A DNA stretch of 59,537 bases, taken from contig JAAEYW010000020.1 of the NCBI GenBank assembly GCA_018223185.1, positions 1 through 59,537 on the forward strand. Reading direction: 5' to 3'. The translations under genes were made by a program, and so were the position numbers. Position 1 is the first letter of the stretch; each line of letters opens with the position of its first letter. This DNA comes from Oceanospirillales bacterium. Its GTDB lineage: Bacteria; Pseudomonadota; Gammaproteobacteria; Pseudomonadales; Balneatricaceae. Under the pieces are notes generated by a model. It made no database searches, had not been told where the DNA came from, and saw only the letters and a list, made by a program, of their open reading frames with translations. Below are positions 1 through 59,537 of the stretch, in pieces.

Positions 1-76
1 CGCCCACCAGACACACCACTTTCGAGGTGCCGATATCCAGTGCCACGATCATATTATTTCCAGGCTTCATCGCCAT
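1..76 (-). CDS. ftsA: Cell division protein FtsA (N-terminal fragment, cut by window edge)
   Basis: Only the first 25 or so codons are present. The minus strand reads Met-Ala-Met-Lys-Pro and then a segment with ALDIGTSKV, the phosphate-1 motif that opens actin-fold FtsA proteins. FtsA tethers FtsZ to the inner membrane and recruits later divisome proteins. The start could be the ATG at 76 or the one at 70. It lies 10 bases downstream of the ftsQ stop, the usual ftsQ-ftsA order at the end of the dcw cluster. The rest of the gene is outside the window. Confidence 0.85.
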   Translation of the reverse strand, partial: MAMKPGNNMIVALDIGTSKVVCLVG

Positions 77-86
77 ATTCACAGTA

Positions 87-1058
87 TTAACCTTTTTGTT
101 GTTCATCTGTGGCTGCCTCAGGGCGCCACTTAACGGCAATGCCGTTGTTATATCGGATATCAATCTGCTCTATCCGTCCGGCGTCAGCTTCTGCCTGCAA
201 GCGCTGCTGATAGACCGTCAGAAAGCGTTCCAGCCGGGCCACAATCTGATCCCGCCCAACGACAACTTTAATGCCGTTATTCAGAATAAGAGTCCAGGCT
301 CCCCGTGCTTCCAGCTTTAGCTCAACCAGCTGCAATCCTGCATTGCGAAGCATCTGATTCAGATCGTAATACTCCGACATCATCATCGTTGTATTACCAG
401 AGGGACCTTTCAAAAGAGGAAGGGAGTTATATCTGGCAGCCTGATCTGGCCAGAAAATATCGCCTTCATGATTCAAAAGACCATCACTCCCCCAGCGAGC
501 CACCGGAACTTCCTCTGTTATTTTCAAATAGAGCGATGCGGGCCAACGCCGGGTCACTTCTACCTGATACACCCAGGGGTTCTCCTGTATGCCCGCCTTT
601 ACCGCCTCCAGATCTGCACTTAGAAGACCTCCATTCATCAGAGCTACAGAGCTGGCCGCCAACTGCTTCCGGTCCAGATGCTGGGCGCTCCCCTCAAAGG
701 TAACCCTGGAAACCGGCTGATCCAGCCAGTGATAGAGTGAACCAAAACAGTAATTAGCCAGCGCAACAAACACCGCCAGTGCAGTCATAATTGTTGCTGG
801 CTTAATCCACCAGTCGCCATCAATACCCTGCCAGCGTTGTATTTCGGCTGCTGTTGCAACCGCTTCACTTGAAGCGCTAGCAGAACGCGTCTCCCTGACT
901 TTCTGTACCGGACTCTCAGCTGCAGATGCTGATCGCTCCGATCTCCAGAAGCGTTTTTTTTCGCCACTGGGTTCTGTTTTCCTGTAAACAGCCGCTGAAG
1001 CCCCCCTTTTGGGAAGCTCCTGTTGCTGTTCAGCGGCAGAAAACAGTTTTTTCAGCAT
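87..1058 (-). CDS. ftsQ: Cell division protein FtsQ
   Basis: Single-pass inner-membrane divisome protein that links early and late division proteins through FtsB and FtsL. The 323-residue product has a long, basic, low-complexity cytoplasmic region (about 1-85), one membrane segment near 88-108, then a POTRA domain beginning around VSRVTFEG (about 117) and the beta domain. It is somewhat longer than the E. coli protein (276 aa) because of the N-terminal cytoplasmic part, which is rich in Ser, Ala, Glu and Arg. It sits three bases after ddl and ten before ftsA, so it is almost certainly cotranscribed. Confidence 0.93.
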   Translation of the reverse strand: MLKKLFSAAEQQQELPKRGASAAVYRKTEPSGEKKRFWRSERSASAAESPVQKVRETRSASASSEAVATAAEIQRWQGIDGDWWIKPATIMTALAVFVALANYCFGSLYHWLDQPVSRVTFEGSAQHLDRKQLAASSVALMNGGLLSADLEAVKAGIQENPWVYQVEVTRRWPASLYLKITEEVPVARWGSDGLLNHEGDIFWPDQAARYNSLPLLKGPSGNTTMMMSEYYDLNQMLRNAGLQLVELKLEARGAWTLILNNGIKVVVGRDQIVARLERFLTVYQQRLQAEADAGRIEQIDIRYNNGIAVKWRPEAATDEQQKG

Positions 1059-1061
1059 GGC

Positions 1062-3447
<2,386 letters not shown>

Positions 3448-3451
<4 letters not shown>

Positions 3452-4545
3452 TTTTTCATTACCTCCAGACAGATATCAGCTACCGTTTGACTCGCGTCAG
3501 GCTGGCCCAGCCGGCGCGCTTTCTGTGCCATATCTAATAGCACCTGCCGATCACTCAGTTGCTCAGTCAGAATATTGATCAGCCGGTCCCGGTCCAGATC
3601 TTTCTGCTGAATCAGAATCGCAGCGCCCGCTTCAGCCAGAAACCGGGCATTTTCCGTCTGATGATCATCCACTGCAAACGGAAAAGGCACCAGTACAGAC
3701 GCAACCCCCGCGATGCTCAGCTCACTGACCGTCAGCGCTCCTGAGCGGCAAACGACAAGATCAGCCCAGCCATAGGCTTCATCCATCCGCTCGATAAAGG
3801 GTACAACCCGGATCGACTCCCGGTTATCAAGCCCGGCTTCTTTATAAAGCGCCTGAGTCTGAGCCAGATTGCGTTTGCCCACCTGGTGTAAAACGTCCAG
3901 TTCTGCATCATCAGGCAGATGACTTAACACCGCAGGAAGCAACTCATTAATGGCGGTAGCCCCCAGGCTGCCCCCTACCACCAGAAGACGAACCGGCCCC
4001 TGCCGTCCGGCAAAACGTTGCTGAGGATCAGGCAGATTAAGAATACCCCCCCGAACAGGATTGCCAACCACAGTGGTTTCAGCCTTGCCCCGGAACGCAC
4101 CACCAAATGCTTCAAGTACCCGACGAGCCATGCGTGCCAGAATTTTATTGGTCATTCCGGCATACGCATTCTGTTCATGCACCACAACCGGAACGCCGGT
4201 CAGCCATGCCGCCAGGCCTCCCGGTCCGGATGCAAACCCACCCATCCCCAGAACCACATCAGGCTTAACCTGACGCAATACGCCAAACGCCTGATATAAA
4301 GCGTGCAGCAACCGCAAGGGTGCCAGAAGTAAGCTTAACTTCCCCTTACCGCGCAGACCTTTTACATCAATACAGTGCAATCGAATGCCGGCAGCGGGAA
4401 CCACATCTGCTTCTATACCGGCAGCCGTTCCAAGCCACTCAACTGCAACACCCTGCTGTCGCAAGCAGTCTGCGGTTGCCAGAGCTGGAAACACATGCCC
4501 TCCGGTGCCCCCGGCCATGATCAGTACTTTGCGGTTATTTTTCAT
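3448..4545 (-). CDS. murG: UDP-GlcNAc:lipid I GlcNAc transferase MurG
   Basis: Peripheral inner-membrane glycosyltransferase that converts lipid I to lipid II. The product has the N-terminal [12 protein letters not shown] loop and the second glycine-rich loop [11 protein letters not shown]. The UDP-GlcNAc pocket is seen in [12 protein letters not shown] and [13 protein letters not shown]. It is a GT28/GT-B protein of about 365 residues, the family size. I chose the ATG at 4545, which gives an 11-base overlap with ftsW. A GTG at 4551 is in frame and possible, and no strong ribosome binding site separates the two. Confidence 0.95.
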
Positions 4546-5728
4546 CAGCACTGCCCGCGTTCGGTTTTTTCTGTTTTACTGAAGCGTCCGCCTGCAACCG
4601 TTTAAGCTCATAATCGACACGCATCACAATGGCTATCATGACGCAGCTGACCACCAGACTACTACCGCCATAGCTTACCAGCGGCAACGTCAGCCCTTTG
4701 GTGGGTAACGCACCAACATTTACACCGATATTGATCAGCGCCTGACCGGTCAGCATGATGGCGAAACCATAAGCGATATAAGCCATAAAAAACTGCTGTA
4801 GTTTTTCCGCTCTGCGGCCAATACGGAACATTCTTACGGCTATAAGACCATAAAGGCCGACCACCAGCAGTGCAAAAACCAGCCCCATCTCCTCAGCCAG
4901 AACTGAAAACACAAAGTCGGTATGTGCCTCTGGCAGATAGAACAGTTTCTGAACACTGTTGCCCAGGCCTTCACCAAACCAGTCTCCGCGACCGAAAGCG
5001 ATCTGCGCCTGCGCCAGCTGATAACCGGAGCCAAACGGGTCCGCCCAGGGGTCAAGGAAGGTTTTTAAGCGCACAACCCGGTAAGGCTGAAGCATTGCCA
5101 GTGAGGGAATCACCACGGCACAGCCGATCACAATCAGGGCAAACTGGCTGAACTTCATGCCGCCGAGAAAAATCATCCCCATAACGCTGCCCATCAACAC
5201 CACAGCGGCGCCGAAGTCCGGTTCCAGAATCATCAGAAATACAAAAAAAGCCAGCGGCAGTGCAGGCTTGGCAATCCCTTTCCAACTACTCCTCACCTCG
5301 GTCAGCCGACGCACTAGATAGCCCGCCAGATAGATAACCATGGCAAACTTTGCCACCTCCGATGCCTGAAGGTTTACCGGTCCGAGAGAGATCCAGCGAA
5401 CCGAACCATTTATCTCCCGACCTACAGCCAACACCAGAACCAGCAACAAAAAACCCACCAGCAGCAACCACGGACCACTGCGCTGCCAGAAGCTGACTGG
5501 AATTCTCAGCACTACAATCGCCGCCGCAAGACCCAGCAGAATAAAGACCCCATGACGAATCATATAAAAGAACGGGTTGCTGTTACGCACCGCTGCCACC
5601 TCAATAGAGGCCGAACTTATCATCACAAAACCGATCAGAATCAGACAGATTACAGCGGCCAGAAACAACGGATCGAATGGCAAAACACGGTTGCCCGCAG
5701 CCGTTGGCGCGGTAACAGCAATAGTCAT
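4535..5728 (-). CDS. ftsW: Peptidoglycan glycosyltransferase FtsW
   Basis: SEDS-family polytopic membrane enzyme that polymerises lipid II at the septum with FtsI. The 397-residue product is strongly hydrophobic with about ten membrane segments. It has the SEDS signatures GREINGSVRWISLGPVNLQ and LPLVSYGGSSL near the C-terminus. Its ATG overlaps the murD stop as ATGA. An extramembrane acidic/lysine tail ends the protein. The position between murD and murG identifies it as FtsW rather than RodA. Confidence 0.95.
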   Translation of the reverse strand: MTIAVTAPTAAGNRVLPFDPLFLAAVICLILIGFVMISSASIEVAAVRNSNPFFYMIRHGVFILLGLAAAIVVLRIPVSFWQRSGPWLLLVGFLLLVLVLAVGREINGSVRWISLGPVNLQASEVAKFAMVIYLAGYLVRRLTEVRSSWKGIAKPALPLAFFVFLMILEPDFGAAVVLMGSVMGMIFLGGMKFSQFALIVIGCAVVIPSLAMLQPYRVVRLKTFLDPWADPFGSGYQLAQAQIAFGRGDWFGEGLGNSVQKLFYLPEAHTDFVFSVLAEEMGLVFALLVVGLYGLIAVRMFRIGRRAEKLQQFFMAYIAYGFAIMLTGQALINIGVNVGALPTKGLTLPLVSYGGSSLVVSCVMIAIVMRVDYELKRLQADASVKQKKPNAGSADEK

Positions 5729-7077
5729 AGCGCCTCCACCGATTCGATAAATGCATCACCCCGTGCCGGAAAGCCGCTGAACATATCAAAACTGGCACAG
5801 GCAGGGGAAAGTAATACGATATCGCCAGGGATAGCCTGTCCGGCCGCCATGGAAACAGCCTCCTGCATAGTGGCGGCATACTGCCCTTCCAGACAGCTGA
5901 CCGCCTGATCAATCAGTCCGCCATCCTTACCAATCAGAACCAGCGCTCGCCCGGCTTTTTCCAACGGCACGTTCAGATCGCTGAAATCAGCCCCTTTGCC
6001 AACACCACCGGCAATCAGCACAATTTTGTTACCCGGTGCCAGGGTTGCAGCCAGACCATTGATCGCGGCAACCGTAGCGCCTACGTTGGTGCCTTTACTG
6101 TCATTAAAGAAAGCAACGCCCCCTTTATCACCGACCCATTGGCAACGATGCTTCAGTCCGGTAAAACTTTTCAGGGTTTGCAGCATCGATGCCAGCGGAA
6201 TATTCACCGCTTCACCCAGCGCCAAAGCGGCCAGTGCATTTGCAATGTTGTGCTGACCCTGTATTTTCAGTTCACTGACCGCCAGCAATGGTTTAAGTCC
6301 CCGGGACAGATACAGTTCACCCTTCTGGTCTGATAAACCAAACTGATTCAGATCCGGACGCCCCAGACCAAAACCCGAGACCTTCACACCCGTGCTGACC
6401 AGCGGTGATGTCAGTGGATCATCACGATTTACAATAACGTTAGCGGCACCCCTGAATATGCGATGCTTAGCCTGATAGTAAAGTTGCAGGCTGTTGTTAT
6501 AGCGATCCAGATGATCAGGGCTGACATTCAGGACTGTTGCCGCGGCGGCCCGCAGATCATTGACGGTCTCCAGCTGAAAGCTGGATAGTTCCAGAACATA
6601 GAGCTGCTGTTCGCCACCACTGAGCATATCCAGCACCGGAGTACCCAGATTTCCGCCGATGCCGGTATCGATCCCTGCATCCAGCGCCATCTGGCCAACC
6701 AGCGTTGTCACAGTACTCTTTGCATTGGAACCGGTGATCGCAACAATAGGCGCAGTGACCGCCTGACAAAACAGATCAATATCACCGCTCAGCTTCACTC
6801 CGGAAGCAACCGCTGCCTGAATTGCCGGGTGATCTTTGGCCACACCGGGACTCAGCAGAATTTCAGTGGCGCGGCACAGCAGGGCCTGATCCAGTTCACC
6901 GCAGTGCAGTTCTGTCTCAGGAAACTCAGCACGAATCAGTTCCAGATCAGGAGGCGTCTCACGGGTATCAACCAGAATAAACGGAACACCTTTGCGTGCC
7001 AGATAACGGGCGCAGGAAAGCCCGGTCTGTCCCAGACCGATAATAATCCGCAGTTGATCTGTTGCTATCAGGCTCAC
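5725..7077 (-). CDS. murD: UDP-N-acetylmuramoylalanine--D-glutamate ligase
   Basis: Second Mur ligase, adding D-glutamate in the cytoplasm. The 450-residue product begins with the Rossmann-like IIIGLGQTGLSCARYL segment. It carries the ATP loop ITGSNAKSTVTTLVG, with Ala where many MurD proteins have Gly (GSNGKST). The C-terminal domain has FFNDSKGTNVGATVAA and LLSPACASFDMF, both MurD hallmarks. The start is a GTG with a ten-base gap after mraY. The Gly-to-Ala change in the P-loop also occurs in other MurD sequences and does not argue against function. Confidence 0.95.
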   Translation of the reverse strand: MSLIATDQLRIIIGLGQTGLSCARYLARKGVPFILVDTRETPPDLELIRAEFPETELHCGELDQALLCRATEILLSPGVAKDHPAIQAAVASGVKLSGDIDLFCQAVTAPIVAITGSNAKSTVTTLVGQMALDAGIDTGIGGNLGTPVLDMLSGGEQQLYVLELSSFQLETVNDLRAAAATVLNVSPDHLDRYNNSLQLYYQAKHRIFRGAANVIVNRDDPLTSPLVSTGVKVSGFGLGRPDLNQFGLSDQKGELYLSRGLKPLLAVSELKIQGQHNIANALAALALGEAVNIPLASMLQTLKSFTGLKHRCQWVGDKGGVAFFNDSKGTNVGATVAAINGLAATLAPGNKIVLIAGGVGKGADFSDLNVPLEKAGRALVLIGKDGGLIDQAVSCLEGQYAATMQEAVSMAAGQAIPGDIVLLSPACASFDMFSGFPARGDAFIESVEAL

Positions 7078-7087
7078 AAGCGCTCCG

Positions 7088-8170
7088 TTAACGTATTTTC
7101 AGGGTAGCCAGTCCGATCAGAACCAGCACTACGGTAATAATCCAGAACCGCACAATAACACGGGGTTCCGGCCAGCCTTTCAGTTCAAAATGGTGATGCA
7201 GCGGAGCCATTCTGAAGATCCGTCTTCCGGTCAGTTTGAATGACGCCACCTGAAGAATCACAGAGACCGTTTCAATCACAAACACGCCGCCCATAATCAT
7301 CAACACCAGTTCCTGGCGAACAATAACGGCAATAACACCCAGCGCAGCACCCAGCGCCAGCGCCCCCACATCGCCCATGAACACCTGAGCGGGATAGGTG
7401 TTAAACCAGAGAAAACCCAGTCCGGCACCCACAATCGAGCCGCAGATAATAATCAGCTCACCGGAGCCGGCGATATACGGGATATGCAGATAACTGGCAA
7501 AGTTGACGTTCCCGCCTAGATAGGCAAAAAAGCCCAGCGCACCGGCAACCAGCACAGTCGGAAGAATCGCCAGACCATCCAGACCATCGGTCAGGTTAAC
7601 CGCATTGGAGGTCCCCACAATCACGAAATAGGTGAAGACGATAAAGAACAGTCCCATCTCGATAGCGACATCCTTGAAGATCGGGATAATCAGCTGCGTC
7701 TCTGCCGGCCCATGCGCTGTCATGTAAAGGACGATGGCGGCCCCCAGGCCACCTACCGATTGCCAGAAGTATTTCCACCGTGCCGGCAGGCCACGGGAGC
7801 TCTTCTCAATCACCATCCGATAATCGTCGACCCAGCCAACCGCACCAAAAATAAAGGTCACACCCAACACAATCCAGGTATAGCGGTTACTCAGGTCAGA
7901 CCAGAGCAGACTACTGATCATAATCGCCAAAATAATCAGCGCACCGCCCATCGTCGGCGTACCCGCTTTACTGAAATGGGATTCAGGCCCGTCACTGCGT
8001 ACCGTCTGCTTAATCTGTTTACTCTTAAGTTTGCGAATCAGTGCAGGCCCCAGCATCAGCGAGATCGCCAGTGCAGTGAGTACGCCGAGTATTCCGCGCA
8101 ACGTCAGATAGCTGAATACAGTGAAAAAACTGTTATATTCAGCCAGCCAGTTGGCCAGAAGCAATAACAT
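7088..8170 (-). CDS. mraY: Phospho-N-acetylmuramoyl-pentapeptide transferase MraY
   Basis: Integral membrane enzyme that moves phospho-MurNAc-pentapeptide onto undecaprenyl phosphate to make lipid I. The 360-residue product (same length as E. coli) has about ten membrane segments. It has the catalytic aspartate motifs in WVDDYRMV, in [13 protein letters not shown] and in [12 protein letters not shown]. The histidine loop [15 protein letters not shown] is near the C-terminus. Its ATG overlaps the murF stop by one base (TGATG type), showing tight coupling. Confidence 0.97.
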
Positions 8171-9558
8171 CAGTGACTACCCCCATCGGTAGAGCCTGTC
8201 TTAGTCAGGCCTGTTACAATTTGATCCATTCCCGCACTGCGGGATCCTTTCACCAGCAAACAACGTTTTCGCTTTGGCAGCTGTTGCAGATAGTTCAACA
8301 GCTCAGCTTTATCATTAAAGTGCCGGGCTTGTTTGCCTCCTGCGGCAATAAACCCATCATAGGTGGCCTCACTGAGCGTGCCACAGCTTAATAACAGGTC
8401 GATCGGCCGGGTTGCGGCAAACTCACCCACCTCCCGGTGTTTTTCCTCTGCCCCGGCGCCCAGTTCACCCATATCTCCCAGCACCAGCACTTTGTCACCC
8501 TCCAGCTCAGACAAGGCATCAACTGCCGCCTTTACAGCATCAGGATTAGCGTTATAACTGTCATCGATAATCAGCGTGGATTTATCCAGCTGTATCGGAC
8601 GCATCCGCCCAGCAACCCCCTGAAACTGACTCAGCCCCTGCACCACCACTTCAGGCTGACAGCCATCGGCAAATACGGCAGCCGCCGCGGCAAGTGCGTT
8701 GCCAACATTGTGCCGTCCCATCACCGCAAGGCTCAGCGGATATTGCTGACCCTGGTAGTTAAGGCAGAAGGCATAACAGCCGTTGGGCTGTAAACAGATA
8801 TCGGAGGCAAAAACCGTAGCGTCACTATTGATTGTCGAAAAGGTCATTACAGGCTGTTGCTGCAACATGCCCAGCCAGATATCCGCATGTGGATCATCCA
8901 GATTCACCACCGCAGTGCCGTTTTCCGACAGCCCTTCAAAAATTTCTGCCTTAGCCTGCACCACTCCTCTGAGAGAGCCAAACCCTTCCAGATGGGCACC
9001 AAAGGCATTGTTCAGAATCGCCACATCCGGCTTTGTCAGATGAGTACTGTAAGATATCTCATGAGCACCACTGGCACCCATCTCAATTACTCCGTAGCGA
9101 TCACCGGCAGACAGCCTTAACAGCGTCAGCGGCACGCCGATATCGTTGTTCAGGTTTCCCTGAGTTGCCAGAGTCGGTCCGCGCAGCCGGTTGATCGACG
9201 CCAGCATCTCTTTGACGGTGGTTTTTCCACTGCTACCGGTTACCGCGAACATCGAACCGCTAAACCGCTCACGGTTATAGGCCGCTATATTGCCCAGAGC
9301 CATCCGGGTATTACTGACCACCAGCTGAGGGACATTGATATCGACCTCATGTTCAACCACAACAGCAACCGCACCATCAGCGACCGCCTGCGTTATAAAA
9401 TCATGGGCATCAAAATGCTCGCCCCGTAAAGCAATAAAAAGATCACCCGTACAGATATTTCGTGTATCAGTGCTCACCCCCAGCACATCACAGCTGCCAC
9501 CAATCAGCCGGGCTGACAGCGCTGGCGCCAGCTCACTCAGTCTAAAAGGACCGTTCAT
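8170..9558 (-). CDS. murF: UDP-MurNAc-tripeptide--D-alanyl-D-alanine ligase
   Basis: Final cytoplasmic Mur ligase, adding the D-Ala-D-Ala made by Ddl. The 462-residue product has the N-terminal [17 protein letters not shown] segment. It has the ATP loop [14 protein letters not shown] and the [15 protein letters not shown] motif that separates MurF from the other ligases. A C-terminal segment reads [17 protein letters not shown] at 9558 overlaps the murE stop. Confidence 0.96.
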
Positions 9559-11057
9559 TGCGAACGCTCCTGCTTTTCAGCCTGTTTATCCGGCATACCT
9601 AAAGCGTTTCTGGCAACCGCCAGATCATCGAATGGCATTTTCACACCTTGTATATCCTGATAGTTCTCATGCCCTTTTCCGGCGATCAATAAAATATCCT
9701 GCGGCTGAAGAGCCACAACAGCCTGCTCAATAGCACGCTTTCGGTCAGCTTCACAGGTCACATTTTCGGTGTTCTCAAAGCCCGTCATAATCATGTCGAT
9801 AATCTGCTGCGGAGCTTCTGTCCGGGGGTTATCGCTGGTCACAACGATTCGATCAGCCAGCCGTTCAGCCACTTCGGCCATCTGAGCTCTTTTACCTGTA
9901 TCCCGGTCACCGCCACACCCAAATACACACCAGAGCAGTCCCCCACAATGGTTGCGCAATGCCTCAAGGGCTTTTTCCAGCGCATCCGGTGTGTGGGCAT
10001 AATCCACTACGACCAGTGGCTGCTGGCGGGACACTAACTGCATGCGCCCCGCAACCGGCGTCAACTGGTGCAGAGCATGTTCTATCTGAGTCAGTGAATA
10101 GCCCATTTTTTCGGTGATGGCGATGGCCAGCAACAGATTACTCAGGTTGAAGCGGCCGATAAGACCGGTATCCAGCTCAAAGGTTCCCTGCGGCGTCTCA
10201 ATATGTGCACGAATTCCGGTTGCCGACAGCCTGACCCCGCTAGCCCGTACCGAGGCCCTGTCAGATTCACCAAATCCAACCCTTTCCTGACCATCTTTAC
10301 GCGCCAGTATGGTTGCCCCATAGGCGTCATCGGCATTAACCACCTGATGATCAATATCCATGTCAAAAAACAGGCGTGCTTTAGCCGCACCGTAGCTCTC
10401 CATATCACCGTGATAATCCAGGTGATCCCGCGACAGGTTAGTAAACCCCGCGGCACTGAAATGAACACCACTGACCCGCTGCTGATCCAGTGCGTGACTG
10501 GACACCTCCATTACCACGGAGGTTGCCCCTGCACTGCGCAGCTCAGCCAGCAGACGATGTACACCGATGGCATCCGGCGTCGTATGACTCGCTTCGCTAA
10601 GCTGACCCAGCAAACCATTACCCACTGTGCCAATCAGGCCACAGACCTCTCCGCACCCTTCCAGCAACTGAGCTATATAGTGGGCGCAGGAAGTTTTACC
10701 ATTGGTGCCGGTAACACCTACCACCCGCATATGAAGAGAGGGTTCCCCAAAGAAACGTGAAGCCACCTCGCCAATCAGTGCGGCAACATCTGTCACACCA
10801 ATCAGCGGGATGGTCACATCAATAAGGTCCGCTGCAGCCAGTTCTGCGTCATCAACAATCGCAGCAACTGCCCCTTCTGCTGCAGCGGAGCAAACAAAAT
10901 CTATCCCTTTATGGCTCACACCATCACGGGCAAAAAACAGATCACCCGGTTTTACTTTACGACTATCCTGACAGATACCGCTGATCTTCAGCTGCGCCAG
11001 ATCACTGCCAGCCAGCTGCGGCATCAGCTCAGCCAGAGGAAAGCAGGACCGCCTCAT
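9555..11057 (-). CDS. murE: UDP-MurNAc-L-Ala-D-Glu--meso-diaminopimelate ligase
   Basis: Adds the third stem-peptide residue. The 500-residue product has the ATP loop VTGTNGKTSCAHYIAQ, a carbamylated-lysine region (YGAAKARLFF) and the DNPR box (TSDNPRTEAP). The DNPR box is the substrate-specificity motif of meso-diaminopimelate type MurE enzymes, as expected for a Gram-negative cell wall. The C-terminus has AGKGHENYQDIQG. The ATG at 11057 overlaps the ftsI stop (AAATGAGG). Confidence 0.96.
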   Translation of the reverse strand: MRRSCFPLAELMPQLAGSDLAQLKISGICQDSRKVKPGDLFFARDGVSHKGIDFVCSAAAEGAVAAIVDDAELAAADLIDVTIPLIGVTDVAALIGEVASRFFGEPSLHMRVVGVTGTNGKTSCAHYIAQLLEGCGEVCGLIGTVGNGLLGQLSEASHTTPDAIGVHRLLAELRSAGATSVVMEVSSHALDQQRVSGVHFSAAGFTNLSRDHLDYHGDMESYGAAKARLFFDMDIDHQVVNADDAYGATILARKDGQERVGFGESDRASVRASGVRLSATGIRAHIETPQGTFELDTGLIGRFNLSNLLLAIAITEKMGYSLTQIEHALHQLTPVAGRMQLVSRQQPLVVVDYAHTPDALEKALEALRNHCGGLLWCVFGCGGDRDTGKRAQMAEVAERLADRIVVTSDNPRTEAPQQIIDMIMTGFENTENVTCEADRKRAIEQAVVALQPQDILLIAGKGHENYQDIQGVKMPFDDLAVARNALGMPDKQAEKQERSQ

Positions 11058-12769
11058 TTCATCACCATCTGAGAACTCACGGGCTGCCAGTTATCCGGCG
11101 CCACATTTAACATTCTCAGTGCGCCACCAACCACCCGAGAAAACAGCGGCGCGGCAACTTCGCCACCGTAATATTCCTGGCCCTTGGGATTATCAACCAT
11201 CACCACAGCCACGATCTCTGGGTTATCAACCGGCGCGACACCAGCAAAAATTGACACATACTGATCGTCCGCATATCCCCCGGTTCCGACTTTATGCACC
11301 GTACCAGTCTTACCGGCAACCCGATAACCCTCAATTGCTGCACGACGCCCGGTGCCGCCACTCTGGGTAACCGTTTCCATCATTTCCAGAACCTCGCGGG
11401 CCACGTTTTCCGGCATAACGCGGGTACCCGGCTCCGGCCGGTCAAGCTTGAGCAGCGATACATGTCGCACCAGACCACCGGTTGCGAACGGCAGGTACGC
11501 CTGTGCCAGCTGCAACGGTGTTACTGAGATACCATAGCCATATGCCATGGTGGCACGCTCGACAAGCTGTCTTTCTGACAAATATGGCAATACGCCCGGC
11601 TGTTCTCCGGGAAATCCTGTACCTGGTACCTGCCCCAGGCCGACATTCTGAAAAATATTACGCACAGCATCCCCATGCATACTCAGCGCCAGCTTGGTAA
11701 TACCAACATTACTGGATTTGGTAATAATCCGGCCCAGATCGAGTTCACCGTAGTTGCGATGATCCCGGATCGTATTGCCCTTTACCCGGATATAGCCCGG
11801 CGCAGTATCGATCACGCTACCCGAGGTATACTTTCCACTCATCAGCGCCGCAGCGATCGTTAGCGGTTTCATTGTGGAACCCGGTTCAAACGTGTCAGTC
11901 ACTGCCCGGTTGCGCAATGACTTCATATCGCTGCCCAGATTACTCCGGTCATTTGGGTTGTAAGAGGGCTGATTAACCATCGCCAGCACTTCCCCCGTAT
12001 GCACATCAAGCACCACCATCGCGGCGGAATCAGCCTTATGCGCCTGCACTGCCGCTTTAAGCTCACGATACGCCAGATACTGAAGCCGCAGATCGATACT
12101 CAGCTGCAGATCTTTACCCTGAACCATCGGTTCCAGCTCACGGATATGCTTCACAGTCCGTCCAAGCAGATCGCGCATCACCAGCTTTTTACCTGGTACG
12201 CCCTGCAACCAGTCCTCAAACGCCAGCTCAACCCCTTCCTGCCCAACACCATCAACGCTGGTAAAACCGACCAGATGGGTGGCAACCTCTGCCGCAGGAT
12301 AGAAACGCTTATACTCTCGATCAACATAGACGCCGGGTATATGAAGATTTTCAACCTGCTCCGCCTGATTCGGCGTCATCTGTCGTTTCAGATAGATAAA
12401 CTGCTTATCGCGGAACTGCGCTACCCGTTTCAGCAGCGCTGTCTTATTAGTGTCGACCAGTGACGCCAACCTGTTTATTGAAACATTCTGCAGATCAAAC
12501 TCTTTCGGGTTCATCCACACCGTTGATACCGGTGCACTGACAGACAAAGGCAGACCGTTACGATCGCTGATCATACCGCGATGAGCGGGAATCACGGCGG
12601 TTCGCAGAACCCGGGCATCCCCCTGACGTTTCAGAAACGCCTGCTCCTGAACATTCAGCGAAAGCATCTTTCCGGCAACAGCCGCTGCAATCAGAAACAG
12701 CAGCAAAAACACCAGCCATAATCGCCAGCCCCTTGCAGCACGAGCTTGAAAGTCCTGCTCATCGCTCAT
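11054..12769 (-). CDS. ftsI: Septal peptidoglycan transpeptidase FtsI (PBP3)
   Basis: Class B penicillin-binding protein that cross-links septal peptidoglycan with FtsW. The 571-residue product has one N-terminal membrane segment (about 15-37) and a pedestal/dimerisation domain. The transpeptidase domain contains the active-site serine in EPGSTMKPL, the SxN motif in TKSSNVGITK and the KTG motif in VAGKTGTVHK. The gene starts inside the last codons of ftsL (11-base overlap) and its end overlaps murE. Confidence 0.97.
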   Translation of the reverse strand: MSDEQDFQARAARGWRLWLVFLLLFLIAAAVAGKMLSLNVQEQAFLKRQGDARVLRTAVIPAHRGMISDRNGLPLSVSAPVSTVWMNPKEFDLQNVSINRLASLVDTNKTALLKRVAQFRDKQFIYLKRQMTPNQAEQVENLHIPGVYVDREYKRFYPAAEVATHLVGFTSVDGVGQEGVELAFEDWLQGVPGKKLVMRDLLGRTVKHIRELEPMVQGKDLQLSIDLRLQYLAYRELKAAVQAHKADSAAMVVLDVHTGEVLAMVNQPSYNPNDRSNLGSDMKSLRNRAVTDTFEPGSTMKPLTIAAALMSGKYTSGSVIDTAPGYIRVKGNTIRDHRNYGELDLGRIITKSSNVGITKLALSMHGDAVRNIFQNVGLGQVPGTGFPGEQPGVLPYLSERQLVERATMAYGYGISVTPLQLAQAYLPFATGGLVRHVSLLKLDRPEPGTRVMPENVAREVLEMMETVTQSGGTGRRAAIEGYRVAGKTGTVHKVGTGGYADDQYVSIFAGVAPVDNPEIVAVVMVDNPKGQEYYGGEVAAPLFSRVVGGALRMLNVAPDNWQPVSSQMVMK

Positions 12770-13109
12770 CTCTGATCACCTCGACCTGCTCAGGAATTCG
12801 CATTCCCAGGCGTTTAATTGCCACCGACTCAACCCTGTTATTGGCGGCCAGAGTCCCCTGTTCCAGTAGTAGCTGCCCCCATTCAACCTGCAACTCATCC
12901 CACTGCTGTACCAACTCTTGCTGCTGGTTAAACAGAATCCGGTACTGATGCGCAGACCAAATAACCAACAACGATGACACCACCACCAGACACACCATAC
13001 AGAACAGCGCCAGTGCGGGCTTAACCATCTCAACAGGCTCTATCACCCCGTCAATCGGCGACTCTTCCTGAGCCTTCAGCCATCCCGGCAGTGGCACACT
13101 CAGTTTCAT
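12759..13109 (-). CDS. ftsL: Cell division protein FtsL
   Basis: Small bitopic divisome protein that pairs with FtsB through a periplasmic coiled coil and recruits FtsWI. The 116-residue product has a short cytoplasmic part and one membrane segment around residues 30-52 ([20 protein letters not shown]). A heptad-rich periplasmic helix follows ([20 protein letters not shown]) with the conserved LGMRIPE end. Identified by size, topology and position between rsmH and ftsI. It overlaps both neighbours. Confidence 0.93.
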
Positions 13110-14044
13110 CGTACTTTTTTCGCTACCCGCATGACCGCACTGCGTGAACGGGGATTACCAGACACCTCATCCCGACCCGCTTTTACCGCTTTGCCCACTG
13201 CTTTCAGGCGTATATTCAACATATCATCCGTCACCGGAATACCTGGCGGCAGGTGTTCATCGCCCTTCACATACTTGCGGATAAAGCGCTTAACTATCCG
13301 GTCTTCCAGCGAATGAAAGCTGATTACCACAAGACGGCCGCCGGGCTTTAACATTTCAAGCGCCTGATCGAGACAATCCTCCAGATCTTCCAGCTCCCGG
13401 TTAATAAAGATCCTGATGCCCTGGAAGGCACGGGTCGCAGGGTTTTTACCTTTTTCCCACGCAGGATTGGCTTCGGTAATAATTTTCGCCAGCCGCCCGG
13501 TTGTTACAATGGGTTCCTGCTCTCGTTCATTCACAATTGCCCGAGCCATTCGCCTTGAGTGACGCTCTTCACCATAGGTATAGAGCACGTCTGCAATCTC
13601 TTTCTCTGCTGCATGGGCGAGCCACTCTGCAGCGCTCTCACCGACATCCGGATTCATCCGCATATCCAGCGGACCATCCGACATAAAGCTGAACCCACGA
13701 TTCGGATCATCCAGCTGAGGAGATGAAACCCCCAGATCCAGCAGCACGCCATCAACCTGTCCCGCAAGCTCTCGCCGGCGAACAAACTCTTCCAGCTGCG
13801 CAAATGAGCCCCGTTCGATACTGAAACGCGGATCATCACCAAAGCGCTCTGCCGCACAGGCGATTGCTTCAGGGTCCTTATCAATCCCCATCAACCGTCC
13901 CTGCTCTGATAACCGGCTTAACACCAGTTCAGAATGGCCACCTCGACCAAAGGTGCCGTCAATATAAAAACCGTCCGGATCTTCGACCAGGGTATCCACA
14001 GCCTCATTCAGCAGAACCGTGATATGTTTATACTCTGCACTCAT
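13106..14044 (-). CDS. rsmH: 16S rRNA (cytosine1402-N4)-methyltransferase
   Basis: SAM-dependent enzyme that methylates N4 of C1402 in 16S rRNA. RsmI, encoded at 18038-18889 in this same window, methylates the 2'-O of the same nucleotide. The 312-residue product has the SAM motif [11 protein letters not shown], the [11 protein letters not shown] loop and the late [15 protein letters not shown] segment specific to RsmH/MraW. Second gene of the dcw operon, 18 bases after mraZ. Confidence 0.97.
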
Positions 14045-14062
14045 GTGCTAACCCCTGTCGGT

Positions 14063-14518
14063 TTAAAGTGATAAATTCTTTAATTCTTCCGGTAGTTCCG
14101 CACCACCGTCAGCTTCTGCCAGATACTCTTCACGGGTCGCCAGCCAGCGATCTTCGCTCCAGATCTCAAACTTATTTCCCTGCCCCAGCAAAACAATCTT
14201 CTTACTCAGTTCAGCATATTCACGCAACGGAGCAGGCAACAGTAGCCGGCCATTTCCATCCATATCCAGATCGGTCGCATGACCAATCAACAACCTCTGA
14301 ATACGCCGTACCGCTGGGTTAAAACTTGACAGGGCCTGAATCTTCGCCTGAATCTCTTCCCATTCCGCAAGCGGGTAGAGCAGCAAACAGCGCTCCTCTG
14401 TATCAATCGTTGCTACCAACTGGCCACAGCAGTACTCCGTGATCGTGTCACGGTAGCGCGCCGGGATGGCCATACGGCCTTTGGCATCCAGATTGATAGG
14501 ATTGACCCCTCGAAACAC
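14063..14518 (-). CDS. mraZ: Transcriptional regulator MraZ
   Basis: Ring-forming AbrB/SpoVT-fold repressor of the dcw cluster. It has two copies of the MraZ half-domain: FRGVNPINLDAKGRMAIPARY near the start and a second DMDGNGRLLLPAPLR copy around residue 85. Length is 151 residues (E. coli 152). The open frame extends upstream to a TTG at 14533. The GTG at 14518 aligns with the family start and has GGAG nine bases upstream, so I chose it. Three operator boxes lie just upstream. Confidence 0.94.
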   Translation of the reverse strand: MFRGVNPINLDAKGRMAIPARYRDTITEYCCGQLVATIDTEERCLLLYPLAEWEEIQAKIQALSSFNPAVRRIQRLLIGHATDLDMDGNGRLLLPAPLREYAELSKKIVLLGQGNKFEIWSEDRWLATREEYLAEADGGAELPEELKNLSL

Positions 14519-14546
14519 GAAAAAGTTCTCCAAAAAACCAAATTAA

Positions 14547-14570
14547 CCCACATTTACCCACAATTCCCCA
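14547..14570 (-). promoter_or_regulatory. MraZ operator: three TGGG boxes at 10-bp spacing
   Basis: On the minus strand three TGGG boxes occur with exactly 10-base periodicity (CCCA on the plus strand at 14547-14550, 14557-14560 and 14567-14570). They lie between the promoter and mraZ. This matches the known E. coli MraZ site of TGGGN repeats separated by five bases. It implies autoregulation of the whole dcw operon. Confidence 0.88.
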
Positions 14571-14579
14571 CTAGTGCAC

Positions 14580-14608
14580 ACTATAGAAATTAACCTTCGG
14601 CTTTGCAA
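14580..14608 (-). promoter_or_regulatory. Sigma70 promoter of the dcw operon
   Basis: On the minus strand TTGCAA (14603-14608) and TATAGT (14580-14585) are separated by exactly 17 bases. Transcription would start about 14573, so the MraZ boxes fall at the start site and in the early leader, as expected of a repressor site. Confidence 0.8.
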
Positions 14609-14970
14609 GGAGGAAACGCCCCGTGACGGGGTTATAAACAGAAGGATTATTAGTAAGCCAGATACAAAAAACCAGGAAGCCGAAAGGCCGAATAAAAACC
14701 ATTGGAATTACAGAGAGTTAAAAAACGAACACCCACCGTTACAGAAAACGACCGGGAGTAAAATGAAAAAAAGAAATAAATAAAGTATGCGGCAGATCAT
14801 AAGAACAAAAACAGCAATCAGAGAAAGCGACTGACCCAAAACCAAAGTTCAGACAGCTGCCGGCAACACCGAATAACGGATCAACTCAAACACACTACAA
14901 AGATCTCCGCTCAGCTCTCTCACTGCCTGAGGAACTGCCTGATGAGCCGTCCTGGACAACCATCATAAAC
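14609..14970. other. Intergenic stretch, no gene seen
   Basis: About 360 bases between the dcw promoter and the displaced rnpB fragment. It is A-rich on the plus strand. A short open frame (14574-14783) starts inside the dcw promoter, has no ribosome binding site and no recognisable protein. I see no RNA gene or repeat here. Confidence 0.5.
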
Positions 14971-14977
14971 AAAAAAA

Positions 14978-15100
14978 GTGCAGAGTTCGCCGATAAGCCG
15001 GGTTTTGTCGAGGACAATCATTCATCCAGGACCTGCGTCGCCGCAGGTCTCAAGCGACCTACCCGAATCGAACACGGGCCGTGCCTTAAGGATTCCTATT
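14978..15100 (-). repeat. Displaced copy of the rnpB 3' end (distal att repeat)
   Basis: A 123-base copy of the 3' third of rnpB, direct repeat of 17618-17740, with nine differences by my count. It includes the gattgtcctcgacaaaacc region and the 3' half of helix P1, followed by a T-run. It lacks the rest of the RNA. Together with the complete gene it brackets a 2.6-kb insert, as left by integration of a mobile element into the rnpB 3' end. Confidence 0.88.
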
Positions 15101-15436
15101 ACCGAACTCTATACTTCCATCAACGCTGACATGACACAACATACAGCAGACCAAATTCAAGCGCATTGTACCAGTTTATGTACCAATAGAAACGCGCCTT
15201 CCAGTGACACGGCCAGATTTCTTCTGATGGTACCAAGAGACGCGCTAATCCTCCTTCCGGCCCACACTGTTCCAGCGGGAACCAGAAAACAGACAAAGGA
15301 GATGGGGCGATTGAACCGTCGTCGTAGTTTAAAAAGAGTCGCTGAAGTTTTTAAGATTTTTTAAGTTATGCGTACTTTTAAGAACTGTTGAGTTATATTT
15401 TATTTTTGCGTACTTATCTTCAGATGGATAGATCAA
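15101..15436. other. Left end of the rnpB island, non-coding
   Basis: About 335 bases with no convincing gene. It contains tgtaccagtttatgtacca at 15167-15185, two TGTACCA 7-mers 12 bases apart. Its first 16 bases recur at the other end of the island (17544-17559). A T- and A-rich stretch just before the diguanylate cyclase could hold its promoter, though I cannot pick one confidently. Confidence 0.45.
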
Positions 15437-17035
15437 ATGGCGGGGATACACCTCAGAGGCATTGCAACCAAACTAACAGCTCTTGCTATTGTTATCGTCC
15501 TAATTGCTGGTGCTATACGATGGGTCACCGTTGAGCTTCTATTCACTGACAGAGTATCTAAGACGGTTGTAACGCAGCTCGAAGCCACCAACCAACTTCT
15601 GATCGAACACATCGAAGCTTTACTAACACAGCGCACAGATCAACTCAGAATTATTGCGGGTCTCTTTTCAGATGACGGGCAAATCGAGCAAGAAGCCGTT
15701 AATCGACTTCTAAGTCCATATCAGCGACTCACTTTTCGCCATGGCATTTATTTACTAAATAACAACGCCACTGCCTCAAAAATGATTCATAAACCGATCG
15801 GTGGGAATGAATACATTTGCGACAATCAAGCTCTGTTATCAATTCTGTCTACTCAAGATTTCGCTATAGCATTAGGTGCGTCGACTCAGACTAAGCAAAC
15901 AGCTCTCTGCCTGGCCATTCCCTTACACCGGGAACAGGAAGAGAAGGCTGCATTAGTTGGAATCATAGAATCATCCAACAACGGAATATTTAGTAGCATC
16001 AATAACGGCCGAATTGCAGCCAATGGAGGCTATCTTCTTATCGATCGAGATAAAAATATTATCCTGGCTTCATCTAAAAGTGAGTTAATCATGAAGCCCG
16101 CAGCACCTCCTGGAGTAAATCCACTGCATGACGTCGCTATGACTGGAATGAGCGGAAGCGGGGTTACAACCAATGCTCAGGGACAGGATGAATTTTCAGC
16201 GTTTGCCCCAATACCCAATACTCACTGGTTCACCGTCTCTCGGGTTCCGACCGCAGAAGCTTTAGAGGTTGTTGATACGCTGAAAGGCATAATCTCAACC
16301 TCGCTTCCTTTTGCTACGACGCTTGTCGCGGTCATTGTGGCTATCACGACAAGTATTATCATTCGCCCACTCGTAAAAACAGCAAAGCACGCAAGGGACA
16401 TCGCGTCTGGAAAGCTTGGTATGACGCCATTACCGGTGTTGAGCAATGATGAGGTTGGAGATCTTACAAAGGCATTCAACGCGATGATGGCGGAAACGCT
16501 CAAAAGCAAAGAGCAATTGAGAACTCTCGCTTATAAGGACTCTCTCACTGGACTTGATAATCGCTATTCTTTATTCGTTAAGTTAGATCAGATCGCCAAA
16601 CAGGCTCAACGTCATGGAACGGCATACGCAATTTTGTTTTTAGATTTAAATGATTTCAAGACTATAAACGATACATTTGGCCACCTGACCGGTGATTACA
16701 TCCTTAAGACAGTTGCCACCAGACTCCGTGCATCTTTAAGAAGTTGTGATGTAATTGCGAGAATGGGGGGGGACGAATTTATCCTGGTAATAACCGACCT
16801 TGACCCCCTCTCCTCTTTAGCCAGAAAATATGCTGAAGAGATTGCTTCAGAATGTAGAAAATCAATCATTGAACCAATACCCTACCTTGGATATACCCAT
16901 AAGGTTGACGCTTCTATCGGTCTTAGCATTGGAGATGGAGAAAGTGTTATCGACGATCTACTAGCCGATTCGGATAAAGCAATGTACGCAGCAAAAAAAT
17001 CAACGCTGCACCGGCAATCCAGCGATACAGCCTAA
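15437..17035 (+). CDS. Membrane-bound diguanylate cyclase (sensor-HAMP-GGDEF)
   Basis: Makes the second messenger c-di-GMP from GTP. The 532-residue product has an N-terminal membrane segment (about 9-28) and a periplasmic sensor region of Cache type (about 35-280). A second membrane segment lies near 284-306, then HAMP (about 307-360) and a GGDEF domain that opens with DSLTGLDNRYSLF. The active-site MGGDEF is near residue 445. RSCD lies five residues before it and matches the RxxD inhibitory I-site, so product feedback is likely. It is the only intact gene of the rnpB island. The codons for the active site contain a run of eight G. Confidence 0.92.
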   Translation: MAGIHLRGIATKLTALAIVIVLIAGAIRWVTVELLFTDRVSKTVVTQLEATNQLLIEHIEALLTQRTDQLRIIAGLFSDDGQIEQEAVNRLLSPYQRLTFRHGIYLLNNNATASKMIHKPIGGNEYICDNQALLSILSTQDFAIALGASTQTKQTALCLAIPLHREQEEKAALVGIIESSNNGIFSSINNGRIAANGGYLLIDRDKNIILASSKSELIMKPAAPPGVNPLHDVAMTGMSGSGVTTNAQGQDEFSAFAPIPNTHWFTVSRVPTAEALEVVDTLKGIISTSLPFATTLVAVIVAITTSIIIRPLVKTAKHARDIASGKLGMTPLPVLSNDEVGDLTKAFNAMMAETLKSKEQLRTLAYKDSLTGLDNRYSLFVKLDQIAKQAQRHGTAYAILFLDLNDFKTINDTFGHLTGDYILKTVATRLRASLRSCDVIARMGGDEFILVITDLDPLSSLARKYAEEIASECRKSIIEPIPYLGYTHKVDASIGLSIGDGESVIDDLLADSDKAMYAAKKSTLHRQSSDTA

Positions 17036-17563
17036 CGCTGACTTCATGCCCGATTTGGTGATCTGGTCTACAGGAACATTCCCAAGGAAGAACAGGAGGT
17101 TATCGAAGGTTCTCTGATTCTGCTTTGCCCTTCTGTCAGCCCATGACTTCCACTTAACAAAATCCATCCATACTCGGGATAATTTGAGAGCAGATGACGT
17201 TTTTCGCTCTGGGCTACCCTTGCCTACCACCTCAGACACAGCCCCTCTCTGAGGCTCAGAAAGACGCTCCAGCTACTCATCGACCCAGTCCTTAAGCTGC
17301 GCACTGAAATCAACCAGTCGCCCCAGTAACGATTGGATAACAGAGGCATCCTGACAGCGTCTTAACAGTTTGATCAGAGGAAACTTCGCGCCGACCATCG
17401 AGACAGCTTCAGTGAACGAGTCTGTGCTGAGGCTACGCTTAACTTCAGCAGGCAGTGTGGGACCAAGTTTTCTTAAATGAAGAGGCAGCGCGTAGCGGAA
17501 GTAATACGTATTGCCACGCAGGACAACGAAGGGATGGTGCTTCTGTACCAGTTTATGTAACAT
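17036..17563 (-). pseudogene. Truncated tyrosine-type integrase
   Basis: The 5' part reads MLHKLVQKHH and then LRGNTYYFRYALPLHLRKL, the N-terminal DUF6538-like domain of island integrases. An in-frame TAG (17273-17275) interrupts it. The same frame then continues with an SAM-like core-binding segment (DFVKWKSWADRRAKQNQRTF). The reading frame runs into the 3' end of the diguanylate cyclase gene at about 17036, and the catalytic R-H-R-Y domain is absent. It is therefore inactive by both a nonsense codon and a 3' deletion. It starts about 55 bases from the rnpB 3' end. Confidence 0.82.
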
Positions 17564-17617
17564 GCTTTAACGTCTTAATGAGCCGCATGCAACTCATTGA
17601 AAACGTTAAATAAAAAA

Positions 17618-17978
<361 letters not shown>

Positions 17979-17984
17979 GCGCAA

Positions 17985-18012
17985 AGGATACCAGCAAGAC
18001 AGTCATAAGCAA
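17985..18012 (-). promoter_or_regulatory. Candidate rnpB promoter
   Basis: On the minus strand TTGCTT (18007-18012) and TATCCT (17985-17990) are separated by 16 bases, with the predicted start about seven bases downstream at the 5' end of the RNA. The boxes are a moderate match to sigma70. Confidence 0.5.
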
Positions 18013-18037
18013 GCAGAACTATGCCACAACCCATGAA

Positions 18038-18889
18038 TTATTTACGATCCAGAGCAGCCTGATACATTACCTTCTTTTTGATTCCGGTGATTTTAGCCGC
18101 CAGCGCGCTCGCCTGCTTAACGGAAAGCTCTTCCAACAGGATATCCAGCACCTCACTGCTGCGGGGATCAAGCAGACTATCATCCTGCTGAGGCGCGCCC
18201 TCAATCATCAGGACAAACTCCCCCTTACGCTGATTAGGATCAGCCTCGACCTGGGCCAAAACCTCCTCAGCCGTGCCATTGATAAAAGTCTCAAAGGTCT
18301 TAGTCAGCTCCCGGGCAATGGCAACAGGACGCTCAGCACCAAACGCCGTGACGATATCTTTTAAACTATCAATAATGCGGTGAGGGGACTCATAAAACAT
18401 CAGAGTTCTGTTTTCAGCTGCCAGTGCAGTATAAAAATTAACCCGCTGCTGAGACTTTGCCGGCGGAAAGCCTTCAAAAGCAAACCGGTCAGAAGGTACG
18501 CCGGCAGCACACAGGGCCGCAATCAGCGCACAACACCCGGGAAGCGGCACAACCCTGAACCCGGCAGACCTTACCTCCCGCACCAGAACAAACCCCGGAT
18601 CAGATATCAGCGGCGTCCCGGCATCAGAAATAAGGGCGATATCATTTCCCTGCTGCAACTTTTCAATAATTTTTTGCTGTTGCTGGCGTTCATTATGGTC
18701 ATGAACTGCTATCATCGGCGTTTTGATATTAAAATGTGACAGCAAACGGCCACTATGGCGGGTATCTTCAGCCGCGATTAATGCAACTGACTCCAGTATA
18801 CGGAGCGCGCGCGGCGTCATATCTTCTAAATTGCCAATCGGCGTTGCGACTACATACAAAACTGCTTCGGACATCGGTATTCGAGCCAT
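18038..18889 (-). CDS. rsmI: 16S rRNA (cytidine1402-2'-O)-methyltransferase
   Basis: Tetrapyrrole-methylase-fold enzyme that methylates the ribose of C1402 in 16S rRNA, the partner modification to RsmH. The 283-residue product has VVATPIGNLEDMTPRAL at the start, the AAEDTRHSGRLL segment and the SAM loop SDAGTPLISDPG. FYESPHRIIDSL follows. A second ATG at 18874 is equally plausible as the start, since neither has a good ribosome binding site. It is divergent from lpoA with only about 25 bases between them, so each promoter must reach into the other gene. Confidence 0.94.
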   Translation of the reverse strand: MARIPMSEAVLYVVATPIGNLEDMTPRALRILESVALIAAEDTRHSGRLLSHFNIKTPMIAVHDHNERQQQQKIIEKLQQGNDIALISDAGTPLISDPGFVLVREVRSAGFRVVPLPGCCALIAALCAAGVPSDRFAFEGFPPAKSQQRVNFYTALAAENRTLMFYESPHRIIDSLKDIVTAFGAERPVAIARELTKTFETFINGTAEEVLAQVEADPNQRKGEFVLMIEGAPQQDDSLLDPRSSEVLDILLEELSVKQASALAAKITGIKKKVMYQAALDRK

Positions 18890-18914
18890 TTATAAATTCA
18901 GGATGTGAAAGTAT

Positions 18915-20738
18915 ATGACGTTTCCAAGCCGCCTGTCTCTGGTGCTGACCGCCAGCGTGGTACTTTTTCTGAACGGTTGCAGCTCACAACAGAGCAACAT
19001 CGCAACACAGACCCCTGACAACCCCATGCAGCAGGTGGCTGAACTGATCCAGCGAGCAGAAACCGCCGCACCGGTTAAAAGCGCTCAGCTGAAAGCAGAA
19101 GCGGCCCGCATTCTGATTATGCAGCAGCGACAAGAGGAAGCCTCACGCCTGCTGGATGAGATCGATATGCAACTTCTGACACCCGCCCTGCAGTTCGAAA
19201 TATCTGAATTAAAAGCGCGTACAGCGCTGGAACAACAGGACGGACAAAGCGCCCTGCGCTACCTGCAGCAGTTATCACCTGAAACGACGAAAAACCTGCC
19301 GCGTGAGCAGCAATATCAGATAGGTGAAATGCAGGCTGATGCTTACCACTATCAGCAGGAGCCGCTCAGCGAATTACAACAACTGATTCAGCTAAGCAGC
19401 TACAGCCCGCCAGACAAAACCCAGATGCTCCACAACCGGATCTGGACACTGCTTACCCAGATACCAAAGAATCAGCTGAAGCAACTCAGCCTTCGGCCTG
19501 ATAATAGCTACTATGAACAGGGCTGGTATGAACTTGCTCTGAGCGCTACCGACGCACAGGATCTGAGCCAGCAAAACAAACAGATGCAGCAATGGGAGAT
19601 TCTCTGGCAATCACACCCTGCACAACAGATTCCACCGGAAGTCCTTGAGGCAGTTGCCGCTACCGACACCCTCAGCGCCGAACATATAGCCCTCTACCTG
19701 CCAATGAGCGGAAATCTGGAAAAACCTGCAGAAGCGATCTCAACAGGGTTTATGACGGCTTACTACAATGCCGTGAGAGCAGGCACTACCAGCGCCAGAG
19801 TCACCCTGCTCGACTCCACCAGAATCACCTCTGCGGAGCAGCTTTACCAACTGGCAGAGGAAAAAGGGATTGACCTGATCATTGGCCCGCTGGAGAAGGA
19901 GATGGTGGAAAGCCTGCTTAACTTCGGACCAGCCCCCATTCCAACACTGACACTCAATATCGCCCCAGGCAGCCAGCAAACTAATATTTACCAGTTTGGC
20001 CTTGCCATTGAAGATGAAGCGATTCAGGCAGCCGAACAAACCTGGCAGGACCAGAAAAAGCAGGTTCTGATCTACACCCCTGACACCGACTGGGGAGAAC
20101 GCTCTGCCACGGCCTTCCGGCAGCACTTTACTGCTCTCGGGGGTACCATTCTCGATAGTTATACTTACGGCAGCAATGCCAACTACTCGGAAGAAATTGC
20201 AACCCTGCTGGGCACAGAAAAGAGCAACGAACGCGATACCCAGCTTACACGGATCATCGGAGAACGGCCTGAATTCGAAAGCCGCAGACGCCAGGATGTG
20301 GATGCTATTTTCCTGTCAGCACTGCCACAGACCGCTCGTCAGATCAAACCCACACTGGCGTTTCACTACGCAGGCAACATTCCGGTTTATGCCACATCTC
20401 AGATATATTCAGGCTATGAGTCAGCCATTGAAGACCAGGACCTGAACGGCATTCGCTTTGTTGCAACGCCCTGGTTAAGCAGCCCGCCGTCCCCAGCCCA
20501 CCTGCAACTGGCACAGTTACGGGACAACACTGACAGCCGCTTTGGTCGCTTGTACGCACTGGGCATAGACGCGTTTAACCTGTTTCCCTACCTTGCCCAA
20601 CTCTCTGCCACTCCGTCGGCCAGAATAGAAGGCGAGACCGGATCACTCTCAATAGGCATAAATAATCGGATTGTACGAACCCTTAACTGGGTTACCTTCA
20701 AACAGGGTATTACCCAACCGATAAACGGAAGCAACTAA
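18915..20738 (+). CDS. lpoA: Penicillin-binding protein activator LpoA
   Basis: Outer-membrane lipoprotein that activates the bifunctional synthase PBP1A from outside the sacculus. The 607-residue product has a lipoprotein signal with cleavage before Cys (FLNGCSSQQ, about residue 22). A helical TPR-like N-terminal region (about 35-240) follows, then a periplasmic-binding-protein-like C-terminal domain that begins around EHIALYLPMSGNL. This is the LppC/LpoA architecture, and rsmI-lpoA-yraN-diaA-dolP is the conserved order. A GGATGTGAAAG sequence lies shortly upstream of the ATG. Confidence 0.93.
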   Translation: MTFPSRLSLVLTASVVLFLNGCSSQQSNIATQTPDNPMQQVAELIQRAETAAPVKSAQLKAEAARILIMQQRQEEASRLLDEIDMQLLTPALQFEISELKARTALEQQDGQSALRYLQQLSPETTKNLPREQQYQIGEMQADAYHYQQEPLSELQQLIQLSSYSPPDKTQMLHNRIWTLLTQIPKNQLKQLSLRPDNSYYEQGWYELALSATDAQDLSQQNKQMQQWEILWQSHPAQQIPPEVLEAVAATDTLSAEHIALYLPMSGNLEKPAEAISTGFMTAYYNAVRAGTTSARVTLLDSTRITSAEQLYQLAEEKGIDLIIGPLEKEMVESLLNFGPAPIPTLTLNIAPGSQQTNIYQFGLAIEDEAIQAAEQTWQDQKKQVLIYTPDTDWGERSATAFRQHFTALGGTILDSYTYGSNANYSEEIATLLGTEKSNERDTQLTRIIGERPEFESRRRQDVDAIFLSALPQTARQIKPTLAFHYAGNIPVYATSQIYSGYESAIEDQDLNGIRFVATPWLSSPPSPAHLQLAQLRDNTDSRFGRLYALGIDAFNLFPYLAQLSATPSARIEGETGSLSIGINNRIVRTLNWVTFKQGITQPINGSN

Positions 20739-20755
20739 ACTGAGCTACTTTACGC

Positions 20756-21139
20756 ATGGACAGACAACAGATCGGCAGGGACGCCGAACAGAGAGCGCTG
20801 AACTACCTGATACAAAAGGGCCTTAAGCTAATCAACAGAAATTACCACTGCCGCTTTGGTGAAATCGATCTGATTATGCAGGACAAGGAACAACTGGTCT
20901 TCATCGAGGTACGTAGCCGGCGACACAGCCACTGGGGCGGCGCAGGACTCTCTGTCGATTTCCGCAAACAGAAGAAATTAATAAAAACAGCCAGTTACTT
21001 TCTCAGCCAGCAGAAAAGCAGTAACCTGCCTGTATGCCGGTTTGATGTAATAGCATTTGAAGCCAATAAGGATAACGGGAGTGGAGATTCCTGCCCTATA
21101 TGGTATAAAGACGCCTTCAGACCTGAAGCCACTTTCTGA
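20756..21139 (+). CDS. yraN: YraN family protein (UPF0102, endonuclease-like fold)
   Basis: 127-residue protein with the UPF0102 pattern. It has GRDAEQRALNYLIQKG, then NYHCRFGEIDLIMQD and VFIEVRSRRHSHWGGA, which together give the E...D...ExK-like core of the restriction-endonuclease fold. Here the ExK lysine position reads EVRSR. The biochemical role of the family is not established. It lies 17 bases after lpoA and is probably cotranscribed. Confidence 0.9.
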   Translation: MDRQQIGRDAEQRALNYLIQKGLKLINRNYHCRFGEIDLIMQDKEQLVFIEVRSRRHSHWGGAGLSVDFRKQKKLIKTASYFLSQQKSSNLPVCRFDVIAFEANKDNGSGDSCPIWYKDAFRPEATF

Positions 21140-21150
21140 CAGGAGCACCG

Positions 21151-21741
21151 ATGGTACTTCAAGACCGAGTTATTAACCTGTTCCATAACAGCATGGAGGT
21201 TAATGCCCAAACCATCGAAGAATACACACCACTGATCTCTCATGCCGGAGAGCTGCTGCTTAGCTGTCTGATGTCTGAAAACAAGATCCTTTGCTGCGGC
21301 AATGGCGGCAGCGCGGCACTATCACAGCACTTTAGCAGCTTACTGATGAATCAGTTTCGCCATGAGCGTCCGGGACTGCCAGCCATATCTCTCAGCGCCG
21401 ACGGCTCAGCGCTCACCGGCATCGCACATGATGGCCAGTTTAATGAGGTGTTCTCGAAACAGATCCGCGCAATCGGTCAGCCCGGCGATCTGCTACTGAT
21501 ACTCTCGAATGACGGACGCGCTGCAAACCTTGTTCAGGCGATCCAGGCGGCGCATGACCGCGATATGCTGGTAATCGCACTCACCGGGGGAACTAATGAC
21601 AACATTCACTCTCTATTACTCCCGGACGAGGTCGAATTTTGTATCCCGGCAGATGACCCGGCGCTTATTTTTGGCGCCCAGACACTGATTCTGCATGCCC
21701 TGTGCGACCTGGTAGACTACCAACTTTTTGGCGGAGAATAA
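21151..21741 (+). CDS. diaA: SIS-domain protein, DiaA/GmhA family (DnaA initiator-associating)
   Basis: 196-residue SIS (sugar isomerase) domain protein with the phosphosugar-binding CGNGGSAALSQHF segment and LILSNDGRAANLVQA. DiaA of E. coli binds DnaA and promotes timely replication initiation, and GmhA is its sedoheptulose-7-phosphate isomerase paralogue. Position between yraN and the BON-domain lipoprotein gene favours DiaA. An AGGAG ribosome binding site precedes the ATG. Confidence 0.85.
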   Translation: MVLQDRVINLFHNSMEVNAQTIEEYTPLISHAGELLLSCLMSENKILCCGNGGSAALSQHFSSLLMNQFRHERPGLPAISLSADGSALTGIAHDGQFNEVFSKQIRAIGQPGDLLLILSNDGRAANLVQAIQAAHDRDMLVIALTGGTNDNIHSLLLPDEVEFCIPADDPALIFGAQTLILHALCDLVDYQLFGGE

Positions 21742-21744
21742 TTA

Positions 21745-22311
21745 ATGAAACGGATCGCTATTCTGATTCTTGCAGGCCTCTTAAGCAGCGGCTGCTCAAC
21801 TGTTGTCAGCAGCTTCAAAGAGGAACCAATAAAAGAGGACCCCACTGACCGCACCACCGGCAGTTTTGTCGATGACGAGCTCATTGAAATCAAATCCAAT
21901 GTTAATATCAGCAAAGGCTCTGTAGAGCTCAGCAGCAGCCATGTCAACGTTACCAGCTTTAACGGCATCGTCCTCCTCACCGGGCAGGTTGCAACTGCAG
22001 AGACCCGCATGGAAGCCGAACAGATTGTCAGCCAGGTGCGCAAAATTCGCCGCATCCATAATGAACTCACCGTCACCAGCCCAACCTCAACCCTGACCCG
22101 TGCCAGCGATACCTGGATCACCGCCAAGATTAAAGCCAATATGATTGGCGACAAGCAGGTAGACGCCACACAGATTAAGGTCGTGACTGAAAACGGTGTA
22201 GTTTATCTGATGGGTCTGGTAACCCGCGCTCAGGCAGACAAAGCAATCCAGGTTGTACGCAGCGTTAACGGCATTCAGAAAATCGTTAAAATCTTTGAGT
22301 ATATCGATTAA
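21745..22311 (+). CDS. dolP: BON-domain outer-membrane lipoprotein DolP
   Basis: 188-residue division- and outer-membrane-integrity lipoprotein (formerly YraP). The signal peptide ends at a lipobox, LLSSGCST. Two BON domains follow. The first is around residues 50-115 with GIVLLTGQVATAETRMEAE. The second is around 120-185 with GVVYLMGLVTRAQADKAI, the typical beta-alpha-beta lipid-binding repeats. It starts three bases after diaA with GGAG upstream. Downstream is a repeat cluster, not a gene. Confidence 0.92.
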   Translation: MKRIAILILAGLLSSGCSTVVSSFKEEPIKEDPTDRTTGSFVDDELIEIKSNVNISKGSVELSSSHVNVTSFNGIVLLTGQVATAETRMEAEQIVSQVRKIRRIHNELTVTSPTSTLTRASDTWITAKIKANMIGDKQVDATQIKVVTENGVVYLMGLVTRAQADKAIQVVRSVNGIQKIVKIFEYID

Positions 22312-22963
22312 GAGCAGATCTGCGTGATCCAATCGCTGCGCTTGTCCGAGCGCAGCCTCACTGCTTTTCCGCAGGGCACCTGCAGCGACGAATAACCAGC
22401 AAACCAAGACAATAACTTATCGCCGCGAGGGCGCTCCTCCCACAAAAGATGCACCACCCAAGCTTTGTGAACATCAGCCAGAATCAGATTTATCGCGCCT
22501 CGAAGGCGCTCCCACTATAGCCCAAAGTGAATTCAACATCGAATTCATTGTAGGAGCCCCTTCCAGGGGCGATAAGCAACCGGCAGATCGCCACGAGGGC
22601 GGCCTCCCACAAAAGATGGCACTACCTAAGCTTTGTGAACATCAGTCAGAATTAGATTTATCGCGCCTCGAAGGGGCTCCCACCATAGCCCAAAGTGAAT
22701 TCATCATCGGATTCATTACAGGCGCCCTTTCCGGGGCGATAATATCAATCGCGGCAAGTACCCAGAGGACCTGCTAATGCCGCTCCTACAAAAACATCCC
22801 GTCCTACAGACGCGGCGATGCAGCCACTATTGCGCGCAGGAGCCCCTTCCAGGGGCGATAAACCATCAGCAGATCGCCGCGGGGGCTCAACTCCTGCAAA
22901 CCTCAGCTATTCCTGACCCAAGACCAGCGCAGCGATCAGACTACGGACTGCAGGTCTACAGCT
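22312..22963. repeat. REP/BIME cluster with two ~167-bp tandem units
   Basis: No gene. The stretch is built from REP hairpins of the form gtaggagccccttccagggg-cgat and their inverted partners (tcgcgcctcgaaggcgctcc, cgcggcaag...gccgctcctac). The larger unit that holds cacaaaagatg, aagctttgtgaacatcag and cccaaagtgaattcat occurs twice (about 22420-22586 and 22587-22753). A partial third copy follows. It also contains a separate gcgcttgtccgagcgcagc element at about 22336. Confidence 0.85.
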
Positions 22964-23371
22964 TTACTTAACCACCTTCAATGAAGGTCTTTTAGCAGAC
23001 TTAGGCGCTTCCGGCGGCGTAGGATCATTCTCAGGCTCATCATCATAAAGAGCCTCAACACCCGGCTCAGCGCCAAAACCCATGCCCTGGCCATTCTCTC
23101 GGGCATAGATCGCCATAACAGCGACCATGGGCGCGAACACATTCATAGGTACGCCACCAAAACGCGCATTGAAGCTGACAGCATCGTTCTCGATCAATAA
23201 CCCCTGCACCGCACCCGGGGCAATATTCAGGACGATCTGACCGTCACTGATGAACTGCTGCGGCACCATCACGCCCTGAATCTCAGCATCGATAACCAGA
23301 TGAGGCGTCCAGCCACTATCCAGAATCCACTCATTCAACGCACGGAGAAGATATCCACGACTTGATTGCAT
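22964..23371 (-). CDS. sspB: ClpXP specificity-enhancing factor SspB
   Basis: Adaptor that delivers ssrA-tagged proteins to ClpXP. The product begins MQSSRGYLLRALNEWILDSG and has the SspB substrate-binding core (TPHLVIDAEIQGVMVP, FNARFGGVP). An acidic linker follows, ending in a short basic/hydrophobic tail (RPSLKVVK) that matches the ClpX-binding XB motif. The open frame extends 12 codons upstream, but that part overlaps a terminator. ATG at 23371 with GGAG upstream is the natural start (135 residues). Confidence 0.95.
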   Translation of the reverse strand: MQSSRGYLLRALNEWILDSGWTPHLVIDAEIQGVMVPQQFISDGQIVLNIAPGAVQGLLIENDAVSFNARFGGVPMNVFAPMVAVMAIYARENGQGMGFGAEPGVEALYDDEPENDPTPPEAPKSAKRPSLKVVK

Positions 23372-23381
23372 TACACACTCC

Positions 23382-23412
23382 AAAAAAAAGGATGAGTAAA
23401 AACCCATCCTTT
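23382..23412 (-). terminator. Hairpin terminator/attenuator between sspA and sspB
   Basis: On the minus strand AAAGGATGGG and CTCATCCTTT pair around a five-base loop and are followed by a run of T. It lies between the sspA stop and the sspB ribosome binding site, so it probably lowers sspB expression relative to sspA. Confidence 0.75.
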
Positions 23413-23436
23413 ATATATTATTAGCCACAGACTATA

Positions 23437-24066
23437 TCAGTCACGCATTTCACGCTCTTCTTCAGACAGACTCATCTGAAATGCTTCACGCTCAAACAGG
23501 CGATTCATGTACTTAATCAGATCTTTACACTGCGCTTCCGGCAACTCAACACCGAGAATTTCCAGACGCCACAGCAGCGGAGCGATACAGCAGTCCACCA
23601 GCGTAAATTCTTCACTCATGAAATAATCTTTTTCGCCAAAGATAGGCGAAACTGCTACCAGACTGTCACGTAACGCTTTGCGGGCTTCATCAGCCTCATC
23701 AGCATCTTCAGAGGTCAGAATAATATCTGCCAGAGAACACCAGTCACGCTGAATACGGTACATATACAGACGACTTTCGGCACGTGCAACAGGATAGACA
23801 GGCAGCAGCGGCGGATGAGGAAAACGCTCATCCAGATACTCCATCATCACATTTGGCTCATACAGAACAAGCTCACGATCCAGAAGGGTCGGCAAGCTGT
23901 TGTACGGATTCAGTGAAGCCAGATCCTCAGGCAAATTATTCGGATCACAATCATTTATCTCAACTGCAACACCTTTTTCTGCCAGTACGATACGTACCCG
24001 ATGGCTGTAATGATCATTACCATCGGAGTAAAAAGTCATAGAAGAACGCTTGGCCACTACACCCAT
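23437..24066 (-). CDS. sspA: Stringent starvation protein A
   Basis: RNA-polymerase-associated protein with a glutathione-transferase fold that acts in starvation and acid stress. The 209-residue product has [19 protein letters not shown] at the N-terminus, the [19 protein letters not shown] segment and the conserved [20 protein letters not shown] loop characteristic of SspA. The open frame reaches 24093, but the ATG at 24066 has GGGGTGA four bases upstream and matches the family start. It lies downstream of the bc1 genes on the same strand, a common arrangement. Confidence 0.95.
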
Positions 24067-24156
24067 TAAATCACCCCGTTTCACATGTTCCATAAAAAAA
24101 ACATACGCGGACCAACTAAATTGGACCGCGTATCGGCATTACTGACCGGCAGACGT

Positions 24157-24918
24157 TTAGTGAACGTCTTTCCAGTACTCTTTCTTCAACGCGTAAGCAA
24201 AGAAGAAGAAGATGAACAGGAAGATCAGTACTTTATAACCAATTGCCTGAGACTCCAGCTTAACAGGGTTACCCATGTAAGACATGAAGTTCACCAGGTC
24301 ATAGATAGTTTTGTCGAACTCTTCAACAGAAAGAGAACCTTTCTCAGCAACGCTCAGACAACCACCCATTTGCAGCCCTGTCAGAGGATCGATAGTCTTC
24401 TCATGATGAGCCATCTCCTCCTTAGTGCAGTGATTTACCTGAAGTCCCTGAAGACCTTCCAGAACGTTTGGCATACCAACATCCGGGAAAACAACGTTAT
24501 TCACACCCCATGGGCGCGCAGGATCTTTGTAGAAGCTACGCAGGTAAGTATACACCCAGCTCTCACCACGCAGACGCGTTTCCAGCGTCAGGTCAGGTGG
24601 AGGCGTACCAAACCATGCAGCAGCATCAGCCTGAGGCATAGCAATAGTCATCTGCTCACCCACCTTGGAATCACCAAAGATCAGGTTCTCCTGAACCAGT
24701 TCATTTGGAATACCCAGGTCAGTTGCAGCGCGCTCATAACGCTGATAGTTAGCAGAGTGGCAACCCATGCAATAGTTTACAAAGGTCTTCATACCACGCT
24801 GCAGTGATTCCTTATTGGCATGGTCCGGAGACATAGAATCCAGCTGAACCCCACCAGTACTCGCACTGGCAGCCAGGGGTGCCAGCACTAACATGATTGC
24901 GATAAAAAACTTTTTCAT
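24157..24918 (-). CDS. petC: Cytochrome bc1 complex, cytochrome c1 subunit
   Basis: Membrane-anchored haem c subunit that passes electrons from the Rieske protein to cytochrome c. The 253-residue product has a cleavable signal peptide and the haem-attachment motif CMGCH (about residue 51-55). The Met ligand lies within a later segment, and a C-terminal membrane anchor (KVLIFLFIFFFFAYAL) follows. Its start overlaps the petB stop. Third gene of the petABC operon. Confidence 0.95.
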   Translation of the reverse strand: MKKFFIAIMLVLAPLAASASTGGVQLDSMSPDHANKESLQRGMKTFVNYCMGCHSANYQRYERAATDLGIPNELVQENLIFGDSKVGEQMTIAMPQADAAAWFGTPPPDLTLETRLRGESWVYTYLRSFYKDPARPWGVNNVVFPDVGMPNVLEGLQGLQVNHCTKEEMAHHEKTIDPLTGLQMGGCLSVAEKGSLSVEEFDKTIYDLVNFMSYMGNPVKLESQAIGYKVLIFLFIFFFFAYALKKEYWKDVH

Positions 24919-26165
24919 TAGCCTGTCACCCTTTCCGGTACCGGTTTAGTGCTTTCCATTCTGGTGTAGAACGGCATCAGGAAGAAGTATGCGAAATACA
25001 GTGCAGTACAGATCTGCGCCACCAGAGTACGACCAGGAGAAGATGCAACAACGCCCAGATAACCCAGAATAACGAAGCTGATCGCAAAGATAACCAGCCA
25101 GATTTTGCTCCACACACCCTTGTAGCGCATAGACTTAACCGGGCTGCGATCCAGCCATGGCAGAACAAACAGGATAGCAATCGCACCACCCATCACCACA
25201 ACACCAGGGAACTGAGATGCCGCTATAGGCGGAATCGCACGCAACATGGCGTAGAAAGGCGTGAAGTACCATACCGGCGCGATGTGCGGAGGCGTCTTCA
25301 GCGGGTTAGCAGGTTCAAAGTTAGGCTGTTCAATAAAGTAGCCACCCATCTCAGGGAAGAAGAAGATGATCAGGCAGAATACGAACAGGAATACCACAAC
25401 ACCAACAATATCTTTAACGGTGTAGTAAGGGTGGAATGGAATGCCGTCCAGCGGAATACCGTTCTCATCCTTTTTCTCTTTAATCTCAACGCCGTCAGGG
25501 TTGTTTGAACCCACTTCGTGCAGTGCAATGATGTGCATCACAACCAGCCCCAGCAGGACGATTGGCAATGCAACAACGTGCAGCGAGAAGAAACGGTTCA
25601 GGGTAATACCAGAGATCAGGTAATCACCACGAATCCACTCAGCCAGATCCGGACCAATCACTGGTACAGCAGAGAACAGAGATACAATTACCTGAGCACC
25701 CCAGTAAGACATCTGTCCCCATGGCAGCAGGTAACCCATGAATGCTTCAGCCATCAGCGCCAGGTAGATCGTCATACCGAAGATCCACACCAGCTCACGA
25801 GGCTTACGGTAAGAACCGTACAACAGACCACGGAACATATGCAGGTAAACAACTGCAAAGAAAGCAGACGCACCGGTAGAGTGCATATAACGCAGCAGCC
25901 AGCCATAATCCACATCACGCATGATGTATTCAACAGAAGCGAACGCGCCCTCTGCAGTCGGGTTATAGCTCATAGTCAGCCAGATACCCGTCAGCAGCTG
26001 GTTAACCAGAACCAACAGCGCCAGAGAACCAAAGAAATACCAGAAGTTAAAGTTCTTTGGAGCGTAGTATTTTGCTAAATGATCATCCCACATCGCTGTC
26101 AGTGGGAAACGATCATCGATCCAGCCTATAAAGCCCGGATTTCCTTTATTACGTGCGCCAGCCAT
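24918..26165 (-). CDS. petB: Cytochrome bc1 complex, cytochrome b subunit
   Basis: Di-haem quinol-oxidising membrane subunit. The 415-residue product has the paired His ligands in helices B and D (LRYMHSTGASAFF with LHMFRGLLYGSY; FSLHVVALPIVL with VMHIIALHEVGSNNP). It also has the Qo-site loop with the PEW-like region around HIAPVWYFTPFYAMLRAIP. Length fits a full-length bacterial cytochrome b. It overlaps petA and petC. Confidence 0.96.
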   Translation of the reverse strand: MAGARNKGNPGFIGWIDDRFPLTAMWDDHLAKYYAPKNFNFWYFFGSLALLVLVNQLLTGIWLTMSYNPTAEGAFASVEYIMRDVDYGWLLRYMHSTGASAFFAVVYLHMFRGLLYGSYRKPRELVWIFGMTIYLALMAEAFMGYLLPWGQMSYWGAQVIVSLFSAVPVIGPDLAEWIRGDYLISGITLNRFFSLHVVALPIVLLGLVVMHIIALHEVGSNNPDGVEIKEKKDENGIPLDGIPFHPYYTVKDIVGVVVFLFVFCLIIFFFPEMGGYFIEQPNFEPANPLKTPPHIAPVWYFTPFYAMLRAIPPIAASQFPGVVVMGGAIAILFVLPWLDRSPVKSMRYKGVWSKIWLVIFAISFVILGYLGVVASSPGRTLVAQICTALYFAYFFLMPFYTRMESTKPVPERVTG

Positions 26166-26761
26166 TATGCAGTCTCCTGATCCACACCAACGATGATCAC
26201 ATTATCGCTCTCATAAAAATGAGGCGGAATCACCAGGTTAGTAGGTGCCGGAACACCCTTCAATACTCGACCAGACAGGTCAAAACGGGAACCGTGACAT
26301 GGGCAGTAGAAGCCACCAACCCAGTCCTCACCCAGATCTTCCGGGGCGAGTTCAGGACGGTAAGTTGGAGAACAGCCCAGGTGGGTACAGATACCAACCA
26401 TTACCGCGATATCTTCACGAAGTGCCCGTGCAGGAGTATGCGGTATGTAAGAAGGCTGCTGCGGAGCCTCGGACTTAGGGTCAGCCAGATCGCCATCCAG
26501 TTTTACCAGATTCGCCAGTGCTTCTGGTCCGCGACGAACAATCCATACAGGCTTGCCGCGCCATTTGACAATCATCTGCTGACCAATTTCCAGCTTGCTG
26601 ATATCAGCTTTAACCGGGGCGCCGGCTGTTTTAGCCTTAGCACTCGGATTCCATGAAGCCACGAACGGAACAGCAGCCCCTACGGCACCCACTGCCCCAA
26701 CAGCAGAGGTGGCACCGATCAGGAGACGTCGCCGCCCCTTATTCACGCCGTCATTACTCAT
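26165..26761 (-). CDS. petA: Ubiquinol-cytochrome c reductase Rieske iron-sulfur subunit
   Basis: 2Fe-2S subunit of the bc1 complex. The 198-residue product has an N-terminal [17 protein letters not shown] segment, a twin-arginine-like membrane anchor. The cluster-binding motifs are CTHLGCSP and CPCHGS. Good ribosome binding site (gaggggagat). A candidate promoter is upstream at 26872-26900. Confidence 0.96.
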
Positions 26762-26871
26762 TAAGATTATCTCCCCTCACTCAACCCTCAATCCCTGCGC
26801 TATTGCAGTGCAGCAATTTTCCGGTTGCTCAGTAATGAATACCGAATTAACGGATTTTTAAAATGGCACAA

Positions 26872-26900
26872 ATAGTAATGAAATTCCCCCCTTCTTACAA
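26872..26900 (-). promoter_or_regulatory. Candidate promoter of petABC
   Basis: On the minus strand TTGTAA (26895-26900) and TACTAT (26872-26877) are separated by 17 bases. It lies about 110 bases upstream of petA, after the rpsI terminator. Confidence 0.55.
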
Positions 26901-26990
26901 GGCCAATTCGGGCCAAAACCGCCTTTTTACGCCTATAGTCGACCGACTCCTGATCTCATCCCGCAACAGCACAAATCAAACAAAAAAAAC

Positions 26991-27015
26991 GCCCGGACCA
27001 TTTCTGATCCGGGCG
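26991..27015 (-). terminator. Rho-independent terminator of rplM-rpsI
   Basis: On the minus strand GCCCGGA and TCCGGGC pair around a short loop and are followed by GTTTTTTTTG. It lies 36 bases after the rpsI stop. Confidence 0.88.
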
Positions 27016-27051
27016 TTTCTTTCTGCGATACAGTAACTGTATCGAAGCGAA

Positions 27052-27444
27052 TTAACGCTTGGAGAACTGTGGCTTCTTACGTGCTTTACGCAGACCCACT
27101 TTCTTACGCTCAACTTCACGAGCATCGCGAGTTACGAAACCAGCAGCACGCAGTTCTGGACGCAGAGTCTCATCATACTCCATCAGAGCACGTGTGATAC
27201 CGTGACGGATCGCACCAGCCTGACCGAAACCACCACCGCCTTTAACGGTAATGTAAACATCAAACTTTTCTGTGTTACCAGTCAGATCCAGAGGCTGACG
27301 AACGATCATGCGAGCAGTTTCGCGACCGAAGTAAACATCAAGTTCACGCTGGTTAACAGTGATTTTACCTGTACCCGGACGCAGGAATACGCGCGCAGTA
27401 GAGGACTTACGACGGCCTGTGCCGTAATACTGAGTTGTAGACAT
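27052..27444 (-). CDS. rpsI: 30S ribosomal protein S9
   Basis: 130-residue small-subunit protein whose C-terminal tail reaches the P-site tRNA. It has [16 protein letters not shown] at the start, the [15 protein letters not shown] loop and the C-terminal RKKPQFSKR tail with the terminal SKR conserved in S9. Length equals E. coli S9. It follows rplM by 13 bases. Confidence 0.98.
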
Positions 27445-27457
27445 ATTGACCTGCCCC

Positions 27458-27886
27458 TTAGACGTTCAGTTCTTGTGGCTGTTGAGCCGCATGCGGATGT
27501 TCTGCACCAGCGTACACTTTCATCTTAGTGTACATAGCACGACCCAGGGGACCTTTAGGCAGCATACCTTTAACGGCCAGTTCGATGGTGCGTGTTGGAT
27601 GAGTCTCAACCATCTTCTCGAAAGAAGTTTCACGCAGACCACCCGGGTAACCAGTATGGCGATAGTACATTTTGTCCTTACGCTTATTACCGGTTACGTT
27701 TACTTTCTCTGCATTGATAACGATGATGTAATCACCAGTATCAACGTGAGGAGTGAATTCTGCTTTATGCTTGCCGCGCAGACGACGAGCGATTTCAGTA
27801 GCCATACGACCCAGAGTTTTGCCCTCAGCGTCGATAACATACCAGTCGCGTTTAACCTCTGCAGGTTTTGCGCTAAATGTAGTCAT
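27458..27886 (-). CDS. rplM: 50S ribosomal protein L13
   Basis: 142-residue early-assembly large-subunit protein with [20 protein letters not shown], the [12 protein letters not shown] motif and the [13 protein letters not shown] segment typical of L13. Same length as E. coli L13. First gene of the rplM-rpsI operon. Confidence 0.98.
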
Positions 27887-28060
27887 GATAAATTTACCTA
27901 TACATCAGCCTGATTACTGCCAATTCAATACGTTAGCAACAATCGACGACCTTATAATTATTGGTTGCAAACCAGGTTCACAACGTCATAAATCCCCGGA
28001 CCTATCCGAAGGAGCGCGAATTCTACTGCAATTCAAGGAAGATGCCAATAAAAAAAACGA

Positions 28061-28211
28061 CTAGTGGTTAGAACGCGACTTCGCCGCTCGCCAGACACAA
28101 AGCTTCGCTTCGTTTGCTAAATAGAAAAAGAACAACCCAAATAAACTGCCAGCGGTAACTTTTCTTTTCTGCTCTCTTCTAGCTAGTCGCGAAGCGACGT
28201 CTAACCACTAG
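28061..28211. repeat. Small element with 12-bp terminal inverted repeats (MITE-like)
   Basis: A 151-base non-coding segment begins with ctagtggttaga (28061-28072) and ends with its exact reverse complement tctaaccactag (28200-28211). Inside, further imperfect complementarity links the gcgacttcgc near the left end with tcgcgaagcgac near the right end. It sits between the zapE stop and the rplM promoter region. No transposase is present. It looks like a miniature inverted-repeat element or a long hairpin. I see no target-site duplication that I can assert. Confidence 0.6.
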
Positions 28212-28242
28212 CAAACGGCGAAGCCGCCTCTGACAACTGCTA

Positions 28243-29352
28243 TTATGCCCGATGCTCTTTCGCCAGATACTCGTGAGACTGCATCTCTAACAGACGACTC
28301 TGGGTACGCTGTATCTCAAATTCCAGTCGCCCTTCACTGTAAATCTCATGAATGGATGTTTCTGCAGAGAGAATCAGCTTCACCCCGCTATCATAAAACT
28401 CATCGACCAGATTGACGAAACGACGAGCAGCGTCATCATTACTTCGCCCTAACTGAGGCACATTACTGATCAGCACCGCATGGAAAATTTTACCCAGCTC
28501 GATATAGTCATTCTGACTGCGGGGCCCTTCACACAGCTCCGAAAACTCAAACCAGACCACATCCTCACAACAGCGACGCGCTTTGATATCACGACCATTA
28601 ATCTCCAGCACACCACCGTCGACTACCTCATCAAGGTCAGGCGCCAGACTTTCAAAACTATTATTAAGACTGACATCGGCGGCACTATCCAGGGGATAGT
28701 GATACAACTCCGCCTGCTCAAGCGTCCGTAAGCGATAATCAACACCACTGTCCACATTCACAACGTCTGTAAACCTGTTAAGCATATCTATGGCAGGCAA
28801 AAAACGAGCACGCTGCAAGCCATTTTCATACAACCCGTCCGGAACAATATTTGATGTAGCCACCAACGAGACGCCGTTTTTGAACAACTCTTCCAGCAGA
28901 CCACCAAGAATCATAGCATCGGTAATATCGGTAACAAAAAACTCATCGAAACAGATAATCTGAAACTCACTGGCATACTTCTTACCGATAGCGACCAGCG
29001 GATTAGGCGTACCGTCCAGCAACTTCAACTCTTTATGCACACGCTGCATAAAGCGGTGAAAGTGAGTACGCTCTTTATTATCAAATGGCAGGCTATCGTA
29101 GAAAGTGTCCATCAGATAGGTTTTACCCCGGCCGACACCACCCCAGAAATACAGCCCCTTAACCGGCTCAGCCTGTGATTTTTTCAACTTAGTCGACAAG
29201 CGCCCCATAAACCCCCGGGGCTTCGGCTGATTATGTCTGGCAACCAGATCATCATAAAGGCGCTGCAGATGCTTAACAGCCTCTTCCTGTGCCGCATCAT
29301 AGGAAAAGTCGTCGCGTTGAAGATCTTTTTTATAACGATCAATAGGAGTCAT
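28243..29352 (-). CDS. zapE: Cell division protein ZapE (AFG1-like ATPase)
   Basis: P-loop ATPase of the AFG1/LACE1 family that in E. coli acts on the Z-ring under stress and in ubiquinone-related assembly. The 369-residue product has the Walker A motif WGGVGRGKTYLMD, a Walker B ICFDEFFVTDI and the ATSNIVPDGLYENGLQRARF sensor region. Length matches the family. It stands alone between repeat regions and is likely transcribed independently. Confidence 0.94.
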   Translation of the reverse strand: MTPIDRYKKDLQRDDFSYDAAQEEAVKHLQRLYDDLVARHNQPKPRGFMGRLSTKLKKSQAEPVKGLYFWGGVGRGKTYLMDTFYDSLPFDNKERTHFHRFMQRVHKELKLLDGTPNPLVAIGKKYASEFQIICFDEFFVTDITDAMILGGLLEELFKNGVSLVATSNIVPDGLYENGLQRARFLPAIDMLNRFTDVVNVDSGVDYRLRTLEQAELYHYPLDSAADVSLNNSFESLAPDLDEVVDGGVLEINGRDIKARRCCEDVVWFEFSELCEGPRSQNDYIELGKIFHAVLISNVPQLGRSNDDAARRFVNLVDEFYDSGVKLILSAETSIHEIYSEGRLEFEIQRTQSRLLEMQSHEYLAKEHRA

Positions 29353-30220
29353 GCCGAAACCGTACCATTCAAGCTAGTTCAGATAATAAAGAGAGAAATG
29401 AAGGTTGGGCACTTTACTCCCAGCCTCTGGATTTTGCAACGCAACAAAGGGATAAGAGCTGTTGCCCGAAGTCCGATTGCTTCGCTTGTTCGACGCCCGA
29501 AAAAGCAGCCGTTGTAGGAGGCGCACCCTCGCGGCGATCGATTTACCCGGTGCCTGCTGATGGTTTTATCGCGGCAAGTACCCAAAGGACATAGCAATGC
29601 CGCCCCTCAATACCCCCTCCTTCTGAGCCCCCTTTAGAATACCTCTGGGTAGAACCATCGCGGCGGGCACCCAGAGGGATGATAGAACCATCGCCCCGGG
29701 ACGGGGCTCCTACAATAGATTCCGCCTCGTAGGAACCCCTTTAGCATGCCCTTTGGTTATCAGGGGCGATAAGCCTGTAAAGCAGAAGTCCGTTTTCCGA
29801 ACGCTTCGCTTGTCCGAGGTCAGGAAGAGCAGCCGTTGTAGGTGTCTCATTCAGAGGCGATTTTATTGTTTTTCCCGGTACTCTCTGTGCCCTTTGCGGT
29901 AAAGCCATTGTTTAAAAAAACATCACCACAGAGGGCATGGAGAAGAGCAAAGGCAACACCTGTCATGATGATTGGTTTTCCCCGTGCCTGTTGGTATTTT
30001 CATCGCGGCGGGCACCCAGAGGGATGATAGAACCATCGCCCCGGGACGGGGCTCCTACAATAGATTCCGCCTCGTAGGAACCCCTTTAGCATGCCCTTTG
30101 GGTACCAGGGGCGATATACCAATCGCGGCAAGATGCCGCTCCTACCATACATTCCGCCTCGTAGGAGCCTCGTCCCGGGGCGATAAGCCTGTAAAGCAGG
30201 CGCCCGTTGTCCGAGCGCCT
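29353..30220. repeat. REP/BIME cluster with a duplicated 101-bp block
   Basis: No gene in about 870 bases. It holds many REP hairpins in both orientations. A 101-base block beginning catcgcggcgggcaccc is present twice without visible change (29656-29756 and 30001-30101). Between the two is a short unique segment (about 29845-29990) with cacagagggcatgg. Elements of the gcttgtccgag family occur at about 29485, 29805 and 30205. Confidence 0.85.
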
Positions 30221-30931
30221 TTAACCTATCCCCAGCAATGGCACCAGCAGCGGCAACATAAATGCAGTAAATGCTCCGGTCATCCCCATTGCCAGCCCGC
30301 CAAACGCACCGGCCATCAATCCATATTCAAAAGCAAAGGCAGTCCCCATACCGTGCGCAGAAACACCCAGAGTAAAACCCTTTACCGCCTCATCCGTAAC
30401 ATTAAGGATGCGATAAATCGGCGGCGCCAGCATACAACCCAGCGCCCCGGTTATCAGCACCAGACCTGAAGCCAGTGAGGGATACCCCCCCAGCTTTTCC
30501 GCAACACCGATAGCGATCGCAGAGGTGACCGACTTGGGCGCGATGGACAGCAACGTCCCCAAAGAAGCATCAAATGCCTGAGCAACCAGCAGAGCAGAAG
30601 CCGCTGCAGTCACCGCCCCGGTCATACAGGCCAGCATCAGCGGGAGAAGCAACTTTTTTACCCGCTCAAAATGATCAAACAGCGGTATAGCAAGCGCCAC
30701 TGTTGCGGGTCCCAGCAAAAAATGGATAAACTGCGCCCCCTCAAAATAAGTTTCATATGAGGTCCCGGTCAGCAACAGAAATACAATGATCAGGAACAGC
30801 GATACCAGAACCGGATGCAATAACGGCGTACCTCCCAGACGACGGTTAAACCAGGAAGCAGCAATAAAAGTGGTGATAGTGACGATCAGCCACATCAGAG
30901 GCTTTGCAGCAAAGAAGGTCCAGAACTCCAT
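30221..30931 (-). CDS. lrgB: LrgB family membrane protein
   Basis: 236-residue polytopic membrane protein of the LrgB/CidB family, partners of holin-like LrgA proteins and linked to autolysis control or small-metabolite export. The family signature PKSVTSAIAIGVAEKLGG is near the middle and HGMGTAFAFEYG near the end. Its ATG overlaps the stop of the upstream lrgA-like gene, so the two are translationally coupled. Confidence 0.92.
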   Translation of the reverse strand: MEFWTFFAAKPLMWLIVTITTFIAASWFNRRLGGTPLLHPVLVSLFLIIVFLLLTGTSYETYFEGAQFIHFLLGPATVALAIPLFDHFERVKKLLLPLMLACMTGAVTAAASALLVAQAFDASLGTLLSIAPKSVTSAIAIGVAEKLGGYPSLASGLVLITGALGCMLAPPIYRILNVTDEAVKGFTLGVSAHGMGTAFAFEYGLMAGAFGGLAMGMTGAFTAFMLPLLVPLLGIG

Positions 30932-31308
30932 CAGCGACCCTCCCCACCTGATACATCCTCAGCAACCTTATGTAGCTTTTTTGCTGAAGGATTGAGAATC
31001 AGCGCAGTCACAATAATCGTCACAGCCGTACTCACAATAAGAGCAACCAGAATCGCCAGCCAGTCCTGCTTCAACAATCCGAAGTGAGTCATCAGCCCCA
31101 CACCTGCGGGCACAAACAGCAGGGCCAGATGTTTTAACAAAGCCTCACCCGGGACACGCAGATAGTGCGGAACACTGCCATTGACAACCAGAGCCGCCAG
31201 CAGAAACACCATACCAACAACAGGCCCGGGCACTGGCATACCAGTGAGGGTAACAACCAACTCCCCGGCAAACTGAAACACCAGCAAAATCAAAAAACCA
31301 ATCAACAT
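30931..31308 (-). CDS. lrgA: LrgA/CidA family holin-like protein
   Basis: 125-residue protein with four predicted membrane segments. It has the family pattern PVPGPVVGMVFLLAAL and the FVPAGVGLM segment. Holin-like in proposed function, probably acting with LrgB encoded just downstream. Experimental roles in Gram-negative bacteria are less certain than in staphylococci. Confidence 0.9.
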   Translation of the reverse strand: MLIGFLILLVFQFAGELVVTLTGMPVPGPVVGMVFLLAALVVNGSVPHYLRVPGEALLKHLALLFVPAGVGLMTHFGLLKQDWLAILVALIVSTAVTIIVTALILNPSAKKLHKVAEDVSGGEGR

Positions 31309-31338
31309 CTCACACCCTGAGCGGCCAGGCCTGCGTCA

Positions 31339-31935
31339 TCAAACCATCAACAATACAGCTTCTGTTCCGGCATAAAAAGCATAAAGCGCGAAAGCAATAA
31401 ACAACACCCCTGACGCCCGATGCAGCCAGATGACTGAGATATAACGCAGCAACGCCCTGCCGGCTAAAATACCTAACGCCGAAGTTGACACCAGCGCCAG
31501 CGTTGACCCAATCCAGACAGCCAGACCAGACTCGGTGCTTGCCAGCCCCATCACCGCCAACTGCGTCTTATCACCAAGCTCTGCAAAAAACAGCATCAGC
31601 AGCGCCGATATAAAAACACTTTTAACTGAGAGCGCAACACGGTCATCGTCCTCATCCTCTCCAGTTCTGAAAGACTGAACACCAAACCAGAGAAACAAAA
31701 TCGCAACCACACCCAAAACCACGGGACGGGGTAACCAGGTTGCCGCAACCGAGCCAACCATCACAGCCAGCAGATTTAAAACCGCAAACGCAACGATTGC
31801 GCCCATCAAGACAGGAAAAACCCGATACCGTGCAGCCAGAGTCATACATACCAACTGACTTTTATCACCAAACTCCGCCAGAAACACCAATAAAAATGCG
31901 CCAACCACACTCGCCAGCTGATCCATCAAACCCAA
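31339..31935 (-). CDS. GDT1/TMEM165 family cation transporter (UPF0016)
   Basis: 198-residue, six-helix membrane protein with the two inverted copies of the family motif E-x-G-D-K-[ST]: FLAEFGDKSQL near residue 21 and FFAELGDKTQL near residue 119. Family members transport Mn2+ or Ca2+ out of the cytosol, and bacterial relatives such as MneA export Mn2+. Function here is inferred from the motif only. Confidence 0.9.
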   Translation of the reverse strand: MGLMDQLASVVGAFLLVFLAEFGDKSQLVCMTLAARYRVFPVLMGAIVAFAVLNLLAVMVGSVAATWLPRPVVLGVVAILFLWFGVQSFRTGEDEDDDRVALSVKSVFISALLMLFFAELGDKTQLAVMGLASTESGLAVWIGSTLALVSTSALGILAGRALLRYISVIWLHRASGVLFIAFALYAFYAGTEAVLLMV

Positions 31936-31969
31936 CCCTTTCAGAAATAAAATTTCCGCGATTATACAG

Positions 31970-32085
31970 AGTTCTAATAAAAAGCTCTTAGGAAAAGCTC
32001 TTATACAAAGCCTTTATGCAGAGCTCTTATGCAAAGCCCTGACAAAGCTCTTATAAAAAGCTCTTATGAAAGGCCCCATGAAACA
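31970..32085. repeat. Degenerate short tandem repeat (aaagctcttat-)
   Basis: Between the GDT1 gene and mobA, variants of aaagctcttat/acaaagcc/gcagagc recur about every 12-16 bases for roughly 115 bases. It is non-coding, with no clear promoter. Confidence 0.65.
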
Positions 32086-32094
32086 GCCACATAC

Positions 32095-32688
32095 TCAGCT
32101 ATCAGACTTTAACGCTTCCAAAGACTGAAGTTCCTGGAAAGTATTAAGATTGCACAACTGTTCAGACAGATCGGAAATATCAACAAGCTGCATCGGATGG
32201 GTACGCATCCAGCGCTGCACTGCCCGCTGACCTCCTTCCAGCCAGCGCTCAAGATCATCAGCAAGCAACCGGGGAATCACTGCATGCAGCGGATGCAACT
32301 TATCACCTTCCGACAACACCGTAATACTATGGGGCGCATGACTGGCAGCGCCCAGTAATCGCTCAATCAGGAGCGGCTCAAGCAATGGCGTATCACAAGG
32401 CAAAACCAACACCTGATCAGACCGGCACACCCTAAGCCCGGCCAGAATTCCCGCCAAAGGCCCCTGAAACCCCTCCAGCAAATCCTCCACGACCTGGTCA
32501 GCAAGAACAGCATAATCCGGCAGATGCCGGTTACAACTGATCACAACCTTATCAACAAAAGGCCGGACCAGCTCAACAGCAAAAGCCACCATAGGCTGCG
32601 ACTGAAACGGCACCAGACCTTTGTCACTCCCCCCCATGCGACGGCCTTCACCGCCTGCGAGGACAATAACATCCAAGGGTTCAGCCAC
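32095..32688 (-). CDS. mobA: Molybdenum cofactor guanylyltransferase
   Basis: Transfers GMP to molybdopterin to form the dinucleotide cofactor. The 197-residue product has the nucleotidyltransferase signature VIVLAGGEGRRMGGSDKGLVP, a substrate loop ILAGLRV and the LPCDTPLL metal-binding motif. The start is a GTG that overlaps the moaD end by eight bases. Last gene of the moaB-moeA-moaD-mobA operon. Confidence 0.94.
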   Translation of the reverse strand: MAEPLDVIVLAGGEGRRMGGSDKGLVPFQSQPMVAFAVELVRPFVDKVVISCNRHLPDYAVLADQVVEDLLEGFQGPLAGILAGLRVCRSDQVLVLPCDTPLLEPLLIERLLGAASHAPHSITVLSEGDKLHPLHAVIPRLLADDLERWLEGGQRAVQRWMRTHPMQLVDISDLSEQLCNLNTFQELQSLEALKSDS

Positions 32689-32926
32689 CGGTCACAGGAG
32701 GAAAAAACGCCACCTCATCACCATCCGATACAACCGTATCTAATGGCACTATATCCTGGTTTACAGAACAGAGCAGCTGCCCGCTTAATGCGTTTTGCCA
32801 CTTATCATCCTGCGTCTTCAATTGTTCCAGAAGTCCCGCAGCACTCACAGACCGATCCAGTTGATAACTCACCTGCCCAACACCCAGAGTTTCTCGCAGG
32901 GAAGCAAAAAAAAGCACATTTACCAT
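32681..32926 (-). CDS. moaD: Molybdopterin synthase small subunit (MoaD)
   Basis: 81-residue ubiquitin-like sulfur carrier for molybdopterin synthesis. It has a beta-grasp start (VNVLFFASLRETLG) and ends in the obligatory Gly-Gly (FFPPVTGG), the site of thiocarboxylation. ATG at 32926 is preferred over a GTG one codon upstream. Its partner MoaE is not encoded in this window. Confidence 0.92.
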   Translation of the reverse strand: MVNVLFFASLRETLGVGQVSYQLDRSVSAAGLLEQLKTQDDKWQNALSGQLLCSVNQDIVPLDTVVSDGDEVAFFPPVTGG

Positions 32927-32980
32927 CACAACAACCTATTTATTTAACAGTCTATTCTTTCAAAAGCCGTCAGCCCGGGC

Positions 32981-34222
32981 TTAATTCATCACTTCGCTAA
33001 ACGGAATAAACCTCAGCAAGTCACCCTCCCTGAACACCCTGCCTGGCGGCACCACGAGATACCCCGCAGCCATCACTGATGAACTTAACACACCTGAGCT
33101 CTGACTGGAGCCAGAGACCGCCCGCCCATCTTTCAGCTGAACCCTGAGATACTCCTGACGACCAATCGCTCTCGACCGGCTAAAACCAACCTCTACAGAA
33201 AAGCTGTTGGGTACAACATTATCAGCCCCCATAGACCGCAGCAGAAAAGGCCGTGCAAGTATATTAAACGTCACTAAAACAGCAGCAGGATTACCTGGCA
33301 ACCCGAGCAACGGCTTACCATTCACATAACCGAAAGCCATCGGCTTACCCGGCTTTATGGCCAGCTTCCAAAGCCTCAACTCCCCCTGCGTCTCAACAGC
33401 CGCCTTAACATGATCCTCCTCGCCGACAGAAACACCGCCACTGGTGATAATACAGTCAGCCTGCTCAGATGCTTGCCTGAGAGCGACTTTAGTACCCTCA
33501 AGGGTATCCTCAACAATCGCCGCTTCAACAACCTCGCAACCCAGTGCCTGCAACAACCCCCGTATAGTAAAAAGGTTAGAGTTATAGATCTGCCCCGGCT
33601 GAAGCGGAGTTCCCGGCATCACCAGCTCATCACCGGTAGCCAGCACTGCAACTTTTAAACGTCTGCAAACTCTGACCCTGGCAACACCCACCGAGGCTAG
33701 CACACCGAGATGCTGCGCCTGAAGCCGCATACCAGCTGGAATAACAACCTGCCCCGTACGGATATCCTGCCCCTGCAGGCGTATATTGTTACCAACCGGG
33801 GGAGCTTCAGCAATTTCGACCCATGGCTGACCACCGGCCTCACCGGTAATCGTATTTTCCTGCATCACAACCGCGTCAGCACCCAATGGAATCTCAGAAC
33901 CGGTAAAGATACGCGCTGCAGTTCCAGGCTCAAGTGGCTGAGGCATTGTTCCGGCAGGGATGCGCTGCGATACGTTAAGGCGTCGGCTTCCGGCAAGGTC
34001 TGCAATCCTTAGCGCATAACCATCCATAGCACTGTTATCCCGAGGAGGAACATCGACGACAGACGTCTGATCTTCTGCCAGCACCCGCCCCAGAGCATCG
34101 CTTATATCCACCTCTTCAGTCGCAACAGGCAACGTCGCTTCTGCCAATAACCTTTCCAGAGCTTCGTCAACCGGCATCAACTGAGACGCAGGTGCGTCAC
34201 AACCGCTATGACCAGCCGTCAT
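32981..34222 (-). CDS. moeA: Molybdopterin molybdenumtransferase MoeA
   Basis: Inserts molybdate into adenylated molybdopterin. The 413-residue product has the N-terminal DVPPRDNSAMDGYALR motif and a central MPT-binding domain with TTGDE-like ATGDELV. It also has IITSGGVSVGEEDHVK, then KPGKPMAFGYV and GLPGNPAAVLVTF. The ATG at 34222 overlaps the moaB stop (ATGA). The open frame also extends to an upstream TTG that lacks support. Confidence 0.95.
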   Translation of the reverse strand: MTAGHSGCDAPASQLMPVDEALERLLAEATLPVATEEVDISDALGRVLAEDQTSVVDVPPRDNSAMDGYALRIADLAGSRRLNVSQRIPAGTMPQPLEPGTAARIFTGSEIPLGADAVVMQENTITGEAGGQPWVEIAEAPPVGNNIRLQGQDIRTGQVVIPAGMRLQAQHLGVLASVGVARVRVCRRLKVAVLATGDELVMPGTPLQPGQIYNSNLFTIRGLLQALGCEVVEAAIVEDTLEGTKVALRQASEQADCIITSGGVSVGEEDHVKAAVETQGELRLWKLAIKPGKPMAFGYVNGKPLLGLPGNPAAVLVTFNILARPFLLRSMGADNVVPNSFSVEVGFSRSRAIGRQEYLRVQLKDGRAVSGSSQSSGVLSSSVMAAGYLVVPPGRVFREGDLLRFIPFSEVMN

Positions 34223-34773
34223 CCGCGCGGCCCACAAGCGGTCTCGACAGGCCTCGCTGTCATCACCATCTCAACAAAATTACAGGGCCGGTGACGCGCA
34301 TCAAGCTGCTCCCGGATAATACCGTTCCAGGCAGTCCTGCAGGCACCGGTTGAGCCCGGCATACAGAAAATAACCGTTCGGTTAGCAACACCCGCAAACG
34401 CCCGGGACTGAACAGTCGACGTGCCGATCTCTTCATAGGAAAGCTGACGGAATAATTCCCCATACCCCTCTATCGCCTTATCAAACAGCGGCATCAACGC
34501 TTCAGGGGTGGTATCCCGCAAGGTAAAGCCCGTCCCCCCGGTCACCAGAACAGCCTGCACCGCTTCATCCGCGATCCATGCAGACACCACCGCCCGCAGC
34601 TGATACACATCATCTTTGCAGATCACCCGCTCAGCCAGGCAGTGCCCCGCTTCTGTCAAACCATCCACCAACGCATCACCTGAGGTATCATTTTCCGGTA
34701 TACGGGTATCAGAAACGGTCAGCACAGCGATCTGCAGCGGCTGAAAAGGTACATTTGCTTTTGTATGACTCAT
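34219..34773 (-). CDS. moaB: Molybdenum cofactor biosynthesis protein MoaB
   Basis: MPT adenylyltransferase-type protein. The 184-residue product reads IAVLTVSDTR near the N-terminus, then VLVTGGTGFTLRDTTPEAL, LSYEEIGTSTVQSRA and IFCMPGSTGACRTAW, the MoaB/MogA signature series. The open frame runs to 34854, but the ATG at 34773 has GAGG seven bases upstream and matches the family start. First gene of the operon, divergent from the exopolysaccharide genes. Confidence 0.94.
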   Translation of the reverse strand: MSHTKANVPFQPLQIAVLTVSDTRIPENDTSGDALVDGLTEAGHCLAERVICKDDVYQLRAVVSAWIADEAVQAVLVTGGTGFTLRDTTPEALMPLFDKAIEGYGELFRQLSYEEIGTSTVQSRAFAGVANRTVIFCMPGSTGACRTAWNGIIREQLDARHRPCNFVEMVMTARPVETACGPRG

Positions 34774-34935
34774 AAAATCCTCATAAAAAGGGGTCATGCC
34801 ACTTAAACAGAACATGAATACAAAACGATAAATAAAATAAGACCGGGTGTCCAAGCCTCTTTACAGGACAATTATAGAAAGACACCCCCAAACACACACA
34901 GAACCTGAGTTTTCAAGTAATTGAGCCATCAAACA

Positions 34936-34961
34936 TACTCACTTAGGTATATCTGTGAGTA
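34936..34961. promoter_or_regulatory. Inverted repeat, candidate operator upstream of the exopolysaccharide operon
   Basis: TACTCAC (34936-34942) and its exact reverse complement GTGAGTA (34955-34961) flank a 12-base A/T-rich centre. A weak plus-strand promoter, TTGAGC (34921-34926), 17 bases, TAGGTA (34944-34949), would place the repeat over its -10 box. It lies about 120 bases upstream of the first exopolysaccharide gene, in the 309-base divergent gap with moaB. Confidence 0.4.
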
Positions 34962-35082
34962 CCGCTATAAAAAAGCGCATGTTACTATTAGCGAATATTG
35001 AAATTCTATGGTTTATTTCATGCTCTCTAATTGCGCAGAGAATAAACAAAATATTACATTTTAAAGTGCCACATAAGGACAT

Positions 35083-36288
35083 ATGCCGATGAAATACCGG
35101 ACTTTAGCAAGTTTAATTACCCCTGCTGCATTTATCTTCTCGCTGCCAGCTGCAGCGGCTATCGAACCTGCAGCCATTGACGCAGGCCCGGTGAAAGTTG
35201 TGCCAATGATCAGCGCACAGGTGGGTTATGACGATAACTTCTTCAGCACCTCGGCTAACGAAGAGGACGACACCATTACCGTTCTGTCTCCTTCTGTTCA
35301 ACTGATCGCTGAAGATGGTCTGAACGCATACAGATTGACCTACCAGATCAGTCAGGGCATGCATCAGGATCATTCTGCTGATAACTACACAGACCACAAC
35401 CTGTCAGCGGATGCGCATCTCGAATTCAGTCAGCGCAGCGTGCTGGATCTGAACGCAGCCTATACCAAAGGGCACGAAGCACGCGGTACTGGACTTAGCG
35501 CAAGTGGCGGCCTCGCAAACAGTATTGATGCACCTCTGGAATACGACACCCAAACCGTAGGCTTCAGCTACTTCTATGGCGCTCCCGAGGCAACTGGACG
35601 GATTCAGGTTTACGGTGAGCACCTTGACCGCGAATACCAGAACTTCCGTTCCGTGACCGAAGGCCGTGATGACACTGAAGTGACTCTGGGCGCAGTTTTC
35701 TACTATCAGATCATGCCGAAAACATCTCTGCTGTTTGAAGCACGCAATAAAGATATCGATTACGATCTTGATCCAGCCAACTCCCTTGACAGCGAAACCC
35801 GTAAATATTTTGTCGGTGCGACCTGGGAAGGCACTGCAAAAACAACGGGTACCGTTAAAGTCGGTGTCAGCGAAAAAGATTTCGATTCAGCAAGCCGTAA
35901 AGACTTCACCAGCAGCAGCTGGGAAGCTTCAGTTAGCTGGGCGCCACGCACCTACTCTGTCGTCGACATCAGCACCAGCCGGAGCGCGGCTGAAAGCACC
36001 GGCAACGGAAACTTCATTGACACGAAAAGCTACAATGTCAACTGGAACCACGCCTGGAGCGATATTATCAACACTGACCTGGGTCTCGGACTTACCAACG
36101 AAACCTATGAAGGGGCAGCTGATGGCCGCGAAGATGACACCACATCGGTTAATATGGGCCTGAATTACGATATGCGTCGCTGGCTGACATTTGGCCTGAA
36201 TTACACATACAGTGATATCGATTCAAACCTGGCCAATACCGATTACAGTAAAAACCTGGTTATGCTGACAATAAATGCATCACTATAA
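35083..36288 (+). CDS. Outer-membrane beta-barrel protein of exopolysaccharide cluster (BBP2-like)
   Basis: 401-residue protein with a signal peptide ending at PAAAAIEP (about residue 26). A series of amphipathic, aromatic-rich beta strands continues to the last residue pattern (VMLTINASL), as in outer-membrane barrels. It starts PMISAQVGYDDNFF, the typical opening of the putative beta-barrel porin 2 family found with Wza/Wzc genes. It probably forms or assists the outer-membrane exit for the polymer. AAGGA precedes the ATG. It heads the plus-strand operon. Confidence 0.8.
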   Translation: MPMKYRTLASLITPAAFIFSLPAAAAIEPAAIDAGPVKVVPMISAQVGYDDNFFSTSANEEDDTITVLSPSVQLIAEDGLNAYRLTYQISQGMHQDHSADNYTDHNLSADAHLEFSQRSVLDLNAAYTKGHEARGTGLSASGGLANSIDAPLEYDTQTVGFSYFYGAPEATGRIQVYGEHLDREYQNFRSVTEGRDDTEVTLGAVFYYQIMPKTSLLFEARNKDIDYDLDPANSLDSETRKYFVGATWEGTAKTTGTVKVGVSEKDFDSASRKDFTSSSWEASVSWAPRTYSVVDISTSRSAAESTGNGNFIDTKSYNVNWNHAWSDIINTDLGLGLTNETYEGAADGREDDTTSVNMGLNYDMRRWLTFGLNYTYSDIDSNLANTDYSKNLVMLTINASL

Positions 36289-36311
36289 GCTGTAAAAATC
36301 GAGATATTTCT

Positions 36312-36857
36312 ATGTTATTCGGTTCCAACATTATCAGGGTAGCCTTTATGGCTACTCTGCTTCTTTTCTGCTCAGCCGTTTCGGCTGAGTCGTCCACACT
36401 CTCTGATTATCGCCTGGGTTCAGGTGATCTTCTCAGCATCCAGGTATTCGGCGAAGAAGATCTGAGCATGGAGATACGGCTCAGTGACGCTGGCACTATA
36501 GCTTATCCCTTTTTAGGTGAGCTCAGAGTGCTGAATATGACCATAGGCAACCTTGGCAAAATGATAGAACAGGGCCTGGGCGACGGTTATCTGCTCGACC
36601 CACATGTCAGTATTACCGTAGTAGAATACCGGCAGTTCTTTATCAATGGTGAAGTTCAGGAGCCCGGCGGCTATCCATACCAGCCTGGGCTGACATTACA
36701 AAAAGCGGTCGCCCTGGCCGGCGGATTTACTGAGCGTGCATCAAAAAGTAAGCTCTTTGTCTCCCACGATGGTGAAACATCCGATCCCCGCCTGGTTCAG
36801 CTAAACACCCTGATCAAACCCGGCGATATTATTACTATCGAACAAAGCTTCTTCTAA
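36312..36857 (+). CDS. Short polysaccharide export protein (Wza-like, SLBB)
   Basis: 181-residue periplasmic protein with a type I signal peptide (AVSA/ES) and no lipobox. It has the polysaccharide-export domain YRLGSGDLLSIQVFGEEDLS followed by one SLBB domain (FFINGEVQEPGGYPYQPGLT with VALAGGFTERAS). Full-length Wza is about twice as long and has an outer-membrane helix. This short form must work with a separate outer-membrane component, presumably the beta-barrel encoded just upstream. Confidence 0.88.
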   Translation: MLFGSNIIRVAFMATLLLFCSAVSAESSTLSDYRLGSGDLLSIQVFGEEDLSMEIRLSDAGTIAYPFLGELRVLNMTIGNLGKMIEQGLGDGYLLDPHVSITVVEYRQFFINGEVQEPGGYPYQPGLTLQKAVALAGGFTERASKSKLFVSHDGETSDPRLVQLNTLIKPGDIITIEQSFF

Positions 36858-36923
36858 CTTGCTGCTGAAGCTGAGCTCCACTAAACCGTTCCGCATACAT
36901 ATTACAGAGACAGACCAGAAAGT

Positions 36924-39137
36924 ATGGATACGAATAGATCCCAGGAAAGCATGACCCGCCTGATGAGCGACGATGTAATCGACCTGCGCCAATACTGGAA
37001 TACCATCAACCGGCACAAGTGGGGAATATTCGGATTCGCCATCGTCATAACCATGCTGGCCACATTAGTCGTCTTCTCAATGAAGCCGGTCTATCGCGCT
37101 GAAGCGACTCTGTTGATTGAATCAAAAAATGCCAATGTGGTTTCGATTGAAGAGGTCTATGGTCTCGATGCAGGCAACAGTGAGTATTACCTGACTCAGT
37201 TTGAAATCCTCAAGTCCAGACAACTGGCCGAACGGGTGATTGAGAAATTAAACCTGGTCGACAACCCCGAATTCAACCAGAAGCCCGGTTTTATCGACAC
37301 AACCATCGCTTCAGTAAAAAACCTGCTGCCTCTGGGCGTTGAACCAGAGCTATCAGAACAGGAGCGTGCCCGTATCAAATTGCAGCAGGTGACTAATCAG
37401 TTCCTTGCCAACCTGACAGTGTCGCCTATCCGTAAAACTCAGCTGGTCAAGATCAGTTACGACTCATACGATTCAATGCTGTCTGCCCGAATCGCTAACG
37501 CTGTTGGCGATGCGTATATTGAAAACAACCTGGAAGCACGTCTGCAACTCACCTATAAAGCCTCTGAATGGCTGATGGAAAGGCTGAGTGGCCTCAGGGA
37601 TAAACTTAAACAGTCTGAGGAACGCTTACAGGAATATCGGGAAAAGGAACAAATTGTCGGTAATGACGGTGGCTTTGATATTGCCAACAGCGAACTGGAT
37701 CTGGTCGCCAGCAAGCTGGTTGACGCACGCCGTGAACGTCTGGCGCTCGAAAGCCTGAACAATCAGATAAAGAAAGTCGACAAGCGCCATCCGGAGAACT
37801 TCGAGCTGATTCCTGCGGTTCTCCAGCACCCCTTAGTACAAAGCCTGAAAGGCTCCGTACTCCAGGTCGAACTCAAAAGATCTGAACTATCTAAGCGCTA
37901 CGGTGCGAAACACCCGAAGATGCAGGCCGCTCAGTCAGAGCTTGAAAACGCGCAGCGCAGTCTTTACAAGCAGATTCTGTCTGTCGTCAACGGTATTGAA
38001 AACGAATACCGGCTGGCCCTCTCCGCCGAACGTTCGCTGAAAAGCGCGGTGGATAACACCAAGCAGGAACTGCAGTCGATTAACCGAAAAGATTACCGTT
38101 TGAAAGAACTTGAGAAAGAGGTGGATGCCAATCGTCAGTTGTATGACACCTTCTTCACACGTCTGAGCGAAACCAATGCAACCGGAGATCTGCAGTCAGC
38201 TAACGCCCGCGTTTCCGATCCGGCACAGCCTCCACAAGCTCCGGAAAAGCCTAAGAAAGGCCTTATTATTGCCCTGACCTTCATTGTTGGCATCATGTTT
38301 GGAACAATGCTGTCGTTCCTGCTGGAAGCACTGAACAATACGGTAAAAAGTGCTCAGGATGTTGAAAATAAACTGGGCGCCACGATGCTCGGGCTGCTGC
38401 CAAAACTAGCTAAAAAAAGTGGCACAGAAAACATCAGTTACACCGCATACCTGAACGACCAGCAATCGGCCTTTGCTGAATCGGTAAGGACTATTCGTAC
38501 CGGTATTGTCCTCTCAGCGCTGGATAACCCCCATAAAATTTTATGTGTCACCTCGTCTGTTCCCGGTGAAGGTAAAACGTCGCTGACGCTCAGCCTCGCC
38601 TTCTCAATAGGACAGATGGAAAAGGTGCTACTGATCGATGCCGATATGCGCCGTCCGTCAATCGCCAAAAACTTTGGCCTGTCTGGAAAAACACCAGGAT
38701 TATCGAATCTGGTTGCCGGCACTGCACGACTGGAAGACACTATTCACAAAGATGAAAAATCCGGTATCGATGTACTGCCATCGGGGATTATCCCCCCCAA
38801 CCCGCTGGAACTGCTGTCATCTCACCGTTTTGCTAAGGTGCTGGCTGTTCTGGAAACCAAATACGACCGGATCATTATCGACACGGCGCCAACACAGGCG
38901 GTCAGTGATGCTCTGGTGCTGTCATCGCATGTGGGCGCAATGATCTACGTGGTCAAAGCTGACGCGACAAACTACCAGCTGGCTAAGAATGGCCTCAAGC
39001 GCCTGAATGAAGTTAAAGCCCCGCTTATCGGCGTGGTGCTGAATCAGGTGGATATCAAAAAGGCCGCTAAGTATGGCGGTGATTACAGTGGCTACTATGA
39101 TACATACGGCTACACAGCAGACGAAAAGACCGCCTGA
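36924..39137 (+). CDS. Polysaccharide co-polymerase with BY-kinase domain (Wzc-like)
   Basis: Inner-membrane protein controlling polymer length and export. The 737-residue product has an N-terminal membrane segment (about 35-55) and a Wzz-type periplasmic domain. Long coiled-coil/GNVR regions follow, then a second membrane segment (about 450-470). The cytoplasmic tyrosine kinase has Walker A PGEGKTSLTLS, Walker A' LLIDADMRRPS and Walker B RIIIDTAP. The tail is tyrosine-rich (YGGDYSGYYDTYGY), as needed for autophosphorylation. The stop overlaps the next gene's ATG, whose product would be the matching phosphatase. Confidence 0.93.
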   Translation: MDTNRSQESMTRLMSDDVIDLRQYWNTINRHKWGIFGFAIVITMLATLVVFSMKPVYRAEATLLIESKNANVVSIEEVYGLDAGNSEYYLTQFEILKSRQLAERVIEKLNLVDNPEFNQKPGFIDTTIASVKNLLPLGVEPELSEQERARIKLQQVTNQFLANLTVSPIRKTQLVKISYDSYDSMLSARIANAVGDAYIENNLEARLQLTYKASEWLMERLSGLRDKLKQSEERLQEYREKEQIVGNDGGFDIANSELDLVASKLVDARRERLALESLNNQIKKVDKRHPENFELIPAVLQHPLVQSLKGSVLQVELKRSELSKRYGAKHPKMQAAQSELENAQRSLYKQILSVVNGIENEYRLALSAERSLKSAVDNTKQELQSINRKDYRLKELEKEVDANRQLYDTFFTRLSETNATGDLQSANARVSDPAQPPQAPEKPKKGLIIALTFIVGIMFGTMLSFLLEALNNTVKSAQDVENKLGATMLGLLPKLAKKSGTENISYTAYLNDQQSAFAESVRTIRTGIVLSALDNPHKILCVTSSVPGEGKTSLTLSLAFSIGQMEKVLLIDADMRRPSIAKNFGLSGKTPGLSNLVAGTARLEDTIHKDEKSGIDVLPSGIIPPNPLELLSSHRFAKVLAVLETKYDRIIIDTAPTQAVSDALVLSSHVGAMIYVVKADATNYQLAKNGLKRLNEVKAPLIGVVLNQVDIKKAAKYGGDYSGYYDTYGYTADEKTA

Positions 39138-39865
39138 TGATTGATCTGCATAACCATATACTGCCAGGAATCGATGATGGCCCGGCGACACTTTCTGAGT
39201 CGCTGGAGCTGGCTAAGATAGCCGTAGATGATGGTATTCGTCATATTGTTGTAACGCCCCATATCCACCCCGGGCGCTATGAAAATCAGATAAATACCAT
39301 CCAGCCAGTCTTGCAGACCCTGCAACAGGCTATAGCAGATGCCGATATTCCTCTCACGCTGAGCATGGGCGCGGAACTGCGCATCTCGGCCGAAATGATC
39401 AGCATGATTCCTTCCGGGAAAATACCCTTTCTGGGAAGCTGGCAGGATAAGAAAGTATTACTGCTGGAACTGCCTCACAGCCATATTCCGCCGGGCACTG
39501 ATAAGCTGATCAACTGGCTTTTAAGCCAGAACATTCAACCGATGATTGCGCACCCGGAGCGCAACAAAGAGATCATCGACAATATCGAGAAAGTAAGTCC
39601 TCTGGTTGCCCAGGGCTGCTTACTGCAGGTAACCGCCATGTCCGTTGCCGGGCGCTTTGGCGATGCTGCCAGACAGATCTCCGAAATACTGCTTCAACGG
39701 GACTGGGTAACCATACTCGCCACAGATGCCCATAACAGCCGCCACCGCCCCCCCGTCCTGACGGAAGGGGTTCAGGCTGCTATTGAGATAATTGGTGAAG
39801 ATGCAGCCCGGGCACTGGTAACCTCAATACCCGAATATATAATCTCCAACCATGCTGAAATCTGA
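39137..39865 (+). CDS. PHP-type tyrosine-protein phosphatase (CpsB/YwqE family)
   Basis: 242-residue metal-dependent phosphatase that removes phosphate from the kinase tail. It opens with the PHP motif IDLHNHILPGIDDGP and has VVTPHIHPGRYEN, AHPERNKEI and ILATDAHN as further metal ligands. Pairing a PHP phosphatase with a Wzc-like kinase is common in Gram-positive bacteria. In Gram-negative bacteria the low-molecular-weight Wzb type is more usual, although both occur. It is coupled to the kinase by a TGATG overlap. Confidence 0.9.
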   Translation: MIDLHNHILPGIDDGPATLSESLELAKIAVDDGIRHIVVTPHIHPGRYENQINTIQPVLQTLQQAIADADIPLTLSMGAELRISAEMISMIPSGKIPFLGSWQDKKVLLLELPHSHIPPGTDKLINWLLSQNIQPMIAHPERNKEIIDNIEKVSPLVAQGCLLQVTAMSVAGRFGDAARQISEILLQRDWVTILATDAHNSRHRPPVLTEGVQAAIEIIGEDAARALVTSIPEYIISNHAEI

Positions 39866-40538
39866 TCCAGCCCGCAAAGTTTTTGTCTTCGCTCTACTCA
39901 TTGTCCTTGTTTTGGCTGCAACCATCGCCACCCGCAACGGTATAGCTGACCTCTACGCATACTCTCCGCGCCAGCACCTGGAATACTGGCAAAAATCAGC
40001 CAAAACCCCACCTCAGGACAAACTGGCAGCGGAACTTGCGAGTATAAGAACCGCTATTGAGTGGCAGAGAAACAGAGCTGAATACAGGGACATTGAAGCG
40101 CTACTATTATATTATCAGGCACTGCATCACTATCAGACTGGCAGTCCTGCTGACTTCCGCGAAACAACGCTTGAAGCAATAGAAGGCTATCGAAAAGCGA
40201 CTCAGGAGCGCCCAAACTGGCCCTACAGCTGGGCAAGTCTGGCACTGATGAAAGCCTCAGTCAGACAGTTTGATACCGAGTTTGAAGATGCGATTATTAA
40301 GGCGGTGAAGCTCGGCCCCTGGGAAAATTCGGTTAACATCAGTGTTGCTGAAGCAGGCCTTTTGGGATGGACATCACTGGCCCCCTCAACTCAGAATGCC
40401 GTAATCGAAAATATTGAGAGAGGCTTAAAACGCAACACACCGGCGTTAAAAAAGAGCCTGAACGCCATTAATAAACTGGGAATGGCCTGTATTTACCTCA
40501 AAGCCAGCAACGAACGAAAAAGACTCTGTGGCTTTTGA
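39852..40538 (+). CDS. VpsP-like polysaccharide biosynthesis protein
   Basis: 228-residue protein with one N-terminal membrane segment (about 10-27) followed by a helical, TPR-like region (EYWQKSAKTP, ALLLYYQALHHY, RPNWPYSWASLALMKA). The last pattern resembles VpsP-type proteins of vibrio exopolysaccharide clusters. The role is unknown. It may act as a periplasmic scaffold, since it overlaps the phosphatase gene and is followed by precursor genes. Confidence 0.6.
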   Translation: MLKSDPARKVFVFALLIVLVLAATIATRNGIADLYAYSPRQHLEYWQKSAKTPPQDKLAAELASIRTAIEWQRNRAEYRDIEALLLYYQALHHYQTGSPADFRETTLEAIEGYRKATQERPNWPYSWASLALMKASVRQFDTEFEDAIIKAVKLGPWENSVNISVAEAGLLGWTSLAPSTQNAVIENIERGLKRNTPALKKSLNAINKLGMACIYLKASNERKRLCGF

Positions 40539-40625
40539 TCATTACACCAAAGGCTGAAGTTAGAATTTATTAAGACGATATCAGGACGATATAAAGGTCT
40601 GACGATATAAAGGTCTGGAGCATAT

Positions 40626-41510
40626 ATGACAACCGTACGTAAAGCAGTAATCCCCGTTGCGGGTCTGGGAACACGGGTTCTACCGGCAAGTAAGGCGATC
40701 CCGAAAGAGATGATGCCGGTTGTGGATAAGCCTGTTATCCAGCATGTTGTCGAAGAAGCCATAAAAGCCGGAATCAAAGAGATCATTCTGGTAACCCGTA
40801 GTGGCAAATGCGCGATTGAAGACCATTTTGATAGTCACTATGAGTTGGAGCACCAGCTGGATCTGAAAAATAAAACCCAGATTCTCGACTCAGTCAGCAA
40901 GATAATCCCCAGTGATGTGACCATCTTATCGGTTCGTCAGCCGGAAGCACGGGGGCTCGGCCATGCCGTTCACTGCGCTGCTAGAATTATCAACAACGAA
41001 CCCTTTGTCGTCATTCTGCCGGATGTTCTGGTCAACAACTATCAACAGGATAGAAATGATCTGCAACAGATGGTACGTGCATTCGAAGAACATAATGCTG
41101 CCCAGATCATGGTCGAGTCAGTTCCCCAGGACCAGATTCATCTCTATGGTGTCGCCGACTGTAACGGAGTGAAACCGGCTGCAGGCGAGTCCGTTTCGAT
41201 CTGCGCTATGGTCGAGAAGCCCAAACAGGAAGACGCACCATCCGACCTTGCCGTTGTAGGCCGTTACGTTCTGCCAGCCAGAGTTATGGAGCTGCTTGCC
41301 GATACCAGACCCGGCGCCGGTAATGAGATCCAGCTGACAGATGCACTTGATGAACTGTTAAAAGAACAAAAGGTTGAAGCCTATCGTATGACGGGTAAAA
41401 CATACGATTGCGGCAACAAACTGGGCTTCCTGCAGGCCAATGTCGCCTATGGCCTTCAGCACCCGGAAACCGCTGAAGCATTTAAGCAGTTCCTGACCAA
41501 GCTGGACTGA
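40626..41510 (+). CDS. galU: UTP--glucose-1-phosphate uridylyltransferase
   Basis: Makes UDP-glucose for exopolysaccharide, trehalose and lipopolysaccharide. The 294-residue product has the signature IPVAGLGTRVLPASKAIPKEM, then PVVDKPVIQHVVEEA and the late AYRMTGKTYDCGNKLGF. GGAG lies upstream of the ATG. It begins a second run of tightly spaced sugar-nucleotide genes (galU-pgi-dehydrogenase homologue-VanZ-pmm). Confidence 0.96.
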   Translation: MTTVRKAVIPVAGLGTRVLPASKAIPKEMMPVVDKPVIQHVVEEAIKAGIKEIILVTRSGKCAIEDHFDSHYELEHQLDLKNKTQILDSVSKIIPSDVTILSVRQPEARGLGHAVHCAARIINNEPFVVILPDVLVNNYQQDRNDLQQMVRAFEEHNAAQIMVESVPQDQIHLYGVADCNGVKPAAGESVSICAMVEKPKQEDAPSDLAVVGRYVLPARVMELLADTRPGAGNEIQLTDALDELLKEQKVEAYRMTGKTYDCGNKLGFLQANVAYGLQHPETAEAFKQFLTKLD

Positions 41511-41514
41511 GATT

Positions 41515-43152
41515 ATGACGGTTGATAACTCGCCAGCCTGGCTAGCACTCAATACCCATGCTAACAAGGTGCGTGAGAAACATCTGACTGAGATGTTTGC
41601 AGATGACCCCGCGCGCTATGAAAAATTCAGTTTCAGGGCGGCCCACTGTCTGACTGATTTTTCTAAACAGCGCATTACCGCAACCACTCTGCAACTACTC
41701 ATCGATCTGGCTGAGCAGCAAAAACTGTCTCAGCGGATCGAAGCACTCTTCACCGGTGAAAAGGTTAACCTGTCAGAAAGCCGTCCCGCCCTGCATACAG
41801 CGTTGCGCCAGCCGGCAGATCAGCCGCTTCTGGTTGAGGGTATTGATATTTCACAAGAGATTCACGCCTCTCTGGAAAAAATGGAAACACTGGTTGACCA
41901 GATCCATAACGGGCAGTGGCGTGGCTATGATGGCAGCCCCATTAAAAGCGTCGTCAATATCGGCGTTGGCGGTTCTGATCTCGGGCCGTTGATGACATGC
42001 AGAGCGTTAAGCATGTTCGCCCCGGAACACATCCGGGATATCGACATTCACTTTGTATCCTCCATGGATGGCAGCCACCTGTCAGGACTTCTGACACACA
42101 TTGACCCGGCCTCTACCCTGTTTATTGTCTCGTCTAAATCGTTCACCACCATCGACACACTGGCGAACGCCAACACCGCCAGAGAGTGGCTGGTAGAGAT
42201 CAGCGGTCTCCCGGTTGAACTGATCAGTCAGCATCACTTTATAGCAATCACCGCCAGTCCGGAGAAAGCAGCAGACTGGGGTATTCCTGAAAAAAATCAG
42301 CTGCACTTCTGGGACTGGACCGGTGGACGCTATTCAATGTGGTCGGTCATCGGCATGGCTATCGCGTTGCAAATCGGCAATAAAAACTTCCGACAACTGC
42401 TGTCTGGTGCTCATCAGATGGATACTCACTTCCGTTCGGCGCCACTGCACGAGAACCTGCCGGTGCTGATGGCGATGATAGGTATCTGGAACATTAATTT
42501 TCTTGATATACATGCCCATGCGGTACTCCCTTACGACGGCCGTCTCGAACATGTTCCCGCCTACCTGGAACAGCTTGAGATGGAGAGTAATGGCAAGAGC
42601 GTCACCTTAAAAGGGGAAAAACTCAACTACGCGACCTGCCCTATCTTGTGGGGCGAGGTCGGCCCTAATGCACAGCACGCATTTTACCAGCTGCTGCATC
42701 AGGGCACCGAATCGGTGATGTGTGATTTCATCGCGCCGGCCCTGCGTTATCAGGACCAGGGAGAAGACCTGCAGGCTCAGCACCAGCTGGCTCTGGCTAA
42801 CTGTCTTGCTCAGTCGCGCTTACTGGCACTCGGTGACAGTGTACTGGACGATGCAGACAATGCACCTGCACATAAACGCTACCGGGGAAACCAGCCCAGC
42901 ACTACCATCATGTTCGACTCTCTCAGCCCTGCAAGTTTTGGCGCTCTCATCGCCATGTACGAGCATAAAGTTTATGTTCAGTCAGTCATCTGGGAGATCA
43001 ATCCCTTTGATCAGTGGGGCGTTGAGCTGGGCAAGCAGGTAGCTACCTCACTGCTGGACCAGTTTACCCAACAGGCCTCATCAGCGACAGACAGCTCAAC
43101 AGAGGGACTGATCCGTTATGTTCAACAGCTGCGCCGGGAGAATCAGCCATGA
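41515..43152 (+). CDS. pgi: Glucose-6-phosphate isomerase
   Basis: Interconverts glucose-6-phosphate and fructose-6-phosphate. The 545-residue product has the active-site segments NIGVGGSDLGPLM, FVSSMDGSHLSGLL and FIVSSKSFTT. The Glu/His pair is in FWDWTGGRYSMWSVIG and in GTESVMCDF. The C-terminal signature VIWEINPFDQWGVELGK is present. Length matches E. coli Pgi (549). Its presence here suggests carbon is directed from fructose-6-phosphate to hexose precursors for the polymer. Confidence 0.97.
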   Translation: MTVDNSPAWLALNTHANKVREKHLTEMFADDPARYEKFSFRAAHCLTDFSKQRITATTLQLLIDLAEQQKLSQRIEALFTGEKVNLSESRPALHTALRQPADQPLLVEGIDISQEIHASLEKMETLVDQIHNGQWRGYDGSPIKSVVNIGVGGSDLGPLMTCRALSMFAPEHIRDIDIHFVSSMDGSHLSGLLTHIDPASTLFIVSSKSFTTIDTLANANTAREWLVEISGLPVELISQHHFIAITASPEKAADWGIPEKNQLHFWDWTGGRYSMWSVIGMAIALQIGNKNFRQLLSGAHQMDTHFRSAPLHENLPVLMAMIGIWNINFLDIHAHAVLPYDGRLEHVPAYLEQLEMESNGKSVTLKGEKLNYATCPILWGEVGPNAQHAFYQLLHQGTESVMCDFIAPALRYQDQGEDLQAQHQLALANCLAQSRLLALGDSVLDDADNAPAHKRYRGNQPSTTIMFDSLSPASFGALIAMYEHKVYVQSVIWEINPFDQWGVELGKQVATSLLDQFTQQASSATDSSTEGLIRYVQQLRRENQP

Positions 43153-44414
43153 AGATTAAAGTCTACGGCGTTGGCCTGACCGCCTGGGTCGCTGCTGCCT
43201 GTCTGGCCAGAGCCGGAAACGATGTCTTGATTGAAGGCCCGGACAGTCAGCTGGAGAAGCCTCTTGAAGAGATCTCTGCGCTGAGAGATGAGCCCGGACT
43301 GCTGGATCAGATAGAACTCCAGCTCAGAGCAGGCAGACTCCAGCGAACCAGAGACAAGGAGGCTTATGCCGAAGTTCACTGGCTGGCACTGGAACATAAC
43401 GAGTTTGAGTCGGCCCGGAAAATTATTCGCGCTCTGGGCAAAGCGAACCCCGACAATCTGCTGATAGTGAACCAGTGTAACTTTGGCGTCGGTGCAACAG
43501 ATCAGCTGCAGGACGAGCTGAATCAGGACACCAATCAGATTATTGTATATATCCCCAACAACCTTCAGGAAGGCAAAGCCCTGGAAGGCTTCAGTCAGGC
43601 TAAACGGATTATTATCGGCAGCGATAGCAACTGGGCGATCACGATGACCCGGTCGCTGTTTCGCCCGTTTATACAAAACATCGAACACCTGCAACTGATG
43701 ACCAGCAGAGAAGCTGAGTTTACCAAGTTTGCCATCACCGGAATGCTGGCGATCCGGCTGGGTTATATCAACGAACTTGCAAACCTTGCCGACCAGATGG
43801 ATGTTGATATTGATACCATCCGCGAAGGCATGGGGGCCGACCCCCGTATTGGCCGCCACTATCTTGCGCCAGGTTGCGGTTTTGGCGGGCAGAATTTCAA
43901 CCAATACATAGCCCGATTCTCAGAGATCTTTGAAAATAAGGGTAAAGACTCTCTGCTTAAAACCGTTATCTCTGAAAATGAGATTCAAAAAGAGTTGCTG
44001 TTCAAAAAACTATGGCAACACTACCGCTGCAATCTGACCGGCAAAGCGATCGCCATCTGGGGAGCATCATTCAAGCCAGGCACGGCCAGCATAGATAATG
44101 CACCCAGCCTGAAACTGATCGATGCGTTACTGGCTCAGGGTGTTGAGGTCCGGGTTCATGACCCGGAAGCACTGGGAAATCTGAAAAAGCATTATAGAGA
44201 CGCGCCCCTGCTCAGCTTCTGTGATAACCCTTACGACGCAGTACAAGATACCGATGCCCTTCTGCTGGTGACCGAATGGCCGGAATACTGGTCACCGGAT
44301 TACCTTAAGCTACTCGAAGATATGCATACGCCTCTGATTATTGACGGGCGTAACATCTTTGACCGGGAAGCGCTGGAACTGTATGGCTTCACCTATATGG
44401 GTGTGGGTCGATGA
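43149..44414 (+). CDS. UDP-glucose/GDP-mannose dehydrogenase homologue lacking catalytic residues
   Basis: 421-residue protein with the three-domain fold of nucleotide-sugar dehydrogenases. The Rossmann start is VYGVGLTAWVAAACLARAG, with a degenerate GxGxxG. The central segment includes DVDIDTIREGMGADPRIG and the C-terminal domain IAIWGASFKPGTASIDNAPS. The catalytic motif, normally GFGG-x-C-x-P-K-D, reads GFGGQNFNQY. The active Cys is therefore Asn, Lys is Gln and Asp is Tyr. The Asn of the KxxxN pair is Thr (TKFAIT), and the DDxRE segment reads ASIDN. NAD-dependent oxidation by the usual mechanism looks impossible. A binding, scaffold or altered reaction is likely. Overlaps pgi. Confidence 0.85.
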   Translation: MKIKVYGVGLTAWVAAACLARAGNDVLIEGPDSQLEKPLEEISALRDEPGLLDQIELQLRAGRLQRTRDKEAYAEVHWLALEHNEFESARKIIRALGKANPDNLLIVNQCNFGVGATDQLQDELNQDTNQIIVYIPNNLQEGKALEGFSQAKRIIIGSDSNWAITMTRSLFRPFIQNIEHLQLMTSREAEFTKFAITGMLAIRLGYINELANLADQMDVDIDTIREGMGADPRIGRHYLAPGCGFGGQNFNQYIARFSEIFENKGKDSLLKTVISENEIQKELLFKKLWQHYRCNLTGKAIAIWGASFKPGTASIDNAPSLKLIDALLAQGVEVRVHDPEALGNLKKHYRDAPLLSFCDNPYDAVQDTDALLLVTEWPEYWSPDYLKLLEDMHTPLIIDGRNIFDREALELYGFTYMGVGR

Positions 44415-44809
44415 TGCTGCGTTCTATCCTGTTCAGCCTCTGTGCTGCAGCGCTGTTCTACGGACTTTTCAGAGAGACTCCGCCACCCAGACTGTTCAAT
44501 CAGTCTGACAAATTTGGTCATCTACTAGGGTTTGCAGCGATGACATTCATCGCTATCTGGACGCTTTCCCGCAAATATTTCCCGCTGTTTATAGCAGGCA
44601 TATTAATACTGGCCTGTAGTGCGGAATATATACAGGAATGGCTGTTACCCCATCGGCATTTCTCGATTAAAGATATGTATGCCAACCTTTCTGGTATCGC
44701 ATTAATCCTTATTTCATGGGCTGTCTGGCGGGCCGGTCGACATTTTCTTTCAGCCACCAGCTCAAAAGCCGACACTATCAATTTACAACCTTCAGAGAAG
44801 CATCAATGA
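44411..44809 (+). CDS. VanZ-like membrane protein
   Basis: 132-residue protein with about four membrane segments and a VanZ-like pattern ([14 protein letters not shown], then [29 protein letters not shown], given here as two separated parts). VanZ-family proteins occur in many cell-envelope operons and their molecular role is largely unknown. Overlaps both neighbours by four bases (ATGA), so it is part of the same translational unit. Confidence 0.75.
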
Positions 44810-46176
44810 GCAAACTAGCCTGTTTCAAAGCCTACGATATCCGCGGCCAGCTGGGTACTCAGCTGGATGAAGACCTGACCTATCGCATTGGCCGCGCCTA
44901 TGCAGAGTTTCTGAAACCTGAAACCGTTGTAGTTGGCGGAGATATGCGTCTGTCCACCGAGTCACTGAAACAGGCTCTGGCAAATGGCCTCAGGGATTCG
45001 GGTGTCAACGTTCTGGATATCGGGCTCTGCGGTACCGAAGAGATCTACTTCGCCACCGCTCACCTGCACACAGATGGCGGCATCGTTGTGACCGCCAGTC
45101 ACAACCCGGAAGATTACAACGGTATGAAGCTGGTTAAACACGGCTCCCGCCCTATCAGCGGCGATACCGGACTGAATGATATTGAACAGCTGGCACGTGA
45201 GAATAACTTTGCTGCAGTTGATGAAGCGAATCGCGGCAGCTACGAAAAAGCCGACACCCTGGCTGCCTACATTGGACATCTGGAGGGCTATATCGACCTG
45301 CAGGCCCTTAAACCGATGAAACTGGTTGTCAACGCCGGTAACGGCGTTGCCGGACATGTTATAGATGCCCTGGAAACACAGTTTAAAGCGGCATCCATAC
45401 CGGTCGAATTTATAAAAATTCACCACCAGCCCGACGGCACCTTCCCTAATGGCATACCCAACCCCATTCTGGAAGAGAATCGTGCCGACACCATCGCAGC
45501 CGTGCTGGAACATAAAGCCGATATGGGCATCGCCTGGGATGGCGACTTCGACCGCTGCTTCCTGTTTGATGAGAATGGCCGTTTTATCGAGGGTTACTAT
45601 ATCGTAGGACTGCTGGCCGAAGCCTTCCTGGCAAAAAATCCGGGGGCCGCGATCATCCACGACCCGCGCCTCACGTGGAACACCCTGGATATCGTTGAAG
45701 CCAGTGGCGGCAAAGCGATTCAAAGCAAAACCGGACATGCCTTTATCAAAGAAAGAATGCGCGAAGAAGACGCGGTATACGGCGGCGAAATGAGCGCCCA
45801 CCACTACTTCAGAGACTTCTTCTATTGCGATAGCGGCATGGTGCCATGGCTGCTGGTCGCCGAACTGATCAGCAACAAGGGCCAGACCCTGTCGCAACTG
45901 GTTGACGACCGGATTACCAAGTACCCTTCCCCCGGTGAGATCAACAGCAAGCTGGAAGACCCGAAAGCCGCAATCGAGCGAGTCCTCAGTACATACAAGG
46001 AGGCAGCAAAAGCGATCGACTACACCGACGGCATCAGCCTGGATATGGGCGAATGGCGCTTCAACCTGCGCTCATCCAATACAGAACCAGTCGTTCGGCT
46101 AAACGTTGAAACCCGGGGAGATGAAACCCTGATGAAAGCCAAAACCGATGAACTGCTGACACTGCTGCGAAGTTAA
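44806..46176 (+). CDS. Phosphomannomutase/phosphoglucomutase
   Basis: 456-residue alpha-D-phosphohexomutase that supplies mannose-1-phosphate (or glucose-1-phosphate). It has [11 protein letters not shown] at the start and the phosphoserine loop [15 protein letters not shown]. The metal site is [13 protein letters not shown], the sugar loop is [12 protein letters not shown] and the phosphate-binding [12 protein letters not shown] is near the end. The Glu-Met-Ser-x-His loop fits bispecific or mannose-active enzymes. ATG at 44806 overlaps the VanZ-like stop. The open frame extends 30 codons further upstream inside that gene. Confidence 0.94.
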
Positions 46177-46193
46177 TCAGATAGTGTCGTTCG

Positions 46194-46755
46194 GGCGATA
46201 AGCCATCGCGGCGAGTACCCAGAGGGTAAGCTAACGCCGCTCCTACACAACATATCAACACCGTAGGAGCCCCGTCCCGGGGCGATAAAACCATCGCGGC
46301 AAGTACCCATAGGGCATGCTAACGCCGCTCCTACACAACACATTACACCCCGTAGGAGCCCCGTCCCGGGGCGATAAAACCATCGCGGCAAGTACCCATA
46401 GGGCATGCTAACGCCGCTCCTACACAACACATTACACCCCGTAGGAGCCCCGTCCCGGGGCGATAAAACCATCGCGGCAAGTACCCATAGGGCATGCTAA
46501 CGCCGCTCCTACACAACACATTACACCCCGTAGGAGCCCCGTCCCGGGGCGATAAAACCATCGCGGCAAGTACCCATAGGGCATGCTAACGCCGCTCCTA
46601 CACAACACATTACACCCCGTAGGAGCCCCGTCCCGGGGCGATAAAACCATCGCGGCAAGTACCCATAGGGCATGCTAATGCCGCTCCTACACAACATATC
46701 AACACCGTAGGAGCCCCTTCCAGGGGCGATAAACCATCGCGGCGGGCACCCTCTG
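46194..46755. repeat. 89-bp tandem array of paired REP hairpins
   Basis: Six head-to-tail units start at about 46194, 46281, 46370, 46459, 46548 and 46637, with a partial unit at about 46725. The four central units look identical. Each unit holds one hairpin cgtaggagccccgtcccgggg-cgat and one inverted partner (atcgcggcaag...gccgctcctac). An 89-base period is not divisible by three, so the overlapping open frames on the minus strand are not coding. It lies between the pmm stop and the RAYT gene. Confidence 0.93.
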
Positions 46756-46771
46756 GGCAATCAAACAACCG

Positions 46772-47218
46772 CTAAACCCATACCGCATCCCATAATGAAT
46801 ACTCTCTGCAATTTTTCACTAACCCGGCCCGAATCGGATTCATAACAATATAACGTGCTATATCCGTTAAATCCTCCTCATCCCTGAGAGCATGATCATG
46901 AAAACCCTTTTGCCAGATATGCCCCGACCACCCCAGCCTTTTATTTATCTCTTTAGCTGAAAATGATTTGAGCGAATGGATTAAATGGCCAAGTGAGCCA
47001 TTGCGTAGCTTAACCAGCCAATGAACATGATCAGGCATGATCACATACGCAAGCGTCTCGACATTATCAGTCATAAACATCATTGAACGTATAACAACCC
47101 GGCCACAATACAGGTCTGTGAAAACAGGCTTACGCTGACAGGTTACAAACGTAACCAGATAGATCCGACCGGATTCAGAAAAACGGCCTTTTCGCAAAGC
47201 AGATGAACTCCCTTTCAT
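46772..47218 (-). CDS. REP-associated tyrosine transposase (RAYT, IS200-like Y1)
   Basis: 148-residue single-domain Y1 HUH nuclease. It has the metal-binding pair His-x-His in MPDHVHWLVKL (about residues 64 and 66) and the catalytic Tyr in ARYIVMNPIRAGLV (about residue 123), the RAYT signature. It also has a WQKGFHDHALRDEED segment. The gene is flanked on both sides by REP hairpins of the same family seen all over the window, as RAYT genes usually are. RAYTs cut REP DNA at specific sites and are thought to have spread REPs. It appears intact. Confidence 0.93.
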   Translation of the reverse strand: MKGSSSALRKGRFSESGRIYLVTFVTCQRKPVFTDLYCGRVVIRSMMFMTDNVETLAYVIMPDHVHWLVKLRNGSLGHLIHSLKSFSAKEINKRLGWSGHIWQKGFHDHALRDEEDLTDIARYIVMNPIRAGLVKNCREYSLWDAVWV

Positions 47219-47277
47219 CTTTGATTCCTTTTATAAAATTATCAGTATAAAAACACACCTTTTACAGAAACAACGTT

Positions 47278-47405
47278 CACCGTAGGAGCCCCTTCCAGGG
47301 GCGATAAAACCATCGCGGCGGGACGCCGCTCCTACAATACATCTACACCGTAGGAGCCCCTTCCAGGGGCGATAAAACCTTCGCGGCGGGACGCCGCTCC
47401 TACCG
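47278..47405. repeat. Two REP pairs, 68-bp spacing
   Basis: Two near-identical units begin cgtaggagcccc at 47281 and 47349. Each is followed by an inverted partner (atcgcggcgggacgccgctcctac). They lie between the RAYT promoter side and the galE stop. Confidence 0.88.
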
Positions 47406-47426
47406 AGTCCAATCTAACGCCGGCGC

Positions 47427-48437
47427 TTACCTATACCCCTCTGGATTGTTAATCTGCCAGCGCCAGTGATCTTCAACCATCCTTTGCAGATCACACTTCG
47501 CAGCCCAACCTAATGCCTCCTGGCTGAACGACGGGTCGGCATAGCATTCAGCAATATCGCCCGGGCGCCGCTCGACAATCTGATACGGAATCTCCCGCCC
47601 TGATGCACAGGCAAACGCCTTAACAACCTCCAGGACTGAATAGCCATTGCCAGTGCCTAAATTATACTCTCTGCAGCCATGCTCCGGAGTCAGCGCACTT
47701 AATGCGCACAGGTGTCCGGCAGCAAGATCTTCGACATGGATATAGTCACGTACACCGGTGCCATCTGCGGTTGGATAGTCCCCGCCGAACACACTTAGTT
47801 TTTCGCGTTTACCTACCGCCACCTGCGCGACAAAGGGCATCAGGTTATTGGGAATTCCAGCGGGGTCTTCACCAATCAGACCACTCTCATGAGCCCCCAC
47901 CGGATTGAAGTAACGCAGCAAAGATATCTGCCATTCATTGTCAGAAACCGCCAGATCTCTGAGAATATTTTCAATCATCAGCTTCGACTGACCATAAGGG
48001 TTAGTGGCTGACAAAGGGAAATCTTCACGGATGGGCACCGAAGCAGGGTCTCCATAAACAGTCGCGGATGAGCTAAACACAATACGCTTACAACCATTCT
48101 CAGCCATCACATCAAAAAGGGTCAGCGAGCCTTCAACATTGTTCTGATAATAGAGCAGGGGCTTTGCAACAGACTCCCCAACCGCTTTCAAACCCGCAAA
48201 GTGGATAACCGATTCAATAGCATGCTCTGAAAACAATCTATTCAGACATGTCCGGTCACGGATATCCCCTTCCACAAAGACAGGACGCTTACCGGCAATC
48301 TGCTCTACCCGGTTGAAGACCTCAGGATGACTGTTACAAAGGTTATCAAGCACAACAACCTCATAGCCCGCCTCAAGTAACATAACCACGGTATGAGACC
48401 CAATATACCCAGCCCCGCCGGTAACCAGAATTGCCAT
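47427..48437 (-). CDS. galE: UDP-glucose 4-epimerase
   Basis: Interconverts UDP-glucose and UDP-galactose. The 336-residue short-chain dehydrogenase has the NAD motif [15 protein letters not shown] and [11 protein letters not shown]. The catalytic Tyr-x3-Lys is in [11 protein letters not shown], with [17 protein letters not shown] following. Length matches E. coli GalE (338). It is separated from the exopolysaccharide genes by repeats and the RAYT, on the other strand, but could use UDP-glucose from GalU. Confidence 0.95.
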
Positions 48438-48479
48438 ATAAAATCAGTCCTTAATTGATGAATATGTTAAAAGTCCCCG

Positions 48480-48640
48480 CCGATTCTCAGGCTCGTCGCC
48501 CCTGGAAGGGGCTCCTACAATACATTAAACCCCGTAGGAGCCCCGTCCCGGGGCGATGGCTTTATAGCCGCGAGGAGCACCTCCTACAGCGGCTTATTTT
48601 TCGGACCCGGACAAGCGTAGCGCTCGTACAGCGAACCCCG
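48480..48640. repeat. REP pair and associated cggacaagcgtagcgctcg element
   Basis: Two REP hairpins (tcgcccctggaaggggctcctac, cgtaggagccccgtcccgggg) and one gccgcgagg...cctcctac partner are followed by cccggacaagcgtagcgctcg at about 48608. This is the second repeat family that recurs beside REPs here. Confidence 0.82.
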
Positions 48641-48644
48641 GCGC

Positions 48645-49424
48645 TTAAACCCACTTATCCGACTTATCCGCACAGACAATAAAGAATGGATTCAACAGGG
48701 TGTCCGGACGGGCATTGTATAACAGCGGTGTCAGTTCAGGATATTGCAGAACCTGACCTCCCGCAGCAGTTACCACTGCATGCGCCGCAGCAGTGTCCCA
48801 TTCACTGGTTAATCCCAGACGCGGATAAAGATCTGCCACGCCCTCTGCCACAAGACAAAGCTTTAGAGAACTGCCCATCGAAACTACTTCGGTATCAGGC
48901 AGCCCCTTAACAAACGCTTTGAACTCATCAGTCTGATGTGAACGGCTTCCCACGACACGCCAGACAGCACCTTCAGCGGGAATCTCCGACACCCTGATCG
49001 ACTCAACTTTGCCGCCGGACTCTTTAAACGCCCCATCGGCATCGCCCCAATAGGTCACATCAAGTGCGGGGGCATAAACCACGCCAAATACCGCTTTACC
49101 CTGATCGATCAGCGCAATATTGACGGTAAACTCGTCGTTCTTCTTAATAAACTCTTTTGTCCCGTCAAGCGGGTCAATCAGCCAGTATCTCTGCCATGAC
49201 ATGCGATCGAGATGCTCATCGGCACCCGATTCCTCCGATAAAACCGGTATCTGAGGAGTCAGTTGTTTAAGCCCGTTAACAATACAATGATGAGAGGCTA
49301 AATCCGCTTCAGTCAGCGGACTTTCATCCTGCTTTTCATACACAGCAAAATCCTGCTGATAGATCGCTATAATGGCAGCGCCCGCGCGCTTAGCCAGATC
49401 GATAATATCCTGATTATTGAACAT
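48645..49424 (-). CDS. cysQ: 3'(2'),5'-bisphosphate nucleotidase CysQ
   Basis: Removes the PAP by-product of sulfate reduction. The 259-residue inositol-monophosphatase-fold protein has SEESGADEH and the metal motif WLIDPLDGTKEF. EFTVNIALID follows and a C-terminal WDTAAAHAVVTAAGG is present, with family-typical length. The open frame extends seven codons to a TTG, but the ATG at 49424 has AGAGGGG upstream. It fits the sulfate-activation genes nearby (permease, cysD, cysNC). Confidence 0.94.
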   Translation of the reverse strand: MFNNQDIIDLAKRAGAAIIAIYQQDFAVYEKQDESPLTEADLASHHCIVNGLKQLTPQIPVLSEESGADEHLDRMSWQRYWLIDPLDGTKEFIKKNDEFTVNIALIDQGKAVFGVVYAPALDVTYWGDADGAFKESGGKVESIRVSEIPAEGAVWRVVGSRSHQTDEFKAFVKGLPDTEVVSMGSSLKLCLVAEGVADLYPRLGLTSEWDTAAAHAVVTAAGGQVLQYPELTPLLYNARPDTLLNPFFIVCADKSDKWV

Positions 49425-49455
49425 GATGCCCCTCTCACTTTGCAAAAGTTAAAAC

Positions 49456-51222
49456 TTAAAAATGCCAGATCTGCGGAATCAGAAACAGAGACACCACAGC
49501 TACCGTTATACTCAGCGGTATGCCTAAACGGGCATAATCGGTAAAACGATACCCCCCCGGGCCATAAACCATCAAATTAGTCTGATAGCCCAGGGGGGTG
49601 ATAAAGCTCGCCGAAGCCGCAAACATAATGGCGATAATAAACGGCATATAGCTGACACCCAACTGATCTGCTACCGCCATAGCGACCGGAAACATCAGCA
49701 CTGCGGCGGCATTATTGGTGATCAGTTCAGTAAATAAAACCGTTATCAGATAGATCAGAATCAGTGCCTGCCAGGGGGTTATCCCCTCATAAAACAGCAA
49801 CCCGTCTGCAATAATGCGGACATTGCCCGTTTTCACCATTGCCGCCCCCAATGCAAAAGAGGACGCGATCACCATGAGCACAGACAGATCTACGTTTCGA
49901 CGGGCTTTAGACACAGACACACAGCCACTTGCCAGCATAGCACCCGCAGCCATAAAAGAGGCTTCAAGAATTGATAACAAGCCCGTTGCACTGGCCAGCA
50001 CCATCAACATCAGCGTCCCGATAGCCACAGGTGCCCGGGCAAAATCCGGCGGTGTCGATTCATTCAGCGCACTCACCAACAGAAAGTCTCTTCGGGAACG
50101 ATACTGACTGACAAAATCGTCACTGGCTTCCAGTAACAGCGTGTCCCCCATCTGCAGCTGAATATCACCAATCTTGCCGTCCAAACGCTGCCCCTGTCGA
50201 CAAACAGATAAAATGGCCGCCCGAAAACGGCTGCGAAACCGTGACTCGCGCACGGTCTGACCCAGCCCAAAAAATTCAGGACCGATCACCGCCTCAACCA
50301 GGCAGCGCTCCTGCAACGCTATACCCAGGTTTTCAAGGCCATCATGCGAGGGCACAAGCCCCCAGATCCCCCGCAGCTCATGGGCACTTTCAGGCGCACC
50401 GATAAACACCAGCACATCATCCGCCTCAAGTTCAACATCAGGAGATACCGCCGTAATTAACTGCCCCCGCCTTCTGATATCAACGAGATACCCATACGTC
50501 AGATGCCGTAAACCCGCCTGAGCAACGGTTTTTCCGACAATAGGGCCCGCCGGGTTAACAACAAGTTCAACAACATATTCCCGGGCCGATTCAAACTGCT
50601 CAACAACGCCTTTCCGGTCAGGCAGCAAAACGGGGGCTAATAAAACAATCAGCCCTCCCGCTATTATCAAAACAGGAACGCCAACCCATGCCAGATCGAA
50701 CATTCCCAGGGCGACGCCGGTCTCAGCCTGCAGCAGACCGTCAACCACCAGATTGGTGCTCGTACCAATAAGGGTGCAGGTGCCGCCCAGAATCGCGGCA
50801 TAGCTCAGGGGCAAAAGAAGTTTTGAAACGGGGATTCTGATCCTGCGCGCCCAGTCCTGAACAGCCGGAATAAACATTGCGACGACAGCGGTATTGTTCA
50901 TAAAAGCACTGAGCAGCGAGGTTGGTATAACCACCCGCAGCAGTGAGCGCTTTTCACTTTCCGGCAGACCAAGCAACAGCTGCCCTATCCAGCGCACGGC
51001 ACCGGTCTCTTTCAACCCTGCAGCGACAACATAAAAAGCCGCAATGGTAATCACCCCCGGGTTTGAAAAGCCCACCAGCGCCTCTGACGGTGTCAATACG
51101 TTGAAGATAATTAACACGCCCATGGCTGCCATTAACACCATATCTGCCGCGATATGGCTAAAAACCAGCAACAGCAATACTGAAATAAGCGTAAAGAAAG
51201 TAAGTCCCGCTAAAAATTCCAT
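49456..51222 (-). CDS. SLC13/DASS-type permease with two RCK-C domains (putative sulfate transporter)
   Basis: 588-residue membrane protein with an N-terminal half-transporter (ADMVLMAAMGVLIIF, FMNNTAVVAMFIPAV). Two cytoplasmic TrkA-C/RCK-C domains (about 205-375) follow, then a C-terminal half containing LFTELITNNAAAVLMFP. The SNT-like ITNNAAAV and MNNTAVV motifs are the sodium/substrate sites of this family. Position between cysQ and cysD-cysNC suggests sulfate or another sulfur oxyanion as substrate. A truncated second copy follows at 51956-53333. Confidence 0.88.
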   Translation of the reverse strand: MEFLAGLTFFTLISVLLLLVFSHIAADMVLMAAMGVLIIFNVLTPSEALVGFSNPGVITIAAFYVVAAGLKETGAVRWIGQLLLGLPESEKRSLLRVVIPTSLLSAFMNNTAVVAMFIPAVQDWARRIRIPVSKLLLPLSYAAILGGTCTLIGTSTNLVVDGLLQAETGVALGMFDLAWVGVPVLIIAGGLIVLLAPVLLPDRKGVVEQFESAREYVVELVVNPAGPIVGKTVAQAGLRHLTYGYLVDIRRRGQLITAVSPDVELEADDVLVFIGAPESAHELRGIWGLVPSHDGLENLGIALQERCLVEAVIGPEFFGLGQTVRESRFRSRFRAAILSVCRQGQRLDGKIGDIQLQMGDTLLLEASDDFVSQYRSRRDFLLVSALNESTPPDFARAPVAIGTLMLMVLASATGLLSILEASFMAAGAMLASGCVSVSKARRNVDLSVLMVIASSFALGAAMVKTGNVRIIADGLLFYEGITPWQALILIYLITVLFTELITNNAAAVLMFPVAMAVADQLGVSYMPFIIAIMFAASASFITPLGYQTNLMVYGPGGYRFTDYARLGIPLSITVAVVSLFLIPQIWHF

Positions 51223-51269
51223 ATTCCGACTTTCTGAGGCCCTGAGATTCCGCCTGATGAGAAGAGACT

Positions 51270-51350
51270 TTCACAAAAGACAAAATTCAAGACACTATTC
51301 TATTTAAGACACTGTTCTATTTAAGATTCTATTTAAGACACTATATGTTT
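51270..51350. repeat. 12-bp tandem repeats in the divergent permease/HTH promoter region (copy 1)
   Basis: Variants of attctatttaag and acactgttctatttaag repeat between the divergent genes. The second copy of this region (53395-53470) has one more 12-base attctatttaag unit, so the spacing has changed since duplication. Confidence 0.7.
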
Positions 51351-51417
51351 AACAGTAAAGATTTGTCAGCATACCGCTAACTTTGTATGATCACAATTCT
51401 TATACAGGACATTCAGA

Positions 51418-52218
51418 ATGAGCGGTAAGAAACTTTCGTCAACAGAGCTGAATAAGCTTAGGAAAGAAGCGGTACAGCTTCGCCTCAGTGGAGAGACTCT
51501 TGCCGCCATCAGAGAAAAAACCGGCCTGTCCAATCCGACTATTATTTCATCCCATAAACGTTTTATAGCGGGTGGCTGGGAAGCAATAAACACCGGTAAA
51601 AGAGGGCGACCGAAAACCGCCCTGTCAGGCCCCGATTCTCAACACGACTGCCTTGAGCATATGCTGACAGACCTGCCCGCAGAAAACACACTCTGGAGCA
51701 GCCAGAAGGTTCGGGACTGGTTCAGTACACACCACCATGATCTGTCACTCAAAACGATCAACCGTTATCTGAAAAGCTGGGGAATTACCGCCCCTCCTGA
51801 GTCGCACAGCACAGCCACCCCAAAAGAGTGGCTGATGCAGCATCACCCCGGGCTGAATAGCTCGCAGGGTGGCGCTCTCAATGAATTGTCCACCGATGGC
51901 ATGCCTGAAAGAAAGGTACTTAAAGGCGGCATCGCCTCCTTTACCACGCCCGCCGCGCCGAGTGCAAAAGAGGACGCGATCACCATCAGCACAGATAAAT
52001 CGACGTTCCGACGGGCTTTGGATACGGATACACACCGGCTCGCCAGCATAATCCCCGCAGCCATAAAGGAGGCTTCAAGAATTGATAACAAGCCCGTTGC
52101 ACTGACCAGCACCATCAACAGCAGCGTCCCGATAGCCACCGGAGCCCGGGCAAAATCGGGAGGGGTCGATTCATTCAGCGCACTCACCAACAGAAAGTCT
52201 CTTCGGGAGCGATACTGA
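51418..52218 (+). pseudogene. Chimeric HTH ORF, copy 1 (truncated by duplication junction)
   Basis: Residues 1 to about 178 are nearly identical to the ORF at 53541. They form an IS630-like helix-turn-helix region beginning [20 protein letters not shown], with [14 protein letters not shown] as the recognition part. At about 51955 the sequence switches into the antisense strand of the permease gene, and the remaining 88 or so residues are antisense translation, not a domain. The DNA-binding part could still be made. The normal C-terminal part and the link to cysD are lost. Confidence 0.8.
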
Positions 52219-53333
52219 CTGACAAAATCATCACTGGCTTCCAGTAATAGCGTATCGCCCATCTGCAGCTGGATATCACCAATCTTGCCGTCCAGACGCT
52301 GACCCTGCCGACACACAGATAAGATTGCCGCCCGGAAGCGACTGCGAAAGCGGGACTCACGCACGGTCTGACCCAGCCCAAAAAATTCAGGACCGATCAC
52401 CGCCTCAACAAGGCAGCGCTCCTGCAACGCTATACCCAGGTTTTCAAGACCATCATGCGAGGGCACAAGCCCCCAGATCCCCCGAAGCTCATGGGCACTT
52501 TCAGGCGCACCGATAAACACCAGCACATCATCCGCCTCAAGTTCAACATCAGGAGATACCGCCGTAATTAACTGCCCCCGCCTTCTGATATCAACGAGAT
52601 ACCCATACGTCAGATGCCGTAAACCCGCCTGAGCAACGGTTTTTCCGACAATAGGGCCCGCCGGGTTAACAACAAGTTCAACAACATATTCCCGGGCCGA
52701 TTCAAACTGCTCAACAACGCCTTTCCGGTCAGGCAGCAAAACGGGGGCTAATAAAACAATCAGCCCTCCCGCTATTATCAAAACAGGAACGCCAACCCAT
52801 GCCAGATCGAACATTCCCAGGGCGACGCCGGTCTCAGCCTGCAGCAGACCGTCAACCACCAGATTGGTGCTCGTACCAATAAGGGTGCAGGTGCCGCCCA
52901 GAATCGCGGCATAGCTCAGGGGCAAAAGAAGTTTTGAAACGGGGATTCTGATCCTGCGCGCCCAGTCCTGAACAGCCGGAATAAACATTGCGACGACAGC
53001 GGTATTGTTCATAAAAGCACTGAGCAGCGAGGTTGGTATAACCACCCGCAGCAGTGAGCGCTTTTCACTTTCCGGCAGACCAAGCAACAGCTGCCCTATC
53101 CAGCGCACGGCACCGGTCTCTTTCAACCCTGCAGCGACAACATAAAAAGCCGCAATGGTAATCACCCCCGGGTTTGAAAAGCCCACCAGCGCCTCTGACG
53201 GTGTCAATACGTTGAAGATAATTAACACGCCCATGGCTGCCATTAACACCATATCTGCCGCGATATGGCTAAAAACCAGCAACAGCAATACTGAAATAAG
53301 CGTAAAGAAAGTAAGTCCCGCTAAAAATTCCAT
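51843..53333 (-). pseudogene. Second copy of SLC13-type permease, 3'-truncated
   Basis: The 496-residue open frame matches the intact permease (49456-51222) for about 460 residues. It then runs through the duplication junction at about 51955 into antisense of the HTH ORF. It lacks the last 130 or so residues, including the second NNAAAV motif and several membrane helices, so transport is unlikely. Its 5' two thirds are almost identical to copy A. Its 3' part carries many, mostly silent, differences. Confidence 0.85.
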
Positions 53334-53394
53334 ATTCCGACTTTCTGAGGCCCTGAGATTCCGCCTGATGAGAAGAGATCTTCACACAGGACAA

Positions 53395-53470
53395 AATTCA
53401 AGACGCTGTTCTATTTAAGATACTGTTCTATTTAAGATTCTATTTAAGATTCTATTTAAGACACTATATG
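53395..53470. repeat. 12-bp tandem repeats in the divergent promoter region (copy 2)
   Basis: Counterpart of 51270-51350 with one extra attctatttaag unit. It lies between the truncated permease copy and the HTH-cysD open frame, where both promoters must be. Confidence 0.7.
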
Positions 53471-53540
53471 TTTAACAGTAAACATTTGTCAGCATACCGC
53501 CAACTTTGTATGATCACAATTCTTATACAGGACATTCAGA

Positions 53541-54398
53541 ATGAGCGGTAAGAAACTTTCGTCAACAGAGCTGAATAAGCTTAGGAAAGAAGCGGTACAG
53601 CTTCGCCTCAGTGGAGAGACTCTTGCCGCCATCAGAGAAAAAACCGGCCTGTCCAATCCGACTATTATTTCATCCCATAAACGTTTTATAGCGGGTGGCT
53701 GGGAAGCAATAAACACCGGTAAAAGAGGGCGACCGAAAACCGCCCTGTCAGGCCCCGATTCTCAACACGACTGCCTTGAGCATATGCTGACAGACCTGCC
53801 CGCAGAAAACACACTCTGGAGCAGCCAGAAGGTTCGGGACTGGTTCAGTACACACCACCATGATCTGTCACTCAAAACGATCAACCGCTATCTGAAAAGC
53901 TGGGGAATTACCGCCCCTGAATCGCACAGCACAGCCACTCCCAAAGAGTGGCTGATGCAGCATCACCCCGGGCTGAATAGCGTACAGGGTGGCGCTCTCA
54001 ACGGATTGTCCACCGATGACATGCCTGCAAGGAAGGTACTTAAAGGCGGCATCGCCTCCTTTACCACGCCCGCCGGGCAGACAGACCCGAGAGTCCGTGG
54101 CCATTTCATCTATGCACAGGACTTCAGAGGCAAACTCTACTGGCTTGCAACCGCCGAAAAGCCCGACAGCAAGCTCATTATTCGTTTTCTGGCACTGCTC
54201 AGTCACCAGTTTAAATCGGAAATGATACTGTCCTTCCATTGTGTACCGCTGGAACGATACACCGATATTCAGCAATGGCTGGCCCGCCAGTCACAATTAA
54301 CCCTGTTAACGTATTCAGCATCAATACAGAGCACCCGGCCCGTTATCACTCCGGCACACGGTGAAAAAGAATTAACTCAGTCATATGTGAGGACCACG
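53541..54398 (+). CDS. IS630-like helix-turn-helix ORF, in frame with cysD
   Basis: 286 codons open without a stop into cysD. Residues about 5-60 form an HTH ([19 protein letters not shown]) and residues 65-130 a winged-HTH region ([28 protein letters not shown]), as at the N-terminus of IS630-type transposases. The rest ([33 protein letters not shown]) resembles a degenerate transposase core without a clear DDE triad. It could be a domesticated regulator of the sulfur genes, a fused domain on CysD or a decaying transposase. Just before cysD a run of five A lies in GTGAAAAAG, and loss of one A would create a TAA stop at once. The ORF is divergent from the truncated permease. Confidence 0.65.
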
Positions 54399-55298
54399 AT
54401 GGCATTAACACACCTACAGAGACTGGAAGCAGAAAGCATTCAAATAATGCGCGAAGTCGTTTCCAAAGCCGATAACCCGGTCATGCTATATTCCATCGGC
54501 AAAGACAGCGCCGTTATGCTGCATCTGGCGATGAAAGCATTTCACCCGTCAAAGCCGCCATTTCCTCTGTTACATGTTGATACCGGCTGGAAATTCCGTG
54601 ATATGTATAGCTTCCGCGACGAGCTGGTGAAAAAGCTCGGTGTCGAACTGATCACCTACATGAATCCGGAAGGGCTTGAGAAGGATATCAACCCGTTCAC
54701 GCATGGCTCTGCCCTGCATACCGACATCATGAAAACCGAGGGTCTCAAGCAGGCCCTGAATAAGTTTAAATTCGATGTTGCCTTTGGTGGTGCGCGTCGC
54801 GACGAAGAAAAGTCCCGCGCCAAAGAACGTATTTTTTCGTTCCGTACTGCCGACCATCGTTGGGACCCCAAAAATCAGCGGCCTGAGCTGTGGAAAAACT
54901 ACAATGCCAACAAACGCCCGGGCGAGTCGATCCGGGTGTTCCCGTTGTCAAACTGGACCGAACTGGATATCTGGCAGTATATCTATCTTGAACAGATTCC
55001 GATTGTACCGCTCTATCTCTCTGCCGAACGCCCGGTTGTAGAGCGCGATGGCACGCTGATCATGGTTGATGATGAGCGTATGCCGCTGAAGCCGGGTGAA
55101 GTCCCCATGATGAAGAAAGTGCGTTTCAGAACACTCGGATGTTACCCGCTGACCGGTGCCGTTGAATCTGAAGCAGACACGCTGCCAGCCATCATTCAGG
55201 AGATGCTGCTGACCAAAACATCAGAACGTCAGGGCCGGATGATCGACCATGATTCCGCCGCATCAATGGAGAAGAAAAAGCAGGAGGGCTATTTCTAA
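54399..55298 (+). CDS. cysD: Sulfate adenylyltransferase subunit 2
   Basis: Makes adenosine 5'-phosphosulfate together with CysN. The 299-residue core has the PP-loop [13 protein letters not shown] and then [32 protein letters not shown] and [16 protein letters not shown] follow, ending KKKQEGYF. I place the start at the ATG at 54399, which matches the E. coli start region and has a GAGG-like sequence upstream. The frame is nevertheless open for 286 more codons upstream, so a 585-residue fusion is possible. The stop overlaps the cysNC ATG by one base. Confidence 0.95.
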
Positions 55299-57199
55299 TG
55301 GCACATTCATCCGAGATGATATCTGAAGATATCGTGCAATATCTGAAAGACCACGAACAAAAAAGCCTGCTGCGTTTTATCACCTGCGGCAGTGTCGATG
55401 ATGGTAAAAGTACCCTCATCGGACGTCTGCTGTACGAATCAAAACTGCTGTTCGAAGACCAGCTTGCGGCGGTTGAAGCCGAGTCGAAAAAATTCGGCAC
55501 CCAGGGCGATAATATCGACTTTGCCCTGCTGGTTGATGGCCTGGCGGCTGAGCGGGAACAGGGCATCACCATTGATGTTGCCTACCGTTTTTTCTCCACC
55601 GATAAACGTAAGTTTATCGTTGCCGACACTCCCGGGCATGAACAATACACCCGCAATATGGTCACCGGGGCATCTACGGCTGACGTAGCAATTCTGATGG
55701 TGGATGCCCGCCGCGGCATCCTGACCCAGACCCGCCGTCACAGCTACCTGACATCCCTGATCGGCATTCCGCATATCGTCGTCGCAATCAATAAGATGGA
55801 CCTGGTGGACTACGCCGAGAAAACCTACACCCGGATTAAAGAGGACTATATCGAATTTGCCCGGCAGATCGGTATTGAGCAGATCACCTTTATCCCGATG
55901 TCTGCACTGGCCGGCGACAACATCACCGAACCCAGCAACAACATGCCCTGGTATCACGGCACCACTCTGATGGGCTATCTGGAAACGGTGCAGGTCGATG
56001 ATGAACTGATGCAGAAACAGCCGTTCCGTATGGCCGTTCAATGGGTCAACCGGCCCAACCTGGATTTCCGTGGTTTCTCGGGGCAACTGGCCAGCGGTGT
56101 TATCCGGCCGGGCGACCGCATCCGGGCACTTCCTTCAGGCAAAGAGAGCACCATTGCCACCATCTCAACCTATGATGGCAACCTTCCACAGGCCGTTGCG
56201 GGTCAGTCCGTCACGCTGACACTGAATGACGAGATTGATATCTCCCGCGGTGACATGCTCACCTCTGCGGCAGAGCCCGCATCCATCGGTAAACAGTTTG
56301 AAACGACTATTATCTGGATGCATGAAGAACCGCTGATGCCGGGTCGCACCTATCTGATGCAGATCGGCAGCAAAACCGTCACCGCATCGATCACCGATAT
56401 CAAGCACCAGGTGAACGTCAATACGATGGAACACCTGGCCGCTAAAAAACTGGAACTAAACGGTATCGGCGAATGCAATATCAGCCTTGATCAGGATATT
56501 GCCTTCGATCCTTATAAAACCAACCGTGATACCGGCAGTTTCATCCTCATCGACCGGATGACCAACAACACGGTGGGCGCAGGCCTGATAAACTTTGCTC
56601 TTCGCAGAAGCACCAACATCACCGTGCAGCACACCGAAGTGAACAAAGCGGTGCGCTCATCGCTGAAGACCCAGAAGCCTTGTATTATCTGGCTAACCGG
56701 CTTGTCGGGTTCGGGTAAATCAACTATCGCCGACCTGGTCGAACAGAAACTGCTGGCATCCGGACACCACACCTACCTGCTGGATGGCGACAACGTCCGT
56801 CACGGTCTGAATAAAGACCTCGGCTTCACCGACCAGGACCGGGTGGAAAACATCCGCCGTATCGCCGAAGTATCCAAACTGATGGTAGATGCAGGCCTGA
56901 TCGTTATCACCTCGTTCATCTCACCTTTTAAAGCAGAACGGCAGATGGCACGGGACATGGTTGAAGAGGGCGAATTCATCGAGATTTTCGTCAACACCCC
57001 GCTCGACGTTGCCGAAGACCGCGATGTAAAAGGCCTGTATAAAAAAGCACGCCGTGGCGAGCTGAAAAACTTCACCGGCATCGACTCACCTTACGAAGCC
57101 CCCGAAGCCCCGGAACTCGACCTGAAAACGGTAGAGATGACAGCGGAAGAAGCGGCTGACAAGGTTATTGAACTGCTTAAAAGCAAAGGGATGATATAG
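55298..57199 (+). CDS. cysNC: Bifunctional sulfate adenylyltransferase subunit 1/adenylylsulfate kinase
   Basis: 633-residue fusion. Residues 1 to about 445 are CysN, an EF-Tu-like GTPase with G1 GSVDDGKSTLIGRL, G3 DTPGHEQY and G4 NKMDLVD. Residues about 455-633 are APS kinase (CysC) with P-loop GLSGSGKST, the DGDNVRHGLN loop and FISPFKAER. Together with CysD it yields APS and then PAPS. The CysN-CysC fusion is common in proteobacteria. Last gene of the sulfate-activation operon. Confidence 0.96.
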   Translation: MAHSSEMISEDIVQYLKDHEQKSLLRFITCGSVDDGKSTLIGRLLYESKLLFEDQLAAVEAESKKFGTQGDNIDFALLVDGLAAEREQGITIDVAYRFFSTDKRKFIVADTPGHEQYTRNMVTGASTADVAILMVDARRGILTQTRRHSYLTSLIGIPHIVVAINKMDLVDYAEKTYTRIKEDYIEFARQIGIEQITFIPMSALAGDNITEPSNNMPWYHGTTLMGYLETVQVDDELMQKQPFRMAVQWVNRPNLDFRGFSGQLASGVIRPGDRIRALPSGKESTIATISTYDGNLPQAVAGQSVTLTLNDEIDISRGDMLTSAAEPASIGKQFETTIIWMHEEPLMPGRTYLMQIGSKTVTASITDIKHQVNVNTMEHLAAKKLELNGIGECNISLDQDIAFDPYKTNRDTGSFILIDRMTNNTVGAGLINFALRRSTNITVQHTEVNKAVRSSLKTQKPCIIWLTGLSGSGKSTIADLVEQKLLASGHHTYLLDGDNVRHGLNKDLGFTDQDRVENIRRIAEVSKLMVDAGLIVITSFISPFKAERQMARDMVEEGEFIEIFVNTPLDVAEDRDVKGLYKKARRGELKNFTGIDSPYEAPEAPELDLKTVEMTAEEAADKVIELLKSKGMI

Positions 57200-57397
57200 G
57201 GCTGAGAGCCGGGGTACGATCGTTTCACTCGTCCGATCACTGCGTTTGTCCGAAGTCCGAAAAACGGACAAGCGCAGCATCAGACAACGGACTTCGGCTT
57301 TTCAGGCTTATCGCCCCGGGTACCCAGAGGGCATGCTAACGGGGCACCCACAAGGCCGGCTCGTCCTGACCCGGACAAGCACTACAGACACCGGCTT
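57200..57397. repeat. Hairpin of the cggacaagcgcag family plus REP fragment
   Basis: ctgcgtttgtccg and cggacaagcgcag (57240-57277) can pair over 13 bases, and acttcggctttt follows. It could end cysNC transcription. A REP-like atcgccccgggtaccc element and another cccggacaagc copy (about 57371) follow. Confidence 0.7.
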
Positions 57398-57751
57398 TTA
57401 ACACTCCAACTTCGAATCCTGGCTTTTAATCAATCCTGTAAGCATTTTCTGGATATCGACGAGCTCATCGCACCAGTGATTACCCGCTTCAGAAGAAACA
57501 TAACCTATTCGCTGACCGATATAGACCTGGGTTTTAAGTTCTCCAGCAGAGCCCCGGGCGTAGAGATAAAACTTCCTCTTATCCCTAATCGAACCCCGCT
57601 CAAATCCCTCAGCTATATTACTGGGAATAGACAAACTACTCCGTGTAATCTGATCCTTGAAACCATAGTCACGACAATCAGCCATTGATTTATAGACTTC
57701 ACAACTCAAGCGACAAGAACGTTTCCATACGTCAAGATTTTCAAACCCCAT
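57398..57751 (-). CDS. Four-helix-bundle protein (S23/IVP family)
   Basis: 117-residue protein with the 23S-intervening-sequence-protein pattern. It has FENLDVWKRSCRLSCEVY, then GFKDQITRSSLSIPSNIAEGFER and KFYLYARGSAGELKTQVYI. Members form pentameric helical bundles. Many are encoded in rRNA insertions or in repeat-rich regions, and their function is unknown. The ATG at 57751 has GGAGG upstream, and four further codons upstream are in frame. It is surrounded by REP clusters. Confidence 0.88.
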   Translation of the reverse strand: MGFENLDVWKRSCRLSCEVYKSMADCRDYGFKDQITRSSLSIPSNIAEGFERGSIRDKRKFYLYARGSAGELKTQVYIGQRIGYVSSEAGNHWCDELVDIQKMLTGLIKSQDSKLEC

Positions 57752-57774
57752 AACAACCTCCATGTTTTAAATGC

Positions 57775-58103
57775 AGATGTCCGAACGCAGCCTTCGGCGC
57801 TTTTCCGCTTTTCGAATCCAGTCTCTTCCTGACCTCGAACAAGCGCAGCGCTCGGACTACAGACTTCAGCTTTGCAACCTTATCACCCCGGGTACCCAGA
57901 GGGCATGCTAACGGGGCCCCCACAAGGCTGAATGTATTGTGGGAGCGGCATCTTGCCGCGATAAAACCATCAGCAAGCACTAGGTAAATCTATCGCCCCG
58001 GGGCGTGCCTCCCACAAGACCTGCTCTTCCTGACCCGGACAAGCGCCGCGCTCGGGCTACAGACCTGGGCTTTTCAGCCTTATCGCCCCGGGACGGGGCT
58101 CCT
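57775..58103. repeat. REP cluster left of the IS110 element
   Basis: Contains two cgaacaagcgcagcgctcg-type elements (about 57838 and 58040), several REP hairpins and a 56-base block (57942-57997) found again without visible change at 59482-59537. It ends in the REP hairpin atcgccccgggacggggctcct, which is interrupted by the IS. Confidence 0.85.
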
Positions 58104-58144
58104 TGTATATTTAACCTTAACGATTATTTATCTTTAATAGTCGT

Positions 58145-58275
58145 TTCTGGGGAAGCCGCTCGCTCCTTGAAGCAGGTTTATACTGACTTCGTTTGTAGAG
58201 GGGCTCCCCACCTCATTGCTTAGTTCGAAGAGTATCATGAAGCTAGTACCAGACTTCGCATCACAAGGTTGAGCC
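58145..58275 (+). ncRNA. Predicted IS110 bridge RNA (boundaries approximate)
   Basis: Two guide-bearing loops in order. First loop, closed by cttcg/cgaag (58187-58191 with 58226-58230), contains ggggctcc (58200-58207). This equals the REP sequence left of the insertion through the C of the CT core. Second: agagtatc (58229-58236) equals the element's right end through the core C (59338-59345). Then comes an internal hairpin (gaag...cttc) and acaagg (58263-58268), the reverse complement of ccttgt at the left junction. A 5' stem-loop near 58149-58170 precedes them. The arrangement copies known IS621 bridge RNA. The right-target guide is weak (ttag at 58220-58223). Confidence 0.7.
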
Positions 58276-59336
58276 AGCATAAAGTTCGAGGTTGGGGAAC
58301 CAGAGACCATTTTATCAATTTCACGTTACGGAGTCTGCTTGTGGGTACTTTTTCCGGCATTGATATCAGTGCAAGATCCTTTGATCTTGTTATTAAAAAT
58401 GAAAACGTTATCGGTAAAGCACAAACATTTAAGCAGCAGCCTGATGATTTTGAGCGAGCTGCCAAAATATTAAACAAGAAGAACGTAATACTTGTTGTGA
58501 TGGAAGCAACTGGTATTTATCACTTGGATTTAGCAGTTTATCTTACAAATGCAGGTATTGCGGTTGCTGTGATTAATCCGCTGAGCAGTAAGCGATTTGC
58601 TCAGCTGAAGTTATCACAAATCAAAACCGATGCAGCTGATGCCACTTTATTAGCAGAGTATGCCGAGGTTATGAAGCCTGCGCCTTGGACGCCCCCAAAG
58701 CCCGAGTATATGGCACTCAAAGATATTGGGCGCCAGATTAATCGTCTGACAAAAGATAAAGTAAAAGCTAAGAATCGGCTACATGCCCTCCAATCTAAAA
58801 CGAGTCCCGCTATTCTGATTGAAGACCTGGAAGAGAGCATTACCCTTTATGAACGTCGTATAGATCGTCTATCTACAGCGGCACTAAAGCTCATCCAGGA
58901 GGATAAGGAACTGGCGCTAATATTTGAGTGCATGATGGAGGCTAAGGGCATTGGACAGAGCAGTGCTCTCGCTATTCTTGCCGAATTTGTTGTCCTGCCT
59001 AAGGATATGAAAGCAAAGCAGGTGACCCGATACAGTGGATTAGATATACGAGTCTGCCAATCGGGAAGCAGTGTGCGAGGCGGCTCTCGTATCAGTAAGG
59101 CGGGAAATGCATACTTAAGAACTGCACTTTATATGCCTGCGTTATCAGCGTCTCGCCACGATGATAACGCACGTAAATTTAGAGAGCGGTTAATCTCAAA
59201 AGGAAAAACCAAGATGCAGGCAAATGTCGCGATTATGCGTAAGTATCTGACAGGCTTGTGGGTCGTTTACTGTCAATGCCATGCGTTTAACTCTGATAAA
59301 TTGTTCAACTTTGATGAAAAAAGCCTTGAGCATTAA
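58269..59336 (+). CDS. IS110-family transposase
   Basis: 355-residue frame. The real start is probably the GTG at about 58340, giving VGTFSGIDIS, because IS110 transposases begin at this motif. The DEDD (RuvC-like) domain has GIDIS, MEATGIY and IKTDAADATLLAEY. A coiled linker follows, then the Tnp20 domain with AKGIGQSSALAILAE, YSGLDIRV and GSRISKAGNAYLRTALY, in which a serine is expected to act catalytically. The codons before the GTG overlap the end of the predicted bridge RNA region. The gene appears intact. Confidence 0.93.
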   Translation: MSQHKVRGWGTRDHFINFTLRSLLVGTFSGIDISARSFDLVIKNENVIGKAQTFKQQPDDFERAAKILNKKNVILVVMEATGIYHLDLAVYLTNAGIAVAVINPLSSKRFAQLKLSQIKTDAADATLLAEYAEVMKPAPWTPPKPEYMALKDIGRQINRLTKDKVKAKNRLHALQSKTSPAILIEDLEESITLYERRIDRLSTAALKLIQEDKELALIFECMMEAKGIGQSSALAILAEFVVLPKDMKAKQVTRYSGLDIRVCQSGSSVRGGSRISKAGNAYLRTALYMPALSASRHDDNARKFRERLISKGKTKMQANVAIMRKYLTGLWVVYCQCHAFNSDKLFNFDEKSLEH

Positions 59337-59346
59337 CAGAGTATCT

Positions 59347-59537
59347 ACAGGGGGTAATGTGCCGCGAGGGCGCGCCTCCCACAAAGCTTGCTCTTCCTGA
59401 CCCGGACAAGTGCAGCGCTCGACAACAGACCTCGGCTTTTTAGCCTTATCGCCCCGGTCTCCTCGGTACGGATGTACTGTAGGAGCGGCATCTTGCCGCG
59501 ATAAAACCATCAGCAAGCACTAGGTAAATCTATCGCC
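59347..59537. repeat. REP cluster right of the IS110 element (continues past the window)
   Basis: Begins with acagg, the severed other half of the interrupted REP. Then gccgcgagggcgcgcctccc, a cccggacaagtgcagcgctcg element and REP hairpins follow. It ends with the 56-base block also found at 57942-57997. Confidence 0.85.

Follow-up and report, generated by a model that had tools for sequence, protein, structure and literature searches.

We describe an IS110-group insertion sequence that very probably moves by bridge-RNA-guided recombination, reading a repetitive extragenic palindromic (REP) sequence of its host through a left target guide (LTG) at positions 58159-58167 of the window, the whole stretch of 59,537 nucleotides that was analysed. 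The assignment rests on sequence-level evidence, namely the anatomy of the element, covariation in the fold of its upstream RNA, covariation of the guides with target and donor, a predicted promoter at the circle junction and the REP context of the insertion. Bridge RNA has been described for IS621 of Escherichia coli (Durrant et al. 2024, PMC11208160; Hiraizumi et al. 2024, PMC11208158), and, judged by its sequence, the element is a new member of this IS621-type, bridge-RNA kind within the IS110 group. The original prediction for this DNA had proposed an IS110 element with a 5' bridge RNA, a target-binding loop followed by a donor-binding loop as in IS621, and guides that can be read directly; that core reading is upheld, with the LTG moved to another segment.

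The element and its recombinase

A CT core is found at both ends of the element, and the same layout recurs in relatives, which were themselves found by searching for these ends; the limits first proposed, 58104-59346, fit when one core is counted (Table 1). The recombinase matches DEDD_Tnp_IS110 (E 2.1e-26) and Transposase_20 (E 1.6e-17) in Pfam, with PF01548 and PF02371 both above cut-off, representing a DEDD RuvC-like domain and a Tnp domain with the catalytic serine. Residues D8, E55, D97, D100 and S241 are invariant across ten aligned recombinases (that of the window and nine relatives) and align with the catalytic residues of IS621, to whose recombinase (8wt6) the protein is related, as it is to that of ISCro4 (9t56). 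The element lacks the features of the IS1111 group: its long non-coding region (58104-58340) lies upstream of the recombinase gene, not downstream, and no inverted repeat of at least 12 nt, a limit above any 11-nt repeats, joins the two ends. Protein and DNA searches alike found it as a single copy in its 43-contig draft genome. A minus-strand open frame of 121 aa at 57398-57763 presumably resembles a four-helix-bundle (23S intervening-sequence) protein.

Table 1. Features of the element and its insertion site, in window coordinates
Feature	Position	Strand	Basis or remark
Left target (LT), half of the interrupted REP, GGGGCTC; with upstream bases ATCGCCCCGGGACGGGGCTC	58095..58101	+	6-bp palindrome
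Left CT core	58102..58103	+	junctions compared with relatives
Whole IS110-group insertion sequence, 1,243 bp counting one core	58104..59346	+	homology to relatives, including multi-copy elements
-10-like hexamer TATATT in left end	58106..58111	+	pairs with 59326-59331 in predicted circle; spacer 17
5' stem-loop of bridge RNA	58119..58145	+	MFE and centroid fold, single-sequence prediction only
Aligned bridge-RNA region	58146..58310	+	alignment, consensus fold, pair counts, covariance model
Target-binding loop basal stem, 5' strand	58149..58157	+	pairs with 58202-58209
Left target guide (LTG) CTCGCTCCT; last six bases GCTCCT match target	58159..58167	+	best covariation with LT
Inner hairpin of target-binding loop (helix 2)	58169..58190	+	6/7 pairs changed on both sides
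Right target guide (RTG) TGTAG, complementary to CT-ACA of right target	58194..58198	+
Putative target-loop handshake base A, complementary to donor T59344	58199	+	invariant in alignment
Target-binding loop basal stem, 3' strand	58202..58209	+	overlaps 58200-58207; no flank covariation
Donor-binding loop basal stem, 5' strand (helix 3)	58217..58227	+	pairs with 58270-58279; 7/9 pairs changed on both sides
Left donor guide (LDG) AGAGTATC	58229..58236	+	matches right end of element
Inner hairpin of donor-binding loop (helix 4)	58239..58257	+	8/8 pairs changed on both sides
Putative right donor guide (RDG) ATCACAAG, discontiguous complement of CT-TGTAT	58260..58267	+
Putative donor-loop handshake base G, complementary to target C58101	58268	+	by analogy with IS621
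IS110 recombinase CDS, 331 aa, GTG start	58341..59336	+	start by homology
-35-like hexamer TTGAGC in right end, inside CDS end	59326..59331	+
Left donor (LD) AGAGTAT, right end of element	59338..59344	+
Right CT core	59345..59346	+	junctions compared with relatives
Right target flank ACAGGGG	59347..59353	+

Relatives and the fold of the predicted bridge RNA

Relatives were gathered from whole genomes, a plasmid and named genomes. Once seven duplicate loci had been removed, 54 loci of at least 39% identity remained; omission of 11 whose left end could not be recognised (copies truncated, altered or lying at contig ends) left 43, and merging of ten extra copies from multi-copy genomes into one representative each left 33 representatives. 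A sister copy in genome G732, L040, has an intact bridge RNA and no recognisable left end, the outer part of which it has apparently lost.

The consensus fold of the 33 sequences comprises four helices and 32 pairs, with 93.6% of cells pairing. Its two loops, in the order target then donor, lie within the upstream non-coding region, and the LTG, RTG, LDG and RDG all fall within internal loops. Changes on both sides were seen in 25 of the 32 pairs (4/8 in the basal stem of the target loop), and doubly changed cells numbered 119 against 29.8 in shuffles (0/500), counts that lean towards the fold since it was derived from the very alignment that was counted; shifting the pair partners by one to three columns destroys the signal. 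Folding the non-coding region as a single sequence gives weak support (z -1.67 and -0.87). A covariance model built here, with the window in its training set, and run on 64 sources returned 20 matches up to E 1. L040 scored high (173.8 bits), but a sister of this copy had been used for training; loci outside training scored 142 bits (L094), 71.6 bits (L079) and 32-39 bits (L105, L005 and L087), with 93.5 bits each for L057 and L070, both cut at a contig end. Searches against Rfam gave no bridge-RNA-like match for the element, around which the matches were three unrelated ones at chance level (E 2.7-7.1). The only Rfam model to reach its gathering threshold in the window was RNase P, a bacterial class A RNA at 17618-17975 on the minus strand.

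Covariation identifies the left target guide

Guide-target and guide-donor pairing is accompanied by covariation that is strong for the LTG and weaker for the RTG and LDG. We scanned 7-base columns starting at 58110-58322, comparing matches to each element's own left flank with matches to the flanks of the other elements across the 33 representatives. The column starting at 58159 averaged 5.39 matches of 7 with the own flank against 3.34 with other elements' flanks, an excess of 2.06 where the second-best scanned column reached 0.43. Its 178 matches of 231 compare with a permutation mean of 112.1 (sd 7.7), and none of 20,000 permutations was as high, a test that, like the other permutation tests of guide-flank covariation used here, ignores relatedness. 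On a recombinase tree, which is a quick one with several weak forks (L081 and L106 have broken frames, and L106 sits on a long branch), LTG positions 4-6 underwent 12 parsimony changes and the target positions 14, and the guide agrees with the flank at positions 4-6 in 31 of 33 representatives, the exceptions being L041 and L080. A strict paired test on the tree had just three starred independent pairs to draw on, which all pointed one way and were too few to reach significance. The ten merged extra copies likewise match their own flank at LTG positions 4-7.

Identity of the LTG with the target, counted at positions 1 to 9 in turn, holds in 6, 16, 26, 32, 32, 33, 33, 33 and 31 of the 33 representatives, from which we take the working guide to span roughly four bases and the CT, position 3 contributing more weakly. 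The same counts, with their low identity at positions 1-3, led us to reject a need for seven pairs with the left target. The window copy mismatches its own flank at exactly these outer positions (CTC against GGG), and alone it would therefore not have identified the LTG. The same is seen in an element of the same genus, in G008, 89% identical over the first 124 bases, whose four left ends at different places carry the LTG CCCGCTCCT beside GGGGCTC, GAGGCTC, GCGGCTC and GGGGCTC, leaving positions 1-3 largely unmatched.

Right target guide and donor guides

The original prediction had found only a 3-base match for the right target guide and had left that part open; we place it at 58194-58198, where GTAG, or TGTAG, is complementary to CTAC(A). 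Where the right flank could be used (30 representatives), the GTAG bases always form standard or wobble pairs, and the base after them is identical in 26; the covariation signal is modest, with 84 of 20,000 permutations reaching it, and copies in G732 carry a CGTAG guide beside ACA flanks. The adjoining A58199 would, by analogy with IS621, act as a handshake base.

The three strings on which the original prediction was built are present in the sequence (ggggctcc at 58200-58207, agagtatc at 58229-58236 and acaagg at 58263-58268), and the latter two retain their donor roles. The string agagtatc, equal to the right end (59338-59344 plus C), is the LDG: it pairs with the right end in all 31 representatives that have one, with the first position identical in 23 and a G:T wobble (guide G, end A) in eight and the remaining positions identical, and its covariation with the right end was equalled in 4 of 20,000 permutations. 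L074 has an altered right end, CTAAGTAT, with a matching altered LDG, TAAGTATC; L068, the second of two copies in Methylohalomonas lacus and one of the merged extra copies, has a mutated LDG (GCGTATC for GAGTATC) with an unchanged right end, and is possibly a natural mutant that reads its own end poorly. The acaagg string was rightly described as complementary to the left junction, C-CT-TGT. Its first five bases, ACAAG, are complementary to CT-TGT and present in most aligned rows, and would read the donor, so that the following G would read target position 7 as a handshake base; the full RDG would pair with CT-TGTAT in split fashion. These RDG and handshake assignments are modelled on the IS621 structure (PMC11208158), as RDG and left end are too conserved for covariation testing.

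Junction promoter and proposed mechanism

When the two ends are joined, a sigma70-like promoter (a TTG-bearing -35 and a TAT-bearing -10) appears in all 31 elements with both ends, with a spacer of 17 nt in 30 of them and 18 nt in L033; a consensus promoter scan is blind to such a promoter. A comparable promoter at the circle junction is described for IS621 (PMC11208160). We propose that excision would yield a circular element whose joined ends form this promoter (TTGAGC, 17 nt, TATATT), from which a bridge RNA of roughly 200 nt would be transcribed out of the left end. Its donor-binding loop would grip the circle junction through the LDG and RDG, its target-binding loop would grip a host REP through the LTG (effectively GCTC-CT) and RTG, and the recombinase would then exchange strands at the CT core.

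Alternative readings

The bridge RNA might be real history, with the insertion in the window no longer mobile. The single copy in the draft genome and the outer LTG mismatches of that copy with its own flank would fit such a loss; yet the recombinase frame is open with all catalytic residues kept, the cores, guides and junction promoter are intact, and the related element of the same genus has its four left ends in different places. We consider a dead copy unlikely, at about one chance in several.

The original prediction had assigned the left target guide to ggggctcc, which at this insertion matches all seven left-flank bases plus the core C, better than the homologous LTG does. The segment would also match the four G008 flanks at 7, 6, 6 and 7 of 7 bases, and GGGGCTCCTAC is frequent as a REP tail of the host. 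Across the 33 representatives, however, the column at 58200 has no covariation with the flank: own matches averaged 2.82 against 2.96 for other flanks, and its 93 of 231 matches fall below the permutation mean of 97.4, with 18,181 of 20,000 permutations as high. Six of the eight bases (58202-58207) pair with 58152-58157 in the consensus fold as part of the 3' strand of the basal stem, half of whose pairs changed on both sides, so that the letter match, though real, is best read as a coincidence with a stem. Folding thus separated the predicted segments, with the donor guides in internal loops and ggggctcc mainly on the basal stem. Siblings that keep the segment beside other flanks, the observation that the original prediction had set against itself, were found both in G008 (GGGGCTCC beside GGGGCTC, GAGGCTC and GCGGCTC) and in L041 (beside CACACTC); the segment is identical in L041 and the G008 copies and mostly NNGGCTCC or NNGGCCCC in other rows. 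In the IS621 layout as described (PMC11208158), an LTG would moreover sit on the opposite side of the loop. Nor do the two left guides share a pattern of seven bases plus C followed by a mismatch at the T, as had been suggested: the window LTG ends in CT, and in IS621 the LDG is given as 8 nt and the LTG as 9 nt including both core bases (PMC11208158). We regard ggggctcc as a highly improbable guide.

It is just as improbable that the 5' region serves solely as a structured mRNA leader, or as a transposase-regulating sRNA, with incidental guide matches and a protein that chooses the REP. For the REP-inserted IS110-family element ISPpu9, a leader of 244 nt and a pair of regulatory sRNAs are reported (PMC8450116). 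A leader, however, has no need of guide bases that lie unpaired in loops and that, through 12 parsimony changes, match the flank in 31 of 33 representatives, and the layout corresponds to the IS621 bridge RNA guide by guide.

The REP target and its possible tracking across hosts

We return to the bridge-RNA reading with the LTG at 58159-58167 and the sites that it would address. The sequence ATCGCCCCGGGACGGGGCTC followed by CTACA, interrupted here, is intact at other REPs of the host genome. The motif GCTCCTACA occurs 51 times in that genome against 24 for the reversed control, only about a twofold excess, and allowing one mismatch it occurs 34 times within the window against 11.5 in shuffles. 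Among host REPs, the bases before GCTCCTAC differ (mostly GGG, GCC, GCA, GCG and GAG), with GCTCCTACA recurring, and the constant tail is the 9-nt stretch that the guides read, GCTC-CT-ACA. Adjoining this tail on the outside is the variable palindrome arm, which is probably read poorly or not at all, and guides that read the constant part of the REP would account for the three outer mismatches of the window LTG. On the same contig, a tandem REP cluster at 46239-46714, with GCTCCTACA and the inverted GCTCCTACG in alternating orientation about every 89 bases, is a BIME-like array.

Palindromic context recurs among the relatives. At 15 of 29 sites a palindrome of at least 5 bp lies within the 24 bases that precede the junction (four of the 33 representatives have less than 24 bases of left flank and were left out), against 0-3 of 28-29 at six control distances; the remaining 14 sites have no 5-bp palindrome there, and the G008 left ends sit in REP-like sites. 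We then counted REP tails in 11 genomes, comparing genomes with one another, since the reversed control exceeds the pattern GCTCCTACR in some of them (165 against 61 in G030, 164 against 32 in G626 and, slightly, 261 against 234 in G793). CGACCTACR peaks in G732 (651; 21-37 in the others), where the element carries that guide. CACCCTACR peaks in G247 (155), again with an element of that guide, but high counts also occur in G008 (106) and G732 (84), where the elements have other guides. GCTCCTACR is highest in G793 (234), G747 (149) and G000 (94), all with GCTC guides, and scarce in G235 (10), G626 (32) and G008 (32) despite GCTC guides there. These counts back host tracking for some guides, not for all.

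Taken together, we lean a little towards the view that the element represents a REP-tracking IS110 subfamily, in which the recombinase, the donor guides and the core would have stayed nearly fixed while the target loop was rewritten about a dozen times to follow the REP tail of the current host. The effective left guide would have been shortened to the constant tail, tolerating the variable arm and allowing one guide to serve several REP classes in a genome.

Relation to known systems

With IS621, as it is described, the window element has in common a left-end bridge RNA with a target-binding then a donor-binding loop, handshake bases and a CT core; a 9-nt LTG ending in CT, the RTG GUAG and an 8-nt LDG; a split RDG ending in CAAG with a right donor CT-TGTAT; and a sigma70-like circle-junction promoter and a REP target. 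In contrast, the recombinases are distant (phmmer E 4e-34) and the target sequences differ, the effective LTG match is about 4 nt plus CT in the clade of the window element as against seven plus CT in IS621, and the RDG would have a 1-nt bulge where IS621 has two flipped bases.

ISPpu10, ISPpu9, ISPa11 and ISRm19 are reported as IS110-family elements inserted at one fixed REP point (Tobes and Pareja 2006, PMC1525189) and are set beside the window element here by description. ISPa11 is classed under IS1111, and in that group the longer non-coding stretch usually follows the gene (PMC11187229). The seekRNA element ISEc21 (Siddiquee et al. 2024, PMC11187229), for which natural reprogramming is reported, is like the window element of IS110 type with an upstream non-coding region and with both target strands matched, but it is described as targeting a conserved site inside IS3-family transposase genes, and its transposase cluster is longer, at 345-385 aa. 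Closer at hand is L041, on plasmid pVb1796 of Vibrio alginolyticus, with a recombinase 71% identical to that of the window and a nearly identical bridge RNA; it differs in its LTG, CCCGCTCCT, and lies beside CACACTCCT with no 5-bp palindrome before the junction.

Already published are REP insertion by IS110-family elements (PMC1525189) and the bridge RNA or seekRNA itself (PMC11208160, PMC11208158, PMC11187229). A literature search whose scope stopped short of subscription papers and some preprints returned the two 2024 Nature papers alone as joining bridge RNA with repetitive extragenic palindromic sequences, and no paper title naming the clade of the window element; single-protein scans of genome-contig and viral-contig collections confirmed no relative.

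Implications

Matching guides by eye to a single insertion can pick the wrong segment, and caution is needed where only one copy is at hand. Bridge-RNA recombinases are candidates for use in large DNA insertions. In this subfamily dozens of natural guide-target pairs can be read off the raw sequence, covariation having settled where the guide lies. These pairs suggest that natural re-targeting to REP-like host repeats has occurred repeatedly, with a left guide that is in effect shorter; if the effective LTG is indeed short, the targets GGGGCTCCTACA, GCCGCTCCTACA and GCAGCTCCTACA would be used equally with one RNA.
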